NCBI GenBank assembly: GCA_012729785.1 | Contig: JAAYCL010000035.1 | Location: 5,474-69,473, forward strand | Source: Chlamydiota bacterium | GTDB taxonomy: Bacteria > Auribacterota > Tritonobacteria > UBA1439 | Length of the DNA: 64,000 nucleotides | Direction of reading: 5' to 3' | Program-made: the position numbers and the translations under genes | The notes under the pieces: model-generated | What the model saw: the letters and a program-made list of their open reading frames with translations, nothing else | What the model was told of the DNA's origin: nothing | Databases searched by the model: none | Shown: positions 1 to 64,000 of the stretch, piece after piece | How positions within the stretch are numbered: position 1 is the first letter of the stretch | How the letters are laid out: each line of letters starts with the position of its first letter

Positions 1-317
1 GCGAGCGTCATGAGGACGTGCCCGGCCTGCGGGATGAGATTCATCCCGTCCCAGCCGAAGACGTAGAGTCCGAGCGTCCCGTACCGGAACATCAGCCCCA
101 CGCCGACCGCCATCAGGGGGCGCTGGCGGAGGAGGTAGCCGAGGCAGAAGACGAATATGCTCGGCGCGCAGGAGTTCATCGCGAGCCACCCGTCCACGCC
201 CGCCCCCAGCATCCGCGTGAAGTAGATCGTCGAATTCGCCGCCATGAGAAGATTGAGGGCAACGATGACCCACCCCGCCCTGTCGCGCGTGAAGTCACCG
301 CATGTCCGCGTGTGCAT
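1..317 (-). CDS. Multi-pass membrane protein, cut by the window edge
   Basis: Only the first 105 residues are visible; the frame runs off the left end. The ATG is preceded by AGAGGAGG at good spacing, which fixes the start. Hydrophobic segments lie near residues 15-33, 51-63 and 68-88, and another begins near 97, so this is an integral inner-membrane protein. I do not recognise the family. It reads in the same direction as the GyrI-like lipoprotein gene upstream, separated by 75 bases, so the two may be co-transcribed. Confidence 0.7.
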   Translation of the reverse strand, partial: MHTRTCGDFTRDRAGWVIVALNLLMAANSTIYFTRMLGAGVDGWLAMNSCAPSIFVFCLGYLLRQRPLMAVGVGLMFRYGTLGLYVFGWDGMNLIPQAGHVLMTL

Positions 318-392
318 TGATACCTCCTCTATCCGGCGCTTTTCCCCTTCGGAGGCGCGGCCCCGGATCCTCCCCGCCGCCGAGCGCGGCGA

Positions 393-974
393 TCAGTTTT
401 TGCGGACCGGAATGCAGATATCCACGATATGCTTCTTTTCCGGATGCGTGCAGGAGTCGTTCTTCTGCAGCTCGAAGCTCAAGCCCTCCGCGGGGCGATA
501 GCCGTTCTCCGGCAGCCAGCGGTCGTACATGAAGCCCCACGCGTCCGCGAACTCCCGTTCCGCGATGACGAAGCCTCCGACTGCGCAGGTGTTCTCCGGA
601 ATAGTCATCGTGTTGATCCCGGCCGGCGCGGGGACGATCCTCTGAAGGGTGATCCCGAGCCAGAGCCGTTTTTCACTTTCGGGAACGCCGGGGGGATCGG
701 GATAGATGCAGATGATCTTTGTCGTGCGCGGGAAATCCCAGTATCCGTTCGGGATGGCCCACCCGGTCAGTTTCCCGAGGAGCTCATCGTAGACCTCCCC
801 CCCGCCCTCGTGTAATCCTTTGTGCTCCACGTAGGCCACGTGGATCTCAGGCATCTTCTGCACGCGCACCTCCCCTTTACCCGAATGATGGGGAGCTGTT
901 GCGCAACCGAACGTAAGCAGGTTCACTGTCACTGCGAACGCAATGAACGCTGTTCTGCTGAGGGCAATCTTCAT
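393..974 (-). CDS. Lipoprotein with GyrI-like (effector-binding) domain
   Basis: A 193-residue protein. The first 24 residues form a lipoprotein signal with lipobox LTFGC (Cys24), and an AAAGGGA ribosome site precedes the chosen ATG. The rest matches the GyrI-like/AraC effector-binding fold: an early strand 'HVAYVEHKGLHEGG', a central 'GYWDFPRTTKIICIYPD', the 'DRWLPENGYRP' segment, and a C-terminal 'DICIPVRKN' that parallels the 'DICIPVKPL' end of the AraC-type regulator at 1643-2587. Such domains usually bind small amphipathic or cationic molecules in the cytoplasm, so an exported, membrane-anchored copy is unusual. A binding or carrier role in the periplasm is inference; the ligand is unknown. 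Confidence 0.8.
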   Translation of the reverse strand: MKIALSRTAFIAFAVTVNLLTFGCATAPHHSGKGEVRVQKMPEIHVAYVEHKGLHEGGGEVYDELLGKLTGWAIPNGYWDFPRTTKIICIYPDPPGVPESEKRLWLGITLQRIVPAPAGINTMTIPENTCAVGGFVIAEREFADAWGFMYDRWLPENGYRPAEGLSFELQKNDSCTHPEKKHIVDICIPVRKN

Positions 975-1065
975 GATGAATCCCTTTGCGGTGCGGGGCG
1001 CGTTCGTGCTCCCGGGGTGAAAATTCAAGAATAACGATTTGAGCCCACGCGAACCAAGCTGGCCG

Positions 1066-1551
1066 TCACCCGTGCACGATCTCCGAGCCCCAGTCGAAAT
1101 CGGCCGAATCCTCGAACCATTTCGGCCAGTGCGTGCACCAGCCGGGCACGGCCGCGTTTTGCACCCGCTCCACGGAGGGGTGGTACGGCTTCAGGTCGAG
1201 GATCGGCGTCCCGTCCTCGGCGTCGATCCACGGGACGCGGATTATGCCGGCGACGCGGTCGATGCCGAGCACGGGCGCCACGCTGGCCGCGATCGGATTG
1301 GGCCGGGCGGGCGAGCGCGTCGCGAACACGCCGAGCGTCGCCGGGCCTTTCCGATACGGCCGCTCGCATGTCACCGCGCCGCGCGGGCCGGCGCCGTCGA
1401 GCAGGTGGCACCACCATAGGACGTCCACGTGGCTGAAGCCCTCCAGGCCCTCGAGGCCCGCCCGGTACTCCTCCGCGATCTCGAGCCGGAAACCGCGCTG
1501 GTCCGCCCTGACATACCCTATCGGGGATATCCTGAATTCGCCCTTCTTCAT
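1066..1551 (-). CDS. trmO: tRNA (N6-threonylcarbamoyladenosine(37)-N6)-methyltransferase TrmO
   Basis: A 161-residue protein of the TrmO/YaeB (UPF0066) family, which uses S-adenosylmethionine to methylate t6A37 in certain tRNAs. It starts with 'ISPIGYVRA', has the central 'DVLWWCHLLDG', the family signature 'RSPARPNPIAAS' near residue 80, and the conserved 'WIDAEDGTPILDLKPY'. An upstream in-frame ATG exists, but the start at MKKGEFR has a GGGAGA site and gives the normal family N-terminus. It lacks the C-terminal extension of E. coli TrmO, like many short bacterial homologues. Confidence 0.9.
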   Translation of the reverse strand: MKKGEFRISPIGYVRADQRGFRLEIAEEYRAGLEGLEGFSHVDVLWWCHLLDGAGPRGAVTCERPYRKGPATLGVFATRSPARPNPIAASVAPVLGIDRVAGIIRVPWIDAEDGTPILDLKPYHPSVERVQNAAVPGWCTHWPKWFEDSADFDWGSEIVHG

Positions 1552-1628
1552 GGTTCGTCGTCTCCCTTCTCGGTCAGGCATGGGGGGCGGAATGCCCGCC
1601 CCCCGTGGCGAAAACGCAAAACGCAAGA

Positions 1629-1647
1629 TTTGACCCCAGGGGTCAAA
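1629..1647. repeat. Perfect palindrome overlapping the regulator stop codon
   Basis: TTTGACCCC-A-GGGGTCAAA, 9-bp arms around one base, covers the stop codon of the AraC-type gene. A short AAAACGC direct repeat lies just upstream. It could act as a transcription stop hairpin for that minus-strand gene, although the T run is only three bases. It could also be part of a dispersed repeat. Confidence 0.5.
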
Positions 1648-2587
1648 GGGGTTTCACCGGGATGCAGATGTCGGCGTGCACCTCGCCCTTCGGATCCGAG
1701 TCGGGGTCGCCGTGGTAGAACTCGAGGCACGGCGCGTCGCCTGGCTGGTAGCCGCTCGACGGGAACCATTCGGCCATGAACCGCCCGAAGACCTCGCCGA
1801 CGTCCTGCGGCCTGCCGCGCCAGCGGTGGACCGCGTACATCCCCCCCTGGAAACGCTTCTCGGAGACCGGCCCTTCCACCTTCACGCCCTCGCCGATCGT
1901 GACGCAGGCGTCGTAGCGGCACTTGGCCGCCTCGGTGATCTCCGGATTGTCGTACGACGCGCCGATGACCTGCGCGCCGGGCCCGAGGATGCCGCGCGGC
2001 CCCGCCCAGCGCATCAGCGTCTCGTACGCCTCGTGGATCGCCTCCCCCTCGTACCCGTTTCTGCTGCTCACGTACGCGACGCGGTACGCGGGCAGCTCCT
2101 TCACCTCCACCTTCATGACGCACCTCCCTGGTTGTGGTGGCGAATCCTGTCGCGCACCACGGTACCGCGTCCGGGCGGAGGGCGCTTTCCAATCCTTGCG
2201 GTTCGCTTTGCGCATCTTGCTCTTGTTCGCCCCCCCCGACGCCCGCCATTCGGACGCGCTCGCCCCGAATCGTTCCCGGAAGGCGCGGGCGAACGCGGCG
2301 GAGGAGCCGAAGCCGCAGTCCAGGGCGATGTCGGTGACGCTGCGCGCGGGGTCGTTGAGGAGGGTGCCCGCGGCCTTCTCGAGGCGGAGCCGCCGGATAT
2401 GGTCGTAGAGCGTCTCGCCGGTCATCGCCGTGAAGAGGCGGTGGAAATGGAACGGGCTGAAGAGAGCCGAGCGGGAGACGGTTTCGACGGTGAGCTCCCC
2501 GTCGAGGTGCGCCCGGATATAGTCGCGAGCGAGGTTGATGCGCCGCGTGTACTCCTTCACGAGCGCCGGCCGCACGATCGCCTTCAT
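1643..2587 (-). CDS. AraC-family regulator with C-terminal GyrI-like ligand domain
   Basis: A 314-residue transcription factor. Residues 1-115 hold two AraC helix-turn-helix units ('LTVETVSRSALFSPFHFHRLF' region, then 'SVTDIALDCGFGSSAAFARAF'). A charged linker follows, then a GyrI-like effector-binding domain from about residue 158 to the end, with 'GYQPGDAPCLEFY' and terminal 'DICIPVKPL'. This is the Rob/BmrR-like layout in which a small ligand modulates DNA binding. The open frame extends upstream, but the start was placed at MKAIVRP, where the family homology begins. No ribosome site is seen, and a TATCAT hexamer ends 8 bases upstream, so the mRNA may be leaderless. The ligand is unknown. 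Confidence 0.88.
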   Translation of the reverse strand: MKAIVRPALVKEYTRRINLARDYIRAHLDGELTVETVSRSALFSPFHFHRLFTAMTGETLYDHIRRLRLEKAAGTLLNDPARSVTDIALDCGFGSSAAFARAFRERFGASASEWRASGGANKSKMRKANRKDWKAPSARTRYRGARQDSPPQPGRCVMKVEVKELPAYRVAYVSSRNGYEGEAIHEAYETLMRWAGPRGILGPGAQVIGASYDNPEITEAAKCRYDACVTIGEGVKVEGPVSEKRFQGGMYAVHRWRGRPQDVGEVFGRFMAEWFPSSGYQPGDAPCLEFYHGDPDSDPKGEVHADICIPVKPL

Positions 2588-3206
2588 CGGCGGGTATGAT
2601 AGCACACGGGGCGGGGGGCGGACAGGCCGGCCTGCCGGAGCGGCGGCGCGGAGCGGGAGAGGCGTTCTCCCGGCGATTGGATGGAGAAAAGCGGAGAGCG
2701 GATATCCCGCGGACACCGTTTCGCCTCCCGCGACAGGGGCGTCGGTCCCGGCGTCCACTGCCGCGGCACGGCTCAGCATCCGGCATCGCCCGGACGAGGA
2801 AACGGCGTTTCGGCGGAGATTTGGTGTGAGGAGATCTCCCGCCATGCAGGCCGCGCCGGATGGAACGCGCTGCAGCGCACGGTGGTGCCGAAACCAACCG
2901 CCCCCTTCGCTCCGCGTGTGCCCCCCACAGCCTTATCCCCGTGAAAGCGGGAATCCGAACATACATGTCGTATCTTGTATGATCCGTATGGATCCCGGCG
3001 TCTGCCGGAATGACGCGGTGGAGCGCCTGGCCCGTTTCGAAATGGCCTGCGATCGGAGCATCAAATCCCGTCCGTCTCGGGTTGACACGTCACAACATGC
3101 TTTATGCGTTCGAGTTCGGGCGCGCGACGGAACAGCCCGCACCGGCGAAGAAACCTGCCATACGTCCCGTTTCCGGGATGCGGACAAAATCCTTGCATAG
3201 TATGTC
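2588..3206. other. Intergenic region, no gene recognised
   Basis: About 620 bases between the divergent AraC-type and PerR-like genes. Several open frames cross it, but none has a ribosome site or a recognisable product. It contains the REP-like hairpin pair described separately, and the right end leads into the perR promoter. Confidence 0.6.
2937..3015. repeat. REP-like pair of hairpins
   Basis: Two short stem-loops lie in opposite orientation: CCCG-TGAAAG-CGGG at 2938-2951 and CCGGC-GTCT-GCCGG at 2995-3008. Each is bordered by GGAT(T)CC-type sequence, and the right one is followed by AATGACG. This layout resembles the dispersed intergenic palindromes of many GC-rich bacterial genomes. Only this copy is visible, so repeat status is inference. 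Confidence 0.4.
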
Positions 3207-3234
3207 TTGACAATCTTCCGAAATCGAGTACATT
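3207..3234 (+). promoter_or_regulatory. Promoter of the PerR-like gene
   Basis: TTGACA at 3207-3212 is a perfect -35 hexamer. A 16-base spacer leads to TACATT at 3229-3234, a fair -10. The transcript would begin inside or just after the palindromic operator at 3232-3246, leaving a short leader with a GAGGGGGG ribosome site before the ATG. Confidence 0.6.
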
Positions 3235-3246
3235 ACACCTTGTAAT
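3232..3246. promoter_or_regulatory. PerR/Fur-type operator
   Basis: A perfect inverted repeat ATTACA-CCT-TGTAAT overlaps the -10/start region of the PerR-like gene. Its size, AT-rich arms and TGTAAT half-sites fit the PerR-box family. Position and shape suggest autorepression by the encoded protein, which is inference. Confidence 0.6.
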
Positions 3247-3273
3247 AACCATTCCTGAGGGGGGGATTGTTCG

Positions 3274-3675
3274 ATGAAAGATGTTCAGAGGTTGAGAATT
3301 ACTCGGCAGCGCCAGCTTATCCTCGACGAACTCAAAAAGGTGGTGACGCACCCCACCGCGGACGAGCTCTACCGGATGGTGCGGGAGCGGTTGCCCCGTG
3401 TCAGTCTCGGGACGATCTATAGGAATCTCGAGACGCTCTCCGGGCGGGGGGTGATACGGAAGCTCGAGCTCGCCGGGACACAGCGCCGCTACGACGCCAC
3501 GACGGAGACCCACTACCATATCCGCTGCAACCGGTGCGGCTGCGTCGAGGACCTCGAGATGAAGCCGCTGGAGGCGATCGAGAGCGCCGCGAGCGCCGTC
3601 ACCCGCTTCACCGTGACCGGGCACACGATGGAGTTCGAGGGCGTCTGTCCGAACTGCGTCCCGACCGCACAGTAG
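3274..3675 (+). CDS. perR: Fur-family peroxide-type regulator (PerR-like)
   Basis: A 133-residue Fur-superfamily repressor. The N-terminal winged helix runs to about residue 80 ('LRITRQRQLILDEL', 'PTADELYRMVRERLPRVSLGTIYRNLETL'). The dimerisation domain carries 'HYHIRCNRCG', the metal-ligand motif, and a C-terminal 'CPNC' that with the first CxxC forms a structural zinc site. The gene sits upstream of desulfoferrodoxin and two ferritin-like genes, a typical PerR regulon, and has its own palindromic operator. The choice of PerR over Fur rests on this context and on the short length. Confidence 0.85.
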   Translation: MKDVQRLRITRQRQLILDELKKVVTHPTADELYRMVRERLPRVSLGTIYRNLETLSGRGVIRKLELAGTQRRYDATTETHYHIRCNRCGCVEDLEMKPLEAIESAASAVTRFTVTGHTMEFEGVCPNCVPTAQ

Positions 3676-3806
3676 GGCCCTTCCCGCGCCCCGCGTTTTC
3701 GCCGTGCTCTCCCCTTGGGCGCGATGCGCCCGACTCCGCGGCGGCGACGATCCCCCCGCTCCGCACATGCGGCGAAAAGTCAACACGAGGCGGAATAATA
3801 ATGAGG

Positions 3807-3834
3807 TTGCCTTCAGGCCCCATTTCTCTATCAT
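3807..3834 (+). promoter_or_regulatory. Possible promoter of the desulfoferrodoxin operon
   Basis: TTGCCT (3807-3812) and TATCAT (3829-3834) are separated by 16 bases, 35 bases upstream of the desulfoferrodoxin ATG. No clear copy of the upstream palindrome was found here, so whether PerR acts on this promoter is open. Confidence 0.45.
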
Positions 3835-3869
3835 AGGATCCGGATACCGGAGGCGGAAAGGAGGGGGCG

Positions 3870-4244
3870 ATGACGAAACGTCTGCAGGTCTACAGGTGCG
3901 ATATGTGCGCCAACATCGTGGAGGTGCTCCACGAGGGGGCGGGGGCGCTTTTTTGCTGCGGCCAGGAGATGAAGCGCTTCGAGGAGAACACCGTCGACGC
4001 CTCCCGCGAGAAGCACGTGCCGGTCATCGAGAAGACCGCCGCGGGGGTCAAGGTCCGCGTCGGAAGCGTCCCGCACCCGATGGAGGAGAAGCATTACATC
4101 GAGTGGATAGAACTCGTCGCGGACGGGGTCGTCTGCCGCCGGTTCCTCAAGCCCGGCGATCGGCCGGAGGCGGAGTTCGCCGTCTCCGGGGCGCAGCTTT
4201 CCGCGCGCGCCCTCTGCAACCTGCACGGCCTCTGGAAGGCGTGA
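3870..4244 (+). CDS. dfx: Desulfoferrodoxin (2Fe superoxide reductase)
   Basis: A 124-residue cytoplasmic enzyme that reduces superoxide to hydrogen peroxide without making oxygen, a defence typical of anaerobes. Residues 1-36 are the desulforedoxin domain with Fe(SCys)4 ligands in CDMC (10, 13) and CC (29, 30). The catalytic domain has 'EKHVPVIE', '[16 protein letters not shown]' and C-terminal 'CNLHG', which supply the His4Cys iron site. A GGAGGGGG ribosome site precedes the ATG. The downstream ferritin-like genes could store iron and use the peroxide formed. Confidence 0.95.
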
Positions 4245-4266
4245 ACGGTTCCCGGGGAGGGTGCGG

Positions 4267-4764
4267 ATGCGCATAGAAGAGCGGTCCGGCGGGCTCGTCG
4301 TGGTCGACTTCACCGATCTCGAGGCGTGCAAGATCGCCGCGAACATAGAGCGCGAGGGGATCGCCTTCTACGAGGCGCTGGCCGGCCGGCTGGCCGGCCG
4401 CGCGGCGCGGGAGACGATCCTCGGCCTGGCGCGGCAGGAGCGTGAGCACCTCGCGTTCTTCGAGGATGAACTGGCGAGGGTCAGGCGCGAAAAGGAGGAC
4501 CCGTTCGAGGAGGACGACCTCGCCGACGTGCTCGACAGCGGGATCTTCAGGCCGTACCAAGACCTCGCCGGCGCCGTGAAGACGCCGGCGAAGGCGCTCT
4601 CTCTCGGCGTGCTGATCGAGGATCGGACGGTGCGGTTCTACGACATCTGTCGCGAACGCACCCGGAGCGCGGCGGCGGCGCGCCAGCTCGAGCGCATCAT
4701 CGGCGAGGAGCGCCTGCACGCGAAGCTGCTCCGGGAGATGCGGGAAGCGCTGCCGGCGGGCTGA
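4267..4764 (+). CDS. Rubrerythrin-like diiron ferritin-fold protein
   Basis: A 165-residue four-helix ferritin-like protein without a rubredoxin tail. Diiron ligand motifs are seen in two helix pairs: 'EREGIAFYE' with '[12 protein letters not shown]', then '[11 protein letters not shown]' with '[10 protein letters not shown]'. The start was set at the ATG six bases after GGAGG; a GTG two codons earlier abuts the ribosome site and is unlikely. It lies 22 bases after desulfoferrodoxin. Rubrerythrin-like proteins commonly reduce peroxide or handle iron, which fits the operon, but the exact activity here is not shown. Confidence 0.82.
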
Positions 4765-4799
4765 GGGCCGGTTCGCCGCGGAAGCCGCGGGGGGGGACG

Positions 4800-5318
4800 A
4801 TGATCAATACGAAGATGCAGAACGCGCTGAACGCGCAGATGAACCGCGAGCTCTACTCGTCGTACCTGTACCTTGCGATGGCCGCCTTCTTCGAGTCGGT
4901 CAATCTGCGGGGGTTCGCCAACTGGATGAAGGTGCAGGCGCAGGAGGAGCTCGTGCACGCCATGAAGTTCTTCAGCTACGTCGTCGACCGCGGCGGCCGC
5001 GTCACGCTCGCGGCGATCGACGCCCCGCCGGCGGCCTGGACCTCGCCCCTCAACGCCTTCGAGGAGGCCTATGCGCACGAGCAGAAGGTCACCGGCTGGA
5101 TCGGCGACCTCGTCACCTTGGCCGGCAAGGAGGAGGATCACGCCACGCACAACCTCCTCCAGTGGTTCGTGAACGAGCAGGTGGAGGAGGAGGCCTCGGC
5201 GGACGGGATCGTGCAGAAGCTGCGGCTGGTCGCCGAGGCCCCCGGCGGGCTCTTCATGATCGACCGCGAGCTCGCGGCGCGCGTCTTCACGCCCCCGCCG
5301 GCCGCTCCCGCGGGCTGA
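4800..5318 (+). CDS. ftn: Ferritin (non-haem, bacterial type)
   Basis: A 172-residue iron-storage ferritin. The four-helix bundle has ferroxidase ligands in '[18 protein letters not shown]' (Glu17), '[12 protein letters not shown]' (the Glu/His pair), and '[14 protein letters not shown]' with further acidic residues. There is no haem-binding methionine signature of bacterioferritin. The length is that of FtnA-type subunits that form 24-mers. It is last in the perR-dfx-ferritin group, 35 bases after the previous gene, consistent with removing free iron during oxidative stress. Confidence 0.93.
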
Positions 5319-5454
5319 AAGGCCTTCGGGCCGGGGAGTTGCGCCGCTCCACGCGGATCGGCGATCGCAGGGCGCTCCGCCGCGCTCAGTGCGCGGCGAG
5401 AGCGAGTCGTTTCATCTGCGCCGTTTCGGCTGCGGCGGCGGACAGGAGGGTGCG

Positions 5455-5769
5455 GTGCTGCGCGAACTCACGGACGCCGATTTCACGCGGGAGGTCGTCG
5501 AATCAGGCCGGCCGTACGTGGTGCTCTTCTCCTCGTCCTGGTGCGGGATGTGCGCGAAGGTGGCGCCGCGGGTGCAGACCCTCGAGGAGAAGCACCGGGA
5601 GACGCGGTTCGGCAAGGTCGACATCGCCGTCTCCGCCAAGACCGCCGCCGCGTTCGGCGTCCTCGCCATCCCCGCGGTGCTCTTCTTCAAGGACGGGGCC
5701 GAGAAGGCCCGGCTCTCGGGCAACGTCTCCGACGATGATCTCGCGCGGGCGCTGGAGAGGCTGGCGTGA
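5455..5769 (+). CDS. Thioredoxin-like protein with CGMC active site
   Basis: A 104-residue single thioredoxin domain. 'VVLFSSSWCGMC' places the redox pair at Cys30/Cys33, and the cis-proline loop is 'VLAIPAVLFF'. The GTG at 5455 was chosen because AGGAGGG precedes it and it gives the exact thioredoxin length; the open frame extends further upstream without homology. No signal peptide, so probably cytoplasmic. It overlaps the ccdA-like gene by four bases (GTGA), which suggests it reduces that membrane electron carrier. Confidence 0.88.
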   Translation: MLRELTDADFTREVVESGRPYVVLFSSSWCGMCAKVAPRVQTLEEKHRETRFGKVDIAVSAKTAAAFGVLAIPAVLFFKDGAEKARLSGNVSDDDLARALERLA

Positions 5770-6476
5770 TCCAGAACTTCCTCGACGGCCTCGATGCGTA
5801 TCTCCAGGGGGCGCCGTTCCTGGCGTTCCTCGCGGCATACCTCGGCGGCTTCCTCGTCAGCCTGACGCCCTGCGTCTATCCGGTCATCCCGATCACCGTC
5901 GCCTACATCGGCGGGCAGAGCGGGGGCTCGCGCGGGAAGGCCCTGCTCCTCTCCCTGGCGTACGTGCTCGGGATGGCGGTCACCTACACCGCGCTGGGGA
6001 GCATCGCCGCCCTGACCGGGACGCTCTTCGGGAGCGTCCAGTCGAGCCCGTGGACCTACCTCGTCGTCGGGAACCTCTTTTTCCTCCTCGGCCTCTCGAT
6101 GCTCGACGTCTTCGCGCTCCCGCTGCCGCGATTCCTCTCCGGCGCGGGGGCCGCGCAGGGGCGGCGCGGGTTCGCCGGGGCGTTTCTCGTCGGCGCGGCG
6201 TCCGGGTTCGTCCTGGGTCCCTGCACCGCCCCGGTGATGGCGGTGCTTTTGGGCTACGTGGCGAGCGAGGGGAACGTCGCGTTCGGCATGAGCCTGCTCT
6301 TCGTCTTCGCCCTCGGGATGGGGACGCTCCAGATACTGGTCGGGACCTTTTCCGGCCTCCTCGCCGGCCTTCCCGCCGCGGGCGCATGGATGGTGCGGAT
6401 CAAGCAGTTCTTCGGATGGGTCTTGATCGCGATGGGGGAGTATTTCGTCTTCACCGCCGGCAACCTGTGGATCTGA
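5766..6476 (+). CDS. ccdA: CcdA-type membrane thiol-disulfide electron carrier
   Basis: A 236-residue protein with six predicted membrane helices, matching the transmembrane domain of DsbD. Its two redox cysteines sit in the family motifs 'TPCVYPVIP' and 'GPCTAPVM'. It would pass electrons from cytoplasmic thioredoxin (the gene just upstream) to periplasmic thiol proteins such as the TlpA-like protein just downstream. The three genes form a complete three-step reductive chain across the inner membrane. Confidence 0.92.
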   Translation: MIQNFLDGLDAYLQGAPFLAFLAAYLGGFLVSLTPCVYPVIPITVAYIGGQSGGSRGKALLLSLAYVLGMAVTYTALGSIAALTGTLFGSVQSSPWTYLVVGNLFFLLGLSMLDVFALPLPRFLSGAGAAQGRRGFAGAFLVGAASGFVLGPCTAPVMAVLLGYVASEGNVAFGMSLLFVFALGMGTLQILVGTFSGLLAGLPAAGAWMVRIKQFFGWVLIAMGEYFVFTAGNLWI

Positions 6477-6489
6477 AAGGAGGGATCGA

Positions 6490-6978
6490 ATGCGTGTTTC
6501 GTGCGTCCTCGCACTATCCGTCGTCATCGCCCTGTGCGCGGCGGGGATCGCCGCCGCCGCGCCCGCGCCCGGCGACCGGGCGCCCGATTTTTCGCTGAAG
6601 GATCTCGACGGGAAGACGGTGAAGCCGGGAGATTTCGCGGGGAAGGTCGTGCTCATCTCCTTCAACACCACCTGGTGCCCCCACTGCCGCATGGCGATCC
6701 CGGGGCTCAACGCGATCGCCGCGGCCCGCAAAGACCAGGGGTTCGTCCTCCTCAGCATCTACATCCAGGAGAGCGCGAAGAAGGTCTCCGCGTTTGCCGC
6801 CAAACACGGCATCGCGTACCGCGTACTGCTCGACGAGAGCGGCGCGACCGCCAAGGCCTACGGGGTGCGCGGCATCCCGAGCAAGACCCTCATCGGGAAG
6901 GACGGGACGATCGTCTGCCGCGACTGCCGCGACGTGGAGAAGGAGCTGGAGAAGCTTTTGGGCGGTACGGGGAAGTAG
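6490..6978 (+). CDS. Periplasmic TlpA/ResA-family thiol-disulfide protein
   Basis: A 162-residue exported thioredoxin-fold protein. Residues 1-24 are a signal peptide ending in an Ala-rich cleavage region. 'FNTTWCPHC' gives the active-site pair Cys63/Cys66, '[11 protein letters not shown]' is the cis-proline loop, and a further CRDC pair lies near the C-terminus. A GAAAGGAGG ribosome site precedes the ATG, 13 bases after ccdA. It is probably kept reduced by CcdA and acts on exported substrates such as cytochrome or metal-binding thiols. Confidence 0.88.
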
Positions 6979-6981
6979 GCG

Positions 6982-7012
6982 CCCGGCGTTTCCCCGCCCG
7001 CGCGACGCCGGG
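6982..7012. terminator. GC-rich hairpin after the thiol-redox operon
   Basis: CCCGGCGT at 6982-6989 pairs with ACGCCGGG at 7005-7012 just after the TlpA-like stop codon. There is no following T run, so termination is uncertain. Confidence 0.35.
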
Positions 7013-7120
7013 AAGGAAGGTGCGGCGGCCGCCGCCGTCGTCCCGTACGCCTGTTCCCCCGCCTACACGGAACGTCCCCCGGGGAGCGCCCCGCGGGGCG
7101 CTCCCGGGAGGTCCGCGCCG

Positions 7121-7693
7121 ATGGACGCCGAAGCCGTCCCCAGGCGCCTCAACCGTCTCTTCCGCGAGAAGAGCCCCTATCTGCTTCAGCACGCCTCCAA
7201 CCCGGTCGATTGGCGTCCATGGGGGGGCGAGGCGTTCGCGGCGGCCCGCCGCGGACGCAAACCGCTCTTCATCTCGATCGGCTACTCGGCCTGCCACTGG
7301 TGCCACGTGATGGAGCGGGAGTCGTTCGAGGACGAGGAAATCGCCGCCCTCCTGAACGAGCATTTCATCCCGATCAAGGTGGACCGGGAGGAGCGCCCGG
7401 ACGTCGACAAGGTCTACATAGAGGCGTGCGCGGCGATGACCGGGGGCGGCGGCTGGCCCCTCACCGTCCTGGCGACGCCCGACGGGAAGCCGTTCTTCGC
7501 CGGCACCTATCTCCCCGCACGGAGGCGCGGCGGGATGCCCGGCCTCGCCGAACTGCTCGCGCCGTACCTCGGCGCGATGGGGCCGGTGGGAGGAAGGGCG
7601 GCGGCGTACGTCTGCGGCGGGAGCGCCTGCGCGCTCCCGGTGACGGAGCCGGAGAGGTTCGAGGCGATGCTCGACGCGGAGGTGCGGCGATGA
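7121..7693 (+). CDS. DUF255 thioredoxin-domain protein, internally shortened
   Basis: A 190-residue relative of YyaL/SPATA20. The N-terminal thioredoxin-like DUF255 domain is intact: '[14 protein letters not shown]', '[18 protein letters not shown]' (Cys58-x2-Cys61), '[13 protein letters not shown]', '[23 protein letters not shown]'. Full-length relatives then carry about 450 residues of an alpha/alpha barrel. Here residue 150 leads straight into what resembles their extreme C-terminus, '[18 protein letters not shown]'. The protein therefore looks like head plus tail with the middle removed in frame. It overlaps the next gene by ATGA, so it is probably expressed. Function unknown; a thiol role is plausible. 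Confidence 0.85.
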
Positions 7694-8220
7694 GGGACGC
7701 GGCGGTGCGGATGGCGTGCCTGGCGGCGCTCGTATGCGCGGCGCCGGGCGCGGGAGGGGAGGTGCGTATGCGGCTCACCAGTTCGGCGTTCGAGGAGGGC
7801 GGGGCGATACCGGCCAGGCACACCTGCCGGGGGGAGGATATCTCGCCGCCGCTCGCGTGGGACGGCGTTCCCGCCGCGGCGAAAAGCCTGGCGCTCATCT
7901 GCGACGACCCGGACGCGCCGATGGGCACCTGGGTCCACTGGGTGGTGTTCGATATACCGCCCGAGACCCGCGCCTTCCGCGAGGGGGTCCCCAAGACCGA
8001 CAAGCTCGAGGGCGGCGCGAGGCAGGGGATGACCGACTTCGGCGCGGTCGGCTACGGGGGGCCCTGTCCGCCGAGCGGGACGCACCGGTATTTCTTCACG
8101 CTCTACGCCCTCGACGCGAAGCTCGATCTCGCGGGCACGGTCACCAAGGAGCGCCTCCTCGCGGCGATGAAGGGCCGCGTGCTCGCGGAGGCGCGGCTCG
8201 TCGGAACGTTCAAGAAGTAG
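7690..8220 (+). CDS. Exported YbhB/YbcL-type PEBP protein
   Basis: A 176-residue phosphatidylethanolamine-binding-protein homologue. Family motifs are '[24 protein letters not shown]' and '[22 protein letters not shown]', which build the anion-binding pocket. The start overlaps the previous stop (ATGA). The first 23 residues are hydrophobic and end in Ala/Gly, so a signal peptide is likely; a Met at residue 27 is the alternative cytoplasmic start. The physiological ligand of bacterial members is unknown. Confidence 0.88.
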
Positions 8221-8228
8221 GGGGGGCG

Positions 8229-8930
8229 GTGTTCAGGGACAGGGTCGACGCGGGGCGGAGGCTCGCCTGCGCGCTCGAGAAGTACCGGGGGAGCGGCGCG
8301 TTGGTGCTCGCCATCCCGCGCGGCGGCGCGGTGGTGGGGGACGAGGTGGCGCGGCACCTCGAGGCGGATTTCTCCCTCGTGGTATCGAGAAAACTGCCGT
8401 TCCCCGCCGACCCGGAATCCGGCTTCGGGGCGATCGCCGAGGACGGGAGCGTCTTCATCCACGAGGCGGCGGCGCGGTGGGTGGCGCGGGACGAGGCGGA
8501 GGAGATCGCCCGCGCCCAGCGCAACGAGATCCGGCGCAGGATCAGGGCGCTGCGGGGCGGGCGGCCGCTTCCCCCGATCCAGGGGAGGACGGTGATCCTC
8601 GTCGACGACGGGATCGCCATGGGCTCGACGATGCGGGCAAGCATCATGCTGTGCCGGCGGGCGGGGGCGGGGAGGATCGTGGCGGCGGCGCCTGTGGCGG
8701 GGCCCGATGTCGCCCGGGCGATCGGGCGGGAGGCGGACGAGGCGGTGATCCTCGAGATCCCGGAGGATTTTCACGCCGTCGCCCAGGCGTACGCGGACTG
8801 GCACGATCTCTCCGACAAGGAGGTTCTGGAGCTGATGCGGCGATGGGAGAAGCCGCCAAATGTGGCGCGCCATGGCGGGGAGACGGATCGAGGCGGAGGT
8901 GGCGGAGGCGTTCGGGAGAGAGTTCGTTAA
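8229..8930 (+). CDS. Predicted phosphoribosyltransferase (COG1926 type)
   Basis: A 233-residue type I phosphoribosyltransferase homologue. It opens with 'FRDRVDAGRRLACALEKY' and 'LVLAIPRGGAVVGDEVA', and the PRPP-binding signature is 'TVILVDDGIAMGSTMRAS'. A GTG start nine bases after the previous stop follows a G-rich stretch. The last ~25 residues are Gly/Arg-rich and not family-like, so the reading frame may have lost its original stop. The substrate of this family is not established. Confidence 0.85.
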   Translation: MFRDRVDAGRRLACALEKYRGSGALVLAIPRGGAVVGDEVARHLEADFSLVVSRKLPFPADPESGFGAIAEDGSVFIHEAAARWVARDEAEEIARAQRNEIRRRIRALRGGRPLPPIQGRTVILVDDGIAMGSTMRASIMLCRRAGAGRIVAAAPVAGPDVARAIGREADEAVILEIPEDFHAVAQAYADWHDLSDKEVLELMRRWEKPPNVARHGGETDRGGGGGGVRERVR

Positions 8931-9242
8931 GGGGAACGTGCCCGAGGTGAACGAGGTGCGGTGCACTGGCCGCTCCCACTGCGCGGTCCTCTGCGGGAAA
9001 CCCGGCCCAGACGCGCCCGGCATCAGGAACCGCATCGGCGACGGCGCGCGCGATGGCCTGCCCGACGGAGGCGATCTTCATCGTGAGCCGTCCGACGGGC
9101 GCGAAACCGCAGGCGCTCTGACCTGAAAGCGCCGGCACGGGGGGGATGGGCGAATCGCCGCCCCGGCCCGCGCGACGGGCAGGGAGGAGAAGATCCGCGC
9201 CTTCCTCGCGCGGCGGGCCTAGCGCGCCGGGCGCGCCTGGGG
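8931..9242. pseudogene. Gap with a possible ferredoxin remnant
   Basis: About 310 bases without a convincing gene. Two plus-strand frames hold pieces reminiscent of a small 4Fe-4S ferredoxin: 'RCTGRSHCAVLCG' in one frame (about 8970-9008) and 'ARAMACPTEAIFIV' in another (about 9044-9085), the latter resembling the C-terminal cluster segment of single-cluster ferredoxins. A frameshift lies between them and a canonical CxxCxxC is absent. This could be a decayed gene or chance. Confidence 0.25.
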
Positions 9243-9248
9243 TATACT
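9243..9248 (+). promoter_or_regulatory. Likely -10 element of the DUF6132-like gene
   Basis: TATACT lies 25 bases upstream of the ATG and about 12 bases before the GGAAGGGGG ribosome site. No convincing -35 element is seen in the GC-rich palindromic sequence upstream. Confidence 0.4.
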
Positions 9249-9273
9249 AGTAATCTTTCCGGAAGGGGGATCG

Positions 9274-9435
9274 ATGATCAGGTTGGCGCTGGGCATCGTC
9301 ATAGGGGGCGGGGCGGGGTTCGCCGTCGGGTATTTCGGCAGGTGCGCGACGGGGACCTGCCCGCTCACGAGCAACCCGTGGGTGAGCACCGTCGTCGGCG
9401 CCGTCATCGGGGCGCTCGTCGCGCGCGGGCGGTGA
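9274..9435 (+). CDS. Small DUF6132-like membrane protein
   Basis: A 53-residue protein with two hydrophobic, glycine-rich helices ('LGIVIGGGAGFAVGYF' and 'VSTVVGAVIGALVA') around a conserved-looking loop 'GRCATGTCPLTSNPW'. The Cys-x4-Cys-Pro-(I/L)-T-S-N-P loop is typical of DUF6132 proteins, which are often near redox or selenium/sulfur genes. GGAAGGGGG sits five bases before the ATG. The function of the family is unknown. Confidence 0.75.
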   Translation: MIRLALGIVIGGGAGFAVGYFGRCATGTCPLTSNPWVSTVVGAVIGALVARGR

Positions 9436-9466
9436 TCGTTCCCGCCGCGGGGGAAAGGGGTCGACG

Positions 9467-9925
9467 ATGGAGATTCCGCACGAGGTCGCCCGCCTCTTCA
9501 CCGCGCAGCACTTCGCGATCGTCGCGACCGTCGGGAAGGACGGGACGCCGCACGCCGCCTGCAAGGGGATCGTGAAGATGGAGGCGGAGGGGCGCGTCTA
9601 CCTCCTCGACCTCTACTCGGGGACCACCTCCCGCAACCTCGAACGGAATCCGCGGATGAGCATCACCGCGGTGGACGAGGACCATTTCGCCGGCTACTGC
9701 CTGAAGGGGACCGCCCGGCTCGCGGAGGCGGATGAGATGGACCCGGCGCTGATCGAGGAGTGGCGCGGGAGGATCAGCAGGCGCATCACGCACCGGATCA
9801 TCAAGAGCATCCGGGGAGAGAAGCCGCACCCGCGGCACCCGGAGGCGCTCCTCCCCGTGCCGAAGCGGCTGATCGTCCTCGAGGTGGACGGGATCGTGGA
9901 TCTCACGCCCGGGCATATGAAATGA
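9467..9925 (+). CDS. Pyridoxamine 5'-phosphate oxidase-family flavin-binding protein
   Basis: A 152-residue split-barrel FMN-binding protein. Family features are 'FAIVATVGKDGTPHAACKGIV', 'VYLLDLYSGTTSRNLERNPRMSITAVD' and 'GYCLKGTARL'. Members include small flavoreductases, F420- or haem-binding proteins and general stress proteins, so the label is structural. The stop overlaps the start of the FMN-reductase gene (ATGA), and that pairing suggests a shared flavin role. Confidence 0.8.
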   Translation: MEIPHEVARLFTAQHFAIVATVGKDGTPHAACKGIVKMEAEGRVYLLDLYSGTTSRNLERNPRMSITAVDEDHFAGYCLKGTARLAEADEMDPALIEEWRGRISRRITHRIIKSIRGEKPHPRHPEALLPVPKRLIVLEVDGIVDLTPGHMK

Positions 9926-10518
9926 GCGCGGCCCCGCCCCCCGATCCGACACTCGTCGCGGGCATCGCCGGGAGCCCCCGGGAGGGCGGGAACACGGACC
10001 TGCTCCTCGACGAGGCGCTGCGCGGGGCGGAGGAGGGCGGCGCCCGGACGGTGAAACTGGCGCTCCGCCGCCTTCGCATCGCCCCCTGCAACGGCCGCGA
10101 GGAGGCGGCGGCCGGCGAACCGTGCGCCGTGCGGGACGGGATGCGGGAGGTCTTCGCCGCCGTACGCGGCGCCGGGGCGGTCGTCCTCGCCTCGCCGATC
10201 TACTTCGGCAGCGTGAGCGCCCAGATGAAAACGATGATCGACCGGTTCCAGTGCGTCTGGCTCGCCGAGCACCGTCGGGGGATCCGGCTTTTTCCCGGCG
10301 AGCGGGTGTGCGGTTTCATCGCCTGCGCCGCGGGCGACCGGAGGGATTTTTTCGAGAACGCGCGCCAGGTCGTGCGGAACTGGGCCGCGACGGCGCACGC
10401 GCGGCTCTGCGAAGAGCTCTACTGCCCGGGCGTGGAGGACAAGGGGGTCGTGGCGGGGATGCCGGAGACGCTGCGGGCGGCGCGCGCGCTGGGCGCGCGG
10501 CTTGTCGGGAAAACCTAA
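9922..10518 (+). CDS. NADPH-dependent FMN reductase / iron-sulfur flavoprotein-like protein
   Basis: A 198-residue flavodoxin-fold protein. The phosphate-binding loop is 'GIAGSPREGGNTDLLLDEAL' and the second flavin contact 'VLASPIYFGSVSAQMKTMIDRF'. Family members often have a compact Cys cluster after 'I.PC..C'; here only 'IAPCNGREEAAAGEPC' remains, with two cysteines, so an Fe-S cluster is unlikely. It overlaps the upstream gene by four bases. Likely a cytosolic NAD(P)H-flavin or quinone reductase; the substrate is not evident. Confidence 0.8.
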   Translation: MSAAPPPDPTLVAGIAGSPREGGNTDLLLDEALRGAEEGGARTVKLALRRLRIAPCNGREEAAAGEPCAVRDGMREVFAAVRGAGAVVLASPIYFGSVSAQMKTMIDRFQCVWLAEHRRGIRLFPGERVCGFIACAAGDRRDFFENARQVVRNWAATAHARLCEELYCPGVEDKGVVAGMPETLRAARALGARLVGKT

Positions 10519-10523
10519 ACGCC

Positions 10524-10628
10524 GCCACAGAGGACACAGAGCGCGCAGAGAACACCAAAGCCTGAAGCGAGAAACAAGAAACTGTAGTTTCGGCGGCAGG
10601 TCTCTGTGTCCTCTGTGCACTCTGTGGC
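10524..10628. repeat. CACAGAG-type inverted-repeat element
   Basis: CACAGAGGACACAGAG (10526-10541) is a perfect 16-bp inverted match to CTCTGTGTCCTCTGTG (10602-10617), with further CTCTGTGGC sequence to 10628. The 105-bp unit fills the space between two genes. Similar 'cacagaggacacagag' palindromes occur dispersed in many bacterial genomes. It may fold as an RNA hairpin, but no protein is encoded. Confidence 0.65.
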
Positions 10629-10651
10629 ACCTATAAAGAAAGGATGATCGT

Positions 10652-10885
10652 ATGGCGAAGGTGACGGTGTACGGCACGGCGACGTGCCCCTGGTGCACGA
10701 AGGCGAAGTCGTACCTCGAGGGGAAGGGGGTCCAATTCGAGTATGTCGACGTCGGGACCGACCGGGCGCGCGCGGAGGAGATGATGCGCAGGTCGGGCCA
10801 GATGGGCGTCCCCGTGATCGAGATCGACAGCGCGATGATCGTCGGGTTCGACAGGGGGGCGATCGACAGCGCGCTGGGGCTCTAG
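10652..10885 (+). CDS. Glutaredoxin-like protein (NrdH/YruB type)
   Basis: A 77-residue thioredoxin-fold protein of glutaredoxin size. 'VYGTATCPWCTKAKSYLEGKGV' carries the CPWC active site, 'QMGVPVIEID' has the cis-proline, and 'IVGFDRGAID' is the family C-terminal motif. An AAAGAAAGGA ribosome site precedes it. In anaerobes such proteins usually take electrons from thioredoxin reductase rather than glutathione. It lies 7 bases before a GNAT gene. Confidence 0.9.
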   Translation: MAKVTVYGTATCPWCTKAKSYLEGKGVQFEYVDVGTDRARAEEMMRRSGQMGVPVIEIDSAMIVGFDRGAIDSALGL

Positions 10886-10892
10886 GCGGGCG

Positions 10893-11309
10893 ATGGAACG
10901 GATCGAGGTGCGGGCCGTCAGGAGGGTGCGCGGAGACGATCTGCTGCGCCTCTACCGCGAGGCGGGCTGGTGGAAGCCGTCCGCTCCGCCTCCGCCCGGA
11001 TACCTGGAGGCGCTCGTGCGGGGCTCCGTCTGCTTCGTCGGGGCCTTCTGCGAACGGCGCCTCGTCGGGATGGGGAGGGCGCTCTCGGACGGGGTGAGCG
11101 ACGCCTACATCCAGGACGTGACGGTCCTGCGCGACTTCAGGAACCGCGGGGTCGGCGGGCGGATCATCGCCGAGATCGTCCGGTGTCTGCGGCGCCGCGG
11201 CGTCGACTGGATCGGCCTCGTCGCCGAGCCGGGCGCGCACACCTTCTACCGGGGCCTCGGCTTCCGTGCGATGCGGGGCTTCCGCCCGATGCGATGGAGG
11301 GGGCGATGA
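10893..11309 (+). CDS. GNAT-family N-acetyltransferase
   Basis: A 138-residue acetyltransferase fold. The acetyl-CoA loop is 'VLRDFRNRGVGGRIIAEIV' (the R/Q-x-x-G-x-G/A pattern), followed by 'IGLVAEPGAHTFYRGLGFR', the typical last strand and helix. The acceptor is unknown. It ends in an ATGA overlap with the DUF2156 gene, which also has a GNAT-like fold, so the two may act on the same substrate. Confidence 0.82.
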   Translation: MERIEVRAVRRVRGDDLLRLYREAGWWKPSAPPPPGYLEALVRGSVCFVGAFCERRLVGMGRALSDGVSDAYIQDVTVLRDFRNRGVGGRIIAEIVRCLRRRGVDWIGLVAEPGAHTFYRGLGFRAMRGFRPMRWRGR

Positions 11310-12202
11310 CCCGCCTCGACCCCGGCTCCTTCAAGCGGGTGCAGCTCGACGACCGCGCGATCATCCAGCCGTTTTTCGCCGCGGCGAACCGCAACTCGTC
11401 CGACTACAACTTCGTCAACCTGTACGCGTGGGGCGAGATCTACGGACTCGGATGGAGGATCTGCGATGGCCGGCTCCTCATCTACAGCGCGAGGGACGAC
11501 GTCCTCCTGATGCCGGTCGGGGCGCCGATCTCCGCCGCGGGGATGCGCCTCCTTTCCGACGATCTCCGCGAGGCGGGGAAACGCGGCGACTTCGCGTTCG
11601 TCGACGCGGAATTCGTCGAGAAGACCCCCGCCCTCGGCGAGACGTTCGAAATGATCGTCGATACCGACAACGCCGACTACGTCTACTCGGCGAAGGCCCT
11701 GGTGGAGCTCAAGGGCAACCGGCTGCACCGGAAGAAGAACCTGCTCTCGCAGTTCCGGCGCAACAACCCCGGGGCGCGCTGCGAGCCGATGGAGAAGCGC
11801 CACGCCGCGGACTGTTTCGCCCTGGCCGAAAAATGGTGCGAGGAGAAGTTCTGCGAGCAGCTCGCCTTCACGCACGAGACCTCCGCGATGAAGCGCGCCC
11901 TCGACGCGTTCGACGCGCTGGGCCTCGAGGGCCTTGTGCTCTTCGCGAACGGGCGGCTCGCGGGGTTCTCGGTCTTCGACCGACTGAACCAGAACACCGC
12001 CGACGTCCATTTCGAGAAGTACGACCCGTTGATCAAGGGCTCGGCGCAGGCGATCAACTGGGAGACCGCGCGCCTGCTCCAGGGCCGGTACGAGTATATC
12101 AACCGCGAGCAGGACGTCGGGATCGAGGGGCTTCGGAAGTCGAAGCGCTCGTACTGTCCCGCGTTCACGGTGAAGACATATCTGTTGCGGAGGCGCGCCT
12201 GA
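11306..12202 (+). CDS. DUF2156 / LPG-synthase C-terminal-like protein
   Basis: A 298-residue protein of the DUF2156 (phosphatidylglycerol lysyltransferase C-terminal, GNAT-like) family. It starts with 'DRAIIQPFFAAANRNSSDYNFVNLYAWG', a family hallmark, and contains 'ALVELKGNRLHRKKNLLSQF' and the C-terminal 'YEYINREQDVGIEGLRKSKRSY'. There is no membrane flippase domain, so this is the soluble stand-alone form. Such proteins may use aminoacyl-tRNA to modify lipids or peptides; activity here is not known. Confidence 0.85.
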   Translation: MTRLDPGSFKRVQLDDRAIIQPFFAAANRNSSDYNFVNLYAWGEIYGLGWRICDGRLLIYSARDDVLLMPVGAPISAAGMRLLSDDLREAGKRGDFAFVDAEFVEKTPALGETFEMIVDTDNADYVYSAKALVELKGNRLHRKKNLLSQFRRNNPGARCEPMEKRHAADCFALAEKWCEEKFCEQLAFTHETSAMKRALDAFDALGLEGLVLFANGRLAGFSVFDRLNQNTADVHFEKYDPLIKGSAQAINWETARLLQGRYEYINREQDVGIEGLRKSKRSYCPAFTVKTYLLRRRA

Positions 12203-12290
12203 ACAGCCGCCGGTCCGGGAGGCAAAGAGCGCGCCCGGTGCAGGCTGACCGGCGCGGCGTTGCGCGCCGGGGATACGCAGGGGGGAACGG

Positions 12291-13091
12291 ATGAGGGATC
12301 TCCACCCGGTCGTCCACGCGCTGCTGGCCACCCTCTTCACGTGGGGGATGACCGCGGCCGGGGCGAGCCTCGCGCTTGTCGGGCGCGGATTCAGCCGGAA
12401 GGCGCTCGACGGAATGCTCGGGTTCGCCGCCGGGGTGATGATCGCGGCGAGCTACTGGTCGCTCCTCGCCCCCGCGATAGAGATGTCGGAGGGGAAGGCG
12501 CTGCCCGCCTGGTTTCCGGCCGCGGCCGGATTTCTCCTCGGCGGCGCCTTCCTCTGGCTCGTCGACCGGACCCTCCCGCACCTCCACCTCTTCTTCGCCG
12601 GCGAGGAGGCCGAGGGGATCCATACAAAATGGCGCAGGACCACGCTCCTCGTGACGGCGATCACCCTGCACAACATCCCCGAGGGGCTCGCCATCGGGGT
12701 CGCCTTCGGCGCGGCGGCCGCCGGCCTCCCCTCCGCCTCGTTCGCGGGGGCGGTCGCCCTCGCCCTCGGGATCGGCATCCAGAATTTTCCCGAGGGGCTC
12801 GCGGTCTCGATGCCGCTCCGCCGGGAGGGCTTGTCCAAACGGATGAGCCTCTGGTACGGGCAACTCTCCGCAACGGTCGAGCCGGTCGCGGCGGTGCTGG
12901 GCGCGGCGCTCGTCCTCGTCGCGATGCCGGTGCTCCCGTACGCGCTCGCCTTCGCGGCCGGGGCGATGATCTATGTCGTGGTCGAGGAGATCGTGCCCGA
13001 GTCGCAGCGCGGCGGCAACACCGACTTCGCCACGCTCGGCGCGATGACGGGGTTCGCCGTGATGATGGTGCTCGACGTGGGGCTGGGATAG
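12291..13091 (+). CDS. ZIP-family divalent metal transporter (GufA/ZupT-like)
   Basis: A 266-residue inner-membrane protein with about eight helices. The metal-binding helices carry 'TLHNIPEGLAIGVAFG' and 'GIQNFPEGLAVSMPL', the defining H/N-x-P-E-G motifs, and 'VEEIVPESQ' ends the conserved core. It probably imports zinc, iron or manganese. It stands alone, with 88 bases before it; no metalloregulator site was found. Confidence 0.9.
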   Translation: MRDLHPVVHALLATLFTWGMTAAGASLALVGRGFSRKALDGMLGFAAGVMIAASYWSLLAPAIEMSEGKALPAWFPAAAGFLLGGAFLWLVDRTLPHLHLFFAGEEAEGIHTKWRRTTLLVTAITLHNIPEGLAIGVAFGAAAAGLPSASFAGAVALALGIGIQNFPEGLAVSMPLRREGLSKRMSLWYGQLSATVEPVAAVLGAALVLVAMPVLPYALAFAAGAMIYVVVEEIVPESQRGGNTDFATLGAMTGFAVMMVLDVGLG

Positions 13092-13142
13092 GACTGCCGT
13101 TTCTCGTTTTCTCGTTTCTCGTTGAGAGGGAGGGGGGACAGG

Positions 13143-13862
13143 ATGCACCGGGATATCGATCCGACGGCGCTGTTCAAGGTGACGTACGGCCTCTATATCG
13201 TCTCCTCCTGCGACGGGGAGAAGGCGACCGGCCTCATCGCCAACACCGTCAGCCAGGTGACCGCCGATCCGCCCCGGATCTCGGTCTGCATCCACAAGGA
13301 CAACCTCACGCACGACTATATCGCCAAAAGCGGAACCTTCGCCGTCTCCGTCCTCGACGAATCGGCGCCGCTCAAGTTCATCGGCATCTTCGGTTTCAAC
13401 TCGGGCCGGAAGATCGACAAGATACCCAAGGTCTGTTCGAGGATCGGGAAGACCGGCTGCCCGGTCGTCACCGAGAACGCCCTCGCGGTCTTCGAGGGGA
13501 GGGTCGTCTCGACGGTCGACGCCGGGACGCACAGCATCTTCATCGCCGACCTGGTGGAGGCGGAGACCTTGAAGGCGGGGAAGCCGCTCACCTACGCCTA
13601 CTACCGGGAGCATCTGCGGGGGAAGACCCCCAAGAACGCCCCCACCTACATGCCGGCGTCCGCCTCGGGCGCCGCGGAGAACGAGCGAAAGGAGAACCCG
13701 ATGCAGAAGTACATCTGCGACGTTTGCGGCTACGTGTACGACCCGGCCGAGGGCGACCCGGACAACGGCGTTGCCGCCGGCACCCCGTTCGAGAAGCTCC
13801 CCAACGCCTGGGTCTGCCCGATCTGCGGCGCGGGCAAGGACCAGTTCTCGCCCGAGGGGTGA
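13143..13862 (+). CDS. hrb: Flavin reductase-rubredoxin fusion (high-molecular-weight rubredoxin)
   Basis: A 239-residue fusion. Residues 1-165 are a flavin-reductase-like FMN domain ('[19 protein letters not shown]', '[16 protein letters not shown]'). Residues 188-239 are a complete rubredoxin with CDVC (192, 195) and CPIC (225, 228). This is the architecture of Moorella Hrb, which feeds electrons to the flavodiiron nitric oxide reductase FprA; an FprA homologue lies at 33413. An AAAGGAG site and ATG at 13701 begin exactly at the rubredoxin domain, so a free 53-residue rubredoxin may also be made. Confidence 0.9.
13701..13862 (+). CDS. Possible internally initiated free rubredoxin
   Basis: Within the fusion gene, AAAGGAG at 13688-13694 stands six bases before an in-frame ATG that opens '[15 protein letters not shown]'. 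Translation from here would give a 53-residue protein, the normal length of a stand-alone rubredoxin with both CxxC pairs. This may be a relic of a former separate gene or a working second product. Confidence 0.4.
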
Positions 13863-13975
13863 GCCGCAGAGGGCCCGTTGTTGCACGGGAGGCATGCGGG
13901 ACGCGCGTGCGGCCGGGGATGACACCCGGCCGTTTGCCGCCACGCCTTGCCGTTTCTGAACCGACAGAGGGCCGC

Positions 13976-14626
13976 ATGAGATCCGCACGCGGAAGGATCG
14001 GGGAGATCGTCGCGATCCTTCGGGAGAACTACCCGGAGAGCCGCACGGCGCTCCGGCACGAGGACCCGTTCCAGCTGCTCGTCGCCACGATCCTCTCGGC
14101 CCAGTGCACGGACGCGCGGGTCAACATGGTCACCCCGTCCCTCTTTGGGAAGTACCCGACCGCCGCGCACTTCGCGAGGGCGAAACAAGCCATCCTCGAG
14201 AAGGAGATCCGCTCGACGGGATTCTTCCGGAACAAGGCCAGGAATATCATCGGGGCGGCGAAGCACATCGTCGCGGAGCACGGCGGCAACGTGCCCGACA
14301 CGATGGAGGAGCTGGTGGCGCTTCCGGGCGTGGCGCGCAAGACGGCGAACATCGTCCTCTCGAGCGCCTACGGGAAGGCGGAAGGGATCGCCGTGGACAC
14401 GCACGTGCGCCGGCTCTCGCGGAGGCTCGGCTTGAGCGCCGAGGAGGACCCGGTGAAGATCGAGCGCGACCTGATGGCGATCGTCCCGAAGGGGGACTGG
14501 CTGGACTTCAACCACCTGCTGGTGAACCACGGGCGGGCGATCTGCCGGGCGAAGAAGCCGCGCTGCCCCGACTGCCCCCTGAAGCGCCTCTGCCCGTCGG
14601 CGACGAAGTTCTTCCCCGAGCTCTGA
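13976..14626 (+). CDS. nth: Endonuclease III (DNA glycosylase/AP lyase)
   Basis: A 216-residue base-excision repair enzyme removing oxidised pyrimidines. 'LLVATILSAQCTDARVN' opens the core. The helix-hairpin-helix 'LVALPGVARKTANIVLSSAYG' has the catalytic Lys, and 'AVDTHVRRLSRRLGL' the catalytic Asp. The C-terminal C-x6-C-x2-C-x5-C set ('CRAKKPRCPDCPLKRLC') binds the 4Fe-4S cluster. The ATG was chosen at the start of homology. It converges with the tonB-like gene 49 bases downstream. Confidence 0.95.
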   Translation: MRSARGRIGEIVAILRENYPESRTALRHEDPFQLLVATILSAQCTDARVNMVTPSLFGKYPTAAHFARAKQAILEKEIRSTGFFRNKARNIIGAAKHIVAEHGGNVPDTMEELVALPGVARKTANIVLSSAYGKAEGIAVDTHVRRLSRRLGLSAEEDPVKIERDLMAIVPKGDWLDFNHLLVNHGRAICRAKKPRCPDCPLKRLCPSATKFFPEL

Positions 14627-14675
14627 CCTCCTCACGGGCGGGGCCGTTCGGACCACCTCCTGGCGGCGGGGGACG

Positions 14676-15377
14676 CTACCGCCTCTCGATCTCGAACGAG
14701 ATCGGCACCCGGATCTCCAGCGGGGAGGGGCCGAGACGGGGAGGGGGCGGCGGGAACGGGGCGGCGCGGCGCACCGTCATCCCCGCCTCGGCGTCGAGGA
14801 TCGGCGAGAGGGAGCTTTGCACGACCCGGACGCCGGAGACGTCCCCGTCGGTGAGTATCCTGAAGGCGACGACGGCCGTTCCGCGCTGCCCCTCGTTGAG
14901 CGCCTCGGAGGGGAATCTCTTCCGCGTGGCGATTTTGCGCCGGACCGCGGCGAGATAGTCGTCGCGCCCCCCGCCCCCCGTCATGGCCGCCCTTCCGTCG
15001 TTGCCGCGCGAGGGGAGGGACGCCAGAAAGGCGGGGGGCGCCGCGCCGCCTTCCGCCTCTTCCCGGGAGGGGGCGGACGCGGCGTCGGGCGCGATCGCCG
15101 CCGCGCGGAGGCGCCGCTCGCGGGGCCTGTCCGTTTCCGGATCGGAGTCCCGCGAAGATTCGGCCTCGCCGACCGGCCGTGGGGAAGCGGGGATAAACGC
15201 CGCGCTGGAGGGGGAGGCCGCGGCGGTCTCGCAGACGGAGCCCACGGTGAAGGCGCACGCCCACTCCTCCTCCGCCGTCCCGGCGGGGAGGCGCGCCGTC
15301 CATCCCGCCGCAAACGCGGCGGCGTGGACGAGCAGGGAGAGCAGGAGCGCCGCCCCAAGCCTCTTGTCGCCGATCAT
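14676..15377 (-). CDS. tonB: TonB-family energy transducer
   Basis: A 233-residue protein. One N-terminal helix ('LGAALLLSLLVHAAAFAAGW', with the SxxxH-like 'SLLVH') anchors it in the inner membrane. A low-complexity periplasmic linker follows, and the TonB C-terminal domain occupies about residues 145-233 ('DDYLAAVRRKIATRKRFPSEA', 'TAVVAFRILTDGDVSGV', 'AAPFPPPP'). The ATG was chosen because GGAGG sits six bases before it. It is transcribed away from the ModE-type gene, with a CCGATATA-N10-TATATCGG palindrome about 90 bases upstream. It should energise the receptor at 16280 with the ExbB/ExbD pair at 23299-24356. Confidence 0.85.
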   Translation of the reverse strand: MIGDKRLGAALLLSLLVHAAAFAAGWTARLPAGTAEEEWACAFTVGSVCETAAASPSSAAFIPASPRPVGEAESSRDSDPETDRPRERRLRAAAIAPDAASAPSREEAEGGAAPPAFLASLPSRGNDGRAAMTGGGGRDDYLAAVRRKIATRKRFPSEALNEGQRGTAVVAFRILTDGDVSGVRVVQSSLSPILDAEAGMTVRRAAPFPPPPPRLGPSPLEIRVPISFEIERR

Positions 15378-15435
15378 GGCCCGCCTCCGCATCGCCGCAT
15401 TCGGCGGGGCCCCTCGCGGAGACCCCGCCCCCCAT

Positions 15436-15450
15436 GGTATGTACCATACC
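15436..15450. promoter_or_regulatory. Short inverted repeat upstream of tonB
   Basis: GGTATG-TAC-CATACC, perfect 6-bp arms, lies between the ModE-type palindrome and the tonB start, where the -10 region of a minus-strand promoter would fall. It may be a second operator or part of the promoter. Confidence 0.35.
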
Positions 15451-15467
15451 GGCGCCGGGCGAGGCAA

Positions 15468-15493
15468 CCGATATAGTTGGCCTTGTATATCGG
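15468..15493. promoter_or_regulatory. ModE-type operator, copy A
   Basis: CCGATATA-GTTGGCCTTG-TATATCGG: perfect 8-bp inverted arms with a 10-base spacer. Arms and spacing are identical to copy B at 16184-16209. The TATA-containing arms resemble known ModE boxes, which also pair TATA-rich half-sites. It lies between the divergent tonB and ModE-type genes, about 90 bases from tonB. Confidence 0.75.
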
Positions 15494-15688
15494 GGGCGGC
15501 GGGCCCGTTTCCCCGCCCCGCGGGGGCGTCCGCCGGACCCTTCCGTGAAACCGGATGGCCGGCGGGGCTGTCGTTTCGCGCCGGCGCGCCGGCGCGGGTG
15601 CGCCCCCGCGGCCCCCGCAGATCCATGGCGGATCCCGGTCATGGCGCCCCGGATCGTGAAAACCGGCGTTTCCCCGGGCGCGTTCCCC

Positions 15689-15718
15689 TTGTGCCCGCGC
15701 AGGGGGAGGGGGTATACT
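15689..15718 (+). promoter_or_regulatory. Promoter of the ModE-type gene
   Basis: TTGTGC (15689-15694), an 18-base spacer and TATACT (15713-15718) end nine bases before the ATG. Transcription would start within a few bases of the start codon, and no ribosome site fits, so the mRNA is probably leaderless. Confidence 0.5.
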
Positions 15719-15726
15719 GGCGGCGT

Positions 15727-16071
15727 ATGAAACTCCGCCTGAAGGTGAGCATCGTCAACGCCCGCGGCGAGGGGTTCATGGGTATCGGGCTCGTCTGGCT
15801 GCTGCGGCGGGTCAAGCGATTCAAGTCGATCCATCGAGCCGCCGCGGACATGGAGCTCTCCTACGTCAAGGCGCTGAAGATTCTCAACCGCCTCGAGAAG
15901 AACCTGGGGCGCAAGGTCGTCATCCGCACGAGGGGCGGCGCGAAACACGGCGGGGCGGAGATCACGCCGTTCGCCGAACGCTACATCGAGGAGTACGACC
16001 GGTTCCTCTCCGCGCTCAACGCACACGCCGAAAAGTCGTTCAGCCGCCGACGCCTCCTCTCCCGTCGCTGA
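15727..16071 (+). CDS. One-domain ModE-type transcription regulator
   Basis: A 114-residue protein made of the ModE/LysR-like winged helix only. 'RLKVSIVNARGEGFMGIGLVWLL' precedes the helix-turn-helix 'SIHRAAADMELSYVKALKILNRLEKNLGRKVVIRTRGGAKHGGAEITPFAERYIEEY', which follows the ModE pattern closely. The C-terminal Mop/TOBE domains that bind molybdate in classical ModE are absent, so metal sensing must occur otherwise or not at all. Two identical palindromes flank it, before tonB and on the TonB-dependent receptor promoter, and they are its probable targets. Confidence 0.85.
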   Translation: MKLRLKVSIVNARGEGFMGIGLVWLLRRVKRFKSIHRAAADMELSYVKALKILNRLEKNLGRKVVIRTRGGAKHGGAEITPFAERYIEEYDRFLSALNAHAEKSFSRRRLLSRR

Positions 16072-16175
16072 TCCATCCCCTCCCGCCCTCCGCGCCGCGC
16101 GCGGCCTGCGCGCAGACGATCCGCACGCCCGCCGCGCCGGAAATCGCGGTGTCCAAAAATGTCCGAAAAATAATG

Positions 16176-16203
16176 TTGACACCCCGATATACATTGGTAT
16201 ATA
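16176..16203 (+). promoter_or_regulatory. Promoter of the TonB-dependent receptor operon
   Basis: TTGACA (16176-16181) is a perfect -35. TATATA at 16198-16203 gives a 16-base spacer (18 with the overlapping TATATA at 16200). Operator copy B covers the spacer and the -10, so bound regulator would block RNA polymerase. Confidence 0.7.
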
Positions 16204-16209
16204 TATCGG
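16184..16209. promoter_or_regulatory. ModE-type operator, copy B
   Basis: CCGATATA-CATTGGTATA-TATATCGG: the same 8-bp arms and 10-base spacer as copy A, while the spacer sequence differs. It lies directly over the receptor promoter, the position expected for repression. Confidence 0.8.
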
Positions 16210-16279
16210 CCTCTAAAAATACCGCGCCGCCCCTGCGCGGGGGGTCGCGGGGGACGCCGGACAGAGGGAGGGGGCGTTG

Positions 16280-18550
16280 ATGCGCACGGGCAGGGTATCC
16301 TTGGCGGTGTCGATGATCATCCTTGGTGTCGCTCTCGCGCCATGCGGCACGGCGTTCTGCCAGGCGGCTTCGGATGCGGCCGACGCGGCGGCCCCGGCGA
16401 CCGGGCCGGGCACCCCCGCTGCGGATGCGGCGGCCGTTCAGGACGCGACCGCGGAGACGGGCTCGGATCAGGCGGCCGCCCCCTCCCCGTCGCCCGCCGC
16501 CACCCCCGCGGGGCCGCTCTCCTTCATCGCCCCCCAGGGCGCCCCCGCCGGTTTCAACGAGAGCGGCTACGTGCCGTACACCCTCGGGGAGATCGTGGTC
16601 GCGGGGCAGACGAAGGCGAACGAGATCGCCCTCTACAACGAGGTCTCCGCGGAGAAGATCGCGGCCACAAACAGCAAGACGGCGGCCGAGGCGCTGCGCT
16701 ACGCCACGGGCGTGCAGGTGCTGCAGGGCGCCAAGAACGAGCCCGACGTGAGCATCCACGGGATGGGGCAGGAGAAGGTCCTGGTGCTGATCGACGGCGT
16801 CCCGTACTACGAGACGAACTACGGGAAGCTCAACCTGAGCCAGATCCCCGCCGACATCATCGCCAAGATCGAGGTGATCAAGGGAGCCCCCTCCGTCATC
16901 TACGGACCGAACGCGGAGGCAGGCGTCATCAACATCGTCACCAAGAACGCCGGGAAGCCGTTCACGCTGGGGAGCAACGTCGAGCTCGGCGAGAAGGACC
17001 ACAACCGCGTCTCGGCGACGACCGGGGGCGAGGAGGGGGTCTTCAAATACTGGTTCAATTACACGCACAACGAGACGAGCGCATGGAGGATGTCCGACAA
17101 CTTCAAGGCGGCCGAGGGGACGATTTTCAGCAAGCCCGGGGGGCCGCGGCGGGCGGTCATCGACGACGGCGGTTTCCGGAGCAACTCCAGCTTCAAGACC
17201 GACAGTTTCTGGGCGAAATTCGGCGTGACGCCTGCCGAGGACTCCGAGTATTTCGTGAACGCCTACTGGATCATGTCCAAGTGGGGCTGGCCGCCGTCGG
17301 TCGCCGATACCACCGTCTTCCCGGACCCGCCCGCCTTCTCGCAGTTCGCCCGGTTCGACAGGTACGACGACTGGGGGGTGGATTTCAACGCGAAGCAGCG
17401 GATCACGGAGAAGTTCCTCCTGCGCAACAACGCCTATTTCCACAACCACCAGGACGCGCTCGTGTCATACACGGACGAGGACTACACGGACAAGCTCGCC
17501 CGCAGCGCCTACAGGGACTACTCGGTGGGGGACAGCGTCATCGCCGACTACGACCTGACGAAGTGGGACACGTTCCGGCTCGCCTTCCACTACAAGATCG
17601 ACTCGCACCGCGAGCGCGACGACTCGTACCTCCCGTTCTCCGAGTCGCTCTCGAACACCGGATCGGTCGCCGCCGAGAACGAGTTCCGTCTCGTCAAGAA
17701 CCTGACCGCCGTCGCCGGCATGGGCTGGGACTGGTTCGACGTCTGGAAGTCGCAGCGGAACACGACGAGCAAGATGGACGGGGCGTTCACCGGGCGGCAG
17801 AACAACGAGCGGCCGAGCCTGAAGGATATGCTGACGCCGATGGGCGGCCTCGAGTACCGCCTTCCGGACACGACCAAGCTCTTCACCTCGCTGGCGAGGA
17901 AGGGGCGCTTCCCCACCCTGCAGCAGCTCTACTCGAGCAAGGGGGGCAACGCCGACCTCGACCCCGAGACCAGTCTCAACTACACCCTCGGCGCCTCCCG
18001 CTCCTTTTTCGACGGGATGGCGTGGGCGGAGGTCGCGTACTTCAATCACTACCTGCGGGACTACATCAGCCGCGACGGACCCGATCCCACGAATATCTAC
18101 CGGAACTACGGGAAGATCATCATGAACGGCATCGAGCTCAACACGGAGCTCAAACCGTTCGAGCGCGCCGCCTTCACCCTCGGCTATACCTACAACCACG
18201 CCCGCGACCGGAGCAGGGGTCACGCCTCCGACTATGTGGTGGACCTCCCCGCGCACAAGATCGACATGGGCCTCCGCTATACGCTCCCGTACACCGAGAC
18301 CAGGATCGATCTCACGCAGCAGATCACCAGCAAGATATTCTCGCAGCTCCCCACCGCGCAGGACCCGGAGCTTGACGAGGAGGTGGCGAAGGGCTACTAT
18401 CTCTGCAACGTCAAGTTCACGCAGCCGCTCACCCGCTATCTCGACGGCTATGTCTCCCTCGAGAACATCTGGGACCGCAACTACGAGACCGTCTACGGCT
18501 TCCCGCAGCGGGGGAGGACGGTCCTCTTCGGGATCGACGCCAAGTACTGA
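16280..18550 (+). CDS. TonB-dependent outer-membrane receptor
   Basis: A 756-residue receptor. A signal peptide (about 1-29) is followed by a ~60-residue Ala/Pro/Thr-rich linker and a probable TonB box 'EIVVAGQ' (104-110). The plug domain runs to about residue 225 ('KTAAEALRYATGVQVLQG', 'VLVLIDGVPYYETNYG', 'KIEVIKGAPSVIYGPNAEAGVINIVTK'). The rest is a 22-strand-type barrel ending 'VLFGIDAKY'. The ATG follows GAGGGAGGGGG; a TTG one codon earlier is less likely. It should bring a substrate too large or scarce for porins into the periplasm. The ModE-type operator suggests a Mo/W-related ligand, by inference. Confidence 0.92.
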   Translation: MRTGRVSLAVSMIILGVALAPCGTAFCQAASDAADAAAPATGPGTPAADAAAVQDATAETGSDQAAAPSPSPAATPAGPLSFIAPQGAPAGFNESGYVPYTLGEIVVAGQTKANEIALYNEVSAEKIAATNSKTAAEALRYATGVQVLQGAKNEPDVSIHGMGQEKVLVLIDGVPYYETNYGKLNLSQIPADIIAKIEVIKGAPSVIYGPNAEAGVINIVTKNAGKPFTLGSNVELGEKDHNRVSATTGGEEGVFKYWFNYTHNETSAWRMSDNFKAAEGTIFSKPGGPRRAVIDDGGFRSNSSFKTDSFWAKFGVTPAEDSEYFVNAYWIMSKWGWPPSVADTTVFPDPPAFSQFARFDRYDDWGVDFNAKQRITEKFLLRNNAYFHNHQDALVSYTDEDYTDKLARSAYRDYSVGDSVIADYDLTKWDTFRLAFHYKIDSHRERDDSYLPFSESLSNTGSVAAENEFRLVKNLTAVAGMGWDWFDVWKSQRNTTSKMDGAFTGRQNNERPSLKDMLTPMGGLEYRLPDTTKLFTSLARKGRFPTLQQLYSSKGGNADLDPETSLNYTLGASRSFFDGMAWAEVAYFNHYLRDYISRDGPDPTNIYRNYGKIIMNGIELNTELKPFERAAFTLGYTYNHARDRSRGHASDYVVDLPAHKIDMGLRYTLPYTETRIDLTQQITSKIFSQLPTAQDPELDEEVAKGYYLCNVKFTQPLTRYLDGYVSLENIWDRNYETVYGFPQRGRTVLFGIDAKY

Positions 18551-18577
18551 GCGGCGAGGACGGCGGCGGGACGGTCT

Positions 18578-19918
18578 ATGCCCCTCACGGTGCGCGATCT
18601 TTGTTTCAGGTACGCCCCGTCCGGGGAGTTCGTCCTCGACCGGCTGAATCTCGACCTCGCCGCGGGGGAGTGCGCGGCGATCACCGGCCCCAACGGGAGC
18701 GGGAAGAGCACGCTCGTCGCGGTCCTCGCCGGGATCATCCCCGCCTTCGTCAAGGGGGAACTCTCCGGATCGATCGAGGGGCCGGGGCCGGACGCGAGAC
18801 CCGCGGTCATCCTCCAGAACCCCGAGGCGCAGATCCTCTGCGACGCGGTGGAGGAGGAGATCTCGTTCTTCATCGCCTATTCCGACGGCCGCGCGAGGCC
18901 GGAGCCGGCGGCCGGGATCGCCGAGGCCGCGGGGCTCGGCGACCTGCGGAGGCGGAAGGTCTATCAGCTCTCCTACGGCGAGAAGCAGCGGCTCGTCGCG
19001 GCGTGCGCCCTCTGGTGCGGCGACGCGCGCCTCATCCTGCTCGACGAGCCGTCGGCGCACCTCGACGACGACGGCGCCGAGCGGCTCTCCCGCCTCCTCG
19101 CGCGGCGCAAGGAGGGCGGCTCGTCCATCCTCCTCATCGGGCACGACTGCGAACGGCTCGGCGGGCTGATCGACCGCTGGTACGTCCTCGAGGGGGGGCG
19201 GCTCGTCGAGACGCGGGAGGGCGGGGGGCGCCGCGTCGCGCGCGGGAAAGGCCTGGTGCGGGGGGGGCGGGCGTTTTCGGAGCTGTGCGCCGTCGAGGAG
19301 ATCACCTGGAGGAGCGAGACCGGCGAGGAGGCGTTCAGGGGCTTCTCCTGCGAGATCCGCAGGGGGGAGCTCTGCGGCCTCACCGGCCCGAACGGCTCCG
19401 GGAAGAGCTCCCTCGCGAGGATCCTCTGCGGCGCGGAGCCGCCCGCGGAGGGGACGGTCCGGTGGGAGGGGAGGGACGCGGACCCCGCCCTCCTGCGGAA
19501 ACGGGTGGCGATGGTGGGCCAGAACCCGTTCCACCAGCTGCTCCACAAGTCGGTCGGGGCGAACGTCGAGTCGGCGCGCCGCCGGGCGCCCCGGGGCGCG
19601 GCCCTCGCGTTCGAGGAGGCGGTCCGTCTGCTCTCCGTGGGGCCGCTGCTCCGGCGGGACGTCGAGACGCTGAGCTTCGGGGAGGCGCAGAGGGTCGCGT
19701 TTCTCTGCGCGCTGCTCCGGGCGCCGGAGCTGTTGATCGTGGACGAGCTCTTCGCCGCGCTCGACGCGGCGGGGATCGACGCGTTCGTCGCGGCGCTCTC
19801 CGCGATGCGGGGGGCGGGGGCGGGCGCCCTCCTCATCTCGCACCTCGAGGCGGATATCGCCGCGATCGCCGACAGGGTCATCGCCATCGGATCGGGGGAC
19901 CATGCACCGCGCGGATAA
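18578..19918 (+). CDS. ECF-type ABC transporter, fused double ATPase (A-A')
   Basis: A 446-residue cytoplasmic protein with two nucleotide-binding domains of the energy-coupling-factor (CbiO-like) class. Domain 1 has Walker A GPNGSGKST (37-45), signature LSYGE (131-135) and Walker B LILLDEPS. Domain 2 has GPNGSGKSS (270-278), LSFGE (365-369) and LLIVDE. Both have the catalytic Glu. The gene starts 27 bases after the receptor and overlaps the S-like gene by 17 bases. It powers import together with the next two membrane proteins. Confidence 0.92.
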   Translation: MPLTVRDLCFRYAPSGEFVLDRLNLDLAAGECAAITGPNGSGKSTLVAVLAGIIPAFVKGELSGSIEGPGPDARPAVILQNPEAQILCDAVEEEISFFIAYSDGRARPEPAAGIAEAAGLGDLRRRKVYQLSYGEKQRLVAACALWCGDARLILLDEPSAHLDDDGAERLSRLLARRKEGGSSILLIGHDCERLGGLIDRWYVLEGGRLVETREGGGRRVARGKGLVRGGRAFSELCAVEEITWRSETGEEAFRGFSCEIRRGELCGLTGPNGSGKSSLARILCGAEPPAEGTVRWEGRDADPALLRKRVAMVGQNPFHQLLHKSVGANVESARRRAPRGAALAFEEAVRLLSVGPLLRRDVETLSFGEAQRVAFLCALLRAPELLIVDELFAALDAAGIDAFVAALSAMRGAGAGALLISHLEADIAAIADRVIAIGSGDHAPRG

Positions 19919-20480
19919 TGTCAGGGTCCTCGTCTACACCACGATCTTCGGCGCGCTCTGGGGGGTCGTCGAGACGCTCCTGGGGACGTATCTCCACCTC
20001 TTCAACGTCCCGTTCAAAGGCGCTATAATGGCGGCGATCGGCGCGATCGTCCTGTGCGCCGAGCGGCTCTATACCCCCTGTTTCGGCGCGACGCTCTCCA
20101 CGGGGTTCATCGCGATGGTGCTGAAGTGCTTCTCCGCCGGGACGGTGAGGATCTGGCCGGTGATCGGGATGGGGGTGGAGACGGTTGTGGCCGAGCTGGT
20201 GTTCACCGCGCTGGGCGCGGGGCGGATCGGCCTCTTCCTCGCCCCGGTCGTCTGCTGCATGGAGGGGGTCCCCCATATGTTCGTCGTCCAGCGCCTGATC
20301 TACGGCGAGGGGGTGTTCGACGCCTACCTGAAGGTCGCCGCGAAGATGCAGGCGGCGTTCAACCTGAGGGAAGACCTCTGGGCGATGGTGCTGCTCGTCT
20401 GGATCGCGGGCCACCTGGCGATCGGGATCGCCGCCGGGGTGTGCGCGATCGGCATCGGGGCCTATCTCCGACGGGAATGA
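19902..20480 (+). CDS. ECF transporter S-component-like membrane protein
   Basis: A 192-residue integral membrane protein with about six helices and no ATP-binding motif. Its N-terminal 'FGALWGVVETLLGTYLHLFNVPFKGAIMAAIGAIVL' region has the small-residue helix-packing pattern of ECF S components. It lies between the double ATPase and the T component and overlaps both, so it is the natural substrate-binding subunit. It does not look like the vitamin, cobalt or nickel S components I know, so the substrate is unassigned. Context suggests a Mo/W-related compound. Confidence 0.72.
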   Translation: MHRADNVRVLVYTTIFGALWGVVETLLGTYLHLFNVPFKGAIMAAIGAIVLCAERLYTPCFGATLSTGFIAMVLKCFSAGTVRIWPVIGMGVETVVAELVFTALGAGRIGLFLAPVVCCMEGVPHMFVVQRLIYGEGVFDAYLKVAAKMQAAFNLREDLWAMVLLVWIAGHLAIGIAAGVCAIGIGAYLRRE

Positions 20481-21088
20481 ACAAGCTCGCGCTCGCATTC
20501 GCGTCTGTCTGTTTCGGGAGCTCGCTTCTCGCGGCCGATGCCCGCGTGCGGCTCGCAACCGGGGGCCTTCTCATTCTCGCCGCGGCGTTCGCGGACCGCC
20601 GCTCCCTCACCGCGTTCGGCTCCTGGAAACTCTGGCTCTTCCCGCTGCTCTTCATCGTCGCGTCGCCCCTCTTCCTCGGCGAGCCCCGAACCTCGCTCCT
20701 GGGCCTCCCGTACTCCCCGGAGCAGCTTGGCCGGGGCGCCCTGTTCCTGTTCCACGCCTACTGCTTCGTGGTCTTCGGGGCCCTCGTCTCGGGGGCGTTC
20801 TCCCTCCGGGAGGTGATGCGCGCCTCGGAACGTCTCGGGATGGGCGGGGTGGGCCTGCGGGTCGCGCTCGGCCCGGCGGCGGCGAAGATCGTGAGCCGCA
20901 TGGTCCGCGAGACGTGGGCCACGTACCGGATGGAGAGGCCGTCGCTCCTCCCCGCGGCGCGCGACTGCCTCATCCTGTTCGGCGCGATCGCGAGGAACAC
21001 CGCCTTGATCGCGGAGCGGATCTCGATCCTCTTCTACCTCAGAAACGTGCGCGTCGGGGCCGCGGGCAGGGGCGGGAGGGGGCGATGA
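20477..21088 (+). CDS. ECF transporter T component (CbiQ-like)
   Basis: A 203-residue membrane protein. Four to five hydrophobic helices fill residues 1-110. A cytoplasmic region follows with 'SLREVMRASERLGMGGVGLRVALGPAAAKIVSRMVRETWATYRMERP', which carries the two short Ala-Arg/Met-Arg-like coupling motifs in a degenerate form. The ATGA overlaps on both sides bind it tightly into the operon. It should couple the double ATPase to the S-like protein. Confidence 0.78.
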   Translation: MNKLALAFASVCFGSSLLAADARVRLATGGLLILAAAFADRRSLTAFGSWKLWLFPLLFIVASPLFLGEPRTSLLGLPYSPEQLGRGALFLFHAYCFVVFGALVSGAFSLREVMRASERLGMGGVGLRVALGPAAAKIVSRMVRETWATYRMERPSLLPAARDCLILFGAIARNTALIAERISILFYLRNVRVGAAGRGGRGR

Positions 21089-21882
21089 GGGATCTCGGGA
21101 TCCTGGAGGAGATCTGGAACGGCCTCGACGAGGGACTGATCCTCGAGGATCTGTCCATATTCCTGCACTGGATCGTCACGAAGTCGCGGCGCTACGCCTT
21201 CTCCCATCTCTTCCAGGGGATGCCGGACCCGGATCCGCGGCCTCACCGGGAGACGTGCCTGAAGGGGCTGCTCGGGAAACCGGTCAGGAAGATCGTCCCG
21301 GAACTGCTCGGCAGCGGCGACACCCTCAGGGAGTCGACCGGGATCTCCTGCCTCAACAGCGCGCTCCCGGTCCCGGAAGACGCCGTCGAGGGAAACGCCG
21401 TCGAGCCGTTCCTGGAGCGCGCGCGGCGGATGAAGACCTGCTTCATCGGCCATTTCCCCGACGCCGACCGGTGGCGGCGCGAGGGGTACCCGGTCGACGT
21501 CATCGAGCTCTTCCCCGAGCCGGGGGATATCCATTGGAACGATTCGCACGCCGCCCTGGCGGCCGCGGAACTCGTCTTCATCACCGGCCTCACCTTGACG
21601 AACGGCACGTTCCCGGAGGTGATCCGGCGCACCCCGAACGCCCGGCACCGGGTGCTGATGGGGCCGACCGTTCCCCTCTCGCCGGTCTTCTTCGCGCACG
21701 GGATCGACCTCGTCGGCTCCTCGGTCATCCTCGACATCCGACGGGCGCTCGACTGGTGCCGGTGGGGCGCGGGGAGCTGCATCTTCGAGCCGGAGGGGGT
21801 CATCCGCCGGGTGAACCTGTTCCGCGATCCCGGGCTCAGGGAGGCCGTGACGGGGGGAGAGGCGTCGAGAAAGGCGGTTTGA
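21085..21882 (+). CDS. DUF364-family protein (putative heavy-metal chelation)
   Basis: A 265-residue protein of the DUF4213/DUF364 type. The N-terminal half contains 'HLFQGMPDPDPRPHRETCLKGLLGK' and 'LRESTGISCLNSALP', and the C-terminal Rossmann-like half 'KTCFIGHFPDADRWRREGYPVDVIEL', 'AAELVFITGLTLTNGTFPEVIRR' and 'RHRVLMGPTVPLSPVFFAHGIDLVGSSVI'. The reported structure of a family member combines enolase-like and Rossmann-like folds and was proposed to chelate a metal. Here it lies directly after an importer and before XdhC, so it may process or bind the imported metal compound in the cytoplasm. Confidence 0.85.
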   Translation: MRDLGILEEIWNGLDEGLILEDLSIFLHWIVTKSRRYAFSHLFQGMPDPDPRPHRETCLKGLLGKPVRKIVPELLGSGDTLRESTGISCLNSALPVPEDAVEGNAVEPFLERARRMKTCFIGHFPDADRWRREGYPVDVIELFPEPGDIHWNDSHAALAAAELVFITGLTLTNGTFPEVIRRTPNARHRVLMGPTVPLSPVFFAHGIDLVGSSVILDIRRALDWCRWGAGSCIFEPEGVIRRVNLFRDPGLREAVTGGEASRKAV

Positions 21883-21884
21883 GT

Positions 21885-22712
21885 ATGTGGCTGAAGAAGG
21901 TCAACGACTGGAAGGCGCAGGGGATCCCCTGCGCCATGCTCACCATCGTCCAGGCGGAGGGGCCGACCCCGCGCGGGGTGGGGTCCAAGATGGCGGTGAA
22001 CCTGCACGGCGACAGCGCGGGGTCGATCGGCGGGGGGCCGGTGGAGCATCTGGGCCTCGAGGAGGCGAAGAAGGCCATCCGGGACAACCGATGCCGGACG
22101 CTGAAATTCTCCCTGCGCGGGGACGAGTGGCAGGTCACGGAGGAGAAGAAGGTGCGGGGGCTGTGCGGTGGCGCCCTCACCGTCTTCATCGAGCCGATCG
22201 TGCCCCGGCACGAGGTCGTCGTCTTCGGGGCGGGCCACATCGGGGAGAAGCTCGCGGCGTTGTGCGCGGTGTTGAATCTCCCCTGCCGCGTCTACGACAA
22301 TCGAAAGGATCGTCTCACCGCCGCGCGCTTTCCGCACGCGCGGAAGCTCATCCACGGCCGTTACGAGGAGCTCGCGAAGAAGATCCCCCTCTCCGCGTCG
22401 AGCTACTGCGTCATCGTGACGCACGGCCACGAGCACGACGAGGAGTGTCTCGAGCTGCTGCTGCAGAACAGGGAGATCCCGTATATCGGCATGATCGGGA
22501 GCGCGGCCAAGGTGAAGATACTTGTCGACCGCATCCGGTCCCGGGGCACGGAGGTCGACGGCCGGCTCTACAGCCCGGTGGGGCTGAAGATCGGCAGCCA
22601 TCTGCCGGAGGAGATCGCCCTCTCCATCATGGCCGAGATCATGCTGCTCTCCGGGGGGGGATCCGGGGAGCATTACCGAATCAGGTGGCACGAGACGGCG
22701 AAGGAACGATGA
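21885..22712 (+). CDS. xdhC: XdhC/CoxI-family protein
   Basis: A 275-residue homologue of XdhC, the chaperone that binds molybdenum cofactor and helps sulfurate and insert it into molybdenum hydroxylases. The N-terminal domain has 'AMLTIVQAEGPTPRGVGSKMAV' and 'GSIGGGPVE'. The Rossmann C-terminal domain has 'EVVVFGAGHIGEKLAALCAVL', 'VIVTHGHEHDEE' and 'YIGMIGSAAKV'. It starts two bases after the DUF364 gene. No molybdenum hydroxylase is in this window, so its client is elsewhere or it serves the imported compound. Confidence 0.9.
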   Translation: MWLKKVNDWKAQGIPCAMLTIVQAEGPTPRGVGSKMAVNLHGDSAGSIGGGPVEHLGLEEAKKAIRDNRCRTLKFSLRGDEWQVTEEKKVRGLCGGALTVFIEPIVPRHEVVVFGAGHIGEKLAALCAVLNLPCRVYDNRKDRLTAARFPHARKLIHGRYEELAKKIPLSASSYCVIVTHGHEHDEECLELLLQNREIPYIGMIGSAAKVKILVDRIRSRGTEVDGRLYSPVGLKIGSHLPEEIALSIMAEIMLLSGGGSGEHYRIRWHETAKER

Positions 22713-23305
22713 GCCCGCGGAAGAAGAACATCCTCGTCACGGGCCCCCCCGGGGCGGGGAAGACGACGCTGGTGGAGGCGGTGGTCCGGTCGCTCGGGGT
22801 GCGGCCCGGCGGGTACGTCACGAAGGCGTTCCCCGCGCGCGGGAGGAAGATCCGGTGTGAGATAGAGGCGTTGACGCCCGGGGTGCGCAGGAGGAGGGGG
22901 GTAATCGCATCCGTCGACGCGCCGGGGGCGTTCCGCGTCTGCGGCATGGGGGTGGACGCGGCGGAGATCGAGGCGGTGGGGGCCGCGGCGCTGGAGAACG
23001 CGGCGGGCTCGTCGCCGCTCATCGTGATGGACGAGATCGGGCAGATGGAGATCGCGAGCCCCCGCTTCCAGGAGGCGGTCATCGCATGCCTGGATTCCGC
23101 GACGCCGGTGCTGGGGGTGATCAAGACGGCGCGCGGTCCGTTCGTGGACCGCATCAAGGCGCGGCCCGACATCGAGCTGGTGGAGCTGACGGAGGAGAAT
23201 CGCGGCGCCGCGCGGGAGCGGGTGCGGGGGCTGCTCGCCGCCCTGGCCGGCCCCGGCGGGAGCGGGTGCGGGGCGCCGCGCGACACGGGGGAGACGGTAT
23301 GTTGA
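22709..23305 (+). CDS. Small P-loop NTPase (THEP1-like)
   Basis: A 198-residue nucleotide-binding protein. The P-loop 'VTGPPGAGKTTLVEAVV' is near the N-terminus, and the Walker B region is 'PLIVMDEIGQMEIASPRFQEAV', a hallmark of the THEP1/NTPase_1 family together with 'VLGVIKTARGPFVDRI'. It overlaps XdhC by four bases and ExbB by seven. THEP1 proteins hydrolyse nucleoside triphosphates with no fixed role. Linkage to XdhC suggests a nucleotide step in cofactor handling, unproven. Confidence 0.85.
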   Translation: MSPRKKNILVTGPPGAGKTTLVEAVVRSLGVRPGGYVTKAFPARGRKIRCEIEALTPGVRRRRGVIASVDAPGAFRVCGMGVDAAEIEAVGAAALENAAGSSPLIVMDEIGQMEIASPRFQEAVIACLDSATPVLGVIKTARGPFVDRIKARPDIELVELTEENRGAARERVRGLLAALAGPGGSGCGAPRDTGETVC

Positions 23306-23925
23306 CCATGCTCTGCAAAGGCGGCCCGCTGATGATCCCGATCATCCTCGGGTCGGTCGTTGGGTGGGCGATCGTCATCGAGCGGCTCTGGGTCTTTCGG
23401 CGCGTGCGCGAGGACGCGTTCGAATTCGTGCAGGAGGTGTTCCGGGATATCAGGAAGGGGAGGACCGACCTTGCGCTCGAGCGCTGCCGCCAACTCGGCG
23501 CGAATCCGCTGGCCGCCGTCTTCAGGATCGGGATCGCGCGGGCGTCGCTCCCCCCCGACCGGCTCGAGAGGGTCATCGAGCAGGCCGGGAACAACCAGGT
23601 TATGCGGTTGGAGCGGCGCCTCGGGGCGCTCGTGGCGATCATCGGCGTCGAGCCGCTCCTCGGGTTTCTGGGGACCATCACGGGACTGATCCGCGCGTTC
23701 ATGTCGTGGGAACGCGCGGGGGCGCAGGTGACGGTCAGCGTGCTCGCCGCGGGGATGTACGAGGCGATGCTCACCACGGCGGCGGGCCTGATCGTGGCGA
23801 TCCCGCTCTACCTCTTCTACGCCTACTTCGTGAGCCGCATCGCGAACCTCTCCAACGCCCTCACCAACCACTGCATCCAGCTGGTCGAGGCGCTCTCGGA
23901 GACGCGGCAGGAGGGGAAACCGTGA
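23299..23925 (+). CDS. exbB: ExbB/TolQ-family proton channel subunit
   Basis: A 208-residue MotA/TolQ/ExbB protein. Three membrane helices lie near residues 8-28, 112-132 ('LVAIIGVEPLLGFLGTITGLIRAF') and 150-178 ('MYEAMLTTAAGLIVAIPLYLFYAYF'), with the pore-lining pattern of the family. The ATG is inside the end of the NTPase gene; a Met three codons later is an alternative. With ExbD it converts proton-motive force into TonB movement for the receptor encoded at the head of the operon. Confidence 0.9.
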   Translation: MLTMLCKGGPLMIPIILGSVVGWAIVIERLWVFRRVREDAFEFVQEVFRDIRKGRTDLALERCRQLGANPLAAVFRIGIARASLPPDRLERVIEQAGNNQVMRLERRLGALVAIIGVEPLLGFLGTITGLIRAFMSWERAGAQVTVSVLAAGMYEAMLTTAAGLIVAIPLYLFYAYFVSRIANLSNALTNHCIQLVEALSETRQEGKP

Positions 23926-24356
23926 AGATCGCCGGGAGGAGACAACGCCTGGTGGCGCTCGAGTCGGTCGCGATGACCGACATCGTGCTCAACCTGTTCA
24001 TATTCTTCTTCATCTCGTTCAGTCTGCTCTACACCCTCAACGCCGACCGGGCGCACGCCATCAGGATCGTGTTGCCCGCCGCGGAGAGTGCCGCCCCGCC
24101 CCCGGAGGCCCCGGAGGCGCGCGTGACGGTGACCCAATCGGGGGAGCTGTACCTGGACGGGGAGCGGATCGGGGAGGAGGCGCTGGGCGGCGAGATCGCC
24201 CTGAGGAAGTCGGCGGATCCCGATCTGCGGATCTCCCTCCGCGCCGACAGGCAGGCGCCGTTTCAGGAGGCGGTCCGCGTCCTGTCGATCGTCTCGGCGT
24301 GCCGGGTGCGCGCGCTCGATATCGCCGTCGTGAAGGAAGGGGACGCCGACCGCTGA
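23922..24356 (+). CDS. exbD: ExbD/TolR-family proton channel subunit
   Basis: A 144-residue protein with one N-terminal membrane helix containing the essential Asp ('ESVAMTDIVLNLFIFFFISF') and a periplasmic domain ending 'LSIVSACRVRALDIAVVKEG'. The GTG start overlaps exbB (GTGA). This is the last gene of the receptor-ECF operon and converges on a minus-strand thioredoxin gene 17 bases away. Confidence 0.9.
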   Translation: MKIAGRRQRLVALESVAMTDIVLNLFIFFFISFSLLYTLNADRAHAIRIVLPAAESAAPPPEAPEARVTVTQSGELYLDGERIGEEALGGEIALRKSADPDLRISLRADRQAPFQEAVRVLSIVSACRVRALDIAVVKEGDADR

Positions 24357-24373
24357 CGGGCGCGCCGCCCCCC

Positions 24374-24688
24374 TCAGAGCCCCTCGAGGTCCTTCTCCCC
24401 GAGCCCCTGCCCGGGTCTTCCGTCCCGGCGCGCCCTGACCTCCCTCCCCTCGAAGACGATCAGCGTCGGCACCACCTCGACGCCGTACGTTTCCCAGAGC
24501 GGGTTCTCGAGATCGTCGAGAACCACCGTGAGGCAGCCGCGCCCCCCCGCCTTGGCCGCGGCGAACGCATCGAAACGGGGGCGGAACGCGCGGCAGTACG
24601 GGCAGGCGCTCATCACGAAGAGCACGACGGTTTTCCCCCCCGCCGCGAGGTGGGGGGCCAGCGACGACGGATTCAGGAGCGTCTGCAT
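24374..24688 (-). CDS. Thioredoxin-like protein (CPYC) downstream of cstA
   Basis: A 104-residue single-domain thioredoxin-fold protein. The active site is CPYC in 'VVLFVMSACPYCRAFRPRF', and the cis-proline lies in 'GVEVVPTLIVFEG'. No signal peptide is seen. It begins 21 bases after the cstA stop, so the two are probably co-transcribed, although no functional link between CstA and thioredoxins is established. Confidence 0.83.
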   Translation of the reverse strand: MQTLLNPSSLAPHLAAGGKTVVLFVMSACPYCRAFRPRFDAFAAAKAGGRGCLTVVLDDLENPLWETYGVEVVPTLIVFEGREVRARRDGRPGQGLGEKDLEGL

Positions 24689-24709
24689 GGTTCGATCGCG
24701 GCGCCGGCG

Positions 24710-26329
24710 TCAGGCGCGCAGGGCCCTCGCGGTCTCGCGGACCAGCAGGAGCGCCATCAGGAGCAAAACCGCGGCGATGAGCCCGATCACGGACAGGCGG
24801 TACCTGCCGATGAGAAGGACGAGCGCCCAGACGGTCATGACGATCATGAACGCCATCGGAACGAGCACGATGCCGGTCCGCTTTCCTCCTTTCTTCAGCC
24901 AGAGGGTGATGACGAGGAGCGTGAGCGCCGCGAGGAGCTGGTTGGAGGCGCCGAAGGCGGGCCAGATGACCTTCCACGCCGGGACGGGGTTCCCCTGCGC
25001 GTCGCGGAGCGTGATGAGGACGAAGATCGCGGGAAGGACGAGCGTGGCGAGGGTGGACCAGTAGCGCGTCTTCACGCCGGCGAGGCCGAAGAACTCCTCG
25101 AAGATGTACCGGCCGAGGCGCGTCGCGGTGTCGAGCGTGGTGAGGATGAAGGTTGAGAGGGCGAGGAGTCCGAACGAGTAGCCGATCCTCTGCGGGACGC
25201 GGAGGAGCGCGAGGAAGCGGCTGATGCCGGTCGCGTAGATCTCGAGCGGCGGCTTCCCCGCGAGGGCGTCGTGTCGCGAGATCATGATGACCGTGGCGAG
25301 GGCGATGACGGCGATGACCCCCTCGACGAGCATCGCCCCGTAGCCGACGAGCCGCGCGTCCGATTCGCGGTCGAGCTGCTTCGACGACGTCCCCGAGGCG
25401 ACGATGGAGTGGAACCCCGAGCAGGCGCCGCAGGCGACCGTGATGAAGAGGATCGGGAAGAGCGACCCGAGCTCCGGCGCGGTCCAGTCGACGAAGGCGG
25501 GGAAGCTCGCGGGGAAGGCGCCGAAAGAGATGCCGACGAGGCCGCCCAAAACGGAGGCGTAGAGCAGGAACGAGGAGAGGTAGTCGCGGGGCTGGAGGAG
25601 GACCCAGACGGGGGTCGTGGAGGCGACGAAGCAATAGACGATGAGGAGGACGGCCCAGACCTTGACCGGGTCGCCGCCGGTGAGGGAGCGGACCGACTCC
25701 GCCTGGAGCGGGATGCGCTGGCCGACCCAGACCGCGAGGAAGACGAGCGGCACGAAGACGAGCGATGCGGCGAGCACGGTGAGCCGCAGCCGATAAACGC
25801 AGAGGCCGAAGCCGATCGCGAGGGCGATGAAGATGATCGAGGAGACGGCGACCCCGCCGTCCATCGCGAAGGTGGCCGAGGTGAGATCGGTGAAGACGAT
25901 CAACACATAGACCAGCGTCAGCCAGATGAAGGAGAGGAAGAGCTTGTAGGCGAGGGGGGACATATATTCCCTCGCGATCTCCGCGATCGAGCGCGCCCGG
26001 TGGCGGATGGAGACGAAGAGCGTCGCGAAGTCGTGCACCCCGCCGATGAGGATCGAGCCCGCCACGATCCAGACGAGGGCCGGGAGCCAGCCGAAGGCGG
26101 TCGCCGCGATGATCGGGCCCACGATCGGCCCCGCCCCGGCGATCGACGAGAAGTGGTGGCCGAGGAGGACCGCCCGGTTGGCGGGCACCCGGTCCACCCC
26201 GTCGTAGTCGGTGTGCGCCGGGGTCGGGCGCGTGTTGTCGATCCCGAAGAAGCGGGCGAGGAAGCGGCCGTAGACAAGGTACGCCGCCGCGAAGGCGACG
26301 ACCGCGGAGAGGAAGACGACTGTCAGCAT
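24710..26329 (-). CDS. cstA: Carbon starvation protein CstA-family transporter
   Basis: A 539-residue integral membrane protein with about 14-16 helices. Family motifs include 'AHTDYDGVDRVPANRAVLLGHHFSSIAGAGPIVGP', 'ACGACSGFHSIVASGTSSKQL', 'TLDTATRLGRYIFEE' and 'IWPAFGASNQLLAALTLL'. CstA proteins import peptides or pyruvate, and the short form is common in bacteria. A TATACT hexamer on the minus strand (26357-26352) is the likely -10. The upstream 224 bases to rmuC hold no gene. Confidence 0.95.
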   Translation of the reverse strand: MLTVVFLSAVVAFAAAYLVYGRFLARFFGIDNTRPTPAHTDYDGVDRVPANRAVLLGHHFSSIAGAGPIVGPIIAATAFGWLPALVWIVAGSILIGGVHDFATLFVSIRHRARSIAEIAREYMSPLAYKLFLSFIWLTLVYVLIVFTDLTSATFAMDGGVAVSSIIFIALAIGFGLCVYRLRLTVLAASLVFVPLVFLAVWVGQRIPLQAESVRSLTGGDPVKVWAVLLIVYCFVASTTPVWVLLQPRDYLSSFLLYASVLGGLVGISFGAFPASFPAFVDWTAPELGSLFPILFITVACGACSGFHSIVASGTSSKQLDRESDARLVGYGAMLVEGVIAVIALATVIMISRHDALAGKPPLEIYATGISRFLALLRVPQRIGYSFGLLALSTFILTTLDTATRLGRYIFEEFFGLAGVKTRYWSTLATLVLPAIFVLITLRDAQGNPVPAWKVIWPAFGASNQLLAALTLLVITLWLKKGGKRTGIVLVPMAFMIVMTVWALVLLIGRYRLSVIGLIAAVLLLMALLLVRETARALRA

Positions 26330-26553
26330 CGGGCGGCTCCGTAAAAATACCAGTATAGCACGGAACGAGGGGGAGGAGCGGGGTGTAGCTTCTCGGGAAA
26401 GTCGGGGCTCACGGGCGTGTCGCAGCCGTCATTCCCCCCTCCGGCGGCAGGCCCGGCCTCTTGCTCCTGAAGGGCGCGGCTCCGGGCGCAGCGCGTCAGG
26501 ATCGCGTCATCCGCGACGACCCCGCGGCCGCACCTGAGCGCCGAAATCCGACG

Positions 26554-27732
26554 CTAGGGGCGCGGGTCCCCCCCCTCGCCCGGGAGCGCCGCGGGGGTCC
26601 TGGGCTGGATGTCGAGCTGCGCGGGGTCGGGGATCTCGTCCCGCGCGACGCCCATCTCCTGGAATCGGCGGGCGAGCGGGATCAGGCGGCTCTCCAGCGA
26701 GGCGACCGCCCGGTTGTAGCCCTTCACTGACTTCTCCAGCGCCTCCCCGACCCCCGAGAAGTGCCCCACGAAGGTGGCGAGCCGCCCGTACAGCTCGCGC
26801 CCCTCCTCGGCGATCCGTTCCGCGTTCTCCGCGAGGCGCTGCTGCTGCCAGCCGAAGGCGATCACCTTCAGAAGCGCGAAGAGGATGACCGGGGAGCTGA
26901 TGAGGACCCGGTTGGCGATGGCGTATTCGAACAGATCCCGGTCCTGTTCGAACGCGGCGGAGAGGGACGCCTCGAGCGGCACGAACATCACCACGATCTC
27001 CGGGGCCCGCTCGAACTGGTCCCAGTACGCCTTCCTGCCGAGGTCGTTCACCTTGCCCCGCATCGCCTTGGCGTGCTGCGCGAGTTTGGCGGCGCGCGCG
27101 GCCTCCTCCCGCGTCTCCATCGCCTCGAGGTAGGCGTCGAGCGGGACCTTCGAGTCGATCGGCAGGATGCCGCCCTGGGGCAGGCGGATCACCATGTCGG
27201 GCCGTCCGGGGCCGGCCTCGGCGGCGGCCTGCTCGTCGAAATCCACGTGTCCCGCCATCCCCGCCATCTCGACGAGGCGGCGGAGCTGGAGCTCCCCCCA
27301 GCGTCCCTTGACCGTCGGGGATCGCAGCGCCTGCGCCAGCGTGGTGGTGGTGCTCTGGAGCTGCGCGTGGAGGCGGCCGAGTTCCGTGAGCTGCTGCCCG
27401 AGGGCCTGGTACGCCCCCTCGCGCTTGCTCTCGAGCGCCCGCACCAGCATGTCCAGCGACGCGAGGTCGTTGGTGAGCGGCTTGACGAGGTTCTCCAGCG
27501 CGCTCCGGGACCGCTGTTCGAGCTGCGCGGAGTTGGCGTGCAACACGTCGCTCGCGCACGCCTTGAAGGCGTCGACGAGCGCCGCGCGGGAGGTCTCGGC
27601 CCACTGCAGCTTCTCGGCGTCCGCCTGCAGGGCGGCCCTGAGCCGGGCGCGCTCCTCCCGGTATCTAACAAGCAGCATCAGCGCCCCCGCCAGTGCCAGG
27701 CTGAGCGCGATCAGGAGTATCGTCATCATCAT
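26554..27732 (-). CDS. rmuC: DNA recombination protein RmuC
   Basis: A 392-residue protein. One N-terminal membrane helix (about 4-22) is followed by a long coiled coil (about 25-140) and the RmuC nuclease-like domain: 'VKGRWGELQLRRLVEMAGM', 'RPDMVIRLPQGGILPIDSKVPLDAYLEA', 'APEIVVMFVPLEASLSAAFEQD' and 'VLISSPVILFALLKVIAFGWQQQ'. RmuC limits inversions at short inverted repeats. A TATGAT -10 (27758-27753) and GGGAGGTGA ribosome site precede it. The gene is divergent from the flavoprotein gene. Confidence 0.93.
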   Translation of the reverse strand: MMMTILLIALSLALAGALMLLVRYREERARLRAALQADAEKLQWAETSRAALVDAFKACASDVLHANSAQLEQRSRSALENLVKPLTNDLASLDMLVRALESKREGAYQALGQQLTELGRLHAQLQSTTTTLAQALRSPTVKGRWGELQLRRLVEMAGMAGHVDFDEQAAAEAGPGRPDMVIRLPQGGILPIDSKVPLDAYLEAMETREEAARAAKLAQHAKAMRGKVNDLGRKAYWDQFERAPEIVVMFVPLEASLSAAFEQDRDLFEYAIANRVLISSPVILFALLKVIAFGWQQQRLAENAERIAEEGRELYGRLATFVGHFSGVGEALEKSVKGYNRAVASLESRLIPLARRFQEMGVARDEIPDPAQLDIQPRTPAALPGEGGDPRP

Positions 27733-27823
27733 GCTTCACCTCCCGTGCCGCTATCATACCCCCCGCGCCGCGTTCCGTAACCGGAAAAATCAGTTTCTTC
27801 CGCCCCCGGGGAGCGGCGCGGCT

Positions 27824-27852
27824 TTGACGCCCCTGCGCGCACCTAGTATAGT
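27824..27852 (+). promoter_or_regulatory. Promoter of the BaiN-type flavoprotein gene
   Basis: TTGACG (27824-27829), a 17-base spacer and TATAGT (27847-27852) stand six bases before the ATG. The predicted transcription start coincides with the ATG, so the mRNA is probably leaderless. Confidence 0.65.
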
Positions 27853-27858
27853 AGCCAT

Positions 27859-29142
27859 ATGCCCGAGCATGCGGATATCCTCGTCGTCGGCGGAGGACCC
27901 GCCGGGATCTTCGCCGCCGTCACCGCCGCGCAGCACGGAGGGAACGCCCTCCGTGTCGCCCTCGTCGAGCACAACCACGTCCTCGGCCGGAAACTCGGAA
28001 AGACCGGGAACGGCCGCTGCAACCTCACCAACCGAAATGTGTCGATCGAGCGCTACCACGGCGAGGAGACGCGCTTTCTCCACAACGTCCTGCCGCGCTT
28101 CACGAGCGACGATTTGCTCGCCTGGTTCGAGGAGCGCGGGGTGGAGTTCAAGGAGGAGGAGGACGGCCGCGTTTTCCCCGTGACCGACCAGGCCTCCACG
28201 ATCGCGGACGTCCTGAAGGAGGAGGTCGCGCGATGCGGCGTCGCCGTCTCGCTCGGGAGGCGCGTCGAAGAGGTTGGGCGCGGAAAGGACGGGGGCTTTT
28301 TCGCGCGCTGCGCGGGAGGGGGAACATTCCTCTGCCGGAAACTTGTCCTCGCCGCGGGAGGGCCCGCGTACCCGCAGCTCGGCGCCACGGAGGACTGCTA
28401 CGCCTTCGCGAGAGCGTTCGGGCACACGGTCGTTTCCCCGGCGCCGGCCCTCGTCGCCTTCGAGATCGCGGCCAAATCGCTCTTCGACCTCCAGGGGGTG
28501 AAAACGCGCGCGGAGGTGAAGGCATATCAGGGCGGGAGAGTCGCTGCGACGGCCACGGACGAACTTCTCTTCACGCACTTCGGCGTATCCGGCCCCGCGG
28601 TCCTGCACGTGAGCAGCTTCGTCACGCGCGGCTTGTGCGCCGCAGCGACGGCGAAGACGGACCTGCCCGGCACGGAGACACTGCTTCGGGTCAACCTTTT
28701 CCCCGGCCTGCCGCGCGCGGATGTCGAGAAGAAGATCCTCTCGCTCTGGAAGCGCACCCCGAAGCGCTCCCTCGGCAACAGCCTGATGGGGATCCTCCCG
28801 AAGAAACTCCCGCAGGTTCTCTTCCGGAATGTCCTCGGGCTGGACGTGGAGACGCCGTCCGAGAAGATCACGCGTGAGAACCGCACCCGCATCGTGAACG
28901 TTCTGACGAATCTCGAGTTGAAGGTCGCCGGGACGCGCGGCTTCCGCGACGCGCAGGTCGTCTCCGGCGGCGTGCGCACGGCGGAGGTGGCGGGGAGGAC
29001 GATGGAGTCGCGCCTTGCGAATGGCCTCCACTTCGCCGGGGAGGTGCTGGACATCGACGGCGACTGCGGCGGCTTCAACCTCCAGTTCGCCTTCGCCTCG
29101 GGATACCTCGCGGGCCTTGCGGCCGCCGCGCGCGCAACGTAA
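27859..29142 (+). CDS. BaiN/RdsA-family NAD(P)/FAD-dependent oxidoreductase
   Basis: A 427-residue HI0933-like flavoprotein. The FAD-binding 'ADILVVGGGPAGIFAAVTAAQ' is N-terminal, then the family signature 'LGRKLGKTGNGRCNLTN', 'LAAGGPAYPQLGATEDCYAFARAFGH', 'LLFTHFGVSGPAVLHVSSF', 'QVVSGGVRTAEV' and the C-terminal 'GLHFAGEVLDIDGDCGGFNLQFAFASGYLAG'. Members reduce C=C bonds (BaiN, bile acids); most have unknown substrates. No ribosome site is visible, and a promoter -10 lies six bases upstream. Confidence 0.9.
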   Translation: MPEHADILVVGGGPAGIFAAVTAAQHGGNALRVALVEHNHVLGRKLGKTGNGRCNLTNRNVSIERYHGEETRFLHNVLPRFTSDDLLAWFEERGVEFKEEEDGRVFPVTDQASTIADVLKEEVARCGVAVSLGRRVEEVGRGKDGGFFARCAGGGTFLCRKLVLAAGGPAYPQLGATEDCYAFARAFGHTVVSPAPALVAFEIAAKSLFDLQGVKTRAEVKAYQGGRVAATATDELLFTHFGVSGPAVLHVSSFVTRGLCAAATAKTDLPGTETLLRVNLFPGLPRADVEKKILSLWKRTPKRSLGNSLMGILPKKLPQVLFRNVLGLDVETPSEKITRENRTRIVNVLTNLELKVAGTRGFRDAQVVSGGVRTAEVAGRTMESRLANGLHFAGEVLDIDGDCGGFNLQFAFASGYLAGLAAAARAT

Positions 29143-29426
29143 GCGCCCGTCCCGACGAGACCGTCGCTCTTCCGGCGGTCGAGCCGGCCATTCTCGAGGG
29201 CGTCTATCCTCCACGACAGGTCCTCCCGGAAGAGTCGGAGATTCGCGTCCGGCCGCCGCGCCAGGCCCGCGCATTCGTGCGGCATCTCCGCTCGACGCCC
29301 CCGCGGCACGTCCGCCCCTCCCCACACACCAATCGACCTCTCCGCCTCGGCGAGCCCGGCGCGGGGCGGGGCGGTCCGCCGGCGACGCGCGGCGGGAGTG
29401 CGGAGACGGGGGGCGAAAAATATCTG
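29143..29426. other. Intergenic region, no gene recognised
   Basis: About 280 bases between the flavoprotein gene and the Rrf2 promoter. Open frames cross it on the minus strand, but none has a start signal or a recognisable product. Confidence 0.6.
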
Positions 29427-29462
29427 TTGACGGCGGGCCCTATACTGGTATAGTGGTACCAG
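29427..29462 (+). promoter_or_regulatory. Rrf2 promoter with nested palindromic operator
   Basis: TTGACG (29427-29432) and TATAGT (29449-29454) with a 16-base spacer form the promoter. Two perfect inverted repeats overlap the -10: CTATAC-TG-GTATAG (29440-29453) and CTGGTA-TAGTGG-TACCAG (29445-29462). The placement fits autorepression by the Rrf2 protein encoded 23 bases downstream. Confidence 0.65.
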
Positions 29463-29484
29463 AATAGTTAGAAATGAGGTATCC

Positions 29485-29934
29485 ATGGCGCAGATGCTCA
29501 GGATCTCCGAGGCGGCGGCGCTCGCGATGCACGCGGTGGTCCTGATGGCGGCCGATTCGAAGCGTCCCCTCGCCGTCAGCCGCGCCGCGCGGCGACTCAA
29601 CGTATCGGGGGCGCACCTCTCCAAGGTCCTTCAGCGCCTGGCGAAGGCCGGCCTCGTGGACTCCATCCGGGGCCCGCGCGGAGGCTTCATCCTCGCGAAG
29701 AAGCCGGGGAGGATCACGCTGCTCGAGGTCTACGAGGCGATCGAGGGGCGGCGCGAAAAGAGCGAGTGCCTCTTCGACGGGCGCGGATGCGGCGTGCCCC
29801 GCTGCATCCTCGGCGGGCTTCTCGGGAAGGTGGACGCGCAGATCGGGAGGTACCTCGCCGCGACGCGGATCTCCTCCCTGGCGGACCTGTACGCGGGGGA
29901 CAACGGCGATGAAGAGACGCATCATAAGGATTGA
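29485..29934 (+). CDS. Rrf2-family Fe-S-type transcription regulator
   Basis: A 149-residue Rrf2 protein. The winged helix has 'LAVSRAARRLNVSGAHLSKVLQRLAKAGLVDSIRGPRGGF'. Three cysteines (95, 102, 107 in 'ECLFDGRGCGVPRC') match the cluster-ligand region of NsrR/IscR-type sensors, with altered spacing. It overlaps the next gene and heads a run containing hemerythrin, Hcp and FprA homologues, so it may sense nitric oxide or redox state. Operator palindromes lie in its own promoter. Confidence 0.87.
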   Translation: MAQMLRISEAAALAMHAVVLMAADSKRPLAVSRAARRLNVSGAHLSKVLQRLAKAGLVDSIRGPRGGFILAKKPGRITLLEVYEAIEGRREKSECLFDGRGCGVPRCILGGLLGKVDAQIGRYLAATRISSLADLYAGDNGDEETHHKD

Positions 29935-30751
29935 CGAGGCCAGGTGCACCGGCTGCGGGCTCTGCATCCCCAACTGCCCGGAGGGGGCGCTGCAGGTCGT
30001 CGACGGGAAGGCGCGCATGCTGAGCGACCTGTTCTGCGACGGGCTCGGCGCCTGCATCGGCCACTGCCCGGAGGGGGCGCTGTCGTTCGAGGATCGGGAG
30101 GCCGAGCCGTACGACGAGCGGCGCGCGATGGAGAATATCGTGCGGGGCGGGGAGAAGGTCATCCGGGCGCACCTGGCGCATCTGCGGGATCACGGGGAGG
30201 AGGGCTACCTGAGGGAGGCGGTCGGATACCTCGAAGAGAGGGGGATACCGGTGCCCTCGGAGGAGAAGCCGGCGCGAAGAGACTCGGCGGCGGCGCCGAA
30301 GCCCCGCGTCTGTCCCGGCGCGCAGGCATCGAAATGGGGGATGCCGCGGAAAGGCGCCGGCGCCGGGTCGGCCGGACCGGCAGCCGCGTCCCGTCTCGGC
30401 CAGTGGCCGGTGCAGTTGCACCTCGTGCCCGCGTCCGCATCGTTCCTGAAAGGGGCCGACCTGCTCGTCGCCGCCGACTGCGTGCCGTTCGCCTTCGCCG
30501 GTTTCCACGACGAGCTCCTCGCGGGCCGGGCGCTTCTCGCGGGGTGCCCGAAGCTCGACGACACGGCCGCGTATCTCGAGAAGCTGACGGAGATCTTCAG
30601 GCAGAACGAAATCCGGTCCGTGACCGTCGCCAGGATGGAGGTGCCGTGCTGCGCCGGGATCGTGCGCCTCGTCGGGGAGGCGATGCACGCGGCGGGCGTG
30701 GAGATCCCCCTGCAGGAGGTCGAGATCGGCATCCGGGGTGAGAGGAGATGA
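29909..30751 (+). CDS. 4Fe-4S dicluster ferredoxin-domain protein
   Basis: A 280-residue protein. Residues 1-65 hold two ferredoxin motifs: 'CTGCGLCIPNCPEGAL' and a second, incomplete one, 'CDGLGACIGHCPEGAL', which lacks the first CxxC spacing. After a variable linker, residues 160-280 form a domain with 'GQWPVQLHLVPASASFLKGADLLVAADCVPFAFAGFHDELLAGRALLAGCPKLDD' and 'EVPCCAGIV', which I recognise from proteins found beside Rrf2 and Hcp genes, without known activity. Probably an electron-transfer partner of the stress enzymes downstream. It overlaps Rrf2 by 26 bases. Confidence 0.85.
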   Translation: MKRRIIRIDEARCTGCGLCIPNCPEGALQVVDGKARMLSDLFCDGLGACIGHCPEGALSFEDREAEPYDERRAMENIVRGGEKVIRAHLAHLRDHGEEGYLREAVGYLEERGIPVPSEEKPARRDSAAAPKPRVCPGAQASKWGMPRKGAGAGSAGPAAASRLGQWPVQLHLVPASASFLKGADLLVAADCVPFAFAGFHDELLAGRALLAGCPKLDDTAAYLEKLTEIFRQNEIRSVTVARMEVPCCAGIVRLVGEAMHAAGVEIPLQEVEIGIRGERR

Positions 30752-31014
30752 GCGGATTCAGGTGCCCGGGAACGGAGCGGATCAGGGCGTCGTATCCCGA
30801 CGAGGTGCCGTGCGCGTGCGGCGGGAAGGTGGAGCTGTGGCCGGACGAGGACGGGGCGCGGTGCCCGGCGTGCGGCCGCACCGCGAAGAGGGAGATCCCC
30901 CCCTCCTGCCTCGACTGGTGCGCGGCGGCGAGGGGGTGTGTCGGGGAGGAGCGCTACGCGCGGTACCTGCGCGCGAAACAGCACAGGGCGATTGCGTCGC
31001 GGGGGAGGAGGTGA
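30748..31014 (+). CDS. Small zinc-ribbon protein
   Basis: An 88-residue protein with a treble-Cys zinc ribbon: 'VPCACGGKVELWPDEDGARCPACGRTAKREI' (CxCG...CxxCG), then 'SCLDWCAAARGCVGEERY'. The same 'SC.DWC..A..CVG' tail occurs at the end of some HD-domain phosphohydrolases of anaerobes; here it stands alone. It overlaps the ferredoxin gene by four bases. Metal or nucleic-acid binding is possible, role unknown. Confidence 0.75.
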   Translation: MSGFRCPGTERIRASYPDEVPCACGGKVELWPDEDGARCPACGRTAKREIPPSCLDWCAAARGCVGEERYARYLRAKQHRAIASRGRR

Positions 31015-31018
31015 GGCC

Positions 31019-31576
31019 GTGAAGCCGACGGAGCGGTTGAAGGAGGAGCACCAGGGGGTCAAGCTGATGCTGAGGATACTCAAGAAGGCCGCCGAGAGGA
31101 TGCACGGGGGCACCGCCGTGCCGCACGAGCACCTCGGACAGATGGCGGAGTTCTTCAGGGTCTTCGTGGATCGGTGCCACCACGCGAAGGAGGAGGAGCT
31201 GCTGTTTCCCGCCATGCAGGAGGCGCGCATCCCGGAAGTCGAGGGGTTGATCCGCGCGCTGCGGGAGGAGCACGAGCGCGGCCGCGGCATCGCCGGATCG
31301 TTCGCGGACGCCGTCGTCCGCTGCGGCGCCGGCGACCACCGGGCCCCGGCGAAGATCGTCGCCGAGGCGCGCGTCTATCGCGACCTGCTTATCGCGCATA
31401 TCGAGAAAGAGGACACGGTCCTCTACCCGATGGCCGACGAGAAACTCTCCGGGGAGACGCAGAAGGCCCTTCTCGACGGATTCGAACGGATCGAGGAGGA
31501 GCGGATAGGGGCGGGGACGCATGAGAGGTTCCACGGGGTGCTGCGGCATCTGCACAGCGTATACCTGAAAGGGTAG
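31019..31576 (+). CDS. Hemerythrin HHE-domain protein
   Basis: A 185-residue four-helix protein with hemerythrin-type diiron ligands: 'LKEEHQGVKLML', 'VDRCHHAKEEELLFPAM', 'LREEHERGRGI' and 'LLIAHIEKEDTVLYPMAD'. These are the H...HxxxE...H...HxxxxD pattern of the family. The GTG start follows GGAGGAGG at seven bases. In anaerobes such proteins bind O2 or NO or assist Fe-S repair (YtfE-like). The place between an Rrf2 regulator and Hcp supports a nitrosative-stress role. Confidence 0.88.
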   Translation: MKPTERLKEEHQGVKLMLRILKKAAERMHGGTAVPHEHLGQMAEFFRVFVDRCHHAKEEELLFPAMQEARIPEVEGLIRALREEHERGRGIAGSFADAVVRCGAGDHRAPAKIVAEARVYRDLLIAHIEKEDTVLYPMADEKLSGETQKALLDGFERIEEERIGAGTHERFHGVLRHLHSVYLKG

Positions 31577-31632
31577 GGGGCACGTACACACACGGAGCGG
31601 GCGGCGCATGCCGCGTGCGCGAGGAGGGGGAG

Positions 31633-33300
31633 ATGACACAGGGGATGTTCTGCTACCAGTGTGAACAGACGGCGAAAGGGTCCGGGTGCACCGTGCAGGG
31701 GGTCTGCGGCAAGAACCCGGAGACGGCGGCGCTCCAGGACCTGCTCATCCAGGCGGCGAGGGGGATCGGCTGGTACGCGCACCTCGCGGCGGGACAGGGG
31801 GCGCGCGACCGCTCCATCGGCGTCTTTACCGTCCGGGCGCTCTTCACGACCATCACGAACGTGGACTTCGACCCCGAGAGGATCGAGGGGCTGATCCGGG
31901 AGGCGGCGCGGGTGAAGGAATCCGCGCGCGCGCTCGCGGAGAAGGCGGGGGCGCGGATCCCCGGGGAGGTCCCCGCGGCCGCGAAATGGACGCCGGGGGA
32001 GAGCCGTGAGAGGCTCCTCGCGCAGGCGGCGAAGGCCGGTCTCTCGTCTGACCGCCCGGAAAACGAAGATCTGCGCTCGCTCGAGCACCTGCTCCTCTTC
32101 GGCCTCAAGGGGATCGCGGCGTACGCCGACCACGCGCACATCCTCGGCAGCGACTCCGACGAAATCTTTGATTTTCTTCACAAGGCGCTCGCGACGCTGG
32201 CGGAGGGGAAGGCCGGCGCGGACGAGCTCGTCGGGCTCGTGCTGGAGTGCGGGAAAATCAACATCGCCGTGATGGAGCTCCTCTCGCAGGCGCACCGCGC
32301 GCGGTTCGGCGTCCCCGTCCCCACGCCGGTCTCCCTCGGCACCAGGAAGGGGCCGGCGATCATCGTGAGCGGGCACGATCTTCTCGACCTGGAGGAGCTG
32401 CTCGCGCAGACGGAGGGGACCGGCGTCAACGTCTACACGCACGGGGAGATGCTCCCGGCGCACGGCTACCCCCGGCTGAAGAGGCACGCCCACTTCGCCG
32501 GGAACTACGGGACCGCCTGGCAGAACCAGCAGAAGGAGTTCGCGGCAGCGCCCGCCGCGGTGCTGATGACCACCAACTGCATCCAGCGGCCCGCCGCCTC
32601 CTACGCCGACCGGATCTTCACCACGGGGCTCGTCGCGTGGCCGGGCGTCGTCCACATCCCCGACCGGGCACACGGGCGCCCCAAGGACTTCTCCGCGGTG
32701 ATCGCGCGGGCGAAGGAGCTCGGCGGGTTCGAGGAGAGGCCGGGGAAGACGGTCACGGTCGGCTTCGGGCACGAGGCGGTGCTCGGCGTCGCGGAGACGG
32801 TTGTCAACGCCGTGAAGACGGGGGCGATCAGGCGCTTCTTCCTCATCGGCGGCTGCGACGGCGCCAAGCCCGGGCGGAACTACTACACCCGTTTCGCGGA
32901 ACTCGTGCCGAAGGACTGCGTCATCCTCACACTGGCGTGCGGGAAGTACCGGTTCCACACGCTTGACGCCGGCGACATCGGCGGGGTGCCGCGCCTTCTC
33001 GACATGGGGCAGTGCAACGACGCCTACTCGGCGGTGAAGGTCGCGCAGGCGCTCGCGGGGGCGTTCAGCTGCGGGGTGAACGATTTGCCGCTCACCTTCA
33101 TCCTCTCCTGGTACGAGCAGAAGGCGGTGGCGATCCTGCTGTCGCTGCTCTATCTCGGCATCCGGGGAATGCGGCTGGGGCCGTCGCTGCCGGCGTTCGT
33201 CTCCCCGGGGATCCTGAAGGTGCTGGTGGAGCGATTCGACATCAGGCCGATCTCGGGCGATCCGGAAAAGGATCTGGCGGAGGCGCTGGGCGGCAGGTAA
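31633..33300 (+). CDS. hcp: Hydroxylamine reductase / hybrid-cluster protein Hcp
   Basis: A 555-residue Hcp. The N-terminal cluster ligands are in 'MFCYQCEQTAKGSGCTVQGVCGK' (Cys 7, 10, 19, 25). The hybrid Fe-S-O cluster ligands lie in later motifs such as 'GEMLPAHGYPRLKRHAHFAGNYGTAWQNQQ', 'NCIQRPAASYADRIFTTG', 'FLIGGCDGAKPGRNYYT', 'LTLACGKYRFH' and 'DMGQCNDAYSA'. Hcp acts as a nitric oxide reductase or protein S-nitrosylase under anaerobic nitrosative stress. The ATG follows GAGGAGGGGGAG. Fifty-six bases separate it from the hemerythrin gene. Confidence 0.96.
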   Translation: MTQGMFCYQCEQTAKGSGCTVQGVCGKNPETAALQDLLIQAARGIGWYAHLAAGQGARDRSIGVFTVRALFTTITNVDFDPERIEGLIREAARVKESARALAEKAGARIPGEVPAAAKWTPGESRERLLAQAAKAGLSSDRPENEDLRSLEHLLLFGLKGIAAYADHAHILGSDSDEIFDFLHKALATLAEGKAGADELVGLVLECGKINIAVMELLSQAHRARFGVPVPTPVSLGTRKGPAIIVSGHDLLDLEELLAQTEGTGVNVYTHGEMLPAHGYPRLKRHAHFAGNYGTAWQNQQKEFAAAPAAVLMTTNCIQRPAASYADRIFTTGLVAWPGVVHIPDRAHGRPKDFSAVIARAKELGGFEERPGKTVTVGFGHEAVLGVAETVVNAVKTGAIRRFFLIGGCDGAKPGRNYYTRFAELVPKDCVILTLACGKYRFHTLDAGDIGGVPRLLDMGQCNDAYSAVKVAQALAGAFSCGVNDLPLTFILSWYEQKAVAILLSLLYLGIRGMRLGPSLPAFVSPGILKVLVERFDIRPISGDPEKDLAEALGGR

Positions 33301-33412
33301 CCGGCGATCCGCCGGGCGGACATACGTCAACGGAAGGCGGCGTTTGGCCATTGACGCGCCGCGCGTCCGCCCGCACAATGGGCGCGTGTGCGCCGGCGCG
33401 GAGGGCTTTGCC

Positions 33413-34624
33413 ATGACGGACTCGTTCAGCGCGGTTCAGGTGACCGATCGGGTGTACTGGGTCGGGGCGACGGATTGGGCGGTGCGCAATTTCCACGGCT
33501 ACGCCACGACCCGGGGCACCACCTACAACGCCTACCTGATCGTCGCCGACAAGATCATCCTGATTGACACGGTCAAGGCCCCGTTCAGGGACGAGATGTT
33601 CGCCCGCATCGCCTCCGTGGTCCACCCCGGGCGGATCGACTATATCATCTCGAACCATTCCGAGATGGACCACTCCGGCTGCCTGCCCGAGACGATCGCC
33701 GCGGTGAAGCCCGACGCGGTCTTCGCCTCCGCGATGGGGGTGAAGGCGCTCGCGGACCATTTCCGCCTCGGCCCCGGCCTCGTCGCGGTGAAGAACGGCG
33801 AGCAGATGAACCTCGGCGGGGTGAACCTCTCCTTCCACGAGACGCGGATGCTCCACTGGCCGGACAGCATGTTCACCTGGATGCCCAACGACCGCCTCCT
33901 CTTCTCGCAGGACGCGTTCGGGATGCACCTGGCCTCCGGCGAGCGTTTCGACGACGAGCTCCCCGCGGATCTGCTGGAGCGGGAGGCGGCGAAGTACTAC
34001 GCGAACATCCTGATGCCGTTCTCCCCGCTCGTCGCGGCCCTCCTCGGAAAACTGCCGTCCCTCGGCATCTCCCCGCGGATCATCGCCCCCGACCACGGGC
34101 CGATCTGGCGGGGCAACGTCGCGGGGATCGTCGAACGCTATGCGGCGTGGGCGAGGCGGACGCCGAGGCGCAAGGCGGTGATCATCTACGACACGATGTG
34201 GGGGAGCACGCACCGGATGGCCCGTCTGATCGGCGAGGGGGTCGTCGCGGGCGGGGCGGAGGTGAAGATCCTCCCGCTCGGGGCGAATCACCGGAGCGAC
34301 GCGGCGACCGAGCTGCTCGATGCGGGCGCCCTCCTCGTCGGCTCGCCGACGCTCAACAACGACATCTTCCCGACCGTGGCGGACGCCCTCTGCTATCTGA
34401 AGGGGCTGAAGCCCAAGGGGCTCGTCGGCGCGGCGTTCGGCTCCTACGGCTGGAGCGGCGAGTCGGTGAAGATCCTGAACGGCCTCCTGAAAGAGATGCA
34501 GGTGGGGCTCGTCGGCGATGGCGTGAGCGTCCGCTATGTCCCCGATGACGGGGCGCTTGCCGAATGCGCGGCGCTCGGGCGCCGCGTCGCGGAGACGCTC
34601 CCCGCAGGCGAGGGGAAGGCGTAG
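33413..34624 (+). CDS. fprA: FprA-type flavodiiron protein
   Basis: A 403-residue A-type flavoprotein that reduces NO to N2O and/or O2 to water. The metallo-beta-lactamase-like domain has the diiron ligands in 'SNHSEMDHSG', 'FSQDAFGMH' and 'APDHGPIW'. The C-terminal flavodoxin domain has 'IIYDTMWGSTHRMA', 'VGSPTLNNDIFPTV' and 'FGSYGWSGE'. The ATG lies nine bases after a GGAGGG site. It follows Hcp by 112 bases. Its expected electron donor, a flavin reductase-rubredoxin fusion, is at 13143. Confidence 0.95.
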   Translation: MTDSFSAVQVTDRVYWVGATDWAVRNFHGYATTRGTTYNAYLIVADKIILIDTVKAPFRDEMFARIASVVHPGRIDYIISNHSEMDHSGCLPETIAAVKPDAVFASAMGVKALADHFRLGPGLVAVKNGEQMNLGGVNLSFHETRMLHWPDSMFTWMPNDRLLFSQDAFGMHLASGERFDDELPADLLEREAAKYYANILMPFSPLVAALLGKLPSLGISPRIIAPDHGPIWRGNVAGIVERYAAWARRTPRRKAVIIYDTMWGSTHRMARLIGEGVVAGGAEVKILPLGANHRSDAATELLDAGALLVGSPTLNNDIFPTVADALCYLKGLKPKGLVGAAFGSYGWSGESVKILNGLLKEMQVGLVGDGVSVRYVPDDGALAECAALGRRVAETLPAGEGKA

Positions 34625-34667
34625 GCGTTCCCTTCCCGCACAGGGGCGCACCGGAGGAGGGATCGGC

Positions 34668-34985
34668 ATGAACAACCTTCTGGTTCGGCGGGGAGCCCTC
34701 GTACTCCTCTCGGCGCTTCTCGGGTGCGCCGCGCCCGGGGGGACCGGTGGGAAGGCGCCGGGACTCTGTCCCGCCTGCAAGGTGAAGGTGGTCATGCACC
34801 GGTTCCGGCGGCTGAGGGTGCCGGCGCATACGCACGTCACGTACCTCTGTCCTGTATGCGAGAAGGGGTGGACCGGAAAGACGGGGGACGGCCCCTGCGC
34901 GGTCTGCCCCGCGTGCGGCACAACGGTGAAGGAGTGCCCCGGCTGCCGCGGGAAGGGAGCGGCGCATCCCGACCATGACGGATGA
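34668..34985 (+). CDS. Cysteine-rich zinc-ribbon lipoprotein
   Basis: A 105-residue protein with a lipoprotein signal ('LVLLSALLGCAAPGG', lipid Cys near 20) followed by four CxxC knuckles ('LCPACKVKV', 'YLCPVCEKGW', 'CAVCPACGTT', 'CPGCRGKG'). These could hold two zinc ribbons or bind copper or zinc in the periplasm. Its last 11 bases overlap the CDF exporter gene, which fits a metal-handling role. No family recognised. Confidence 0.75.
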   Translation: MNNLLVRRGALVLLSALLGCAAPGGTGGKAPGLCPACKVKVVMHRFRRLRVPAHTHVTYLCPVCEKGWTGKTGDGPCAVCPACGTTVKECPGCRGKGAAHPDHDG

Positions 34986-35907
34986 GTCGTCGATTCGGCC
35001 CCGCGAGGGCCGTCACGCGCACCTGCATTTCCTCCGGGGGAGGGAGAAGGGGCAGCGCCGGCTCGGCGCCTGTGTCGCCATCACGCTCGCGGCGATGGCG
35101 GTGGAGTGCGTCGCCGGCATCCTCGCGGGGAGCCTCGCGCTCGTCAGCGACGCGGGGCACATGCTCACGCACGGCTTCTCCCTGATCGTCAGCTATTTCG
35201 CCGTCGCCGTCGCCCGGCGGCCGGCCACGGACCGGAGAACCTTCGGTCTGTACCGCGTCGAGATCCTCGCCGCCCTCTTCAACGGGGCGACCCTCCTCGT
35301 CATCACCGGCTTCATCGTCTGGTTCGCGGTGAAGCGGCTCATCGACCCCGTCCCGGTGGCCGGGGGCTGGATGCTGGCGGTGGCCGTCGTCGGCCTCGGG
35401 GTCAACGTGGCGACCACGCTCATCCTCCGGGAATCGGCGCGCGACGATCTCAACGTCCAAAGCGCCTTCGTCCATATGCTCGGCGACCTCTTCTCGTCGG
35501 TCGTGGTCAGCGGCGGGGCGCTGGTCATCATCCTGACGGGCTGGAACTGGATAGACCCGCTCCTGAGCGTGCTGGTCTGCGCCCTGATCCTCGCCTGGGC
35601 GTACCGGCTCATCCGGCAGTCGGTGGAGATTCTTCTCCAGTCCACGCCGGAGGGGGTGGATATCCCCGCCATCGCCGAACGGCTCTCCCGCGTGGAGGGG
35701 GTTCGGCGCGTCCACGACGTGCACGTCTGGACGATCACGTCGGGGCTTCACTCGATGAGCGGCCACATCGAGATCGACGACATGCCGATCAGCAGGTCGA
35801 CCGCCATCCTCGACGCCGCGGGGAAAATCTTGAAGTCGGAGTTCGGCATCATCCATTACACGATCCAGATCGAGTGCGGGGAGTGCCGGCACAAGATGGA
35901 GCACTGA
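34975..35907 (+). CDS. CDF-family cation diffusion facilitator
   Basis: A 310-residue metal exporter with six helices and a C-terminal cytoplasmic domain ('[22 protein letters not shown]'). The membrane metal site reads '[10 protein letters not shown]' in helix 2 and '[11 protein letters not shown]' in helix 5. The usual HxxxD of helix 2 in zinc CDFs (ZitB, CzcD) is HxxxH here, which may shift specificity, as seen in some Co/Ni exporters. The C-terminus ends in '[10 protein letters not shown]', additional soft ligands. It precedes a copper ATPase. Confidence 0.9.
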
Positions 35908-35986
35908 TTCCCTGAACGAGGGATGCGGCCGGCCGGGAGGCGCCCGATCCCGGGGGATCGAAGATGCGCGAGGGCACGGGGGCGCG

Positions 35987-38209
35987 ATGAGGCGCAGGAT
36001 ACGGATCACGGGGCTCCACTGCGCCTCCTGCGTGCGAAGGGTCGAGGAGGCGCTCCTCGCCGTCCCCGGGGTCTCGTCGGCGCGCGCGGACCTCGTCTCG
36101 CGCGAGGTGACCGTCGACTGCGATCCCGCCGCCGCGGAGCCCGGCGCCCTCGAGCGGGCGATCGAGGGGGCCGGCTTCGGTGTGCTGCGGGCAGACGGCG
36201 GGGGGGAGGAGGCGGCGGAGCGGGAGCGCCTCCGGGAGACGGCCGGCCTCCGCGCGCGCGTCCTCGTCTCGGCGGCGTTCGCGGTTCCGCTCCTCTGGGT
36301 CTCGATGGCGCCGATGGCGGGGATCAGCCTCCCGCCGTGGATCGCCCGGCACGGCGCGCTCATCCAGTTCATCTTCTGCGTCCCGATCGTCGGGGCGGGT
36401 CTCCCGCTCTTCAGGCGGGGGCTCCTCGCGATCCTCCGCACCGGCCGCGCCACGATGGACACCCTCGTCGCCCTCGGCGCCGGCGCGGCGTTCCTCTTCA
36501 GCGTCGCGGAATCCCTCCGCCATCCCGCGTCGGGCCCGGCGCACGGCGGCGGGCACCTCTACTACGAGACGGCCGGGATGCTCATCGCGTTCATCCTCCT
36601 CGGCCGCTGGCTCGAGGCGGCGGCGAGGGGCAAAACCTCGTCGGCCCTCCGCCTCCTCGTCGGCCGGGAGTCCCGGACCGCGGTCGTGCGCACGGCGGGG
36701 GGCGAGACGGCGGTGCCGGTGGAGGAGGTCGTCCCCGGCGACGTCGTCGTGGTGAGGCCGGGGGAGAAGGTGCCGGTGGACGGCCGGGTAAAGGACGGGG
36801 AGTCGTGTATCGACGAGTCGATGGTCACGGGGGAGCCGATGCCGGTCCCCAAGCGCCCGGGGGACGAGGTGACGGGAGGCACGATCAACGGCCCGGGCTC
36901 GTTCACCTTCGAGGCGACCAGGACGGGGAGCGACACCTTCCTCGCGCACGTGGTCGCGCTCGTGCGCGAGGCGCAGGCGTCGCGGGCGCCGGTGCAGGAG
37001 CTGGCGGATTCTGTCGCGGCGTATTTCGTCCCCGCGGTCCTCCTCGTCGCCCTCGTCTCGTTCGCGGTCTGGATCGGCGCCGGGCGGGGGCTCGGGTTCG
37101 CCCTGACCGTCGCCGTCTCGGTGCTCGTGGTCGCCTGCCCCTGCGCGCTCGGTCTCGCCACCCCGACGGCGGTCGTCGTGGGCGTCGGGATGGCCGCCGC
37201 GCGCGGGATACTGGTCAAGAGCGCCGCCGCGCTCCAGACCGCCGCCCGCGTGGACACCGTCGTCTTCGACAAGACCGGCACGCTCACCCTCGGCGCGCCC
37301 GTCGTCACCGATGTAACGCCGCTCGGCGGGCGCGGCGCGCAGGAGGTCCTGCGTCTCGCCGCCGTCGCCGAGAAGCGCTCCGAGCACCCGCTCGGCGGCG
37401 CGATCGTCGCCGAGGCGCGCGGGCGGGGGATCGAACCGCCGGATCCTGACTCGTTCGTCTCGCGGGGGGGGCGGGGCGTCGAGGCGTCGTATGGCGGGAC
37501 CGCCCTGCTCGTCGGGAGCGCGGCGCTCGCCCGCGAGCGGGGGGTCGACCTGTCGGCGGCGGAGGAGGCGCTCGCCGCGCGCGAGGCGGAGGGGAAGACC
37601 GCGGTGCTTCTCGCCGCGGACAACGTCGCGGCGGGCGTCATCGCCGTCGCCGATACGGTGAAGGAAGGCGCCGCGGAAACGGTTGCGGCGCTCCGGGCGG
37701 CGGGGAAGGACGTCGCGATGATCACCGGCGACAACGCGCGAACCGCCCGCGCGGTCGCGCGGGCGGTCGGGATCGACCGGGTGCTCGCCGGGCTGCTGCC
37801 CGCGGAGAAGGCGGAGGAGATCCGGCGGCTCGGGGCCGCGGGCCGGACGGTCGCGATGGTCGGGGACGGGATCAACGACGCCCCCGCGCTCGCCGCGGCG
37901 GGGCTGGGGATCGCGCTCGGCTCGGGGACCGACGTGGCGCGGGAGGCGGGGGGGATCGTGCTGGTGAGGGACGATCCGCGCGACGTCGCCGCCGCGCTCG
38001 GCCTCGGGAGGCTCGCGATGCGGAAGATACGGCAGAACCTCTTCGCCGCGGTGATCTACAACCTCGCGGCGATACCGGTCGCCGCGGGGGTCCTCTACCC
38101 GGCCGCGGGCATCCTGCTCCACCCGGCGCTCGCCGCGGCGGCGATGGCGGCGAGCTCGGTCTCCGTGGTGTCGAACTCGCTGTCGATGCGGCGGGCCTGG
38201 AGAAGATGA
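35987..38209 (+). CDS. copA: Copper-exporting P1B-type ATPase CopA
   Basis: A 740-residue ATPase. One N-terminal metal-binding domain has '[15 protein letters not shown]' (Cys12, Cys15). Eight helices carry the CPC motif in '[19 protein letters not shown]'. Catalytic motifs are TGEPMPV (actuator), DKTGTLTLG (phosphorylated Asp), '[12 protein letters not shown]' (the HP pair) and [10 protein letters not shown]. The C-terminal 'NSLSMRR' fits Cu(I) class 1B-1 pumps. It uses ATP to expel copper from the cytoplasm. It lies 79 bases after the CDF gene; no CsoR or CueR gene was seen nearby. Confidence 0.95.
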
Positions 38210-38281
38210 CAGGCGGGGCGGGAGGAGCGGAAAGGAATCCTTCGGGCCCCATGGGTTGTACGGGACCTGGTGCGCGAAGGG

Positions 38282-39094
38282 CTAGAAATCTATCGGCGCG
38301 TCGTCGAGGAAAAGACGGTTGATGGCGGCGTTGCCGGAGGAGTCCACGGCGGCCTCGACGGCGACCCTGCCGCCGCCGCGGGGCCGTTCGAGCTCCCGCG
38401 ACTTCCCCTCGGGGACGTAGTAGCTCTCGATGCCGTACTCGACCTCCGCGACGTTCTTCCGCTCGACGGAGGCGATCGTCGCGGAGACGAGGACGCGCTC
38501 CTCATCGTTCCCTCTCCATCGGAGATTCCCCCCGAACGCTTTCTTCTTATCCTTGTCGATACCCCAAAAACGCGGCATCCAAGGCCCCTTCCCGAACCTC
38601 ACGAACGGCACGTACACCGTGTCCCCCGGCTTCCAGCCCCTCCCCCGGTGCGCGATCCGCTCCGCATCCCGCACTGCATCCGGATGTTTCTCCAGCCAGC
38701 CCTCTTCCGTCACGTCCGCGAACTCCTTGAGCGCCGTGATCCGCTCCGAGCGCACTCCCTGGACCGTCCCCCGGACGATCACCCTCCCCGCAGACACGGC
38801 GGCCGGTTTCTCCACAGACGCGCCATCGACCTCCCAGACCTTCCCCTTCGGCGCGAGCGCAACGTAGACGATGCTCCCCTGCGCCGGGGTGCGGTCGGAG
38901 GGGAACTCGACGGAGGAGATCTTGTACCGGAGGCGGGCGTACTCGCCGCGGAACAGGTCGTGCGGGTCGACCGGGGCGGTCTCGAGGAGGACCTTCGTGC
39001 CGGTCGAGAGGATGCGGGCGTTCGACCGGATCATCAGGCAGAGGAAGGCGATCTGGGCCAGGATGCATGCGCAGAAAAGCAGCCGCCGGTTCAT
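38282..39094 (-). CDS. GDYXXLXY-family membrane-anchored protein
   Basis: A 270-residue protein with one N-terminal helix (about 5-25) and an extracytoplasmic domain. The name-giving motif is 'RGEYARLRYKIS' (variant of GDYxxLxY) near residue 50, and a second short copy is 'GIESYYVPEGKSRELE'. This family is nearly always encoded with DUF2157 membrane proteins, as here, where starts and stops overlap by four bases. The function is unknown; envelope processes are assumed. Confidence 0.87.
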   Translation of the reverse strand: MNRRLLFCACILAQIAFLCLMIRSNARILSTGTKVLLETAPVDPHDLFRGEYARLRYKISSVEFPSDRTPAQGSIVYVALAPKGKVWEVDGASVEKPAAVSAGRVIVRGTVQGVRSERITALKEFADVTEEGWLEKHPDAVRDAERIAHRGRGWKPGDTVYVPFVRFGKGPWMPRFWGIDKDKKKAFGGNLRWRGNDEERVLVSATIASVERKNVAEVEYGIESYYVPEGKSRELERPRGGGRVAVEAAVDSSGNAAINRLFLDDAPIDF

Positions 39095-40485
39095 GCCTTT
39101 CCCCTGATCGTATGGATGATCTTCTTGCGTTGTCGTTCCATGGAAAACGCCCCCGCGAGGAGGACGGCGCCGGTGGCGATGAAGAACGCCGAGCGCGGGA
39201 GGTAGTTCCATCCCCAGTCGCAGTAGCGGGTGAAGAACTGAAGGGCGAAGAAGGCGAAGCCGAGGTTCACCGCATGCGGCTCCTGCCGCCCGTACCCGAA
39301 GGCGATGAGGGCGACGGCGAGGGCGAGCATCATCGCGTTGGAGAGGAGGCCGGTGGAGACGGAGGAGTCGAGGCCGAGGGAGAGCATCCCCCCCGCCGCG
39401 AGGAGGATGAAGGTGAAGAGGAGTTCTCCGTCGCGCGCGCGCCCCTGCGGCCTCAAACGCACCCGGGAGACGGTGAAGGCGGTTGCGAAGGCGCCGAGGT
39501 ACAGCGCGCAGAGGACGGCGAGGCACCGCCAGAACGCGGGAGGGATCGGGCGCGCGATCAGCTTCGCGAGTTCTGACGCCGGCCATCTGAAGCTCATCGT
39601 GTAGAGCACAACGAAGAGAACGACGCTCCCCAGCGCCGTGAATACCCTTCCGAACCGCGCAGCGGACGGCGAGAGGGAGTGCAGGAGGCCGAGCGCGTAG
39701 AGGAGGAGGCCGAAGACGAAGTAGGGGAGGACCATCAGGGGGAAGAGGGTCGAATCGCCGGAAGACCACCAGCGGTGCGCGATCTCCGGCTGCCGGAGGC
39801 ACCAGGCCAGCGGCCCGGCGCCGAGCCAGACCGCGATCCCAACGAGACTGACGAACAGGGCGCCCGCCGATCTCTTCCTGTAGCAGAACGGAAAGACGAG
39901 CGCCGCCGCCATCGCGAGGTACGGATAGTTCGGGTAGCCGAAATAGGACGCCTTCCAGACCGCCCACGCCGAGAGGAGGGCGGAGGAGAGCGTGAGGATC
40001 GTCTCCATCCCGAGGAGCCACGCGACGGGGAGGATGCCGAGCGCCCAGTAGAGGAGGCCGTTCTGGTCGCGCGAGGAGATGTTGTAGATCTGCGCCACGA
40101 GCCAGATGCCGCCGCCGAAGAGGAGGGAGCCGAGGAAGAGGAGCGCCGCGCCGAGCCTCGGGAAGCTGCGGTCGTATTTCAGCGAGTAGCCGATGGCGTT
40201 CACGGTGAGGATCGTCAGGAAGACGAGGCCGAGCTTCGTCGGACGGGGGATGAGGCCCCAGTTGGAGGCGATGAGAAGGATGACGCCCGCGCCGAGGAGG
40301 AGGGCGCCGATGGTGGATATCGCGGCGATGAGCTTGGAGGGGGAGACGCCCCGGCCGATCGAGTCGAGATCGTAGCGATCGGCGATCCGGCGCGCCTGTG
40401 CGGGGGTGAGGAGGCCGTCCCGGCTCCAGGCGGAGAGTTCGTCCTTCAGCCGCGAGAGGAACGCGTTCGATGGTCCGCGGTGCAT
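39091..40485 (-). CDS. DUF2157 multi-pass membrane protein
   Basis: A 464-residue integral membrane protein with about 12 helices. The N-terminal cytoplasmic segment 'LKDELSAWSRDGLLTPAQARRIADRYDL' and the first helix region 'LIAAISTIGALLLGAGVILLIASNWGLIPRPTKLGL' are the DUF2157 signature. It forms a two-gene operon with the GDYXXLXY gene. The longer upstream open frame has no homology, so the start at MHRGPSN was used. No function is known for the family. Confidence 0.88.
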   Translation of the reverse strand: MHRGPSNAFLSRLKDELSAWSRDGLLTPAQARRIADRYDLDSIGRGVSPSKLIAAISTIGALLLGAGVILLIASNWGLIPRPTKLGLVFLTILTVNAIGYSLKYDRSFPRLGAALLFLGSLLFGGGIWLVAQIYNISSRDQNGLLYWALGILPVAWLLGMETILTLSSALLSAWAVWKASYFGYPNYPYLAMAAALVFPFCYRKRSAGALFVSLVGIAVWLGAGPLAWCLRQPEIAHRWWSSGDSTLFPLMVLPYFVFGLLLYALGLLHSLSPSAARFGRVFTALGSVVLFVVLYTMSFRWPASELAKLIARPIPPAFWRCLAVLCALYLGAFATAFTVSRVRLRPQGRARDGELLFTFILLAAGGMLSLGLDSSVSTGLLSNAMMLALAVALIAFGYGRQEPHAVNLGFAFFALQFFTRYCDWGWNYLPRSAFFIATGAVLLAGAFSMERQRKKIIHTIRGKA

Positions 40486-40610
40486 GGCGCCTCCGGCGCA
40501 GTCCGTATGTACAAGTATACGCGCGGGCGCACGTGGGGCAAAGGAAACTTGAAAAGGCGAGAAAGGTGAGAAGGGTGTGACGGGGGGGAGGGCGGGAAAT
40601 GGTGCGTCTC

Positions 40611-41258
40611 TCAGACGCCGGGGCGCGGGGAGAGGAAGTCGCGGGGCGTCAGCGCGGCCAGTTCCCCCAGCGGCTCCGCCGGCGCCGCCGCGCCCGGCCT
40701 GTCGGGGCCGTGCACCGTCCCGTCCCAGTCGATCCAAATCCGGCGCGGGGGAAGGCGCCACGTCCCCGGCGGAGGGAGGTCGAGAACGGGGCGCGAGGCG
40801 CCCAGCCCCCTCAGCACCTTGCCGAACGTGTCGAGGTTTTTCGACACGCGCGACGCCTCAGGCGTTTCGCCGGAGACGGGGAGAACGACGAGGCGGTCGG
40901 TGCCCGCGGCGACGAGGGCGCAGACGGCCCCCTCGTCGAGGAGAAGCCCGTTCGTCACCACGCAGACCTCCTTGCCGTACGAGCGGGCGGAAAGGAGCAT
41001 CCCCCTGAGCCCCGCGTGGAGGAGCGGGTCGGAGCGGCCCGCGAAGAAGACCCGGCGGGCGTAGGGAAACGTCAGTCGGGCGAGGCGGCGGAACAGTTCG
41101 GGGGAGAGGATCGGGGGGGGCGCGCCGGGGCCCGCGCACTCCACGCAGACCGCGTCGAGCGGCTCGAGGCCGCGCCCGCGCCAGCGGGCGAGCGCGATCT
41201 CTGGGTGCCGAAGGCAGAGGCGGATAGTGTAGAGGCGACTGTTCAGGGATCGCCGCAT
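40611..41258 (-). CDS. Radical-SAM-like protein lacking the cluster motif
   Basis: A 215-residue protein. 'TIRLCLRHPEIALARWRGRGLEPLDAVCVEC' aligns with the start of MoaA/PqqE-like radical SAM enzymes, but where they have CxxxCxxC this one reads 'CVECAGPGAPPPI', with no such triplet. Later barrel strands are recognisable: 'RVFFAGRSDPLLHAGLRGMLLSARSYGKEVCVVTNGLLLDEG' and 'DRLVVLPVSGETPEASRV'. It is therefore probably a catalytically different or dead relative. No SPASM domain is present. The partner is unknown. Confidence 0.65.
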   Translation of the reverse strand: MRRSLNSRLYTIRLCLRHPEIALARWRGRGLEPLDAVCVECAGPGAPPPILSPELFRRLARLTFPYARRVFFAGRSDPLLHAGLRGMLLSARSYGKEVCVVTNGLLLDEGAVCALVAAGTDRLVVLPVSGETPEASRVSKNLDTFGKVLRGLGASRPVLDLPPPGTWRLPPRRIWIDWDGTVHGPDRPGAAAPAEPLGELAALTPRDFLSPRPGV

Positions 41259-41420
41259 CGCTCCTCCCCCACGGAGGATAGCACCGCGGCGAGGGGTGTC
41301 AACCCGATAAAGCGACCGGGACCAAGGCGCCCGGGGGCCTGCGGCGCACGGCGTCCCTGTCGGCCCCGAGCGGGTTGGTTTGTGCCGGGGGATCTCCGAG
41401 GGCTGCGCCTCCCGGCATGT

Positions 41421-42491
41421 CTACGGGGAAGCCCCCCGGCGCTGTTTCCGTTTGGCGGCGGGAGCGGCGAGCTTGTGGGCGGTCATCTTCTTGTAGAGGC
41501 CGAATCGGCTCAGGCCGAGCGAGGAGGCGGTGCGGCTGATATTGCCCCCGCACTCCACGAGGGCGCGCGCGATCAGGTCCCGCTCCAGCGCCCGGAGCCT
41601 GCTCCTCAGGGATGTCCCGGGAGCCGACGGCGGCGTCCAACCGCCGCGGCGCTGCCGCCTGATCTTCTCCGAGAGGTCCGTCTCGGACACCGCGGCGTCC
41701 CCCGGGTGCAGCGCGACGATTCGCGCGATCTCGTTTTCGAGCTCCCGCACGTTGCCGGGGTACTCGTACGCGACGAGCAGTTCCATCGCCTCGCGGGTGA
41801 ACCCCTCCATCCGTTTCCCGGATCTGTCCGCGTACCGCGAGAGGAAGAACGAGGCGAGGCGCGGGATGTCGCCGCGCCGCTCCCGGAGCGGCGGAACCCG
41901 TATCGGGATGACGTTCAGGCGGTAGAACAGGTCCTTGCGGAAGTTTCCCTCGGCGACCTCCTCCTCGATGCGGCGGTTGGTTGCGGAGATGATCCGCACG
42001 TCCAGCGCGCGCTCGCGCGTGCCGCCGACCGGCCGGACGGCGCCGTCCTGGAGGAAGCGGAGGAGCTTTGCCTGCACCGCGGGGGAGCAATCGACGATCT
42101 CGTCGAGGAAGACGGTGCCCCTGTCCGCCATCGCGAGGAGGCCGCGCGTGCTGCGCAGGGCGCCGGTGAACGCGCCGCGCACGTGTCCGAATAGCTCGCT
42201 CTCGAGAAGCGGCTCCGGGAGCGCGGCGCAGTTCTGCGCGATGAAGACGCGCTCTCGTCGCGGGCCGTGGGAGTGGATCGCCCGGGCGATCAGCTCCTTT
42301 CCGGTGCCGGTCTCGCCCTCGATGAGGACGGCGGAGGTCCCCGCCGCGGCCTTCTCCACGAGACGGAAAAGGTCTCGCATCGCGCCCGTGGTGCCCGCGA
42401 TGCTCAGGAAGTGGGCCTCGTTGGAGGGGTGCGTGCGCGCGCGCCTTCCGGCGGAGGGGAACGCCTGGCGGAACGGAGATGAGGCTTTCAC
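41421..42491 (-). CDS. Sigma-54-dependent activator without a sensor domain
   Basis: A 356-residue bacterial enhancer-binding protein. The AAA+ core has Walker A 'GETGTGKE', the sigma-54 contact loop 'GAFTGA', Walker B 'GTVFLDEIVDC' and 'PGNVRELENEIARI'. A Fis-type helix-turn-helix ends it ('CGGNISRTASSLGLSRFGLYKKM'). Only about 30 residues precede the core, so there is no receiver, GAF or PAS domain; activity may be set by a partner, as in PspF. The GTG start follows GAGGA at eight bases. An earlier in-frame GTG at 42677 lies inside a repeat and adds no homology. Confidence 0.88.
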   Translation of the reverse strand: MKASSPFRQAFPSAGRRARTHPSNEAHFLSIAGTTGAMRDLFRLVEKAAAGTSAVLIEGETGTGKELIARAIHSHGPRRERVFIAQNCAALPEPLLESELFGHVRGAFTGALRSTRGLLAMADRGTVFLDEIVDCSPAVQAKLLRFLQDGAVRPVGGTRERALDVRIISATNRRIEEEVAEGNFRKDLFYRLNVIPIRVPPLRERRGDIPRLASFFLSRYADRSGKRMEGFTREAMELLVAYEYPGNVRELENEIARIVALHPGDAAVSETDLSEKIRRQRRGGWTPPSAPGTSLRSRLRALERDLIARALVECGGNISRTASSLGLSRFGLYKKMTAHKLAAPAAKRKQRRGASP

Positions 42492-43057
42492 AGGGCCGTC
42501 CTCGCAGGATGGGCCGCCTGATGGAGCCGCGCGCCATGCTTCGGGAGGGTCGCCGTGGCGAGCGAAACAGGGCACCGTGGCTACAGGCGCACCCACGACA
42601 ACCGCATATTTATAACCTCCGCCTGCCGGGAAGTCAAGCGAAATCTTGGCAGTGTCATTTAAGATCCAAAAGTGCACACCTTTTCAAGGATTTAAGGTTG
42701 AAAAGTGCACACCTGGAAAGTGCCATAATCCACGCCTCGAAAGCTTGACGGCGAAATCTTGACATGCGTCGGCACCGGCAATGTGTCCCGTCACGTCCAC
42801 CGTATCGGCACGGCATCCCTGGATTTCTGAATGACAACCCGCGGGGCGGATGAAGGGGCGCGCGGACTCCCGGACCGGCGGCCGGGCGGCTCCCGGGCCG
42901 GCAAATCGACGGCTTCCCCGTCGAATGGCCGGATCCGGCGGAAGAACCGATGCCGCGCGACGTCCGCCGGTATTCCGACGACGGCCGGCGCGGCGTCCGC
43001 CCCCCGCCGTCCATGGAAACGCATCGACGGGAGGGTACGATCGCCCGGTGCTGCGTC
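42492..43057. other. Divergent regulatory region, no gene recognised
   Basis: About 570 bases between the sigma-54 activator and cmk. It contains the 33-bp tandem repeats at 42658-42723 and two further copies of GCGAAATCTTG(G/A)CA, near 42639-42652 and 42751-42764, which bracket them. No plausible coding frame was found. Confidence 0.55.
42658..42723. repeat. Two tandem 33-bp direct repeats
   Basis: Each unit begins TTTAAG, then four variable bases, then AAAAGTGCACACCT. Copy starts are 42658 and 42691, about three helical turns apart, so bound proteins would sit on the same DNA face. They lie about 170-230 bases upstream of the sigma-54 activator start, a likely upstream activator or operator array. 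Confidence 0.65.
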
Positions 43058-43087
43058 TTGTGCCCCGCCCGGCGCGTCTGCTACAAT
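43058..43087 (+). promoter_or_regulatory. Promoter of cmk
   Basis: TTGTGC (43058-43063), an 18-base spacer and TACAAT (43082-43087) stand 29 bases before the ATG, with GGGAGG in the leader. Confidence 0.5.
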
Positions 43088-43116
43088 GCCGCTCCGTCCC
43101 GGGAGGGAACAAGACG

Positions 43117-43803
43117 ATGGACACGCGGATCAGGATCGCGATCGACGGGCCGGTGGGGTCCGGGAAGAGCACGGTGGCCAAGCGCGTGGCGCGCGCGATG
43201 GGGTACACCTATATCGACACGGGAGCGATGTACCGCGCCCTCGCCCTGAAGGCGAAGCGAAAAGGGATTTCGTGGGACGACGCGGACGGGATGACGGCGC
43301 TCGCCCGCTCGACATCGGTCGCGCTCGAACCCGCCGGGGCGGAGGACGAGACGAGCGTGGTCCGCCTCGACGGGGAGGATGTGTCGCGGGCCATCCGCGA
43401 GACGGAGATCGGCGGCGGGGCGTCGAGGATCGGAACCATCCCCGGCGTGCGCCGAGCCCTCGTCGAGATGCAGCGCACAATGGCGACGGCGGGCGGCGTG
43501 GTGATGGAGGGGCGCGACATCGGCACCGTCGTCCTCCCGGACGCGGAGCTGAAGATATTCCTCTCCGGATCCGTCGAGGAGAGGGCGCGCAGGCGGTTCC
43601 TCGAACTCCAAGGCAAGGGCAAGACGCCGGTGATGGCCGAGGTGATCGAGGAGGTCAGGGCGCGCGACCACCAGGATTCGACCCGCGCCGACAGCCCCCT
43701 GAAGAAGGCCGACGACGGCGTCGAGGTGGACACGACGGCGATGACGCGGGAGCAGGTGGTCGAGGAGATCGTGCACAAGGCGCGGGATCGCGCCCGCGCC
43801 TGA
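43117..43803 (+). CDS. cmk: Cytidylate kinase
   Basis: A 228-residue enzyme that phosphorylates CMP and dCMP with ATP. The P-loop is 'IAIDGPVGSGKSTVAKRVA', followed by 'YTYIDTGAMYRALALKA', 'GGVVMEGRDIGTVVLPDAELKIFL' and the CMP-binding 'RDHQDSTRADSPLKKADDGVEVDTT'. The length is normal. The chosen ATG follows a GGGAGGGA site and starts the homology. Confidence 0.95.
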   Translation: MDTRIRIAIDGPVGSGKSTVAKRVARAMGYTYIDTGAMYRALALKAKRKGISWDDADGMTALARSTSVALEPAGAEDETSVVRLDGEDVSRAIRETEIGGGASRIGTIPGVRRALVEMQRTMATAGGVVMEGRDIGTVVLPDAELKIFLSGSVEERARRRFLELQGKGKTPVMAEVIEEVRARDHQDSTRADSPLKKADDGVEVDTTAMTREQVVEEIVHKARDRARA

Positions 43804-43843
43804 ACGGCGCCGCGGCGCACCTCCGCGTTCCCCGTCCCCGCCC

Positions 43844-45613
43844 TCAGAGGCGGATGGGCGTCTGCGCCCCCGCCGCGGCGGCGACGCAGACCCGGTTGCG
43901 GCCGCTGCGCTTGGCCGCATAGAGCGCCTCATCGGCCCGCTTGATCAGGTCGTCCGCGGTGTCGAACTCCGAGAGCTCGGCGACGCCCAGACTCATGGTG
44001 ACCGCGTACCTTCTCTCCTCGTGCACGAACGGGTGTCGTGCCACCTCGGCGCGCAACCGCTCCGCCGCCACCCGCGCCTCCGCCAGCGTCGTGTCGGGCA
44101 GCACGAGGATGAACTCCTCCCCCCCGTAACGTCCCGCGATGTCGAGCGTGCGGCACGACGAGCTGAGCACCTTCGCCGTCTCCCTCAAAACGAAATCCCC
44201 GTCCAAGTGCCCTCCCGCGTCGTTCACCTGCTTGAAATGGTCGAGATCCGCCATGATGAGGGAGAGCGGCGAGCGGAGCCGCCGCGACTCGGAGATCTCG
44301 GCGTCGAGCAAGAGGCGCACGTGGCCCACCAGATGGAGGCCGGTGAGGCCGTCGGTCGTGGCGAGATAGAGGAGACGCGCCCGCTCGATCGAGATGGAGA
44401 TCTCGCGGTGGATGCTCATCGCGAGGTAGGCGCCGAGCGCCGCGGCGAGCGGGAAGAAGACCGCCGTATGGACCCTGAAGCGGAGATACATGACGAGGCA
44501 GAAGGCGAGGTAGCAGGCGCAGCCCGCGAGCGTTGCGGCCATCGCCGTCGCGGGTCTCAGGCGGGAGGCGGCGAGACTCACGATGAATCCCGTTATGAGG
44601 ATGGCGGCGAGATTGCGGCTCCGGGGGAGCGGGGTCACGAAACGGCGCGCCAGTATCTGGGAGACGATGGTGGCGTGGACGGCGATCGAAGGCGCCGTTC
44701 CATCGAACGGCGTCCGTATGGCATCGTAGGCGCCCGGCATCGTCGGGCCGACGAGGCAGATGCGGCCCCTCAGCTCCTCGAGCGGCACGCGGGGCCGGTC
44801 TCCTTTCCCGGCGTGCGCGGCGGACTCGAGGACGTCCGCGAGCGAGTAGCGGTGGAACGAGCGCGCCCAGGGGCCGTTCCAGTCGATGACCATCGTGCGG
44901 GCGTCATCCGTCGGGATGGAGAGCGCGGATCCGCCGGGCAGGCCTATCTCGATCTGGCGGGAAGACGGGTCCCCGCCGCAACGCGCAGCCGCGCCGAAGC
45001 GGTCGCGCGCGATGAGGAGGCCGAGCTGCCAATGCAGCGCATCCTCGAACGGGATGCCGAGGACGACGCGGCGGGTGACGCCATCGGGGTCGGCGGGCAT
45101 GTTCACGATCCCCTCGGCCTTCGCCGCCTCCCGCAACGGGGGGATATTGCGGATCAGGCGGACGTACCGGTTGCTCTGCGGGTCGCTCTCAAGGACGCAG
45201 GGGAGGTAGACCGTCCCGGCGCGCCGGATCGCCGCGGCGAGCGCGAGATCCCTCTCCTGGACGCTCTCCTCGCTGAAGAATACGTTGGTGCCCACCGCCG
45301 CGGCGCCCGCGTCGGCGAGGATGTCGACAAGCCTCGCGTAGACGTCGCGGGGAAGCGGCCACACACCGACGGACTGCGCGCTCTCCTGGTCGATGGCGAT
45401 GATCGCGATCTCGGGAGGGGGAGGGAGCGGGCCGCGGAGCCGGGTCGCGAAATCCCCAAAAAAGAGATCGAAGGATTTAAAGACGCCCAGGGAGTAGAGA
45501 AGCGCGGCGACTGCGGTGACCGCAAGCCCCCAGAAGATCTCCGCACGGCTGCATTGCATCTCCTTCCGGCGGCGTTTCTTCAGCAATCGCCTGGGCATAC
45601 GGTGCCTCGCCAT
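43844..45613 (-). CDS. CHASE2-GGDEF diguanylate cyclase
   Basis: A 589-residue membrane signalling protein. One N-terminal helix (about 26-45) leads to an extracytoplasmic CHASE2 sensor ('IAIIAIDQESAQSVGVWPLPRDVYARLVDIL', 'LRGRICLVG'). Three helices follow (about 335-405), then a GGDEF domain with active site GGEEF ('RYGGEEFILVLPD') and substrate motif 'DLDHFKQVNDAGGH'. The intact active site predicts c-di-GMP synthesis in response to an external cue. There is no clear RxxD inhibitory site upstream of GGEEF. Confidence 0.92.
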   Translation of the reverse strand: MARHRMPRRLLKKRRRKEMQCSRAEIFWGLAVTAVAALLYSLGVFKSFDLFFGDFATRLRGPLPPPPEIAIIAIDQESAQSVGVWPLPRDVYARLVDILADAGAAAVGTNVFFSEESVQERDLALAAAIRRAGTVYLPCVLESDPQSNRYVRLIRNIPPLREAAKAEGIVNMPADPDGVTRRVVLGIPFEDALHWQLGLLIARDRFGAAARCGGDPSSRQIEIGLPGGSALSIPTDDARTMVIDWNGPWARSFHRYSLADVLESAAHAGKGDRPRVPLEELRGRICLVGPTMPGAYDAIRTPFDGTAPSIAVHATIVSQILARRFVTPLPRSRNLAAILITGFIVSLAASRLRPATAMAATLAGCACYLAFCLVMYLRFRVHTAVFFPLAAALGAYLAMSIHREISISIERARLLYLATTDGLTGLHLVGHVRLLLDAEISESRRLRSPLSLIMADLDHFKQVNDAGGHLDGDFVLRETAKVLSSSCRTLDIAGRYGGEEFILVLPDTTLAEARVAAERLRAEVARHPFVHEERRYAVTMSLGVAELSEFDTADDLIKRADEALYAAKRSGRNRVCVAAAAGAQTPIRL

Positions 45614-46138
45614 CCGGCCTGACGGCCCGCACTAGATATCGTTATTGTATCGCAAGAGAGGGGGGATGCGGCATAAAGAGCGGAGATGCACATAACGTGA
45701 AATTCAACGCGGGATCCCGCGATTCGAAAGAGGGAAGCGGGTGTCCCGTGAGAATGCCGCGGCGGTGCCCGGCGCAGGGTGCGGGCGGGGCCTGGAGGCC
45801 CCGGTTGACGGAGAGGCGCGGGAGGTGGATCTGCGGTGCGGAACTGCCGGCGCGGGCGCATGCAGCGGGACGGGGTCGGCCTTCCGACGGGCCGCTTCGA
45901 CCGCCGGGATGCGGATGGTCCATCCACCCCCCGCGGCCGCCGGTAGTGCGGCCTTGCATGCGCGGGGTGGCGGGCGGAGCCGCCGGTCGAGACGGGGGAC
46001 GGATTCGTCTTCGGCTTTGCGTGTACGGGGCGGCGTGACGATGCCGGCGTCGCCAGAAGGGCGCGGACGGCGGAGCGGGGCGGCTCGGTGCGCCCACGAA
46101 CGGCGGGGCGATGCGTTGATACCGGCGTGCGACGGGAA
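45614..46138. other. Intergenic region, no gene recognised
   Basis: About 525 bases between two minus-strand genes. Open frames exist on both strands but have biased composition (Arg/Gly/Pro-rich), no ribosome sites and no recognisable motifs. No repeats or RNA genes were noticed. Confidence 0.55.
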
Positions 46139-46474
46139 TCAGCGCGGCTTCTCCGTGTAGTCGAGCAGCAGCCGTTTCCTGAATCCCCCGCGTGCGAGGC
46201 GTTTCCTGCGCACGATCCGCTCGAATGCATCCGGACCAACGCCGAGGAGGCGCCGGAACGAGTCGAGGAGCTCGCGGAGGTCGGCGAGTTCGTTCAAGAC
46301 CGCGTCGCGCCCGCGCGCTTCGACGAGTTCGCGGGCTTCCTCGAGGACCTTCTCGCGCAGGGCGCGCGCGTAGGCCGTCGGGGAGAGCGTACGCGTCCGG
46401 CAGCGAAGGCCGCCCGCGGCCACGATCTCCGGGATGCGGTCCCTGACGAGCTTGCGGTAGTAGGTGCGGGGCAC
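46139..46474 (-). CDS. MazG-like / phosphoribosyl-ATP pyrophosphohydrolase-like protein
   Basis: A 111-residue all-alpha NTP-pyrophosphatase-fold protein. 'YYRKLVRDRIPEIV' is the hallmark N-terminus, followed by the helix pattern 'LREKVLEEARELVEARGRDAVLNELADLRELLDSFRRLLG', in which ExxE and ExxD metal ligands are partly conserved. The GTG start follows AGGAGA at six bases and fits the family N-terminus; the longer frame does not. Likely a house-cleaning nucleotide hydrolase; substrate unknown. Confidence 0.82.
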   Translation of the reverse strand: MPRTYYRKLVRDRIPEIVAAGGLRCRTRTLSPTAYARALREKVLEEARELVEARGRDAVLNELADLRELLDSFRRLLGVGPDAFERIVRRKRLARGGFRKRLLLDYTEKPR

Positions 46475-46603
46475 GGGACTCTCCTTTGCCGTCTCTCCGC
46501 CGCGCGAGGCGGCCGTTGTGAAACGGCGGGGCCGCCGGAAGACCGGGGTTTCAACCTTGCGCCGGGTGCGGCACACGCCGCCACGCCGGGACGGTGCGCC
46601 CCG

Positions 46604-48061
46604 TCATCGCCGCGTGAGGTAGATCACGTCGCCCGCCCTGACCGTGTTCGGGTTGGCGATATTGTTCTCGCGCGCGATGCGGCTCATCTCGCCGGCGTCG
46701 CCCAGTTCGCGCCGGCAGATGGTCCAGAGGCTTTCGCCCTTCTTGACCGTGTAGGAGACGCGGTCGCCGGTCTCTCCCGCCGAGGCGCGCACGTCCCTCC
46801 CCGCGGCGGAGACGACCGGGGCCGGCGGGGGCCCGAGCGCGAGCGTCGACGCCTCCACGAACTGCATCTCCACGGGGAGGCTCGTCCCGGAGGAGGCCGC
46901 GGCGGCCTCCACCTCCTCAGCCGAGGCTTTCCCCTCGGGGGCGGCGAAGCCCGCTGTGGCCGCGTCCGCCACCTGCGGAGGCGGCGGGGCCGCGGCCGAC
47001 GCGACCGTCTCCGCGCAGGTCAAGGCGGCTTCCGCCTCGGGGACGGGCAGGAAATCGGCGTCGCGCGGGGCGGGTCCCTTGGCGACATCGACCAGCGGGA
47101 CGGTCTCCCGCGCCGCGACGAAAACCTCCGCCTGCGATTCGCCGGCCTTCGGGGGAGCCGAGTGGCGGGCCTTCATCGAGATGATGAAGATGAGGAAGAC
47201 GCAGAGTCCCGCGCAGAGGCCGCGGAGTATCTGCTGGTTCTGCGTGACGCGGTGCAGTTTCGTCTGCGTCGTGCGATACGCGAGGTCGCGCTCCTCGAGT
47301 TCGGCCTCGAGGGTGCGTATCCGCTGAAGGACGGCGGGCTGCTCCTCCGCGGCCGTCCCCGCGCCTTTCGCGGCGGATTCCGCCGCCTCGTCGAGGGCGC
47401 GTTGGAGCCGGTCGATCCGCTGGTGGAGTTCGGCGAGTTCCGCGGCGTGGCCGCGGCCGGCGTCCTCGAGCCGGAGACGCGCCTCCGCGAGCTCCGCGAC
47501 GAGCGCGGCCGCCTCCCCGCGCGCCTCGTCGCGCTCCGCGGCGGCGCGCTCGAGATTCGCGCGGGCGCAGCGCGACTCGCGAAGCTCTTCCCTGAGCCGT
47601 TCGATCTCGGCGCCGGCTTCCGCGTCCGTGCCGCCGGCGGGCTCCCCTCCGTCGGCCTGCCGCGCCCGGCGCGTCTCCGCGAGAAGCGCCTCCTTCTCGC
47701 GCAGCTCCTCCTCGAGCCTCTCGATTCTCTGGAGCGCATCCTCGTTTTTGGGCGCCGCCTGCGCGGGAGCGGCCTTGAGCGTGGCGATGAGCGCCTCCTT
47801 CTCTTCCAGCGCCGAGGAGAGGCGGGCGAGCTTGTCCTGCGCCTTCGCCTCCGTCTCCTTCAGGCGCGTCTTGAGAAGGGCGACCTCGGCCTTCTTATCC
47901 TCGATCTCCTTGAGCAGGCCGTCGGCGATGGAGTCGCTGCGCCCGTCGCCGGAGGAACGTTCCGTGTCGCCCTTGAGGGCGAGCACCTCCTCCTCCTTGG
48001 CCGCGAGGAGAAGGCGGAGCTGCTGGATGATCGTTTCCTGGTCCTGCATTAGATCTTCCAT
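46604..48061 (-). CDS. LysM-domain protein with long cytoplasmic coiled coil
   Basis: A 485-residue protein. Residues 5-290 are mostly coiled coil rich in Glu, Arg, Ala and Leu. One membrane helix is near 292-310 ('GLCAGLCVFLIFIISM'), an Ala/Pro-rich periplasmic linker follows, and a single LysM peptidoglycan-binding domain ends it ('VSYTVKKGESLWTICRREL' to 'VRAGDVIYL'). There is no signal peptide, so the coiled coil faces the cytoplasm and the LysM the cell wall. It may tie a cytoplasmic assembly to peptidoglycan. Composition may be misread as homology to other coiled coils. Confidence 0.82.
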   Translation of the reverse strand: MEDLMQDQETIIQQLRLLLAAKEEEVLALKGDTERSSGDGRSDSIADGLLKEIEDKKAEVALLKTRLKETEAKAQDKLARLSSALEEKEALIATLKAAPAQAAPKNEDALQRIERLEEELREKEALLAETRRARQADGGEPAGGTDAEAGAEIERLREELRESRCARANLERAAAERDEARGEAAALVAELAEARLRLEDAGRGHAAELAELHQRIDRLQRALDEAAESAAKGAGTAAEEQPAVLQRIRTLEAELEERDLAYRTTQTKLHRVTQNQQILRGLCAGLCVFLIFIISMKARHSAPPKAGESQAEVFVAARETVPLVDVAKGPAPRDADFLPVPEAEAALTCAETVASAAAPPPPQVADAATAGFAAPEGKASAEEVEAAAASSGTSLPVEMQFVEASTLALGPPPAPVVSAAGRDVRASAGETGDRVSYTVKKGESLWTICRRELGDAGEMSRIARENNIANPNTVRAGDVIYLTRR

Positions 48062-48165
48062 CGACGGAGCCCTCCCTTGTCGGAAGGCACACAGGTAGGG
48101 AGAATCAGGGGAGCGGTGTTAGGGGGCACCGGTCTGAAACTTGAGATCCGCGCCAGCGTATCCTG

Positions 48166-48195
48166 TTGTTTCCAGATTCGCACAAATGGTAGCAT
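48166..48195 (+). promoter_or_regulatory. Possible promoter of the DUF2284 gene
   Basis: TTGTTT (48166-48171), an 18-base spacer and TAGCAT (48190-48195) form a weak promoter. If it is used, the in-frame ATG at 48187 would lie upstream of the transcript, supporting the downstream GTG start. Confidence 0.35.
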
Positions 48196-48272
48196 ACCCT
48201 ATCCGATCGGGCAAGGAAAAAATCGTCTTTTTTCATTCCCTGCCGGCCCGCGACAGGAGGGCGACCGCCGCC

Positions 48273-48782
48273 GTGAAAAAGGCAGACCTGAAACCGTACT
48301 GCGGCGCCGTGCTCCGGCGCGGCTGCGGCCGAGCCGTCGTGATTCCCGCCTCGACCGTGACAACCGCCGCCTGGGTGCGCTACAAGTGCCGCTGGGGGTG
48401 TCCCGGCTGCGGCTGGACGCTGATGTGCCCGCCGCACTCCCCCACGCCCGCGGAGACCGCCGAGCTCGTACGCTGCTACCGGCGCGCGATCCTTCTCCAC
48501 AGCCCCGAGCACCGCCGCCTGAACAAGGCCGCCGTATGGCTCGAGCGCGAGCTCTTTCTCGCGGGGTACTACAAGGCGTGGGCGATGGGGTCGGGGCCCT
48601 GCCGCCTCTGCACAACGTGCGCCCTCGACAAAGGGTGCAGGCATCCGGACCTCGCGCGGCCCGCGATGGAGGCGTGCGGCGTGGATGTCTTCGAGACCGC
48701 GCGCAGAAACGGCTTCCGAGTCGACGTGGTCAAAACCCGCCGGGACCGGCAGGACTACTTCGCCCTGGTGCTGGTGGACTGA
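48273..48782 (+). CDS. DUF2284 predicted metal-binding protein
   Basis: A 169-residue cysteine-rich protein. 'YKCRWGCPGCGWTLMCPPHSPTPAET' and 'GPCRLCTTCALDKGCRHPDLARPAMEACGVDVFETAR' are the family core, with about ten cysteines arranged for Fe-S or zinc. GTG was chosen as the start near the family's beginning, with AGGAGG 12 bases upstream; an ATG at 48187 is the alternative. DUF2284 proteins occur mainly in anaerobes and corrinoid-related loci; activity is unknown. Confidence 0.82.
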   Translation: MKKADLKPYCGAVLRRGCGRAVVIPASTVTTAAWVRYKCRWGCPGCGWTLMCPPHSPTPAETAELVRCYRRAILLHSPEHRRLNKAAVWLERELFLAGYYKAWAMGSGPCRLCTTCALDKGCRHPDLARPAMEACGVDVFETARRNGFRVDVVKTRRDRQDYFALVLVD

Positions 48783-48851
48783 ACGGCGCCGTCCCTTCGC
48801 GTTGCGCGCGGCAACGGCGTGGTGCGGCGTTGAAAAGGAGGGGCGTCGGGG

Positions 48852-49529
48852 GTGTGTGCCGCGGGGGGGGGCGGAAAGGGCAACGACGCCGGCGACCTGA
48901 TGCGGCGGGTCGCGGGGCTCCGCCGGGAGCTCTCCTGCCTGGATCCCGCCTCGCTCGCCGCGCGGGCGGGGGGGCGGTGGCGCGCGGCGGGCCCGGGCGC
49001 GGGTGAGATCCTGCTCGCCGTCTGGAGAAAGGAGGTTTCGGTCTCCATCCCCGGCTTCGTCGCCCGGGATCCGTCGACCGGGAGGGAGTGCGATCCGGGG
49101 ACGCAGGCGCTCCTGGCCTACCATCTCCGTCTCACCGACGGCTCGCCGGCGGAGGGGCGATGGGTCTCGTTCTCGGAGCTCCCCGACGGCGCGTTCTACT
49201 CCAGGGCCTTCCAGGGCTACACGGGCGACGCGATCATCCGCGCCTTCGGCCGCGACCTGCCCCTGCTCGGGCGCGCCGCGGAGAAACTCGGCGGCGCACG
49301 CGAACAGGAGGGAGACCTCTCCTACTCGTACCGCCCGCTCCCGCGGATCCCGATCCTGCTCGTCTGCTGGCGCGGCGACGAGGAGTTCCCCCCGTTCGCG
49401 AAACTCCTTTTCGACGCCTCCGCGCCGCGCCATCTCCCGACCGACGTCTGCGCCGTCCTCGGCGGCACGCTGGCGCGGCGGCTCGCCAGGATGCGGGGGG
49501 ATTTCGATGGAACCGGCGGCGCGGGATAG
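48852..49529 (+). CDS. DUF3786-family protein
   Basis: A 225-residue protein of the DUF3786 type, recognised from 'EILLAVWRKEVSVSIPGF', 'TQALLAYHLRLTDGSPAEGRWVSFSELPDGAFYSRAFQGYTGD' and 'PRIPILLVCWRGDEEFPPFAKLLFDASAPRHLPTDVCAVLGGTL'. Members are frequent in sulfate reducers and other anaerobes, sometimes fused to Fe-S domains. The role is unknown. The GTG start follows AAGGAGGGG at about ten bases. It lies 69 bases after DUF2284. Confidence 0.82.
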   Translation: MCAAGGGGKGNDAGDLMRRVAGLRRELSCLDPASLAARAGGRWRAAGPGAGEILLAVWRKEVSVSIPGFVARDPSTGRECDPGTQALLAYHLRLTDGSPAEGRWVSFSELPDGAFYSRAFQGYTGDAIIRAFGRDLPLLGRAAEKLGGAREQEGDLSYSYRPLPRIPILLVCWRGDEEFPPFAKLLFDASAPRHLPTDVCAVLGGTLARRLARMRGDFDGTGGAG

Positions 49530-49571
49530 GATAGAATGCGTACGCGGCTTCTCCGTTACGGGAGGTGGTCG

Positions 49572-50981
49572 ATGAGACGGATCGGCGTGATCGCCGCGGC
49601 GCTGCTCGCACTCCCCGCGGCGGGGCGGGCGAGGACGGTGAATATAGAGTACATCCTCGACTCCTCCGGGAGCATGCACGGACTCGTCGGCGGGGAGACG
49701 AAGCTCGACATCGCCAGGAGAACGCTCCTGGATCTCCTAGGGCGGCTTCCCCGCGACGCCGCGGAGGTCGAGCTGAACGTGGGGCTCCGCGTCTACGGGC
49801 ACCGGACCGGCGACCGGGAGGATCCCGCCGTCGGCTGCAAAGACACCGCGCTCGAGGTTCCCCTCAACGGCGTCGACGAGGCGGCGATCAGATCCAGGGT
49901 CGAGGGGCTGCGGGCGCGCGGGAGGACGCCGATCGAGTACGCGCTCCGGGAGGCGGCGAACGACTTTCCCGCGGGACCGGGGCACGACAACATCGTGATT
50001 CTGATCAGCGACGGCAAGGAGACGTGCGGCGGCGACCCGTGCGCGGCGGCGAAAGCGCTCCGCGAGGCGGGGGTGGGGCTGCGGATCCACGTGGTCGGCT
50101 TCGACATCAAACCGGAGGAGCGGGCGGAGCTGGAGTGCATCGCCAGGGAGGGCGGGGGGGGCTATTTCCCCGCAGACTCCGCGGCGGGGCTCGCAGAGGC
50201 CCTCACGAAGGCGCAGTCGCGGGCGCTGAGAGAGGAATCCGAATCGGTCACCGTTAGGGTCGCCTCCGCCGGGACGCTCCGTTTCGATCCCGCCGATTGG
50301 GTGGCGCGGGATCCGTATACGGTGAAGATCGTCTCCGCGGCGGACGGGCGCGAGGTAGCCGCCCGGAAGGGGACCCTCGCGGATATTTCGCTACCCCCCG
50401 GCGCGTACCGCGTCGTCTGGCGCCAGACCGAGCACGGGACGAACGACATCGACCTCGGCGGGGAGGTGGCGGTCAAGGCGGGGGAGACCGCCGTGGTCCG
50501 GCTCAACACCGGCATCCGCCTTGTTCCCGCGCGTTGGATCGCGTCCCCCCCGTGCCAGTGGACGCTCAAGGATCCCGCGAGCGGGAAGACGATTGTCCGG
50601 GTCCGCGGGACGTGGGACGCCGTCCCCGCACCCGTCGGGGTCTACTCGCTCTGGTACCGGCAGTGGGAACACGGCTCCAGCGAGATGTGCCTGGCGAGAT
50701 CGGTGACGATCGCCGACGGGAAATGCCTTGAGGTGGACGTGAACACGGGGCTCGGCATCGTCCCGCCGCAGGAGGGCGCCCCGGCGCCGTACCGGTGGGT
50801 GCTCATTGCGAAGGGGACAGGGAAGGAGGTCGTCACCGTGAACGGGGAGTGGGGCCCCGTGCCGGTGCCGCCGGGGGTCTACATCCTCAAGATGCGCCAG
50901 ACCGAGCACGGGCACTCCCTCTCGGAGGTGGTTTCGGACCTCGTGATCGGGGACGGGCAGGTCGTGGAGCTGCGGCTGTAG
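49572..50981 (+). CDS. Secreted von Willebrand factor A protein with three C-terminal repeats
   Basis: A 469-residue protein. A signal peptide (about 1-20) precedes a VWA domain with a complete metal-ion-dependent adhesion site: 'DSSGSM' near residue 31, the Thr in 'GRTPIEYAL' and the Asp in 'VILISDGKETCGGDPC'. Residues 225-469 contain three beta-rich repeats of about 80 residues, each with a W/Y-RQ-x-EHG motif ('WRQTEHGTND', 'YRQWEHGSSE', 'MRQTEHGHSL'). It is probably extracytoplasmic and binds a partner through the metal site. The partner is unknown. Confidence 0.88.
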   Translation: MRRIGVIAAALLALPAAGRARTVNIEYILDSSGSMHGLVGGETKLDIARRTLLDLLGRLPRDAAEVELNVGLRVYGHRTGDREDPAVGCKDTALEVPLNGVDEAAIRSRVEGLRARGRTPIEYALREAANDFPAGPGHDNIVILISDGKETCGGDPCAAAKALREAGVGLRIHVVGFDIKPEERAELECIAREGGGGYFPADSAAGLAEALTKAQSRALREESESVTVRVASAGTLRFDPADWVARDPYTVKIVSAADGREVAARKGTLADISLPPGAYRVVWRQTEHGTNDIDLGGEVAVKAGETAVVRLNTGIRLVPARWIASPPCQWTLKDPASGKTIVRVRGTWDAVPAPVGVYSLWYRQWEHGSSEMCLARSVTIADGKCLEVDVNTGLGIVPPQEGAPAPYRWVLIAKGTGKEVVTVNGEWGPVPVPPGVYILKMRQTEHGHSLSEVVSDLVIGDGQVVELRL

Positions 50982-51010
50982 AGGCAGGCGCGGAGGAGGA
51001 GGCGCGTTCG

Positions 51011-51697
51011 ATGAAGGAAGCTGACTACGACCGGGAACTCGCGAGGCTGATCGACCACACCCTCCTGAAGACGGACGCGAAAAAGGCCGATTTCGACCGC
51101 GCCTGCGCGGAGGCGAAAAAGTACCATTTCCGTTCGGTCTGCGTCTTCTCGGGGGACGTGGAGTACGTGGCGGGCAAGCTCCGCGGCTCCGATGTGATCC
51201 CGATCGCGGTGGTGGGCTTCCCGCACGGCCAGATGACGCCGGTCGCCAAGGCGTTCGAGGCGCACGACGCCATCGTCCGGCGGGGGGCGCAGGAGATCGA
51301 CATGGTCATCAACGTCAGCGCCCTCAAGAGCAAGCACTACATCATGGTCCTCGATGATATCCAGCAGGTGGTGAAGGCGTGCGAGGGGAAGCCGGTGAAG
51401 GTGATCATCGAGACGGGGCTCCTCAGCACCTACGAGAAGGTCTGCGCCTGCTGCCTCGCCAAGACCGCCGGCGCGCGTTTCATCAAGACCTCGACCGGGA
51501 AGGAGGAGGGGGGGGCGACGGTCGAGGACGTGAAGCTGATGCGCGAGGTCGTGGGCGACGAGGTGCTGATCAAGGCGAGCGGGGGGATCAAGACGGCCGA
51601 GTTCGCCTACGCGCTCATCGCGGCCGGCGCGAACCGCATCGGGACGAGCCAGTCGGTCGCGATCGTGACGGGGAAGACGGCGAGAGGGGCGTACTGA
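51011..51697 (+). CDS. deoC: Deoxyribose-phosphate aldolase
   Basis: A 228-residue TIM-barrel aldolase splitting 2-deoxyribose 5-phosphate into acetaldehyde and glyceraldehyde 3-phosphate. 'LIDHTLLKTDAKKADFDRACAEA' opens it, followed by 'VVGFPHGQMTP', 'EIDMVINVSALKSK', 'VKVIIETGLLSTYEK' and 'ARFIKTSTGKEEGGATVEDVKLM' with the Schiff-base Lys, and 'VLIKASGGIKTAEFA'. The ATG follows GGAGGAGGAGG. It is 29 bases after the VWA gene without an obvious functional link. Confidence 0.95.
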   Translation: MKEADYDRELARLIDHTLLKTDAKKADFDRACAEAKKYHFRSVCVFSGDVEYVAGKLRGSDVIPIAVVGFPHGQMTPVAKAFEAHDAIVRRGAQEIDMVINVSALKSKHYIMVLDDIQQVVKACEGKPVKVIIETGLLSTYEKVCACCLAKTAGARFIKTSTGKEEGGATVEDVKLMREVVGDEVLIKASGGIKTAEFAYALIAAGANRIGTSQSVAIVTGKTARGAY

Positions 51698-51822
51698 AGC
51701 GGTTTCCTGTTTCCGGGTGCCGGTTCCCCGGGATGGCGCGGAAGGGCGCCCTGCGACCGGCCAGGTTTTCGTTTTTCGGGGATACGCGTGCGGTGCGCGG
51801 CGAGAGATACAGGGGGAGCCGG

Positions 51823-52314
51823 ATGAACACGAAGGGAATCTGCGTCGGTCTGATCGCGGGGATCCTGTGGATGTCGGGCGCGTTCGCACAGGGGGAGGCG
51901 CCCGTTGCGACGCCGACCGTTCGGGCGAAGGGGACGGTCGGCGGGCCGTGCGAATACGTCGACTACCCGGGTACGGCGACCGTCACCCGGATGACGAGCA
52001 CCGATCAGTCGAGACGGCAGGCCCTCACGCCCGGCGGCGCCGGCTACCCGGGCGTCGAAATCTGGTTTTCCTTCAAGACCGACGCCAGGATCTCCCAGGA
52101 CTGGGCGCGCAAGGTCGTCGACCGCGAGCATCTGTTCCGCCTCGCCAACTCCTGGTACCCGGGGGAGCGGTACATCGACAAGTACGGGATCAAGGTGGGC
52201 AACATCTACCCGTGCACGCTGAGGATCATCACGCGCGGCACCTGCACCCCCGCCATCTTCAAGTTCCCCGGCGACAAGGACCGGGACTACTTCGAGTCGA
52301 GGCAGGAGGAGTAG
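51823..52314 (+). CDS. Secreted protein of unknown function
   Basis: A 163-residue protein. A clear signal peptide ends at 'SGAFAQ' (about residue 23). The mature part is beta-rich, with 'GTVGGPCEYVDYPGTATVTRMT', 'GYPGVEIWFSFKTD' and 'YPCTLRIITRGTCTPAIFKFPG'; three cysteines could give one disulfide. I do not recognise the family. A GGGGGAG ribosome site precedes the ATG. The next gene starts 20 bases after its stop. Confidence 0.7.
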   Translation: MNTKGICVGLIAGILWMSGAFAQGEAPVATPTVRAKGTVGGPCEYVDYPGTATVTRMTSTDQSRRQALTPGGAGYPGVEIWFSFKTDARISQDWARKVVDREHLFRLANSWYPGERYIDKYGIKVGNIYPCTLRIITRGTCTPAIFKFPGDKDRDYFESRQEE

Positions 52315-52334
52315 CCCGCCGGAGGGGGCGCACC

Positions 52335-53912
52335 GTGCTCCTGGAACTCCACTGCCACTCCTCGAGATACTCCGCCTGCAGCACCCTCTCCCCACTGGAG
52401 CTCGTCCGCGCCGCGCGGGCGAAGGCCCTCCAGGGGATCGTCTTCACCGAGCACCACCGCCTATGGAGCGACGAGGAGCTCCGGGCGCTTCGCGTCGAGG
52501 CGGAGGTGGAGAATCAGTTCGCCATCCTCTCCGGCCAGGAGGTCTCCACCGACGGGGGGCACGTGCTCGTCTACGGCGCGGGCGAGTCGATCGCCCCGGG
52601 CGCGACGCTGGCGCAGCTGCGGAAACGGTTCCCCCGCGCGGCCCTCGTTCTGGCGCACCCGTACCGGGGCGGCGGGGCCGTCCGATCCGCGGAACTCTGC
52701 AACCCGGCGTTCGACGCGATCGAGATCTTCAGCGGCAACCAGACGGTGCGGGAGAACTGCCGCGGGCTGATGGACTGGCACCGGCACAAGTTCACCGCCG
52801 TCTCCGGCACCGACAGCCATTCCAGCGCCTTCCTGGCGGTCTACCCAGCCCAGTTCGACCACCCGGTGCGGAGCATCGAGGAACTTGCGGGGGAGATTCG
52901 AGCGGGGCGCTGCAGGCCGTTCTTCAAGGAGGTGCCGAAATCCGGCGCGAGCCTGGAGCTCGTCGAGATCACCATCGGGACCAAGGGGGAGGACGAGGCG
53001 CGCCCGCGCCTGATCTTCAGGCGCTACGACCGGAGGACGAAGTGGGAGAAGGCGTCGCGGGCGTTCGAAATCGTCGAGGCGATATACCGTCGGGGGTTCG
53101 ACGCGGGCCCGTTCCGCGTTCCCGCGCCGATTGACCGCGAACCGGAAACCCGGACGATCATCGAGGAAGGGCTCCGCGGGAGGTCCCTCTACGACCGGCT
53201 CAAGCGCGGCGCGCCGCCGGGTGGGGGCGCCCACCTCGATCTGGCGGCGCGGTGGCTCGCCCGGTTGCATTCCCTCCGGCTCCGCGTGACGCCTCCGGAC
53301 GAGTTTCTCCCGAACGAGAGGCGCCGCCTCGCCCGCTACGTGACAAGCTTCTCGAGGATCGGGCACCCGGGCGCCGAAACGGCAAAGGCGATCGCCTCGG
53401 AGGTGCTCGCCTGCGAGGCGCGCATCGTCGCCGAGGCCCCGGAGGCGCTCGTGCAGTGCCACGGCGACTACCACCCGAAGAACATCCTCATCGGCCGGGA
53501 CCGGGCGGATGACGAGGCGACGCGTTTCGCCTCCGCGATCGACTTCGAGAGTTCGTACGTCGCCCCCCCCGCCTTCGACGTCGGGTGCTTTCTCGCGCAG
53601 TACGAGAACCAGTGCGCCGCGCTCCCGGGGGTGCTCGCGGAATTCCCGGCGGGGCGGTTCCTCGCGCGGTACCGCCGGCATGCCGGCGGCCTGCCGCGGG
53701 AATTCTCCGCCCACGTCCGCGTCTTCCAGGCGCGCGCGAATTTGAGCATCGCCTCCTACCTGATCGCCGTGGGGAAGGGCGACAGCGCCGATCTGGAGCG
53801 GACGATGCGCCACGCGGAGACGGCGCTCGGCCGTTCGTGCGGGCGGGGCGGTCGACGGGCGCGTGCCGTAACTCCCGCCGGCCCCATCGGCCGCGGAGGA
53901 GGAGGCGGATGA
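52335..53912 (+). CDS. PHP phosphoesterase fused to a phosphotransferase (APH-like) domain
   Basis: A 525-residue cytoplasmic fusion. Residues 1-210 are a PHP domain with metal ligands in 'LELHCHSSRYS', 'FTEHHRLW', 'ALVLAHPYRGGG' and 'SGTDSHSS'. Residues ~230-510 are an aminoglycoside-phosphotransferase/choline-kinase-type kinase: 'TIIEEGLRGRSLYDRL', 'RWLARLHSLRL', the catalytic 'CHGDYHPKNILI' and 'AIDFESSYVAPPAFDVGCFL'. One half looks hydrolytic and the other ATP-dependent. The GTG start follows GGAGGGGG. It overlaps the cyclophilin-fold gene by four bases. Substrate unknown. Confidence 0.87.
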   Translation: MLLELHCHSSRYSACSTLSPLELVRAARAKALQGIVFTEHHRLWSDEELRALRVEAEVENQFAILSGQEVSTDGGHVLVYGAGESIAPGATLAQLRKRFPRAALVLAHPYRGGGAVRSAELCNPAFDAIEIFSGNQTVRENCRGLMDWHRHKFTAVSGTDSHSSAFLAVYPAQFDHPVRSIEELAGEIRAGRCRPFFKEVPKSGASLELVEITIGTKGEDEARPRLIFRRYDRRTKWEKASRAFEIVEAIYRRGFDAGPFRVPAPIDREPETRTIIEEGLRGRSLYDRLKRGAPPGGGAHLDLAARWLARLHSLRLRVTPPDEFLPNERRRLARYVTSFSRIGHPGAETAKAIASEVLACEARIVAEAPEALVQCHGDYHPKNILIGRDRADDEATRFASAIDFESSYVAPPAFDVGCFLAQYENQCAALPGVLAEFPAGRFLARYRRHAGGLPREFSAHVRVFQARANLSIASYLIAVGKGDSADLERTMRHAETALGRSCGRGGRRARAVTPAGPIGRGGGGG

Positions 53913-54274
53913 AGGTGATCTGTATCTCCGAGCGCGCGCGGTTCGAGGGGGAGTTGAACGACAGCCCCGCGGCGAGGGCGATCGCCGCGGCGCTGCCGCT
54001 TGAATCGGAAACGAACCGCTGGGGGGACGAGATCTATTTCGACATCGGGATCGCGTGCCCTCGGGGCGGAGAAACGATGGAGTTGGGGGTCGGCGATATC
54101 GCCTACTGGCCGCAGGGACGCTGCCTCTGCGTCTTCTTCGGTCCCACCCCCGCGAGCCGCGGTCCCGCGCCGGTCCCGGCGAGTCCGGTGGCGGTGGTGG
54201 GGAGGACCGGGGCGCCCCCGGAGGTCCTCCGGTCGATCGGTGACGGCGAGAGGATCAGGGTATCGGCGGGTTGA
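53909..54274 (+). CDS. Cyclophilin-like fold protein (COG2164 type)
   Basis: A 121-residue protein. 'FEGELNDSPAARAIAAALPLESETNRWGDEIYFDIGI' and 'ELGVGDIAYWPQGRCLCVFFGPTPAS' are typical of the TM1367/COG2164 cyclophilin-like family, which lacks the peptidyl-prolyl isomerase active-site residues. The start overlaps the PHP fusion stop (ATGA) and follows GGAGGAGGAGG. Family function is unknown. Confidence 0.85.
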   Translation: MKVICISERARFEGELNDSPAARAIAAALPLESETNRWGDEIYFDIGIACPRGGETMELGVGDIAYWPQGRCLCVFFGPTPASRGPAPVPASPVAVVGRTGAPPEVLRSIGDGERIRVSAG

Positions 54275-54391
54275 CGGCGGGGGCGCGGCGTTCGATCGAA
54301 CGCGCCCCCGGCGGGCGGGGTATTCGCGGAATCCGCGGCGAGCGGCGGAGGCGGTCTGCGACGGCGCTCGACCGGATGCATCCGGCTCGAG

Positions 54392-55834
54392 CTACCTCGT
54401 CAGGAGCGCGTTCTTTTTATCCTCGAGGTTGAAGCCGCACCAGGGGGAGGGGCAGAAGCCCTTCTCCTGCTGCGAGACGCAGTTGAAATCCTCGAGCGAA
54501 TCGAGCCCCGTCGCGATGAGGCCGCAGTAGACCCGCGCCCAGAAGTTCGCCCGCGTCTCCGCGTGGTACTTCGACCAGTCGGTGCCCCAGTCGAGCGGCT
54601 GCTCGTAGTGCGAGCGGATGAGCCCGCCGATGTGCTTCGGGTGCCAGCCGATGCTCATCAAGGTCCGGCAGACCGTCTGGATGCTCGTCGGCGTCACGAG
54701 CCCCCAGGAGGAGTTGCGCACCGCCTGCCCGGCGCAGGGGGGGATGCCGCCGAGGTCGAGGCGCCAGTACGTCTCCGGCCACCGCTCCGCGGGTTCGTGC
54801 TCCACGGCGTCGAAATCCCGGTGGAAACGGTAGAGCGGGGAGGCGAGGTAGTCTTCGATGACCCTCCCCCATCCCGCCGCGGCGTCCGGGATCGCAGAGG
54901 AGACGGCGCCGGCGTACTCGGCGGCGCGGTCCAGGTCCCTCCTGATCTCGAGGAGCTCCTTCGAGGAGAGCGTTCCCCGGGGCACGGTGGCGTAGACCGG
55001 GAGCCGGCGGGCGAGTTCCTGGCCGATGCGCCCGACGTAGACCTTGTGTTTCTGGTGCGTGGAAAACGAGGTCCGGATGTCGCGCATGAAGAGCGGATCG
55101 GCGTATTGCGTGATGTCGAGGTTCATCCCCTCGCGCCCGCGCGGCGTCCGCGCCGACGCGACGTCGGAGATCATCACCGGGAGCGGCCCGCGGCCGGCGG
55201 AACGCTCGATGACACGGTGGCAGAGGAATTCGGTCAGGCGGCCGATGGCGCTGTAGCCGCGGGCGTCGCGCTCCGGGAGGGGGCGCGTGCGTTTGTTGTC
55301 GCCGCCCGGGACGACGGCGTACTTCTCCATCAGGCTCCTCTCCGGCGCCCCGATCGCCTCGAGCCGCGCGTGGACCGGCGAGGAGAACGGGATGCGGGAG
55401 ACGAAATGGTAGCCGGAGGCGGTCGTGTCGTTCAGGTGCGGGATGCCGTAGCCGTCCAGGAGCTCCTCGATGAGCCGGTAGGTCGGCTCCATCAGCTCGA
55501 AGTAGGCGATCTGGTCGCCGTAGAGGCCCGCCCAGGTGTCCAGGTTGAAGTACTCGACGTCCCAGACGGCGAGGGTGGCGTCCCGGTCCCAGACGGAACG
55601 GAACAGGTCGAGCCCCTCCTCCATCAGGCCCGGGAGCCCGTCCTCGTCGGCGAGGCGAAGGGGGCGCTGGTAGCCTTGGCGCACGAGGTATTCGCCGAAG
55701 CCGACGAGGTACTCGCAGGTAAACGGCCGGCCGCCGCAGAACTCCTCGACGCGGGCGCGGACGGCGTCGCGGAGGTAGTAGTTCCGGATGGCGCGGAACG
55801 CCTCTTCGGACATCACATGGCTGAGCATCTGCAT
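54392..55834 (-). CDS. Single-chain archaeo-eukaryotic-type primase, paralogue B
   Basis: A 480-residue protein. It shows the three catalytic elements of the archaeo-eukaryotic primase fold: 'WDVEYFN' (Asp92, Glu94), 'SGYHF' (His143) and 'MNLDITQ' (Asp240), followed by 'RDIRTSFSTHQKHKV', which parallels the PriS 'LLKSPFxVHPKTG' segment. The C-terminal part resembles PriL: Cys367 in 'IPPC', then 'NCVSQQEKGFCPSPWC' (Cys452, 461, 466), a probable 4Fe-4S site. It starts seven bases after its paralogue and is clearly related along its whole length, with a longer middle region. A primase or primase-polymerase role is inference. Confidence 0.75.
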   Translation of the reverse strand: MQMLSHVMSEEAFRAIRNYYLRDAVRARVEEFCGGRPFTCEYLVGFGEYLVRQGYQRPLRLADEDGLPGLMEEGLDLFRSVWDRDATLAVWDVEYFNLDTWAGLYGDQIAYFELMEPTYRLIEELLDGYGIPHLNDTTASGYHFVSRIPFSSPVHARLEAIGAPERSLMEKYAVVPGGDNKRTRPLPERDARGYSAIGRLTEFLCHRVIERSAGRGPLPVMISDVASARTPRGREGMNLDITQYADPLFMRDIRTSFSTHQKHKVYVGRIGQELARRLPVYATVPRGTLSSKELLEIRRDLDRAAEYAGAVSSAIPDAAAGWGRVIEDYLASPLYRFHRDFDAVEHEPAERWPETYWRLDLGGIPPCAGQAVRNSSWGLVTPTSIQTVCRTLMSIGWHPKHIGGLIRSHYEQPLDWGTDWSKYHAETRANFWARVYCGLIATGLDSLEDFNCVSQQEKGFCPSPWCGFNLEDKKNALLTR

Positions 55835-55841
55835 CGCGAAG

Positions 55842-57257
55842 TCAGAACTTGCCGTTCCAATGGTACATGCCGAGGCTGTAGCCGCAGTTGGGCTGCCAGC
55901 AGAATCCCTTCTCGAGATGGGAGACGCAGTTGTGGTCGAGCAGCCGGTCCACCCCCGCCGCCATCAGCCCCGAGAAGAGGCGCACATAGAACGAGGAGCG
56001 GGAACCGGCGTCGAAATGCGCCCACCGGTCGGGGCCCCAACCGTAGTTCCCCTCCCACTTGGAGCGAACGAGGCCGGCGATGTGCTGCGGGTGCCAGCCG
56101 AGGGCGAGGAGGCAGCGGGTGAGGGTCTGGAGGTTGGTCGGCTTGAGCAGGTTGTCGTTCGGGATGCGGAGGGAGTGCTGGACGCATGGCGGCAAGACGC
56201 GCATGTCGAAGGCGCGGTAGGTCTTGTCCCAGACGGACCACGGGTCCTGCTTCTCGCTGTCGAACCACTGGTGGAACCGGTGCAGCTTCGAGGCCTTGTA
56301 CTCCTCGACGACCTTCTTGAAGTTGACCGAGTAGTCGGGGATGAAACAGTAGGTGCTCTTGGCGTACTCCGCGCAGTTGCGGAAGTGGCGCCGCATCGCC
56401 ATGCACTCGTTGAGCGACAGCTTTCCGCGCGGGATGGCGATCTGGATCGGGGTCCCGTCGGCGATGGCGTCGCCGACCTTGTAGCGCTGGACCTTGTGCT
56501 TCTGGTGCGTCGAGAAGGCGCAGCGGATGTCGCGCATATAGATCGGATCGCCGAAGCAGGAGAGGTCGACCGAGATCGCTTCGCGCTCCCCCTCCTTGAG
56601 GCGGCCGATGGCGACGTCGGTCAGCATCACCGGGAGCGGGGTCGCGGCCGCCGCGGCCTTGATGACCTCGTGGGCGAGGAACTCCATCACGCGTCCCATC
56701 CCGTCGAAGGAGCGCCCGTGGCGGAGCGACACGTGCCGGTGCCGCTTGCTCAGGTTGACCCGGTACTTCCCCTCGAGCGAGTCGATCAGGTTCCCCATCC
56801 CCTCGAGCATCAGATCGGTCTTCGTCCCCGACTGTATCTGGAACGAGAAATGATACCCCTGCCCGGTCATGAGGACGAGCGGCTGGATGCCGTAGCGCCC
56901 GTAGACGTCGAGGATCGCCCTGTAGACCGGCTCGATCTTCTTGAAGACGCCGACCTGGTCGAGGTAGACCGCGCCGGGGCGGTCGAGGTTGAAATACTCC
57001 ACGTCGAGCACGCCGAGGGTGTGGACGCGGTCCCACAGGGAGCGGAAGATATCGAGGCCGCTGTCGAGGATGTAGTGGAACCCCTTCTTGGGGGTCGAGA
57101 CGTACGGCTCGGGGGCGAGGTTGCCGATGAGCGCCTCCCCGTAGCCGACGAGGTACTCCGCGGTGCAGAGCTCCGGCTCCTGGGCGCTCCCCCCGCAGTA
57201 TTCCGCGATCCGCTCCTGCACCTCCGGATCGCGGTAGTACTCCTGCGCGGTCAACAT
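55842..57257 (-). CDS. Single-chain archaeo-eukaryotic-type primase, paralogue A
   Basis: A 471-residue protein. Catalytic-type motifs are 'LDVEYFN' (Asp85, Glu87), 'GQGYHF' (His136) and 'ISVDLS' (Asp231), then 'RDIRCAFSTHQKHKV' (243-256). The C-terminal PriL-like domain has Cys358 in 'LPPC', then 'TNLQTLTRCLLALGWHPQHIAGLVRSK', then 'NCVSHLEKGFCWQPNC' (Cys444, 453, 458). GGGGAG lies eight bases before the chosen ATG; an upstream Met in the open frame lacks a ribosome site. It is the first gene of the pair and divergent from lemA. Bacteria normally prime with DnaG, so a repair or mobile-element origin is possible. Confidence 0.75.
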   Translation of the reverse strand: MLTAQEYYRDPEVQERIAEYCGGSAQEPELCTAEYLVGYGEALIGNLAPEPYVSTPKKGFHYILDSGLDIFRSLWDRVHTLGVLDVEYFNLDRPGAVYLDQVGVFKKIEPVYRAILDVYGRYGIQPLVLMTGQGYHFSFQIQSGTKTDLMLEGMGNLIDSLEGKYRVNLSKRHRHVSLRHGRSFDGMGRVMEFLAHEVIKAAAAATPLPVMLTDVAIGRLKEGEREAISVDLSCFGDPIYMRDIRCAFSTHQKHKVQRYKVGDAIADGTPIQIAIPRGKLSLNECMAMRRHFRNCAEYAKSTYCFIPDYSVNFKKVVEEYKASKLHRFHQWFDSEKQDPWSVWDKTYRAFDMRVLPPCVQHSLRIPNDNLLKPTNLQTLTRCLLALGWHPQHIAGLVRSKWEGNYGWGPDRWAHFDAGSRSSFYVRLFSGLMAAGVDRLLDHNCVSHLEKGFCWQPNCGYSLGMYHWNGKF

Positions 57258-57472
57258 GGCGTTGCTCCCCTTCGGGATAGATCGGCGTGGTGCGGCGGAC
57301 GGGACGTTCCGAGCGAGCAGCACGTGTCGCATAGTATCGCCCAAATGCCTTTCGCCTGACCAGCACTTTTTTTGTCCGCCGAGCGGTTCCGGCCCGCCGC
57401 GCCGCGCGGCGATATTCGTTGTCGAAATGCCCCGGTCGATCTGCTACCGTTGCAGGGGATGGAGGGGCCGCC

Positions 57473-58018
57473 ATGCCGATCGCCGCCGCCGCGTTCGTCG
57501 CGGTCGCCGTCTGGGCCGTTGTCGCGTATAACCGGCTTGTCCGCGACGCCAACCTGGTTCGCGAGGCGTGGAGCGGAATCGACGTGCAGTTCAGGATGCG
57601 CTACGACCTCGTGCCCGCGCTCGTGGAGACGGTGAAAGGGTACCGCCTGCACGAGCGCGCGCTCTTCGAGGAGGTCGCCGCGGCGCGCGCCCGCTGCGCC
57701 GGCACCGCGTCGATCGCCGACAAGGGCGCCGCGGAGAGCGCCCTCACCCGGGGGATCCGGTCGCTCTTCGCGGTGGCGGAGGCATACCCGGAGCTCAAGG
57801 CGAGCCGCAACTTCCTCGACCTCCAGAAAAGCCTGACGGAGGTCGAGGACCGGATACAGCACGCGCGGAGGTATTACAACGGCACCGTGCGCGACTACAA
57901 CATCCGCGTCGAGTCGTTCCCGGGCATGGCCGTCGCCCGCGCCGCGAGGTTCCGCCGGGCGGACTATTTCGAGCTAGAGCTCGCCACGCAGCGCGATGCG
58001 CCGGGGGTCGTCCTGTAA
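57473..58018 (+). CDS. lemA: LemA family protein
   Basis: A 181-residue protein with an N-terminal membrane helix ('AAAAFVAVAVWAVVAYNRLV') and the LemA helical bundle: 'REAWSGIDVQFRMRYDLVPALVETVKGY', 'YPELKASRNFLDLQKSLTEVEDRIQHARRYYNGTVRDYNIRVESFP'. A GGAGGGG site precedes the ATG. LemA and DUF2207 genes are often adjacent, as here, 34 bases apart. The function of the pair in bacteria is unknown; the helical domain faces outward in most models. Confidence 0.93.
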   Translation: MPIAAAAFVAVAVWAVVAYNRLVRDANLVREAWSGIDVQFRMRYDLVPALVETVKGYRLHERALFEEVAAARARCAGTASIADKGAAESALTRGIRSLFAVAEAYPELKASRNFLDLQKSLTEVEDRIQHARRYYNGTVRDYNIRVESFPGMAVARAARFRRADYFELELATQRDAPGVVL

Positions 58019-58052
58019 ACCTTCCGGGACCTATGGGGTCTGTGGGGCGACG

Positions 58053-60008
58053 ATGAGCGCAGGGAAAACGCCGAGAGCGAGTCTCCGCCTCTTGTGTTTC
58101 TCCGCCGCCTCCCTCTTTCTTTTCGCCCCGCTTCCGGCCCGCGGCGCCGACGAGGTCATCCGCTCCTTCCACAGCGACATCGAGGTGCGCAGCGACGGCA
58201 CGATGGCGGTCGTCGAGACGATCAGGGCGGTGAGCGCGGGGCGGGAGATCCAGCGCGGGATCTACCGCGACTTCCCCACCCGCTACCGCGACCTGTACGG
58301 CAATCGGTACCGGGTGGGGTTCGCCGTCCGGGGCGCTTCGCGCGACGGGGCGCCGGAGCAGTACCGGGTGGAGCCGCGGGGGAACGGCTACCGGGTCTAT
58401 CTCGGCAGGAAAGATCTGTTCCTCGCGCCGGGAGAGCATACCTGGACGCTCGACTACGTCACCGATCGCCAGCTCGGCTTCTTCGAGGCGCACGACGAAC
58501 TCTACTGGAACGTGACCGGGACCGGCTGGGGGTTCCCCGTCGAGAGAGCCTCCGCCGCCGTCAGGATACCGGGCGGCTTCCCTGACGAGGGGACCCGGCT
58601 CGCCTGCTACACCGGACCGCACGGATCGCGCGAGCAGGCCTGCGCGGCGTTTGTCGGGCCGGACGGGACGGCCCGCTTCCGGACAACAAGGGCCCTGGCG
58701 CCGCACGAGTGCTTCACCGTGGTGGCGGGATGGCCCAAGGGGGTCGTCAGGGAACCGACGCGGGAGGAGCGGGCGGCCTGGGTCATGCGCGACAATCGCG
58801 CGGCGTTCGCCGGCCTCGCGGGACTGGCGCTGGTGCTGGCCTACTATCTCGCCGCGTGGGCGTTCGTCGGCATCGACCCGTCGCGCGGCACGATCATTCC
58901 CCTCTACGAGCCCCCGCGCGGCTTCTCGCCGGCCCAGGCACGGTACCTCTGGAGGATGGGCTTCGACCAGAAGGCGTTCTCCGCCGCCGTCATCAACCTC
59001 GCGGTGAAAGGGCACCTGAAGATCGTCGAGGACAGCGGCGTCTATACGTTGAGCGCCGCGCGCGGAGGGAAGGGGGAGCTCGCCCCGGAGGAGAAGCGGA
59101 TCGAGGCGGCCGTGCTGACCGCGGGGACCGGGATCGCGCTCGAGCAGGACAACCACGAGATCGTCCGCCGCACGCTCAGGGATGTGCAGGCGGATTTGAA
59201 GCGCCAGTGCGAGCGGGTCTATTTCGTCACGAACGCGGGCTATCTCGCCGCGGGCGCGGTACTCTCCGCGCTCGGGCTTCTCGTCGCCGCCCTGCAGGAG
59301 GAACGCGGGGAGATGCGGGCGGCGATACTCTTCATGGGGGTCTGGCTCACGGCGTGGACGTTCGGCACGGCGATGCTCCTGTCGCGCGCGGCCGCCGCGT
59401 GGCGGACGGTGCGGTACGGCGGCGGCGGGGTCGTCGCGCGCTGGAGCGGGGCGATCGGGGGCTCCCTCATCGCCGGCCTCTTCCTCGCGGCTGAGATGGC
59501 GGGGATCGTCTTCATCTGCGGCGCGACCTCGCCGCTCATGGGCTTCGTCGTCGCTGCGTACGGCGGGGTCAATCTGCTCTTCCATCGTTTGCTCAAGGCC
59601 CCGACGCGCGCGGGCAGACGGATACTCGACGCGCTGGAGGGGTTCAGGATGTTCCTCTCGGTCGCCGAGAAGGATCGGCTCAACTTCCTCGCCCCGGCCT
59701 CGCGGACCCCCGAGCTCTTCGAGCGGTTCCTGCCATACGCCCTCGCCCTCGACGTGGAGCAGCAGTGGTCGGAGGCGTTCTCGGAGGTCCTCAAAGGCGC
59801 CGCCGAGGGCGGCGAGGGGTATTGCCCCGCCTGGTACGCGGGGGACGCGTGGAACGCGCAGCGCGCCGCCGCGTTTGCCCCGGCGCTGGGCGGTGCGCTC
59901 GGGGGGGCCATCTCGTCGTCTTCGCAGGCGCCCGGTTCGAGTTCCGGCTTCGGAGGGGGGGGAGGGAGCGGGGGCGGGGGCGGGGGCGGCGGGGGCGGGG
60001 GCTGGTGA
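58053..60008 (+). CDS. DUF2207 membrane protein
   Basis: A 651-residue protein. A signal peptide (about 1-31) is followed by the DUF2207 extracytoplasmic beta domain: 'IRSFHSDIEVRSDGTMAVVETIRA', 'RGIYRDFPTRYRD', 'HTWTLDYVTDRQLGFFEAHDELYWNVTGTGW'. Then come a helix near 255, a cytoplasmic domain, further helices and a Gly-rich C-terminal tail. The tail (SSGFGGGGGSGG...) is typical of the family. With LemA it forms a conserved but uncharacterised envelope pair. Confidence 0.92.
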   Translation: MSAGKTPRASLRLLCFSAASLFLFAPLPARGADEVIRSFHSDIEVRSDGTMAVVETIRAVSAGREIQRGIYRDFPTRYRDLYGNRYRVGFAVRGASRDGAPEQYRVEPRGNGYRVYLGRKDLFLAPGEHTWTLDYVTDRQLGFFEAHDELYWNVTGTGWGFPVERASAAVRIPGGFPDEGTRLACYTGPHGSREQACAAFVGPDGTARFRTTRALAPHECFTVVAGWPKGVVREPTREERAAWVMRDNRAAFAGLAGLALVLAYYLAAWAFVGIDPSRGTIIPLYEPPRGFSPAQARYLWRMGFDQKAFSAAVINLAVKGHLKIVEDSGVYTLSAARGGKGELAPEEKRIEAAVLTAGTGIALEQDNHEIVRRTLRDVQADLKRQCERVYFVTNAGYLAAGAVLSALGLLVAALQEERGEMRAAILFMGVWLTAWTFGTAMLLSRAAAAWRTVRYGGGGVVARWSGAIGGSLIAGLFLAAEMAGIVFICGATSPLMGFVVAAYGGVNLLFHRLLKAPTRAGRRILDALEGFRMFLSVAEKDRLNFLAPASRTPELFERFLPYALALDVEQQWSEAFSEVLKGAAEGGEGYCPAWYAGDAWNAQRAAAFAPALGGALGGAISSSSQAPGSSSGFGGGGGSGGGGGGGGGGGW

Positions 60009-60053
60009 GGGGCGCAGCGGTTCGTTCGACGGTTTCCCGCCGCGCGGGAGGGG

Positions 60054-61298
60054 TCAGGCGATGGTCCGATGCGGCACGCAGGACGCCGCGGCGGCGCCTT
60101 TCGGCTTCCGCCTGATCACGCGCACCATCCTGCCCGCCTGCTCCAGGATGTCGAGCGCCTGGTCGATATCCTCCTCCGTGTGCGCGGCGGTCACCGCCGC
60201 GCGGATGCGGCTCGTTCCGGGCGGCACGGCGGGGGAGAGCACGGGCAGCACGAAGAGCCCCCGCTCCTGCGCGAGCTTGGTCATCATCAGCGTGCGCTCG
60301 TCCTTGCCGCAGATGATCGGCACGATGGCGGTCTCGCTCTGGAGCGTGTCGAACCCCCGGGCCTTGAGGCCGTCGATGAAGAGGCGCACGTTGCGCCGCA
60401 GCTTCTCGATCCGCCACGGCTCCTCCTCGATCACCTCCAGCGACGCCTTCGCGGCCGCGACCTGCGCCGGGGGGAGCGCCGCCGAGAAGACGAACGCGCG
60501 CGCGCTGTGCTTGAGGTACATCACCGTGTCGCGGTCCGCGGCGATGTAGCCGCCGACGCTCGGGATCGTCTTGCTCAGCGTGCCCATCTTGATGTCGATC
60601 GCCCCCGGCATCCCGAAATGCTCCTCGATGCCGTGACCGGTCTTCCCCAGGACGCCGAGCGAGTGCGCCTCGTCCACCATCAGAAGCGCCCCGTGCTTCG
60701 TGCAGAGGCGGCGCATCTCGGGGAGGTCGATGATGTCGCCGTCCATGCTGAAGACGGCGTCCGCCACCACCAGCTTCCCCGCCCCCGGGGCGGCCTCGGA
60801 GAGGCACCGGTCGAGGTCCGCCATGTCGTTGTGTTTGCAGCGGACGAAATGGGCCCGGGAGAGGATGCAGCCGTCCACGATGCTCGCGTGGTTGAGCTTG
60901 TCCGAGATGACCACGTCGCCGCGGCCGACGAGCGTGGAGACGGTTGCGAGGTTCGTCACGTACCCGCTCGAGAAGACGATCGAGTCCTCGGCGCCGGTGA
61001 AGGAGGCGATCTTCTCCTCGAGCTCCCGGTGGAGGGCGAGCGAGCCGGCGAGGATGCGGACGCCGTGCGTCCCCGTGCCGTAGCCGTCGATCGCGGCCTT
61101 CGCGGCGGCGTCGATTTTCGGGTGCCCGATGAGGCCGAGGTAGCTGTACGACGCGAAGAGGAGCATCTCGCGGCCGCGTGCGAGGATTCGGGCGCCGTCG
61201 ATGTCCTTCACGGGCTGGAGGTAGAAGTAGAATCCCATCTCGCGGCCCCACTCAATCCGGGCCTTGAGCTTGGCGATCTTGTCGGCGATGGGGTTCAT
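60054..61298 (-). CDS. Alpha-oxoamine synthase (KBL/BioF/SPT family)
   Basis: A 414-residue PLP enzyme condensing an amino acid with an acyl-CoA. Motifs are 'LLFASYSYLGLIGHPKI', '[25 protein letters not shown]', 'DKLNHASIVDGC', 'DAVFSMDGDIIDLPEMRRL', 'VDEAHSLGVLGKTGHGIEEHF' and the Schiff-base Lys in 'GTLSKTIPSVGGYIA'. The family includes glycine C-acetyltransferase, BioF, ALA synthase and serine palmitoyltransferase; the sequence alone does not separate these. A short-chain dehydrogenase gene lies just upstream, as expected if a 3-keto product is reduced. The ATG follows AAAGGA. Confidence 0.88.
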   Translation of the reverse strand: MNPIADKIAKLKARIEWGREMGFYFYLQPVKDIDGARILARGREMLLFASYSYLGLIGHPKIDAAAKAAIDGYGTGTHGVRILAGSLALHRELEEKIASFTGAEDSIVFSSGYVTNLATVSTLVGRGDVVISDKLNHASIVDGCILSRAHFVRCKHNDMADLDRCLSEAAPGAGKLVVADAVFSMDGDIIDLPEMRRLCTKHGALLMVDEAHSLGVLGKTGHGIEEHFGMPGAIDIKMGTLSKTIPSVGGYIAADRDTVMYLKHSARAFVFSAALPPAQVAAAKASLEVIEEEPWRIEKLRRNVRLFIDGLKARGFDTLQSETAIVPIICGKDERTLMMTKLAQERGLFVLPVLSPAVPPGTSRIRAAVTAAHTEEDIDQALDILEQAGRMVRVIRRKPKGAAAASCVPHRTIA

Positions 61299-61416
61299 CA
61301 GGCGTCCTTTCGCACGGGGGTATCCTGGATCACGACGGCGCAGTATACATAATCCCCAAATGCCGCGCACGCACTTATTCGGAAATGCCCGGGGACGACG
61401 CCCGGCGGGCCGCGGC

Positions 61417-62136
61417 TCAGCTCTCGAATCGGCAGTAGAGCCGGTCCGGGAGCAGGCGCATCGCCCACGCCACGAGGCGCCAGCGCGGCGAGACGTAGGC
61501 GTGCCTCCTGCCCTTGCGTATCGCGGCGGCGATCCGGCGCGCCGCGGCGTCCACCGAGACGACCCAGAACGCTCCGCGCTGCCCCTCGAGCATCCCCGTC
61601 GAGACGTGGCCGGGGCGGATATCGGTGATCAGGACGCGCACCCCGTCCCGCCGGGCCCTGATCCGGTATCCGTGCATCAGGCTCGACACGAACGCCTTCG
61701 ATGCGTTGTAGACCGGCGACCCGTGTCCGCCGCGGATCGCGGCCACGGACGAGATCCCGACGATCTGCCCTCCCCCGCGGGCCCTGAACAGGTCGTACGC
61801 GTGCCGGAAGAGGGCGGTGAAGCCGGCGATGTTGACCGCGATCGTCTCCGCCTCCTGCTCCGGGCTGGGGTCCTGGAAAAGGACCCCCGCGCTGATGACG
61901 ACGAGGTCGACGCCTCCCATCTCCCGGATGAGCGCGTCGAACGCCTCCCGCGTCTCTTCCGGGCGGCGGACGTCCAGCCGGGCGACGCAGCTCGCCCCGG
62001 GAAGCTCGCGCTGGAGTGCATGCAGCAGCCCGATCCGGCGGGAGGCGAGCCCCACGAGGTACCCCTCGCCCGAGAGGATCTTCGCGAGTTCCCTGCCGAT
62101 ACCCGCGCTCGCGCCGACGACGATCGCCCGTTTCAC
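61417..62136 (-). CDS. Short-chain dehydrogenase/reductase
   Basis: A 239-residue classical SDR. The cofactor loop is 'AIVVGASAGIGRELAKIL' (GxxxGxG). 'VISAGVLFQD' replaces the usual NNAG. The catalytic set includes Ser in 'ISSVAAIRG' and 'YNASK'. Arg after the first strand ('LASRR') suggests NADPH. A C-terminal hydrophobic segment ('WRLVAWAMRLLPDRLYCRF') may touch the membrane, as in lipid-acting SDRs. The GTG start follows GGGATGG. It lies 118 bases before the alpha-oxoamine synthase gene, same strand. Confidence 0.88.
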   Translation of the reverse strand: MKRAIVVGASAGIGRELAKILSGEGYLVGLASRRIGLLHALQRELPGASCVARLDVRRPEETREAFDALIREMGGVDLVVISAGVLFQDPSPEQEAETIAVNIAGFTALFRHAYDLFRARGGGQIVGISSVAAIRGGHGSPVYNASKAFVSSLMHGYRIRARRDGVRVLITDIRPGHVSTGMLEGQRGAFWVVSVDAAARRIAAAIRKGRRHAYVSPRWRLVAWAMRLLPDRLYCRFES

Positions 62137-62325
62137 GTTCCATCCCTCGGGCCGGACAGAAGCCTGGTCGGGCGGGGGAGCGAAACCTCACCCCCTGACC
62201 GGCCCATTGCCCGGCGGGAGATCAGTATAGCGCACGAGGCGGCGCCCCGGCACCCAAAACGGTTTCTCCGCTTCGCCGGTTGTGGTATCGTGTGCCCCGA
62301 CGCGGCGATCAGGAGGGGGATGGGC

Positions 62326-62736
62326 ATGGAAGAACGGGCGGAGAATTCCGCGGAGAACAGGGCGCTCGCGCGCGCGCGGGCGGCGCTCGGCGACGCCAAA
62401 CGCGTCATGGACGCGGGCGCCATGAAGGCGACGCAGGTCCCGCCGGCGCGGGCGGCGGGGCGGGCCCGGGTTCATCGCGCGCAAGCGGCCGCGGCGGCCC
62501 TGACCGCCGCCGCATCGGTGTTCCTGATCGCCGCCGCCGGCTACCACCGTTTCCGCGTGTCGCGGATGGAACAGGACATCCATGAACTTTCAGCGATGGT
62601 CGAGGCGGCGCGGGAGCAGCAGAAGGAGGCGGAGCGGATCCACCTGCGCAGGGTCGAGGAGCTGACACGCGAGCTCGACGCGATGCGGCAGCCCGCCGGC
62701 CCGCCGCCGCGCCGGAGGTTCCTCTGGATATTCTGA
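62326..62736 (+). CDS. Small membrane-anchored coiled-coil protein
   Basis: A 136-residue protein. A charged N-terminal region is followed by one helix near residues 58-78 ('AAAAALTAAASVFLIAAAGYH'), then a coiled coil 'RMEQDIHELSAMVEAAREQQKEAERIHLRRVEELTREL'. The ATG at 62326 was chosen because AGGAGGGGG ends six bases before it; another ATG two codons earlier abuts that site. No family recognised. Confidence 0.65.
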   Translation: MEERAENSAENRALARARAALGDAKRVMDAGAMKATQVPPARAAGRARVHRAQAAAAALTAAASVFLIAAAGYHRFRVSRMEQDIHELSAMVEAAREQQKEAERIHLRRVEELTRELDAMRQPAGPPPRRRFLWIF

Positions 62737-62779
62737 GCGACCGGGGGGCACCGGGCCTCGCCTTGAAAGGACGGGGCGG

Positions 62780-63388
62780 GTGAAGGTCAGGATCGTCCGA
62801 AGCCGCAGGCGCACGCGGACCGTGAGCGCGCGCCTCGTCCGGGACACGCTTCTGGTTCGGGCGCCCGAGAACCTCCCGGCGGAGCGGGTCGAGGCGTTCG
62901 TCACCCGCTTCAAGGAGCGGATCCGGCGCCGCCGCCTGGCAGAGGAGATGAACCGGGACGACGCGCTTGATGCGCGGGCGCGTCTCCTCGCGGCGCGGTA
63001 TCTCCCCCCCGCCTTGCCCCCGTTTGCGGCGGAATACAGCCCCGCCCAGGAGAGCATCTTCGGCTGCTGCGACCGCCGGGCGGGGCGGATCCGCGTTTCG
63101 TACCGGGTGCGGATGATGCCCCGCTGGGTCAGGGACTACGTCATCATCCACGAACTCGCGCACCTCCTCGTGCCCGGCCATGGCCGCCCGTTCCGGGACC
63201 TGGTCTCCCGCTACCCGCTGGCAGAGCGCGCGCGGGGGTTCCTGATCGGGGCCGGGATGAGGAGGGAGACCCCGGGCCCGGCATCCTGCGCACGGGGCGG
63301 CCCCGTCCCCGGCGAACGGATCCGGGGCGGAGAGGCGCGGCCGGACCGGGTGGCTGCCGGCGGCGCCGCGCCGCGGGAGGCTCGGTGA
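62780..63388 (+). CDS. YgjP-like (DUF45) zinc metallopeptidase
   Basis: A 202-residue protein with the M48-like signature 'VRDYVIIHELAHLLVPGHGRPFRDLV', where HELAH plus the later His bind zinc. 'RIRVSYRVRMMPRWVRDYVIIHE' is typical of the YgjP/SprT-like DUF45 group. The last ~55 residues are low-complexity. GTG start, with GAAAGGACGGGG upstream. The stop overlaps the deaminase gene. Probably cytoplasmic; the substrate is unknown. Confidence 0.87.
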   Translation: MKVRIVRSRRRTRTVSARLVRDTLLVRAPENLPAERVEAFVTRFKERIRRRRLAEEMNRDDALDARARLLAARYLPPALPPFAAEYSPAQESIFGCCDRRAGRIRVSYRVRMMPRWVRDYVIIHELAHLLVPGHGRPFRDLVSRYPLAERARGFLIGAGMRRETPGPASCARGGPVPGERIRGGEARPDRVAAGGAAPREAR

Positions 63389-63825
63389 GAGAACAGATCA
63401 GGCGGCTGCTGGAGGAGGGGAAGAGCCGCGCCACCTGCCACAGCGCGCGCATCGCCGCGGTCATCGAGACGCCGCGTGGCGAGCGCGTCGTCGGCTGGAA
63501 CGGCCCTCCGGGGAGGGCGGGCGGGCACCCGCGTTGCGCCATCGGCGGCGGGATAACCCCGCAGACCCTTCGCGACTGCCCGGCTGTCCACGCGGAAATC
63601 CGGGCGATATGCCGCGCCTCCGCAGCGGGGATCGCGACCGAGGGGAGCACGCTCTACCTGAGCGAGTGGTTTCCGTGCGCCCCCTGTGCCGTGGCGATGG
63701 TTGAGGCGGGGGTCAGGCGGCTTGTCGTCGCGTCGAGGATCGTCTACGCGAAGGACGACTGTTACAACTTCGGCCTCGCAAGGGAGTACCTCAGCCGCGC
63801 CGGCGTCGCCGTGGAGGAGTGGTAA
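63385..63825 (+). CDS. Cytidine/deoxycytidylate deaminase-family protein
   Basis: A 146-residue zinc deaminase. The ligands lie in 'CPAVHAEIRAICRA' (His, with catalytic Glu) and 'LSEWFPCAPCAVAMVEAGV' (PCxxC), the dCMP-deaminase pattern. 'YAKDDCYNFGLAREYLSRAGV' is a C-terminal feature of the group. The GTG overlaps the previous stop (GTGA). The true base or nucleotide substrate cannot be told from the motifs. Confidence 0.88.
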   Translation: MREQIRRLLEEGKSRATCHSARIAAVIETPRGERVVGWNGPPGRAGGHPRCAIGGGITPQTLRDCPAVHAEIRAICRASAAGIATEGSTLYLSEWFPCAPCAVAMVEAGVRRLVVASRIVYAKDDCYNFGLAREYLSRAGVAVEEW

Positions 63826-63840
63826 GAGGTGGGGTCAGGT

Positions 63841-63881
63841 CCTTATTTATTATATTAGCTCAGCTAATATAATAAATAAGG
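63841..63881. repeat. Perfect 20-bp AT-rich palindrome
   Basis: CCTTATTTATTATATTAGCT, one base, then the exact inverse AGCTAATATAATAAATAAGG. It is preceded by GGGGTCAGGT and stands out as AT-rich in a GC-rich region, 15 bases after the deaminase stop. It may end transcription or be a remnant of a mobile repeat. Confidence 0.75.
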
Positions 63882-63955
63882 CTCATGACGTTTCTTTGTG
63901 AAAGATTTTCACGGCTGCGACAGGAGTACCAGCATCAGGCATGACATATCTCCCT

Positions 63956-64000
63956 GGCCGGCTTGAGGTTGAGCCTTCAAGGGCTCCGCTCAAGCCGGCC
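63956..64000. repeat. Inverted repeat at the window edge
   Basis: GGCCGGCTTGAG (63956-63967) pairs exactly with CTCAAGCCGGCC (63989-64000). A smaller inverted repeat GTGAAA-GAT-TTTCAC lies at 63898-63912. The sequence is cut by the window end, so whether this is a terminator or the start of a larger repeat or element cannot be told. Confidence 0.5.

Follow-up and report, generated by a model that had tools for sequence, protein, structure and literature searches.

The window analyzed here is the whole 64,000-nucleotide stretch of DNA, which lies in a host genome of 2.59 Mb (96.6% complete); all of the genomes compared are MAGs. Gene calls and family matches delimit an 11-gene locus comprising a divergent tonB, a ModE-type regulator gene, and a nine-gene operon running from a TonB-dependent receptor to ExbD. 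tonB (14676..15377, minus strand) encodes a TonB C-terminal domain protein (PF03544, 60 bits; TIGR01352, 64 bits) with an orthologue at L008:6332-7030 (41%), and the regulator gene lies at 15727..16071 (plus strand). The nine operon genes are all on the plus strand and encode the outer-membrane receptor (16280..18550; PF07715 and PF00593), a fused double ECF ATPase, EcfA-A' (18578..19918; two ABC_tran stretches, ECF_ATPase models 172 bits), a putative S-component of a new sequence family (19902..20480), a divergent T-like protein (20477..21088), a DUF4213/DUF364 protein (21085..21882; PF04016, 113.6 bits; PDB 3l5o, E 5e-13), an XdhC-family protein (21885..22712; PF02625 and PF13478; XdhC_rel_AOR, 200 bits; PDB 2we7, E 1.8e-24), a THEP1-like nucleoside triphosphatase (22709..23305; PF03266, 126.5 bits; PDB 2i3b and 1ye8), an ExbB proton channel (23299..23925; PF01618, 93 bits), and ExbD (23922..24356; TIGR02804, 33 bits, under its cutoff; orthologue L008:16350-16775). 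No Rfam match was found in the window, and there was no plasmid match.

All of the genes named in the initial annotation are present, and its description of the last nine as co-directional and mostly overlapping was confirmed by junctions of +27, −17, −4, −4, +2, −4, −7, and −4 bp. The complete 11-gene order is kept in G022, a genome of another genus of the family (L008:6332-16787), and the order is kept in pieces in the congener G024. Thus, the grouping did not arise by chance.

Receptor and ECF module

The best NCBIfam match of the receptor is BtuB (TIGR01779), at 122 bits against a cutoff of 599.7; its best PDB match is also BtuB (E 4.6e-18). The EcfA-A' translation contains two GPNGSGKS and LSxGExQR motifs, confirming two ABC ATPase domains of the ECF type. 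Neither the S-like nor the T-like protein had a Pfam or NCBIfam match (S at E 0.01, with no named S-component family), and the S alignment, searched against PDB sequences, gave chance matches only. The AlphaFold model of the S-like protein (pLDDT 84.8) matched YkoE (5edl) with a Foldseek probability of 1.00 and a VIA-align Z of 14.3, compared with 8.6-10.3 for the next S-components. The protein models as an ECF S-component with a predicted fold closest to those of YkoE and RibU, which bind heteroaromatic vitamins. The T-like model is of low confidence (pLDDT 67.5); among PDB structures, it most resembles EcfT chains from the folate and pantothenate ECF transporters, and it has no Pfam CbiQ match.

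The S-like and T-like labels given earlier are therefore backed by predicted folds, that of T from the low-confidence model, and the proposed outer-membrane-to-cytoplasm architecture is supported. Receptor or S-component homologues clearly belonging to B12, haem, nickel, or siderophore uptake would have spoken against the initial annotation; no such clear assignment emerged, the receptor reaching 122 of about 600 bits for BtuB and the S-like protein falling in no named family. Like the Group I ECF transporters (YkoEDC for thiamine precursor and CbiMNQO), which have a dedicated A-A'-T-S operon, the locus encodes a pair of ABC ATPase domains, an S-component, and a T-like protein. In contrast to them, its S and T proteins are new sequence families and share one operon with the receptor, ExbBD, XdhC, DUF364, and THEP1, next to a divergent tonB and under putative ModE-type control. 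Receptor and energizing genes are encoded together, as in BtuB-type uptake with a dedicated TonB-ExbBD; however, this receptor scores far under the BtuB cutoff, and the inner-membrane step would be an ECF transporter without a binding protein rather than BtuFCD.

ModE-type regulator and operators

The ModE-type protein has 114 amino acids and consists of a DNA-binding winged HTH domain alone (TIGR00637, 51 bits against a cutoff of 98.5; PRK10676, 33 bits). The C-terminal molybdate-binding (TOBE/Mop) domains were absent from it in Pfam and NCBIfam. The earlier ModE label would apply at most to the DNA-binding part, at a score below the cutoff, and not to the molybdate-binding part. Regulator copies 60-61% identical to it lie near modA or modABC in G009 (L019) and G023 (L088).

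Two perfect ModE-type operators, which do not appear in the initial annotation, flank the regulator gene. Operator 1, CGATATAGTTGGCCTTGTATATCG (15469..15492), is a perfect box conserved at L012:369-392 and L008:7117-7140. Operator 2, CGATATACATTGGTATATATATCG (16185-16208), lies over the spacer and −10 of a promoter-like sequence with TTGACA (16176..16208, plus strand), a layout that recurs in L008, in L012, and at modABC of G022. The 2.59-Mb genome contains two exact copies of CGATATA-N10-TATATCG, both at the locus, where ∼0.0003 would be expected. The same pattern recovered the E. coli modA box; G022 and G023 likewise carry a ModE-type box ahead of modA, and in G020 and G021 one precedes a DUF2490 gene leading or near modABC. 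An additional perfect palindrome, GGTATGTACCATACC (15436..15450), is present in the tonB leader, where it is the single match in the window, and also in L012.

Operators common to modABC promoters bear out the molybdenum-type regulatory link drawn initially. The operator type and its placement over a promoter are those found at modABC of relatives and E. coli, whereas here the host has no ModABC, the regulator is HTH-only, and the genes putatively controlled encode TonB and ECF components. If the ModE-type regulator has been reused, the substrate could instead be some other scarce cofactor or metal (a cobamide, a nickel chelate, or another pterin); this would fit a receptor nearest BtuB, a regulator without a molybdate-binding domain, and the NikR-CbiM-CbiQ-CbiO nickel/cobalt ECF system directly upstream of the locus in G022. 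We regard this as quite unlikely: the resemblance to BtuB is a generic one (122 bits, cutoff 600), the operator is a modABC-type box, and no role of XdhC with such substrates is known. Nickel uptake in particular was rejected, since a CbiM-type protein distinct from this locus and a NikR are encoded elsewhere in the host.

Molybdenum genes of the host

Neither the host nor its congener contained MoaC, MoeA, AOR, or nitrogenase, and neither had a TIGR01256 match for ModA. E. coli MoaA-E, MoeA, and ModAB queries, searched against ∼79% of the host genome, found no orthologue there, nor was an rplQ-moaC junction encountered in that ∼79%. Candidate MoaA proteins reached 55-83 bits, with the cutoff at 284, and fitted other radical-SAM families better; ModB matches fell on a PstC-type permease. 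Synteny places losses of the host at two sites: in mid-contig next to pstB, where modABC is missing, and between mocA and xdh, where moaD and xdhC have gone and a 41-amino-acid relic of xdhC is left. The host seems unable to make molybdenum cofactor (Moco).

Three intact xanthine-dehydrogenase-type Mo hydroxylases (PF20256) with the C-terminal active-site Glu motif are nevertheless retained, together with FeS and FAD subunits and, in the xanthine-dehydrogenase operon, a MocA-like gene. For two of the three, dN/dS against the congener is 0.14-0.19, indicating purifying selection. These genes overturn the view that the organism does not use molybdenum at all, and the host is an orphan-molybdoprotein organism, with Moco-dependent enzymes present and Moco synthesis incomplete. 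Other clients were rejected: nitrogenase (PF00148 was absent from nine genomes), a tungsten AOR (none in the host or congener; present in G022), and a DMSO-reductase-type enzyme, for which the sole PF00384 match (47.7 bits) is a 1093-amino-acid NuoG-like protein that, judged by eye, ends before the usual C-terminal domain.

The locus XdhC belongs to its family (XdhC_CoxI, 65 bits; XdhC_C, 121 bits) and scores 126 bits against the 161.6-bit cutoff of the xanthine dehydrogenase equivalog TIGR02964, outside that narrower group. Like XdhC Moco chaperones, it has intact XdhC_CoxI and XdhC Rossmann domains; unlike them, it sits in a transport operon. Because the hydroxylase-operon copy was lost, it is the only intact XdhC found in the ∼79% of the host genome covered.

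Uptake of a Mo/W oxyanion was rejected for a host without ModA, MoaC, and MoeA. The lead reading of the initial annotation, uptake of a complexed Mo/W species, is unlikely too. A molybdophore or metal complex would be imported, and DUF364 and XdhC would free the metal inside and feed it to Moco synthesis, in keeping with the ModE-type operators and regulator, XdhC in the operon, the annotation of DUF364 as putative metal chelation, and G022, which has the locus alongside modABC and Moco synthesis. However, MoaC and MoeA are absent from the host and congener, and moaD and modABC were lost from the host at syntenic sites, so that imported metal could not be converted to Moco by any known route. 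Since the host has neither the tested molybdopterin-synthesis genes nor MoeA, a supply of metal could not by itself be enough for its Mo hydroxylases; the lead reading is thus unsupported, and the secondary guess made with it, a pterin cofactor rather than free oxyanion, gains support.

In a 2018 survey by Peng et al. (PMC6147048), Moco enzymes were accompanied by incomplete Moco synthesis in 305 bacteria and 5 archaea. The explanations in the accessible part of that survey are unknown biosynthetic components or Mo-free enzymes, and import is not proposed there. Applied to this host, with the locus as an unrelated uptake system, either explanation is very unlikely: the hydroxylase subunits are full-length with intact active-site motifs and an adjacent MocA-like gene, and XdhC is retained in a ModE-box operon.

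Comparison of carriers and a proposed route for Moco

Five genomes carry the S-component: the host, its congener, G022, and two Elusimicrobia genomes. MoeA is missing from both Elusimicrobia genomes, which encode 1 and 4 Mo hydroxylases; judged by gene content, four of the five carriers thus show the pattern described for orphan molybdoproteins (PMC6147048). In Elusimicrobia locus L013, an NTPase_1 gene precedes the ECF genes, comparable to THEP1 in the window. In both Elusimicrobia loci, AnmK directly follows the T gene, as would suit uptake of a sugar from the cell wall (anhydro-N-acetylmuramic acid or a muropeptide). This is very improbable for the host, where ∼79% of the genome yielded no AnmK and the locus holds nothing murein-related; AnmK-SQS-OmpA synteny may also be a wider conserved block.

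We think it somewhat probable that the locus is a self-contained importer that salvages preformed Moco for the Mo hydroxylases of a bacterium in which Moco synthesis has been lost. Mo-molybdopterin, either free or set loose from protein, is the most likely substrate, rather than an oxyanion or a chelated metal. Energized by the TonB-ExbB-ExbD of the locus, the receptor would carry Moco over the outer membrane; the S-component would bind it, and the EcfA-A'-T module would drive passage through the inner membrane. Inside, the locus XdhC would take the cofactor and, with the MocA-like cytidylyltransferase, deliver it to the three xanthine-dehydrogenase-type enzymes; DUF364 and THEP1 might, as a guess, process or hold it. 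The ModE-type regulator would act at both operators, of which operator 2 overlies the putative promoter of the receptor gene, and we infer its direction of regulation as we do the substrate and each transport step.

Several observations count against import of the cofactor. Free Moco is unstable in air. G022 has the locus together with a full Moco pathway and modABC, the Elusimicrobia copies are without TonB, XdhC, DUF364, and ModE and adjoin AnmK, and in G045 (Elusimicrobia) a MoaD/ThiS-like gene lies beside that of the hydroxylase. Xanthine dehydrogenase without MoaC also occurs in G011 and G025, two poor genomes of the phylum that lack the S-component. Within the phylum (18 genomes), two of the three S-component carriers are among the four XDH-positive, MoaC-negative genomes (p ∼0.11, calculated by hand, not significant, and ignoring kinship); the case for Moco import therefore rests on the syntenic losses and the second phylum.

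We know of no bacterium that imports ready-made Moco. Caenorhabditis elegans takes up dietary ready-made Moco, likewise from outside; this is an animal, its source is protein-bound, and its membrane-crossing mechanism and transporter are unknown (PMC9793310). If Moco import is correct, the locus would add a third explanation for the ∼300 orphan molybdoprotein prokaryotes (PMC6147048), and it provides a concrete gene set for testing such import. A lineage could then drop Moco synthesis yet keep its molybdoenzymes, as a cofactor auxotroph, and Moco would be a common good among the members of anaerobic communities, as vitamin B12 is.

Composition and conservation of the locus

The gene set that the initial annotation described at 14676-24356 was accurate: a minus-strand tonB and a gene for a 114-residue ModE-type regulator are followed by nine same-strand, mostly overlapping genes encoding a receptor, EcfA-A', S and T components, a DUF4213/DUF364 protein related to PDB 3l5o, XdhC, a THEP1-like NTPase, ExbB, and ExbD. 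The 11-gene order is identical in G022, from another genus of the family, except that an extra 164-residue ORF separates XdhC from THEP1 there (locus L008). The locus is divided between two contigs in the congener (G024). Regulator and receptor DNA (15500-18480 versus L012) is 94 to 99% identical to that of the congener, and identity falls to 67 to 86% from the receptor 3' end through the ECF genes. This step may reflect either recent exchange of a receptor-regulator cassette or a chimeric contig in one of the metagenome-assembled genomes (MAGs). Two flanking features were also seen. Thioredoxin-like and CstA-like carbon starvation genes, identified by eye, lie 3' of ExbD on the opposite strand (24374-26329) and occupy the corresponding position in the congener (L064:5569-7591). 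In G022, the locus is immediately preceded by genes for a nickel/cobalt ECF system, NikR-CbiM-PDGLE-CbiQ-CbiO (L008:1892-6204).

Neither the S-like nor the T-like protein had a match in Pfam or NCBIfam. The AlphaFold model of the S-like protein was confident (pLDDT 84.8), and its best PDB match was the ECF S component YkoE (5edl; Foldseek probability 1.00; VIA-align Z 14.3, rmsd 3.0 over 161 residues), with TmRibU next at 10.3. The ECF reading of this protein is thus sound at the level of the predicted fold. The T-like label is likely correct: the top matches were EcfT chains, but the model was weak (pLDDT 67.5).

ModE-type operators

The proposed ModE link was borne out by two perfect 24-bp palindromes, CGATATA-N10-TATATCG, at 15469-15492 and 16185-16208, which are the sole exact copies present in the 2,585,277-base assembly (∼0.0003 expected from base composition). 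Both are at conserved positions in the congener (exact) and in G022 (one and two mismatches), and in each of these three genomes the second overlies the spacer and -10 element of a TTGACA promoter. An operator is laid out likewise at the G022 modABC promoter (L066:3886-3909), and a box lies immediately 5' of modA in the relative G023; the same pattern recovered the E. coli modA operator with one mismatch. Relatives of the regulator (60 to 61% identical) are encoded near modA/modABC in G009 and G023. Because the operators match modABC boxes and the regulator's relatives are encoded close to modA/modABC, the locus is assigned, from sequence, to this lineage's ModE-type regulon. No molybdate-binding domain is present in the regulator.

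In G020 and G021, the box is 5' of a DUF2490 outer-membrane-type gene (L086:982-1743 and L087:10232-11017), which either heads modABC or is located close to it; in the host (the genome of the window) and G022, this gene leads the pst genes. It is a possible candidate for a molybdate porin. Another perfect palindrome, GGTATGTACCATACC (15436-15450), lies between tonB and its ModE box and is kept in the congener.

Molybdenum enzymes and gene losses in the host

Profile searches across 44 genomes of the phylum found no AOR, ModA, or MoaC in the host (96.6% complete) or congener, and a nine-genome search found neither nitrogenase nor MoeA in either; all four remaining family members possess AOR, ModA, MoaC, and MoeA. 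The host encodes three MoCoBD_2 proteins (218 to 252 bits), whose full sequences scored 658, 647, and 470 bits against xanthine dehydrogenase subunits. All three carry a C-terminal FGAR/KS(V/I)AE or FGARGIGE motif, which we take to be the hydroxylase active-site motif. Two have congener orthologues, with dN/dS of 0.14 to 0.19, so these appear to be maintained by selection. One hydroxylase operon retains a MocA-like nucleotidyltransferase gene (TIGR03310, 149 bits; MobA, 46 bits), whose product would act on finished Mo-molybdopterin.

The losses of modABC, moaD, and xdhC fall inside contigs and not only in assembly gaps. In G022 and G023, modABC is tail-to-tail with pstB; in the middle of a 155-kb host contig, DUF2490-pstC-pstA-pstB is in the same order and is followed by an unrelated gene, with no mod remnant seen in the pstB flank. 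The G022 hydroxylase operon reads upp-mocA-xdhC-(minus-strand ORF)-moaD-xdh-FeS-FAD, and that of the host reads upp-mocA-xdh-FeS-FAD; moaD is missing, and between mocA and xdh is an xdhC relic (L098:10297-10419; 41 residues, 56% identical, then a stop). Within the sampled ∼79% of the host genome, the XdhC of the locus is the sole intact copy, queries with E. coli MoaA-E, MoeA, and ModAB found no orthologue, and the G022-type rplQ-moaC junction was not met; loss of moaC and moeA is judged from their absence from two related genomes. Among tested S10/spc/alpha-operon genes, only rplC (ribosomal protein L3; L142:13557-14225) was found in this sample.

Other carriers and proposed cofactor import

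When 84,980 species genomes were scanned with two peptide patterns from the S alignment, matches came from the congener and two Elusimicrobia loci, L013 (8237-12307; THEP1-like, EcfA-A', S, and T, with AnmK last) and L014 (2-3012; S, T, and AnmK, starting within the ATPase gene). These two carriers have one and four molybdenum hydroxylases, and MoeA was not found in them; in one, a MoaD/ThiS-like gene adjoins a hydroxylase, and its molybdenum cofactor (Moco) status is less clear. Overall, four of five carriers have hydroxylases without a full Moco pathway. A second DUF364 group in the phylum (26 to 30% identical; L063:8577-9308, L059, L060, and L062) neighbors NifX-like, ATPase, ARMT1-like (DUF89), and MBL genes; in G045, from Elusimicrobia, a DUF364 gene (L104) is near a molybdenum hydroxylase.

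The prevailing view is that cells must synthesize Moco de novo; Caenorhabditis elegans appears to be an exception, although how the cofactor crosses its membranes is unexplained (PMC9793310). The accessible text of Peng et al. 2018 (PMC6147048) describes 305 bacteria and 5 archaea that have Moco-dependent enzymes and an incomplete pathway, the majority without known molybdenum transporters; it offers new biosynthetic parts or molybdenum-free enzymes as explanations and calls for tests. No bacterial Moco importer was found in the partial literature searched.

The simplest account of the locus, which we slightly favor, is salvage of ready-made Moco, with transport and substrate both inferred. 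The proposed uptake of a complexed metal or a pterin cofactor is thereby narrowed: the cofactor part stands, but metal alone would not serve a host and congener that lack MoaC and MoeA. Because MoeA is lost and a MocA-like gene is retained, the data point to Mo-molybdopterin as the imported form, over cPMP, metal-free molybdopterin, or a dinucleotide. This reading is limited by its reliance on MAGs, by the few carriers, by the presence of both locus and full pathway in G022, and by the Elusimicrobia loci, which lack XdhC, ModE, DUF364, and TonB and where the adjacent AnmK may indicate a different substrate; the in-phylum association taken alone was not significant.

In the proposed mechanism, XdhC would transfer imported cofactor to the hydroxylases, and DUF364 and THEP1, placed by guilt of association, would be cofactor handlers. 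The family would have gained the importer, with G022 retaining both import and its own Moco synthesis; the host genus would later have lost Moco synthesis together with modABC and AOR and come to depend on import.
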